Shown here piece by piece: positions 1 through 10,310 of a DNA stretch of 10,310 nucleotides. This DNA is from JADFSZ01 sp022560555 [NCBI: PVC group bacterium] (GTDB lineage: Bacteria > GCA-001730085 > JADFSZ01): positions 1-10,310 of the forward strand of contig JADFSZ010000048.1 of NCBI GenBank assembly GCA_022560555.1. Direction: 5' to 3'. A program made the translations under genes and the position numbers. The first letter of the stretch is position 1; each line of letters opens with the position of its first letter. The notes beneath the pieces are model-generated. The model was given only the letters and a program-made list of their open reading frames with translations, ran no database searches and was not told where the DNA came from.

Positions 1-30
1 GACCTATTCTTCATCTCAATTGGTTCGGCT

Positions 31-969
31 ATGCGTATTATTTTTATGGGAACCCCAGAATTCGCGGTGGCATCCCTTGCTGCAATATTAGCAAAAGGTT
101 ACGATGTTGTTGGAGTAATTACCGCCCCTGACAAAATAGCTGGCCGGGGTCAGCAAATGCATACGTCGGAGGTTAAAAAGTTTGCTGAATCTAAAGGATT
201 AAACATTCTTCAACCTCCAAACCTAAAGGATCCTGATTTTATACAAAACCTTGCCGCATTAAATGCTGACCTACAGGTAGTGGTTGCGTTTCGCATGCTG
301 CCTGAATCCGTCTGGGGAATGCCTTCTAAAGGAACTATTAATATGAATGATTCACTTTTACCTGATTACAGGGGTGCAGCACCTATTAATTGGGTACTCA
401 TAAATGGAGAATCAATAACTGGAGTTACTACATTTTTTATCGATGAAAAAATAGATACCGGAGAAACGATCCTTAAAAAGAAAGTTGATATAGCGACTAA
501 TGATACCGCAGGGAGTCTTCATGACACTTTGGTGTTATTAGGCAGGGAGTTAGTATTAGAAACGATATTACTTATAGAACAGAATAAGGTAATCACATTT
601 AAACAACCCCAAGTTGTTGATTTAAAAGAAGCGCCCAAACTCAATTCAGAAAACACAAAAATTATTTGGAATCAATCTGTTCAGATCATTTATAATTTTA
701 TCAGAGGACTTAATCCATATCCAACGGCATGGAGCATACTTTATAATAATAAAGATAAAATTAAAGTAAAAATATATGATTGTACTATTGAAATAAATAA
801 GCATCCTCATCGATCTGGAACAATATTTACCACTAAAAAGGAATTAAAAATAGCTGCGACAAATGGTTATATATATATTAAGGTAATGCAACTTCCTGGA
901 AAACAAAAAATGGAAGTAAAATCATTATTAAATGGGTATTCTTTTAGTAAAGATGCAAAAATGTTGTAA
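31..969 (+). CDS. fmt: Methionyl-tRNA formyltransferase, Bacteroidota-like, catalytic His replaced by Asn
   Basis: Fmt transfers a formyl group from 10-formyl-tetrahydrofolate to Met-tRNAfMet for translation initiation. The 312-residue length is normal. The N-terminal formyltransferase domain starts MRIIFMGTPEFA. It contains the folate-site segment SLLPDYRGAAPINW (108-121) and DTG (142-144), and the C-terminal tRNA-binding domain keeps RGLNPYPTAW. The E. coli catalytic triad Asn106/His108/Asp144 aligns with Asn104/Asn106/Asp142, so the His is Asn here (codon aat); the next residue, usually Ala or Gly, is Asp. Phrases such as APDKxAGRG, LQVVVAFRMLP and APINWxxINGExxTGVTTF are typical of Bacteroidota Fmt. 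ATG 31 was chosen because it gives the standard Fmt N-terminus, although the frame stays open to the window edge. No Shine-Dalgarno precedes it, as is usual in Bacteroidota. The gene is visibly AT-richer than the operon at 2757-8257. Family assignment is secure; activity is uncertain because of the missing His. Confidence 0.95.
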   Translation: MRIIFMGTPEFAVASLAAILAKGYDVVGVITAPDKIAGRGQQMHTSEVKKFAESKGLNILQPPNLKDPDFIQNLAALNADLQVVVAFRMLPESVWGMPSKGTINMNDSLLPDYRGAAPINWVLINGESITGVTTFFIDEKIDTGETILKKKVDIATNDTAGSLHDTLVLLGRELVLETILLIEQNKVITFKQPQVVDLKEAPKLNSENTKIIWNQSVQIIYNFIRGLNPYPTAWSILYNNKDKIKVKIYDCTIEINKHPHRSGTIFTTKKELKIAATNGYIYIKVMQLPGKQKMEVKSLLNGYSFSKDAKML

Positions 970-1154
970 AGCCTTACTATCACTGATTTCATAAAAAAGG
1001 TAAAAAAAAGAGTATGTTTATTAACAAACGCCACAAGTTATCAACAATAAACGTGATTTAGCGTGCTATTACTTGCGTGAACCGATATTCCTGTTAAATT
1101 TGTAGACTAATAAAATGAAGTTTAACCAACATTTTTAATTTTTAAACACAAATT
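970..1154. other. AT-rich intergenic gap between fmt and the HU-like gene
   Basis: No coding region is evident. The stretch holds A-runs just after the fmt stop, a weak inverted repeat (GTTTATT at 1016-1022 with AATAAAC at 1046-1052, 23-nt loop, no following T-run), and the promoter described separately. No convincing intrinsic terminator was seen. Confidence 0.6.
1072..1102 (+). promoter_or_regulatory. Bacteroidota-type primary sigma promoter for the HU-like gene
   Basis: The -33 element CTTG (1072-1075; consensus TTTG) is followed by exactly 19 nt and then TAAATTTG (1095-1102), a full match to the -7 consensus TAnnTTTG used by the Bacteroidota primary sigma factor. Spacing of 19-21 nt is the known range. 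It leaves an untranslated leader of about 45-50 nt before ATG 1155. The leader is A/T-rich with no Shine-Dalgarno, again the Bacteroidota pattern. The assignment is by consensus match only. Confidence 0.65.
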
Positions 1155-1385
1155 ATGAACAAATCAGATATAATCGATGGAATGGCAGCTGACGCTGGAG
1201 TCACAAAAGCTGCTGCAAAAAAAGCAAAGGAACAACACTATGCCGATTATGCGGATTTTACTGCCGGAGCCACCCAAGGAGCCGATGACGCATCTAAGTG
1301 GACATTTGGGGGCCTCCCCAACTCTATTGCTGGAAAAGTGGGGTATGCAGTGGGATGGGGCATTGGTGTTTTTAAGGGCCAATAA
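1155..1385 (+). CDS. Small protein with an HU-like N-terminus and a glycine-zipper tail
   Basis: This 76-residue ORF begins like a Bacteroidota HU/histone-like protein: residues 1-24 (MNKSDIIDGMAADAG... ending AAAKKA) closely follow the first two helices of HU. Similarity then stops. The HU beta-saddle, with its VGFGxF and GRNPxTG motifs, is absent in this frame and in the other two forward frames. The remainder (25-76) is hydrophilic to about residue 48. It then has Phe-Gly-Gly (51-53) and a hydrophobic Gly-rich segment with glycines at 63, 67, 71 and 75, three consecutive GxxxG steps. It could be a truncated HU fused to unrelated sequence, or a small membrane-active peptide (class II bacteriocin-like) behind a Gly-Gly leader; the latter is speculation. 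The promoter at 1072-1102 and an A/T-rich start context support expression. Start ATG 1155 is fixed by the HU N-terminus. Confidence 0.6.
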   Translation: MNKSDIIDGMAADAGVTKAAAKKAKEQHYADYADFTAGATQGADDASKWTFGGLPNSIAGKVGYAVGWGIGVFKGQ

Positions 1386-1743
1386 TATCGTTAAAATCCT
1401 TATTTACCGAGGAATGCTTCGTGCTATTAGGATTAAATTGAAAGGTCCCCGCCGTGGGTGAGGGTAAGAGGCCATTGCATTTGGATAATCAAAGGGAATT
1501 AGATCTGTTATCTACCCAATTTGATTAGGTCTTCATTCTGGGCAGATTAGTAACGCTCTCATATTGGTCTTGAAATTAGCGGAGGGGGCGGGAAGTTATA
1601 TTTCTTAAAAAATAGGGCATTTCTATAACCTTGTATAGGCTAAGATTGAGCTTGCCCCGGTTCTTTGATTGCAGTTACGGCAACCAGATATTGCCGAGGA
1701 TAATTTTCCAACTCACTGTCGCCGATGTGCGCACTGAGAGAGG
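1386..1743. other. 358-bp gap without a recognisable gene
   Basis: No ORF with plausible codon use, no tRNA or rRNA, and no insertion-sequence ends were found. Composition rises from AT-rich on the left to mixed on the right, so the junction between Bacteroidota-like and other DNA may lie in or near here. A G-rich patch at 1581-1592 (GGAGGGGGCGGG) differs at one base from the ssrA 3' end (2425-2436), but it is low-complexity. Confidence 0.5.
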
Positions 1744-1752
1744 TTGCAGGTT

Positions 1753-2298
1753 ATGATCCCGGTGGAAGATCTTACCGAGGTCCAGAGGCAATTCCTTGAG
1801 GAGGAATATGGCCTCGACTTGGAAAAGCGTGTCTCGTCGGCACGCCAATACAATCGCCGCCAAATGAAATTCTGTTTGATATTTCCTCTTTTAGCAATTG
1901 CGCTATATTGGGAGGGAACCTCAGATGTTATGGCCTCTTCCTTCAAGCCGTTCGGGATCATCTCTTGGTGCGTCTTCGGCATTCTTTTTTTTGTCGAAGT
2001 TGCAGGGTGGACGCATTTCTGGATAGGCACCCGATCCGCCCCCCTGGTAAATACTTTATCCGATTCAAACCCTCATAGAAATACCTGGCGCACATTGCTG
2101 GTGCTCTACATCGGTATCAAGACACCCCTATACCTCGTTCCTTTATGGATTGTAGGTCCAGTGATGCTGATTCTTGCGGCCTGGGCAACGAACCGGCCAG
2201 TTCTTGCCTTGGCGTGGCTTGCTCTCGCGGCGATCTATTACTCGTTAAGGATATGGTCCAATCGAAAAGTATTTCATGCGCTTGAAGAAACAATATAA
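1753..2298 (+). CDS. Orphan multi-pass membrane protein of unknown function
   Basis: The function is not recognised. From ATG 1753 the product is 181 residues. It has an acidic/charged cytoplasmic-looking N-terminus (about 1-39, with QRQFLEEEYGLDLEKR) followed by hydrophobic segments near 40-54, 67-87, 113-145 (long, perhaps two passes) and 149-166, and a short basic tail. That suggests four or five membrane passes. A TTG at 1744 would add three residues; ATG is preferred because AGAGAGG ends at 1743, nine bases upstream. No catalytic motif, conserved His/Cys cluster or transporter signature is visible. Base composition is richer in G+C than fmt. It stands alone between two gene-poor stretches and converges on ssrA, so context says little. 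It could be cargo of a mobile segment. It is likely a real gene because of its length, coherent hydropathy and lack of competing frames. Confidence 0.65.
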   Translation: MIPVEDLTEVQRQFLEEEYGLDLEKRVSSARQYNRRQMKFCLIFPLLAIALYWEGTSDVMASSFKPFGIISWCVFGILFFVEVAGWTHFWIGTRSAPLVNTLSDSNPHRNTWRTLLVLYIGIKTPLYLVPLWIVGPVMLILAAWATNRPVLALAWLALAAIYYSLRIWSNRKVFHALEETI

Positions 2299-2423
2299 AC
2301 TATGGCAATGATTTTAGGGGGGACAGTATAAATGCGTCGACACAGAGGCCGATGCTAATTTAGTTCAGTGAATAAACGTCTCAAGGAAAGAAAGATTGAA
2401 ATGAAGGAGAAGTCCAAATAATT
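2299..2423. other. Gap between the membrane protein gene and the ssrA 3' end
   Basis: No supported gene. It contains a six-G run followed by ACAGTATAAATG (from about 2318), and a short GTG-started frame (2368-2421, 17 codons) rich in Lys/Glu with no ribosome site. No clear hairpin plus U-run terminator for ssrA was found here. Confidence 0.5.
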
Positions 2424-2780
2424 TGGAGGCGGCGGGTATCGAACCCGCGTCCCAAAGGTCCCGCCAAGTAGCATCTACATGCATAGTCTATAAATTAGGA
2501 TCTCGTTTTTTGACACTCCCATAGACAGGATTGTCAAAAAACCAGCCTGAAACGATCTCGCTATATTTCCTCAGGCAAGGGCCTATAGCCAGTCTGTGTT
2601 GCGACATCTTAATCCGCCCACAGACGAAACCTGATTAAGATGTAGCTACATGTTATTTATGCAGCTAGAGCCAACGCTTCATTATTGGCAATTATATGTT
2701 TCAGGTGTTTTAGGAGGCCTCCTGAAACCTCCGCACGCAGCTAAATAGCAAGTTTCCTAGGTCGAATCCAATTCGCCCCC
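2424..2780 (-). ncRNA. ssrA: tmRNA (transfer-messenger RNA)
   Basis: tmRNA frees ribosomes stalled on broken mRNAs by acting first as tRNA-Ala and then as a short message for a degradation tag. The 5' end GGGGGCGAATTGGATTCGAC (2780-2761) contains the hallmark GGATTCGAC. The 3' end forms a T-arm GCGGG-TTCGATA-CCCGC. GGGGGCG (5') pairs with CGCCTCC (3', 2431-2425) as a 7-bp acceptor stem with one G-U, followed by discriminator A (2424); CCA is not encoded. An H-type pseudoknot (PK1) lies just before the tag frame: GGAGG 2732-2728 with CCTCC 2717-2713, interleaved with TTTCAGG 2727-2721 and CCTGAAA 2705-2699. Further G/C-rich stems follow the tag, as expected for PK2-PK4. The 5' 24 nt overlap the 3' end of ptsI on the same strand. 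At 357 nt the length is normal. Confidence 0.97.
2657..2689 (-). CDS. tmRNA proteolysis tag reading frame (ANNEALALAA)
   Basis: Inside the tmRNA, the resume codon GCC (2689-2687) opens a ten-codon frame ANNEALALAA ending in TAA (2659-2657). With the alanine delivered by the tRNA-like domain the added tag would be A-ANNEALALAA. The hydrophobic ALALAA C-terminus is the signal read by ClpXP-type proteases in other bacteria. The frame starts eight bases after the last PK1 strand, in the usual place. Confidence 0.93.
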   Translation of the reverse strand, partial: ANNEALALAA

Positions 2781-4532
2781 ATGAAAGCTATTATATAAGA
2801 GAAGTTCGGGAACTTTCAAGCGTAAAAATTCAACCAGTATTTTCTGAATTTCCTTTCCGGTCGATATCTTTTGAACTTGACTCCAAAGTTTTTGACATTC
2901 CGTACGGGATATGGAGCGGGAAACTTTTTTGATTTCCGAAATAAACGCGGATGGTACGCTGAATTCTTCAAGCCCCATCCCGATGAGGAGGGGAATATAA
3001 ATCGGATCGCTTGCCATTTCACCGCACATGGCTACACGAATATTAGCATCTTTAGCGTCCCGGATAATTTTATCAATAAACCTTAGAACACCCGGATGCG
3101 CGGGATCGTAAAGATAGGCAATGTGTTCATTCACGCGATCTACCGCGAGTGCGTATTGAATGAGATCATTTGTGCCGATACTGAAGAAATCCACATGTGG
3201 AGCCAAAAGATCAGTAATGAGTGCCGCAGAAGGAACTTCGATCATGGCGCCGACGCCGATGTCCGTGTTGATTGTGTGCCCGTCCGCGATCAGTTCTTTT
3301 TTGACAACTTCCAGAACCAAATTGGCTTGGATGAGTTCCTCAAGGTTTGTGATCAAAGGATAAAGAATTTTAAGGTTGCCGTGCTCGTTCGCGCGCAATA
3401 TAGCCCGCAATTGAGTTTTAAAGATATCCTTTTTTTCAAGAGAAAAACGGATAGCCCGCCATCCCATAAAGGGGTTAAGTTCATTCGGAACATTCAGATG
3501 GGACAGAAATTTGTCTCCGCCGAGATCCATGGTTCGAACCACAACTTCGTGGGGGTACATCTTGTCGGCGACAATTTTATAGTTTTCATAATGCTCTTGT
3601 TCTGTCGGAAGATCGGTTCGGTTCATATAGAAAAATTCTGTCCGATAAAGCCCGATTCCTACAGCACCGTGGATCAAAGCGGAATCTGATTCGCTTGGAA
3701 GTTCAATATTGGCCATGAGTTTAAGCTTATGGTCATCGGTGGTGACGGCTGGCAGTGTTTGAAAGACCGACAGGTTCCGGGTGATTTCTTCGAATTTCTT
3801 GATTTCTTCCCGATAGTGCGCGATGAGTTTTTCATTGGGGTTAATCTCGATAATCCCGTGAATTCCGTCAAGAATGATCGTGTCCCCGTATTCCACACGT
3901 TGGGTAATGTCTTCAAGACCGACGATAGCCGGGATCTCAAGGGATCTGGCGATAATCGCTGTATGGCTGGTGCGGGAGCCGATGTCGGTTGCGAAGCCGA
4001 GAACAAAACTTTTATTAATAAACACGGTTTCTGACGGAGCCAGATCGTAGGCGATGACGATGCCCTTTTCTTCAATCGAAGAAAGCGTTTCATGGTGTTT
4101 ACCCAGGAGATTCCTGAGCACGCGTCTTCCGACATCCTGGATATCCGCGGCACGTTCCTTTAAGTACTCATCCTCAATGGATGAAAAGGCCTTAGCGAAT
4201 TTTTGAAGAGATTCATAAAAAACAAATTCCACACAACGCTTTTCTTTTTCTAAACGTCGTATAACTTCTTCGATCAGCATACGATCTTCTAAGACAAGCA
4301 AATGGGCATCAAAAATCTCGGCATGTTTGGTTCCCATTTTGTCCTCGATCCGTGTTTGCATCTCGATCATTTCTTTTCGTGTTTTGATCAAGGCGTCCTC
4401 AAAACGGGCGATTTCTTTGGGAAGATCCTCTTCCTTGATTTCATGTTTCGGGATCGTCAAGTCATCGCGGTCGAGAAGGAGTGCCCTTCCGATCACAATG
4501 CCCGGCGATGCGGCTATGCCTTTATGACTCAT
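2757..4532 (-). CDS. ptsI: PTS enzyme I (phosphoenolpyruvate-protein phosphotransferase)
   Basis: Enzyme I takes phosphate from PEP onto a histidine and passes it to HPr. The 591 residues show the N-terminal domain (GIAASPGIVIGRA at the start), the phospho-His site GSRTSHTAIIARS with His190, and the PEP-binding TIM-barrel domain. In the barrel are LYRTEFFYMNR (Arg297), VRTMDLGGDK (Arg333), GAMIEVPSA, SIGTNDLIQY and the active-site Cys503 in MCGEMASDP. All key residues are present, so it should be active. ATG 4532 follows AGGTTAGGG. It lies 22 bp after ptsH. The family core ends near residue 572; the last ~19 residues (ending HGGELDST) look like an add-on, because their DNA is the ssrA promoter and the first 24 nt of tmRNA, including the TAG stop at 2759-2757. 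It is about 16 residues longer than E. coli EI. No EIIB/EIIC genes are nearby, which suggests a regulatory role. Confidence 0.97.
   Translation of the reverse strand: MSHKGIAASPGIVIGRALLLDRDDLTIPKHEIKEEDLPKEIARFEDALIKTRKEMIEMQTRIEDKMGTKHAEIFDAHLLVLEDRMLIEEVIRRLEKEKRCVEFVFYESLQKFAKAFSSIEDEYLKERAADIQDVGRRVLRNLLGKHHETLSSIEEKGIVIAYDLAPSETVFINKSFVLGFATDIGSRTSHTAIIARSLEIPAIVGLEDITQRVEYGDTIILDGIHGIIEINPNEKLIAHYREEIKKFEEITRNLSVFQTLPAVTTDDHKLKLMANIELPSESDSALIHGAVGIGLYRTEFFYMNRTDLPTEQEHYENYKIVADKMYPHEVVVRTMDLGGDKFLSHLNVPNELNPFMGWRAIRFSLEKKDIFKTQLRAILRANEHGNLKILYPLITNLEELIQANLVLEVVKKELIADGHTINTDIGVGAMIEVPSAALITDLLAPHVDFFSIGTNDLIQYALAVDRVNEHIAYLYDPAHPGVLRFIDKIIRDAKDANIRVAMCGEMASDPIYIPLLIGMGLEEFSVPSAFISEIKKVSRSISRTECQKLWSQVQKISTGKEIQKILVEFLRLKVPELLLYNSFHGGELDST
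2790..2819 (-). promoter_or_regulatory. ssrA promoter embedded in the 3' end of ptsI
   Basis: On the minus strand TTGAAA (2819-2814; 5 of 6 to consensus) is separated by 18 nt from a perfect TATAAT (2795-2790). Seven bases after the -10 falls position 2783, and the mature tmRNA 5' G is at 2780. Transcription would therefore start within about three bases of the mature end and need almost no 5' processing. The whole promoter lies in ptsI coding sequence, under the codons for about residues 574-583. Confidence 0.75.
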
Positions 4533-4554
4533 ACATCCCTAACCTTTGTTTTTG

Positions 4555-4836
4555 TTAATCTTCGTGGAATTTGAGATCAAAGAGCTCTTTGATCTTTTTG
4601 ATTGCATTTTCGGAATCTTTACCGCATGCTTCGAAAATAAGTTTTGTGTTGTGAGCCGCGGCAAGCATCATGAGGCCCATAATGCTTTTGCCGTTGACTT
4701 TTTGGCCGTTATTTTCAACCGTGATTTCTGACGCAAATGTGTTTGTGAGCTGAACGAGCAATGCTGCCGGACGCGCGTGCAGCCCAAGACGATTTTTAAT
4801 CGTGAGAGTTTTCCGAACGATTTTTTGAGCCGCCAT
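4555..4836 (-). CDS. ptsH: HPr phosphocarrier protein
   Basis: HPr carries phosphate from enzyme I to EIIA proteins and, in bacteria with HprK, is also phosphorylated on a serine for regulation. Starting at ATG 4836 it is 93 residues. The His site is NRLGLHARPAA (His20, equivalent to His15) and the regulatory site is VNGKSIMGLMMLAA (Ser51, equivalent to Ser46), with the usual 31-residue spacing. Both sites are intact. In-frame ATGs at 4863 and 4890 would add 9 or 18 residues, and the latter overlaps rapZ. I prefer 4836 because AGGAT lies about ten bases upstream and the resulting N-terminus (MAAQKIVRKTLTI) fits the family best; 4863 is possible, being four bases after the rapZ stop. The gene sits between rapZ and ptsI. 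Confidence 0.93.
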   Translation of the reverse strand: MAAQKIVRKTLTIKNRLGLHARPAALLVQLTNTFASEITVENNGQKVNGKSIMGLMMLAAAHNTKLIFEACGKDSENAIKKIKELFDLKFHED

Positions 4837-4867
4837 TTTGCTTTTATCCTGTTGAGAGGCCATAATG

Positions 4868-5743
4868 TTAACGGTGCCAACCGATATCACGGTGACTCAC
4901 CGTTACCTCCGTATATTTTTTCTTTAAAAGGATCCGGCAAAATTCGTTGGCAATAACAACGGATCTGTGTTTGCCTCCCGTGCATCCGAAAGAAATCGTT
5001 AGATAGGCACGGCCTTCTTTGATATAAGCCGGAATGAGAAATTCAATTAATTTCCAAGATTTATTCGTAAAATTTTTCGTCAAAGGAAATTCAAGAACGT
5101 ATTCCTCGACTTTTTTATCCATTCCCGTATAAGGTCTCAAATCTTCCACATAATGGGGATTGGGAAGAAACCGCACGTCAAACACAAGATCGCTGTCGGG
5201 GGGAATCCCGTAGCGATAACTGAACGAGTTGATGGTGATTTTCATTCGGGACTTTTTTTCAATAGGGCTGAAGGCCTGAAAGATACGATCCTTCAATTCA
5301 TGAACATTCAAGGGAGATGTGTCTATGACATGGTCAGCCGAGTTGAGAATTTTCCGGAGTTTTTGACGTTCGATCTGGATGCTGTCAAGAACAGTTCCGG
5401 AACCGGAAAGCGGGTGTTTGCGTCTCGTTTCACTGAATCGTCTTAAGAGAACGTCGTCCGAGGCTTCCAGGAACAAGATGCTGTAAGGAGTGCCGAGATT
5501 TTTTAATGTGTCTAATTCGTTGAAAAGGTCGTCAAAGAAGATCCCTTCGCGAATATCGATCACAAGGGCTACGCGTTTGATATTCGCATCTGTTTGCTGA
5601 CAGATCTCAGCGAATTTTGTAATGAGAAGCACGGGGAGGTTATCAATGCAGAAGTACCCCAGCTCCTCGAACGTTTTTAAAACGTGACTTTTACCGGCCC
5701 CCGAAATTCCTGTAATAATAACAAATTGGTGATCGCTTTTCAT
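4868..5743 (-). CDS. rapZ: RapZ/YvcJ-family nucleotide- and RNA-binding protein
   Basis: RapZ in E. coli is an RNA-binding adaptor controlling glucosamine-6-phosphate synthase through small RNAs; YvcJ in B. subtilis is a nucleotide-binding protein. The 291 residues begin with a P-loop, GISGAGKS (12-19), followed by DNLP (34-37), VIDIRE (61-66) and FLEASDDVLLRRFSETRRKHPL. The C-terminal domain shows SFSYRYGIPPDSDLVFDVRF, PNPHYVEDLRPYTG and GCTGGKHRSV (253-262), all signatures of the family. The length is typical. ATG 5743 overlaps the hprK stop in an ATGA arrangement, implying translational coupling. Clustering with hprK, ptsH and EIIA is common in Gram-negatives, usually beside rpoN. Which RNA or enzyme it controls here is unknown. 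Confidence 0.95.
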   Translation of the reverse strand: MKSDHQFVIITGISGAGKSHVLKTFEELGYFCIDNLPVLLITKFAEICQQTDANIKRVALVIDIREGIFFDDLFNELDTLKNLGTPYSILFLEASDDVLLRRFSETRRKHPLSGSGTVLDSIQIERQKLRKILNSADHVIDTSPLNVHELKDRIFQAFSPIEKKSRMKITINSFSYRYGIPPDSDLVFDVRFLPNPHYVEDLRPYTGMDKKVEEYVLEFPLTKNFTNKSWKLIEFLIPAYIKEGRAYLTISFGCTGGKHRSVVIANEFCRILLKKKYTEVTVSHRDIGWHR

Positions 5744-6705
5744 GACGAATGACTTTCCCTTGTGTTTGTTTTAGCCGTGCTGGCTAAGCGTTCCAGGAGA
5801 CTTTCTTCAAGTGATTTTGCTGAGTCGATTCCCATACGTCTCAATCTCTCATTGGAGCAGGCGACTTCAATTAAAATGGCAATGTTTCTTCCCGGGCGGA
5901 TAGGGACGAGGTAATGCGGTAGCCATTGATCCAAAATTTCATATGTTTTCAAGTCTAGCCCCAGGCGGTCATAATCTTTGTTTTTGACCCACTCTTCAAG
6001 AGTGACGATAATGCTCACGATTTTTTGATTGCGAATGGCGCCTATCCCGAATATTTTTTGAATATCAATAATGCCGAGACCGCGAATCTCCATATGATGA
6101 CGAATGATATCGGAACGGCGTCCGACGATCAATTTTCTCGCGGTTAATTTGAGATGAATAATGTCATCGCTCACAAGACGGTGTCCCCGCTTGATGAGTT
6201 CCAGGGCGCACTCACTTTTACCGATTCCGCTTTTTCCTAATATGAGGACACCTATGCCGTAAACATCCATAAGGGTTCCGGATATGGTGAGAGCAGGAGA
6301 AAATTGCTCTTCAAGGTAAAATGTGATTGTCGCGCTGATTTTACTTGTTGAAAGAGAACTTTGAAAAATGGGAATCTGCTTTGCCTTGGCAACTTCCTTA
6401 AGCTCGTTGGGGATGGATAGGCGCCGGGCAACCACAATACATGGGAAATTAAAGTCGCAAAACTTTTTTAAAAGGGTTTTGCGGGTTTTCCCAGACAAGC
6501 CCGCTAAATAGGAAATTTCGGCTTTGCCGAGAATTTGAATTCTTTTAGAGGCGAAATAGGCATAGTAACCTTTAAGGGCCAGCCCGGGACGGTTGACCTC
6601 GGCGACCTTAATTTTTCTTTCCAGATCGTTCGGAGGCCCGATCCTACGGAGCCTCAACTCTTCTTTTTGGTCCTCATAAAACTTGGTTATGGTAATAAAG
6701 GGCAT
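5740..6705 (-). CDS. hprK: HPr kinase/phosphorylase, catalytic His replaced by Ser
   Basis: HprK phosphorylates HPr on Ser46 and, in bifunctional forms, removes that phosphate by phosphorolysis. The 321 residues have an N-terminal regulatory domain (about 1-130) and a C-terminal P-loop kinase domain. The Walker A motif is GKSGIGKS (157-164, Lys163), acidic pair Asp180-Asp181, family signature MEIRGLGIID (205-214), Arg247 in YDRLG, and VPIRPGRN (267-274), the segment linked to dephosphorylation. The distances Lys163-Arg247 and residue 142-Lys163 equal those of B. subtilis Lys159-Arg243 and His138-Lys159. Residue 142, normally the active-site His of an HGxLxDxYG motif, is Ser here (codon TCC). 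Start ATG 6705 lies two bases after the EIIA stop, with GAGGTGG inside the EIIA 3' end as ribosome site. The stop overlaps the rapZ start. Confidence 0.95.
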   Translation of the reverse strand: MPFITITKFYEDQKEELRLRRIGPPNDLERKIKVAEVNRPGLALKGYYAYFASKRIQILGKAEISYLAGLSGKTRKTLLKKFCDFNFPCIVVARRLSIPNELKEVAKAKQIPIFQSSLSTSKISATITFYLEEQFSPALTISGTLMDVYGIGVLILGKSGIGKSECALELIKRGHRLVSDDIIHLKLTARKLIVGRRSDIIRHHMEIRGLGIIDIQKIFGIGAIRNQKIVSIIVTLEEWVKNKDYDRLGLDLKTYEILDQWLPHYLVPIRPGRNIAILIEVACSNERLRRMGIDSAKSLEESLLERLASTAKTNTRESHSS

Positions 6706-6707
6706 GG

Positions 6708-7172
6708 CTAATCCACCTCGGCATTTTGCGTCTGGAATACACGGCGAATTTCATCCGGAGATTGTGAGTTTTTTAATTCAAGACGGTTTTTTTCGCTTTT
6801 GAGAATGCGCGCGAAGCGGGCGAGGATTTGAACGTGGAGCTTTTCTTTCCCCTCGGGAAACAGCACCATCATTATGAGATATACTTTTTGGGCGTCGATA
6901 GCCGAAAAATCAATTCCCTTGTCGGATTTGCCGATAGCCAAGGACACTTCTTCTAAGTCAGAAATATTGGCATGCGGGATGGCAAACCCTTCCCCGATAG
7001 CTGTGCTCGCCATAGATTCCCGATGCAGCAAACGTTTAAAAGTATCATCGGGATCCGTAATAAGATTTTTTTCATGGAGCAAGGATGCCAATTCTTTGAA
7101 GGCTTCATCCCTCGTTTGAGCTTGCAGGTTAATTTTAATCACGCTTTGGGCCAAGAGTTTTTGTATATCCAT
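6708..7172 (-). CDS. ptsN: PTS EIIA domain protein, fructose/nitrogen-regulatory family
   Basis: This 154-residue single-domain protein belongs to the EIIA-fructose/EIIA-Ntr family, which accepts phosphate from HPr on a histidine. The site is GEGFAIPHA with His67, preceded by MASTAIG. The C-terminal half has the expected VYLIMMVLFPEGKEKLHVQIL core. No EIIB or EIIC domain follows, and it is next to hprK/rapZ/hpf as ptsN is in many Gram-negatives, so a regulatory role is more likely than sugar uptake. The symbol ptsN rests on that context. ATG 7172 has AGGGAAGG about six bases upstream. It lies 20 bp after hpf and two bases before hprK. Confidence 0.93.
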   Translation of the reverse strand: MDIQKLLAQSVIKINLQAQTRDEAFKELASLLHEKNLITDPDDTFKRLLHRESMASTAIGEGFAIPHANISDLEEVSLAIGKSDKGIDFSAIDAQKVYLIMMVLFPEGKEKLHVQILARFARILKSEKNRLELKNSQSPDEIRRVFQTQNAEVD

Positions 7173-7192
7173 AAGAGCCTTCCCTCAGACGA

Positions 7193-7744
7193 TTAAAAAT
7201 CCGGTTCAATGAGACCGAGATTCCCGTCTGTTCGTTTATAGACAACATTCACTTTTTCGGTTGTGGAGTTAAAAAACGTTAAAAAATCATACCCGAGGAT
7301 CTTGAGCTGTAACAACGCTTCTTCAATCCCCATCGGTTTGATGGCGAATGTTTCCGAACGAATGAGTTTAGGTATCGCGCTTGTAGTTGTTGTGTTGTCT
7401 TCCGACGCGAGAATGTTCATGCGCATATGACCGCGGAACGATTTGTGTTTTCTTTTATGATCTTTAAGTTTCTGATTATGTTTCTTTAATTGTTTTTTGA
7501 TTTTCTCAACGACAAGATCCACGGAGGCATACATGTCCTTACTTTCAGACACCCCCGTGATAAACGCGTCTTTGGTTTGCAGTGTCATTTCCGCGACATG
7601 CTGGTAGGATTTTTCTAAACTCATGATGACATGAATCGCGATGATGGGTTTGCAGTACTGTTCGAATTTTTCCGCCTTTGTCTCAATATATTTTTTAAGC
7701 GGAACCGTAAGTTTTAAATGCCGACCGGTAATTGTGATATGCAA
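7193..7744 (-). CDS. hpf: Long-form ribosome hibernation promoting factor, TTG start
   Basis: HPF binds the small ribosomal subunit and stores ribosomes as inactive 100S dimers in stress or starvation. The 183 residues contain both parts of the long form. The N-terminal S30AE domain (about 1-95) starts HITITGRH and ends in a Lys-rich helix. After a linker, the C-terminal dimerisation domain (about 126-183) reads IRSETFAIKPMGIEEALLQL...NVVYKRTDGNLGLIEP. The start is TTG at 7744-7742: it gives the canonical N-terminus and is preceded by a strong AAGGAG (7757-7752), seven bases away. No ATG fits. It follows the zinc-ribbon gene and precedes EIIA. Long HPF in a Gram-negative-looking operon with PTS regulators suggests joint control by energy status. 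Confidence 0.95.
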   Translation of the reverse strand: MHITITGRHLKLTVPLKKYIETKAEKFEQYCKPIIAIHVIMSLEKSYQHVAEMTLQTKDAFITGVSESKDMYASVDLVVEKIKKQLKKHNQKLKDHKRKHKSFRGHMRMNILASEDNTTTTSAIPKLIRSETFAIKPMGIEEALLQLKILGYDFLTFFNSTTEKVNVVYKRTDGNLGLIEPDF

Positions 7745-7751
7745 CGGAAGA

Positions 7752-7757
7752 CTCCTT
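7752..7757 (-). promoter_or_regulatory. Strong ribosome binding site that fixes the hpf TTG start
   Basis: AAGGAG on the minus strand lies seven bases upstream of TTG 7744. It shows that this genome uses anti-Shine-Dalgarno pairing, unlike the left end of the window, and that hpf starts at TTG. Confidence 0.8.
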
Positions 7758-7804
7758 TCTTAAACATGGGCCAAGATTGTGAATTGGGATTGCCGGATAA
7801 AATG

Positions 7805-8257
7805 CTAAAGCCGATTACCTTTCCACGGCATTCTGTAGGATTTCAGGTATTCTCGAAAAGAAAATATTTCATCTTTTGTTATGGGGTTTTCGGCAAGGAA
7901 CGCATCCCCGTCCTCTTCTAAAGGATCCATTATATCTTCTTCGAATTCATCGAGAAGGATCATAAGTTCTCGCTCATCAGAGAGAGGCCATTTTGGTTCA
8001 TAGGAAACACTTCGTCGATCTTGAGAAAGAACTTTTTCTAAAACATGGGAAATATGATCTTGAAGTTTTTCCAAATCAATGGAAAGAATTTGTTTTCTAT
8101 CAATTTTGTATATGCGATTCTTAAAAATCATAACTAAACCATGGCAATCGGTGCAATTGGATATGACAATAGCTTTTGGTCCAAATTGCGGCAATATCAA
8201 CACAGTTTGGCAATGCGGACAGGTGACGAGATTGATATCGCGGAAATAATTGCGCAT
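7805..8257 (-). CDS. Zinc-ribbon protein of unknown function, first gene of the PTS operon
   Basis: The 150-residue product is not recognised as a named family. It has two Cys pairs, CPHC (13-16) and CTDC (35-38), the spacing of a zinc ribbon. A charged middle follows (IDRKQILSIDLEKLQDHISHVLEKVLSQ, about 53-80), then a strongly acidic segment (about 93-122: DERELMILLDEFEEDIMDPL and onward), and a basic end. There is no membrane segment or signal peptide, so it is probably cytoplasmic. ATG 8257 has no clear Shine-Dalgarno but lies about 53 bases from a predicted start site. It is the first gene after the promoter and is 60 bp ahead of hpf on the same strand, so probably co-transcribed. The acidic tail with a zinc ribbon could suit an RNA-polymerase or ribosome partner; that is a guess. 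Confidence 0.8.
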   Translation of the reverse strand: MRNYFRDINLVTCPHCQTVLILPQFGPKAIVISNCTDCHGLVMIFKNRIYKIDRKQILSIDLEKLQDHISHVLEKVLSQDRRSVSYEPKWPLSDERELMILLDEFEEDIMDPLEEDGDAFLAENPITKDEIFSFREYLKSYRMPWKGNRL

Positions 8258-8316
8258 TTATGTACTTAATGAAATATTAACATGATTTACGACGGTACCT
8301 GCCTTGAACACCCTGT

Positions 8317-8345
8317 AATATATCAATTTTGGTGAGCAAAATCAA
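8317..8345 (-). promoter_or_regulatory. Promoter of the zinc ribbon-hpf-PTS operon
   Basis: On the minus strand TTGATT (8345-8340) is followed by 17 nt and TATATT (8322-8317). Matches to consensus are 4 of 6 and 5 of 6 with ideal spacing. The predicted start near 8310 gives a leader of about 53 nt before ATG 8257. It could drive all seven genes to ptsI, since no gap inside the operon exceeds 60 bp. Confidence 0.6.
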
Positions 8346-8411
8346 GCCTGAAAATAGGGCCGTGGGGGCTGGAACCTTGGACAATCGTATGTATAACTTC
8401 AATTTGTTAAG

Positions 8412-8423
8412 TATCTTAAGATA
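8412..8423. promoter_or_regulatory. Perfect 12-bp palindrome, possible operator
   Basis: TATCTTAAGATA reads the same on both strands. It lies between divergent promoters, about 67 bp before the lptF -35. An AT-rich 12-mer can arise by chance, so an operator role is only suggested by position. Confidence 0.3.
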
Positions 8424-8478
8424 ATGTTGGGCGGTGTCACAGCCTGTTTCTCAAGGAGAAGGTCCCGATGGAGGCCTA

Positions 8479-8507
8479 TTGACAAAACCGATCGACACGG
8501 AAATAAT
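8479..8507 (+). promoter_or_regulatory. lptF promoter
   Basis: TTGACA (8479-8484, perfect) is followed by 17 nt and AATAAT (8502-8507, 5 of 6). The predicted transcription start near 8514 leaves only about nine bases before ATG 8523, so the mRNA would be nearly leaderless with no room for a Shine-Dalgarno. The -35 overlaps the stop of the four-codon frame at 8468-8482. Confidence 0.65.
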
Positions 8508-8522
8508 GCCCTATTCAAGCTT

Positions 8523-9617
8523 ATGAAAATCCTAAGAAAATATCTTTTGGTAGAACTGGGCCTGCCCTTCGTTATGATCCTTGCCACTCTGCTGATCCTT
8601 CTCGTTTTAACGCAGATCGTTCGTCTGGCAGACTTAGCGATTCGAAAGGGCGTTGACATATCCATTATTCTGAAGATCATTGTCTATTCGTTTCCCACGA
8701 TGCTGCCGTTTGCTCTTCCGATGGCCGTGGTGACGACTTTGTTGCTGGTGCTGGGCCGTTTGTCCAGTGACAATGAATTCTTGTTGGTTCGAGCCTCAGG
8801 GGTCAACCCCTACCTGGTCTTGATGCCGATTTTGGTTATTGGTATTCTCATGAGTTTAGGCACGTTGATATTGAACGATCAAATCCAGCCGAGAGCTCAC
8901 TTTTCCATACGGCGGCTTATTGTTCAATTAGGATACCAGAATCCGTTTGCGTTTATTGAGCCGGGAGAATTCATAGATGACTTTAATAACCATATTATCT
9001 TTGTGCAGAGCATAGAAGATAAAGTTCTGAAAAATGTGATCATTTATGAAATCCGGGAAGGCAAACAGGTTCGAACCATTCATGCCAAAGAAGGGAGGCT
9101 TTTGCCGAAACAAGAAGGCTTTGGAATCGTCTTGGCTCTTCGTGACGGATTCGCGGAGGAGCCTGATCAAATGGATCCGACCAAGACGTACACGATCCAT
9201 TTCGAAGAGTGCCCTGTCGAATTATCAATGGACGCGAGTTCAACTTCGGGGGGGAGAATCTACAAACGTTTGAAGGAGTTAACAATTGCAGAAATCAAGC
9301 GGCACATTCTCTCGTTCAAGGATAAAGTGCTCATCGACCGATACAAGACGGAGCTTCATCGAAAAATCTCAACGTCTTTTGCCGGATTCGCCCTCATGAT
9401 CATGTGTATCCCTCTTGCCATTCGGACACGGCATGGTGAAAAAAGCATCGGATTTGCGCTGTCGATCCTTGTTTTAGTCGCTTACTATACCTTATACTTT
9501 TTTTCACAAAGTTTTGCCGAAGCCGGTGTGCTGTGGCCCTGGGTTATTATGTGGGTTCCTAATACGGTTAGCGTTCTTGCGGGGTTTATTCTTTTTCGAA
9601 GGATGCTGATGCGGTGA
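8523..9617 (+). CDS. lptF: LptF/LptG-family permease of the lipopolysaccharide export complex
   Basis: LptF and LptG form the inner-membrane channel that, with LptB, extracts lipopolysaccharide and sends it along the periplasmic bridge. From ATG 8523 the protein has 364 residues, the usual length. It shows three N-terminal membrane segments (about 12-34, 50-78, 97-118), a periplasmic domain (about 120-270) and three C-terminal segments (about 282-301, 309-330, 337-358). Family motifs include SSDNEFLLVRASGVNPY (81-97), NDQIQPRAH (118-126) and HRKISTSFAGFALMIMCIPLAI. An ATG at 8424 in frame would add 33 hydrophilic Arg-rich residues; 8523 is chosen because MKILRKYLLVELGLP is the normal start. 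LptF versus LptG cannot be settled from this copy, and no second permease gene follows. It implies an outer membrane with LPS. Confidence 0.92.
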   Translation: MKILRKYLLVELGLPFVMILATLLILLVLTQIVRLADLAIRKGVDISIILKIIVYSFPTMLPFALPMAVVTTLLLVLGRLSSDNEFLLVRASGVNPYLVLMPILVIGILMSLGTLILNDQIQPRAHFSIRRLIVQLGYQNPFAFIEPGEFIDDFNNHIIFVQSIEDKVLKNVIIYEIREGKQVRTIHAKEGRLLPKQEGFGIVLALRDGFAEEPDQMDPTKTYTIHFEECPVELSMDASSTSGGRIYKRLKELTIAEIKRHILSFKDKVLIDRYKTELHRKISTSFAGFALMIMCIPLAIRTRHGEKSIGFALSILVLVAYYTLYFFSQSFAEAGVLWPWVIMWVPNTVSVLAGFILFRRMLMR

Positions 9618-9624
9618 TATTCGC

Positions 9625-9651
9625 CACAGAGATTACAAAGAGCACAGAGAG
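9625..9651 (+). repeat. Three tandem nonamers of the CACAGAGA type
   Basis: CACAGAGAT, TACAAAGAG and CACAGAGAG follow each other without a gap eight bases after the lptF stop. Consensus is YACARAGAK. CACAGAG-rich short repeats like this are, to my recollection, dispersed in many environmental genomes; the copy number in this genome is unknown. Confidence 0.55.
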
Positions 9652-9721
9652 AAAAAATATCAATGCCGTGAGTCTAAAATCGCAAATAAGGCGCTATCGT
9701 TCGTTTAGCTTAATGATAAGA

Positions 9722-9749
9722 TTGACAGTATTTTGAAAGACACTATAAT
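9722..9749 (+). promoter_or_regulatory. Near-consensus promoter of tRNA-Leu
   Basis: Perfect TTGACA (9722-9727) and perfect TATAAT (9744-9749) are separated by 16 nt, one short of the optimum. The start near 9756 leaves about 34 nt of 5' leader before the tRNA for RNase P to remove. Consensus strength is expected for a stable RNA. Confidence 0.85.
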
Positions 9750-9789
9750 TGGTATCGGTTTTGGCAAAGCCGTAAGAATCCTCCTAAAA

Positions 9790-9873
9790 GCCGAGATGGC
9801 GGAATTGGCAGACGCACCAGCTTGAGGGGCTGGCGGGAGCAATCTTGTGGGGGTTCGAGTCCCCCTCTCGGCA
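9790..9873 (+). tRNA. tRNA-Leu, anticodon GAG
   Basis: The 84-nt class II tRNA has a perfect 7-bp acceptor stem (GCCGAGA with TCTCGGC), anticodon stem CCAGC/GCTGG around the loop TTGAGGG (anticodon GAG, reading CUC and CUU), a long variable arm, and T-arm GGGGG-TTCGAGT-CCCCC (9849-9865). The discriminator is A, as leucine tRNAs require. CCA is not encoded, matching the tmRNA gene in this window, so a CCA-adding enzyme is needed. Five T residues follow directly. Confidence 0.97.
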
Positions 9874-9874
9874 T

Positions 9875-9951
9875 TTTTCGATAGCCGATAATCGATAACC
9901 GAGGATCGAGAATCGAAAACCGGGAATTGAGAGCCGTGATCCGTAAATCGT
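9875..9951 (+). repeat. Eleven-unit degenerate heptamer tandem repeat
   Basis: Starting two bases after the tRNA, eleven 7-nt units run in unbroken register: TTTTCGA, TAGCCGA, TAATCGA, TAACCGA, GGATCGA, GAATCGA, AAACCGG, GAATTGA, GAGCCGT, GATCCGT, AAATCGT. Consensus is about NRAYCGA, with G at position 6 in every unit. The A at position 7 decays to T toward the right. The array separates the tRNA from the signal-peptide gene at 9976. It resembles short tandemly repeated repetitive elements known from cyanobacteria in form, not in sequence. Confidence 0.85.
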
Positions 9952-9975
9952 AAAAACAATACAAACGAGGGGCAT

Positions 9976-10310
9976 ATGAAAAAAATTCTTTGGATGATAG
10001 GAGTTTTTGTTTTAGTTTTGAATTCCTTTGTTTTTGCGGCCGACGGAGAAGGTGTTTACGGCTCACGGAGTTTGATTCACGATGACACGGGGCATCATGA
10101 TGAAATTCATTTGCATGAAGTGGGAATCGGCGGCGGGTACGGATTTGGTGATCTCAAGAGTAATCAGGGGGATTTTGAGGTATTTCCGATTTTTCTTCAT
10201 TTTGGTTTTGACATCAATTCGCTTGTGGGGCTCGAAGACCATGAAGGAACTTTGCTGTTTGCGGTAGAACCTTTTGTCAATCCTGTTTCGGATCCAAGTG
10301 GAGTTGAAGC
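9976..10310 (+). CDS. Secreted outer-membrane protein, probable PagL-like acyloxyacyl hydrolase (partial)
   Basis: The frame is open from ATG 9976 to the window edge (111 complete codons). GAGG (9967-9970), five bases upstream, is a good ribosome site. Residues 1-22 (MKKILWMIGVFVLVLNSFVFAA) are a clear signal peptide, with cleavage likely after Ala21 or Ala22. The mature part (EVGIGGGYGFGDL, then IFLHFGFDIN, then LLFAVEPFVNPVSDPSGVEA) has alternating beta-barrel-like strands and resembles the acyloxyacyl hydrolase/PagL group, outer-membrane enzymes that remove the 3-O acyl chain from lipid A. The catalytic His-Ser pair of PagL lies near the C-terminus and is not in this window, so activity cannot be judged. 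An LPS-related role would suit the lptF neighbour, though the tRNA and repeat separate them. An unrelated porin-like barrel is the alternative. Confidence 0.6.
   Translation, partial: MKKILWMIGVFVLVLNSFVFAADGEGVYGSRSLIHDDTGHHDEIHLHEVGIGGGYGFGDLKSNQGDFEVFPIFLHFGFDINSLVGLEDHEGTLLFAVEPFVNPVSDPSGVE

Follow-up and report, generated by a model that had tools for sequence, protein, structure and literature searches.

The enzyme I gene ptsI ends inside the tmRNA gene ssrA in a draft bacterial genome: an overlap probably tolerated as a by-product of close gene packing

The closest described counterpart of the arrangement analysed here is the smpB-ssrA overlap of Carsonella, for which Hudson, Lau and Williams (2014) argued that tmRNA maturation leads to a non-stop message, an "interesting feedback situation" (PMC4131195). 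Their Table 4 gives 250 upstream same-strand Pfam coding sequences that overlap t(m)RNA genes, and they report an smpB-ssrA overlap nowhere except in Carsonella (PMC4131195). A related case was presented by Mukai (2021), with selC nested in selB and processing proposed to yield a non-stop mRNA (PMC8124441). Finally, a review describes the arfA gene of E. coli, where experiments established a non-stop mRNA that is made by cleavage and is under tmRNA control (PMC3989581).

The overlap between ptsI and ssrA described here is a further case of this kind, and the non-stop mechanism that it brings to mind was published in 2014 and 2021. It lies in a 10,310-nucleotide stretch of contig JADFSZ010000048.1, called the window below. 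The features of the window that bear on the overlap are as follows.

2424-2780 (ARAGORN) or 2423-2780 (Rfam RF00023), minus strand: ssrA, the tmRNA gene
2657-2689, minus strand: tag frame of the tmRNA, ANNEALALAA plus stop, tmRNA nt 92-124 (ARAGORN and sequence reading)
2757-2759, minus strand: stop codon TAG of ptsI, identical with tmRNA nt 22-24 (read directly)
2757-2780, minus strand: the overlap, in which tmRNA nt 1-24 are the last seven enzyme I codons (GGELDST) and the stop TAG (read directly)
between 2781 and 2780, minus strand: expected RNase P cut, between enzyme I codons CAT and GGG, placed from the Rfam and ARAGORN 5' end
2790-2795, minus strand: -10 element TATAAT of the presumed ssrA promoter, within ptsI (sequence scan, promoter scoring)
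2814-2819, minus strand: -35 element TTGAAA of the presumed ssrA promoter, within ptsI (sequence scan, promoter scoring)
2757-4532, minus strand: ptsI, phosphotransferase system enzyme I (EI), 591 aa (TIGR01417, E 3.8e-193, residues 4-566)
4555-4890, minus strand: ptsH (HPr), start perhaps further inside (TIGR01003)
4868-5743, minus strand: rapZ (NF003828)
5740-6705, minus strand: hprK, overlapping rapZ by 4 nt (TIGR00679)
6708-7172, minus strand: PTS IIA, ptsN-like (TIGR00848 and TIGR01419, both below curated cut-offs)
7193-7744, minus strand: hpf, ribosome hibernation factor family (TIGR00741)

The overlap is real, and neither gene is in doubt. The 591-aa ORF (4532-2757) matches three Pfam domains of PEP-utilising enzymes as well as TIGR01417, so that the EI N-terminal, mobile and PEP-binding domains are all present over its full length. 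On the RNA side, RF00023 matches the minus strand at 2780-2423 with 184.9 bits (E 1.5e-74), and the tag predicted by ARAGORN is an ordinary one of 10 aa. The 24 nucleotides GGGGGCGAATTGGATTCGACCTAG are tmRNA nt 1-24 and read GGELDST and a stop in the EI frame, with His584 (CAT) as the codon immediately preceding nt 1. The nesting claimed by the sequence-only reading, with nt 1-21 encoding GGELDST and the stop TAG at nt 22-24, was thereby borne out, and its coordinates proved correct throughout. As in the overlaps counted by Hudson et al., there is a valid tmRNA gene and a same-strand coding sequence of a recognised family with its stop inside the RNA gene. The overlap is known from one draft contig. 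Here one and the same stretch of DNA codes for protein and specifies the 5' strand of a structured RNA, whose presumed promoter also lies within ptsI. Given that the two genes abut, 24 nt of overlap is not unlikely, as the EI frame is free of stop codons between -60 and +20 (counted from tmRNA nt 1).

The likeness to Carsonella smpB-ssrA is that a same-strand upstream coding sequence ends inside tmRNA, where 5' maturation should give a non-stop substrate of tmRNA; unlike that case, which concerns smpB in a tiny endosymbiont genome, the upstream gene here is ptsI, a promoter-like site lies inside it, and the genome is a 1.66-Mb draft (compare PMC4131195). The locus shares with selB/selC a structural RNA gene in the 3' end of a coding sequence, an extended protein and a proposed non-stop mRNA, whereas that report concerns mostly whole tRNA-Sec genes in diverse Alphaproteobacteria, as against a 24-nt overlap with no known conservation (PMC8124441). 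With arfA it would share the loss of an mRNA stop by RNA cleavage and the tagging of the product by tmRNA; in arfA, however, according to the review, RNase III cuts a hairpin within the coding sequence and the evidence is experimental, whereas here an RNase P cut is predicted (PMC3989581). No ptsI-ssrA overlap was seen in literature listings covering open-licence PubMed Central papers.

The promoter sequence that the sequence-only reading had placed inside ptsI, TTGAAA-N18-TATAAT, was also confirmed. It matches the consensus at 11 of 12 positions and lies in the last ptsI codons, with TATAAT nine bases ahead of tmRNA nt 1; a scan of 2300-2900 found three promoter-like sites, against a mean of 0.9 in shuffles. 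A simple -35/-10 score was computed over the 70 bases upstream of tmRNA for 212 tmRNA loci, and the window ranked 4th of the 212 upstream regions. Of 100 shuffles of the window's upstream sequence none scored as high, and of 212 control regions taken 130-200 nt upstream one did. Across the 212 loci, the 120 bases upstream of tmRNA contain 38 exact TATAAT in all, and 24 of these start between -40 and -11; therefore, at least some ssrA genes have their own promoter near the mature end. Judged by its sequence, the site in the window supports independent transcription of the tmRNA, the supply of which need not depend on ptsI transcription because ssrA has a promoter sequence of its own. Between the -35 and -10 elements there is a perfect dyad, AAGTTC-CC-GAACTT (minus strand, window 2802-2815). 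It was considered as a regulatory site and rejected: its core GTTCNNGAAC is not enriched, with 33 sites genome-wide versus 42 for the reversed control.

The C-terminal end of EI was compared at 114 EI loci (a few genomes are counted twice, and four loci with 3-6 residues past the anchor column are probably misaligned), with tail length counted as the residues that follow a conserved Arg close to the C-terminus. This length is 52 in the window; the median of the 114 loci is 40, and 3 of them have at least 52. His584, the last residue before the overlap, is 45 residues past the Arg, and 107 of the 114 loci have at most 46. The window also resembles a close relative, L184, almost to the tmRNA (VPELLLYNSFH here versus LPDLVIYNDKY there). 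The EI frame thus looks natural up to about tmRNA nt 1, with GGELDST apparently the addition made by the overlap; it is mainly the tmRNA-coded residues that exceed most relatives' ends among the 114 loci. The proposal that all of the promoter-coded stretch forms an additional EI tail was ruled out, since the EI ends of relatives span that range. The seven-residue tail GGELDST is presumably harmless.

The sequence-only reading had named related genomes without a shared ptsI-ssrA arrangement as evidence against it, and as far as distant relatives show the arrangement is indeed not shared. Among named genomes, those with the EI sequences closest to the window's mostly carry the title Omnitrophota; 193 Omnitrophota genomes, a set without the window's own genome, were searched for tmRNA and for EI. 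Among the 120 with both genes among the matches listed (one tmRNA place, in G059, came from a separate tmRNA search), ssrA adjoins ptsI in none; the two genes share a contig in 8, the nearest pair being 56.7 kb apart. A broader set comprised 59 genomes, the window's and 58 relatives. Both genes were among the matches listed in 40 of them, where the only adjacent pair is that of the window itself, leaving 0 of 39 relatives. These counts come from draft genomes, which are not independent events; genes on different contigs were scored as not adjacent, and adjacency across contig ends is invisible. Conserved ptsI-ssrA linkage was not found in the 120 Omnitrophota genomes and 39 broader relatives with both genes listed. 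ARAGORN, run on 118 loci, found a tmRNA in 1 of 80 EI-relative loci (L087), more than 4 kb from EI, with several loci ending at contig ends. In the one other same-phylum genome compared (G001), which belongs to another family, ssrA, ptsI and smpB lie on three contigs. A foreign origin of ssrA was considered as well and is not supported: 19 of the 23 nhmmer matches listed are from Omnitrophota, and the smallest distance in a FastTree phylogeny is to the tmRNA of G001.

Overlaps of ssrA with other upstream genes were surveyed at the 212 tmRNA loci, made up of 54 and 10 genomes from two other tmRNA searches and 148 from the Omnitrophota search. The survey covers the Omnitrophota matches listed, at or above Rfam's cut-off, and upstream ORFs of at least 90 aa; it leaves out L121 (the same place as L027), L129 (no upstream sequence) and G039 (an 88-nt match). 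A recognised upstream gene ends 8-37 nt inside tmRNA at 9 of the 212 loci: seven are smpB, one is a MinD/ParA-type ATPase and one is the present ptsI. The ptsI stop is at +24 and the ATPase stop at +37. Among the smpB genes, the stop is at +10 in L008 (UAA, nt 8-10) and at +8 in L027, L176, L217, L240, L257 and L264 (UGA, nt 6-8). In three more loci (L236, L251, L274) smpB reaches only nt 1 of tmRNA, with the final G of its TAG stop. Seven further ORFs of at least 90 aa that run 8-124 nt into tmRNA (L007, L018, L026, L273, L276, L341, L348) were set aside, having no Pfam match at 0.001.

The smpB cases are from draft genomes with predicted tmRNA 5' ends, and each of the seven genes matches SmpB over nearly the whole profile. 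Five are Omnitrophota loci; the others are L027, from the same genome as L041 and titled Desantisbacteria, and L008, from a 2.1-Mb genome (G046). A same-strand smpB lies within about 1.1 kb upstream of ssrA at 147 of the 212 loci, and 7 of these 147 have the overlap. The stops at +8 come from the UGA within the tmRNA start GGGGGUGA, which offers no stop codon between +1 and +8; because there is no earlier stop, an smpB whose frame crosses nt 1 in the appropriate phase will end at +8 without any selection. On a FastTree tree of the 147 SmpB proteins (last 175 residues, C-terminal columns included) the seven overlaps need seven changes, and ten, counting those at +1, need ten, so that they are scattered. 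The existence of smpB-ssrA overlaps outside Carsonella makes the proposed self-feedback of SmpB and tmRNA testable on sequences of more than one lineage.

The remaining overlap, at L124, involves the following gene.

L124:1844-2644, minus strand: MinD/ParA/CbiA-type ATPase, ending 37 nt inside tmRNA (Pfam, ORF position)

This ATPase, which we take to be CooC-like, contains a strong promoter-like sequence ahead of ssrA (TTGACT-N17-TAAAAT), as ptsI does in the window. Scattered overlaps with unrelated genes fit recurrent close packing better than a conserved circuit between the PTS and ribosome rescue.

The best explanation of the ptsI-ssrA overlap, to which we give a probability of roughly 70%, is that it is a tolerated by-product of close packing rather than a selected circuit. 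At the locus, ssrA abuts ptsI so closely that the EI frame runs 24 nt into the RNA gene and borrows its stop from tmRNA nt 22-24. Most of the tmRNA would come from a sigma-70-type promoter of its own that sits within the final codons of ptsI, with transcription probably beginning no more than a few nucleotides from the mature 5' end. A ptsI mRNA long enough to include its stop codon also carries the 5' strand of tmRNA. If read-through RNA folds and is cut by RNase P at nt 1, exactly between two codons as predicted, the ptsI message would end after the His584 codon as a non-stop mRNA, and trailing ribosomes would need trans-translation by tmRNA-SmpB. This part of the earlier non-stop claim stands, in that removal of the stop follows logically from an RNase P cut in the read-through RNA; a feedback loop as an evolved device is not supported. 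The overlap could make some ptsI messages need rescue.

Folding predictions are compatible with processing of such a transcript. Even when preceded by the ptsI leader, the acceptor stem should still form, at a penalty of 1.9 kcal/mol. The free fold suggests that the ptsI 3' end sequesters the tmRNA 5' strand, but this was rejected given the low cost of a forced stem. Of 150 synonymous leaders 78 gave an equal or larger penalty, as did 27 of 150 shuffled ones, and the modelling gives no sign that the leader is tuned for or against tmRNA folding. The by-product reading is based on distant relatives, and short-range conservation would suggest function. It also has to accommodate the loss of a stop codon, which is costly and might be selected against if neither tolerated nor useful.

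The overlap might also be an artefact: either an indel within the final 50 nt of ptsI or a chimeric assembly join could have created the read-through into ssrA. The single draft genome, in 222 contigs, leaves room for such an error, and shifting the frame by one base somewhere from about -52 to -13 would leave an EI of ordinary length that ends at TAA or TAG in the -10 region, where another frame has these codons starting at -13 and -10. This is nevertheless unlikely, as the frame is relative-like almost to the tmRNA (VPELLLYN against LPDLVIYN in L184) and the tree distance to same-phylum G001 makes the RNA gene native-looking, although a bad join would still be compatible with the latter.

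We consider it equally improbable that tmRNA derives solely from a processed ptsI transcript, as may hold where smpB abuts ssrA. Shared order and strand make co-transcription natural, and no terminator-like site was found by the scan of 2300-2900. Against this stands the internal promoter score, 4th of 212, while promoter scores are low where smpB abuts or overlaps ssrA: the raw median is 2.7 (n=37), versus 6.0 (n=75; P 3e-6) with smpB at a distance of more than 60 nt. That contrast is partly one of base composition and is weak against the loci's own shuffles (median z 0.04 versus 0.47, P 0.19); the corrected difference between the abutting or overlapping loci and 65 loci without smpB has P 0.0065. 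At none of the seven smpB overlap loci does an upstream promoter-like site score above 95 of 100 shuffles, the closest being L027, where 7 of 100 shuffles are as good.

A broader proposal is that ribosome rescue is repeatedly controlled through maturation-coupled loss of an upstream stop; this we likewise regard as improbable. If it were true, tmRNA made from an smpB-overlap transcript would turn the smpB mRNA into a tmRNA substrate, and the ptsI and ATPase overlaps would be looser versions, with strong promoter-like sites of their own and another gene drawn into the loop.

Least likely of all is a selected circuit in which tmRNA maturation truncates the ptsI mRNA and the resulting EI is tagged and destroyed, so that PTS output drops with active processing and rises when tmRNA is busy: the predicted cut does follow a whole codon, RNase P RNA and SmpB are both encoded, arfA is a precedent for programmed non-stop messages controlled by tmRNA (PMC3989581) and equivalent proposals exist for smpB (PMC4131195) and selB (PMC8124441), but the arrangement is absent from every relative examined, ssrA has its own promoter sequence, the leader shows no sign of tuning and the spacer dyad is not enriched. 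The feedback loop between PTS and ribosome rescue put forward by the sequence-only reading is hence unsupported as an evolved device: the arrangement is not shared by the relatives examined, ssrA has its own promoter sequence, and overlaps of the same kind occur with unrelated upstream genes.

The by-product reading is set in a compact neighbourhood. The genes hpf, ptsN, hprK, rapZ, ptsH and ptsI form a tight run, and ssrA follows without a gap at its 3' end; ptsN and hprK are 2 nt apart, ptsH and ptsI 22 nt, and hprK and rapZ overlap by 4 nt. In the host genome, smpB is on a different contig from ssrA. Convergent with ssrA is a membrane-protein-like ORF (window 1744-2298, plus strand) with no family match above cut-off. 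A small 76-aa ORF (window 1155-1385, plus strand) has no Pfam match, and a second copy was not found in the host genome; its first ~24 residues presumably resemble the HU N-terminus, and the tail after them is glycine-rich and partly hydrophobic.

Tags predicted by ARAGORN at the Omnitrophota tmRNA loci (L149-L178, L214-L331, L122, L123, L125, L126, L128 and L130) are mostly very long. They have at least 15 aa in 115 of 134 cases (median 24), compared with 6 of 52 in the broader relatives, and ARAGORN gave no tag at 20 of 154 loci. Many of the Omnitrophota tags listed do not end in LAA, e.g. ANDNYDVVAEAEAILAGAEAPALV. Long tags of this kind resemble the long tags of Mycoplasma. The tmRNA of the other same-phylum genome (L332, from G001) has a 30-aa tag, AKSSVVKEVEIPTNVVPFKAFNIGMMPLAA, versus 10 aa in the window.
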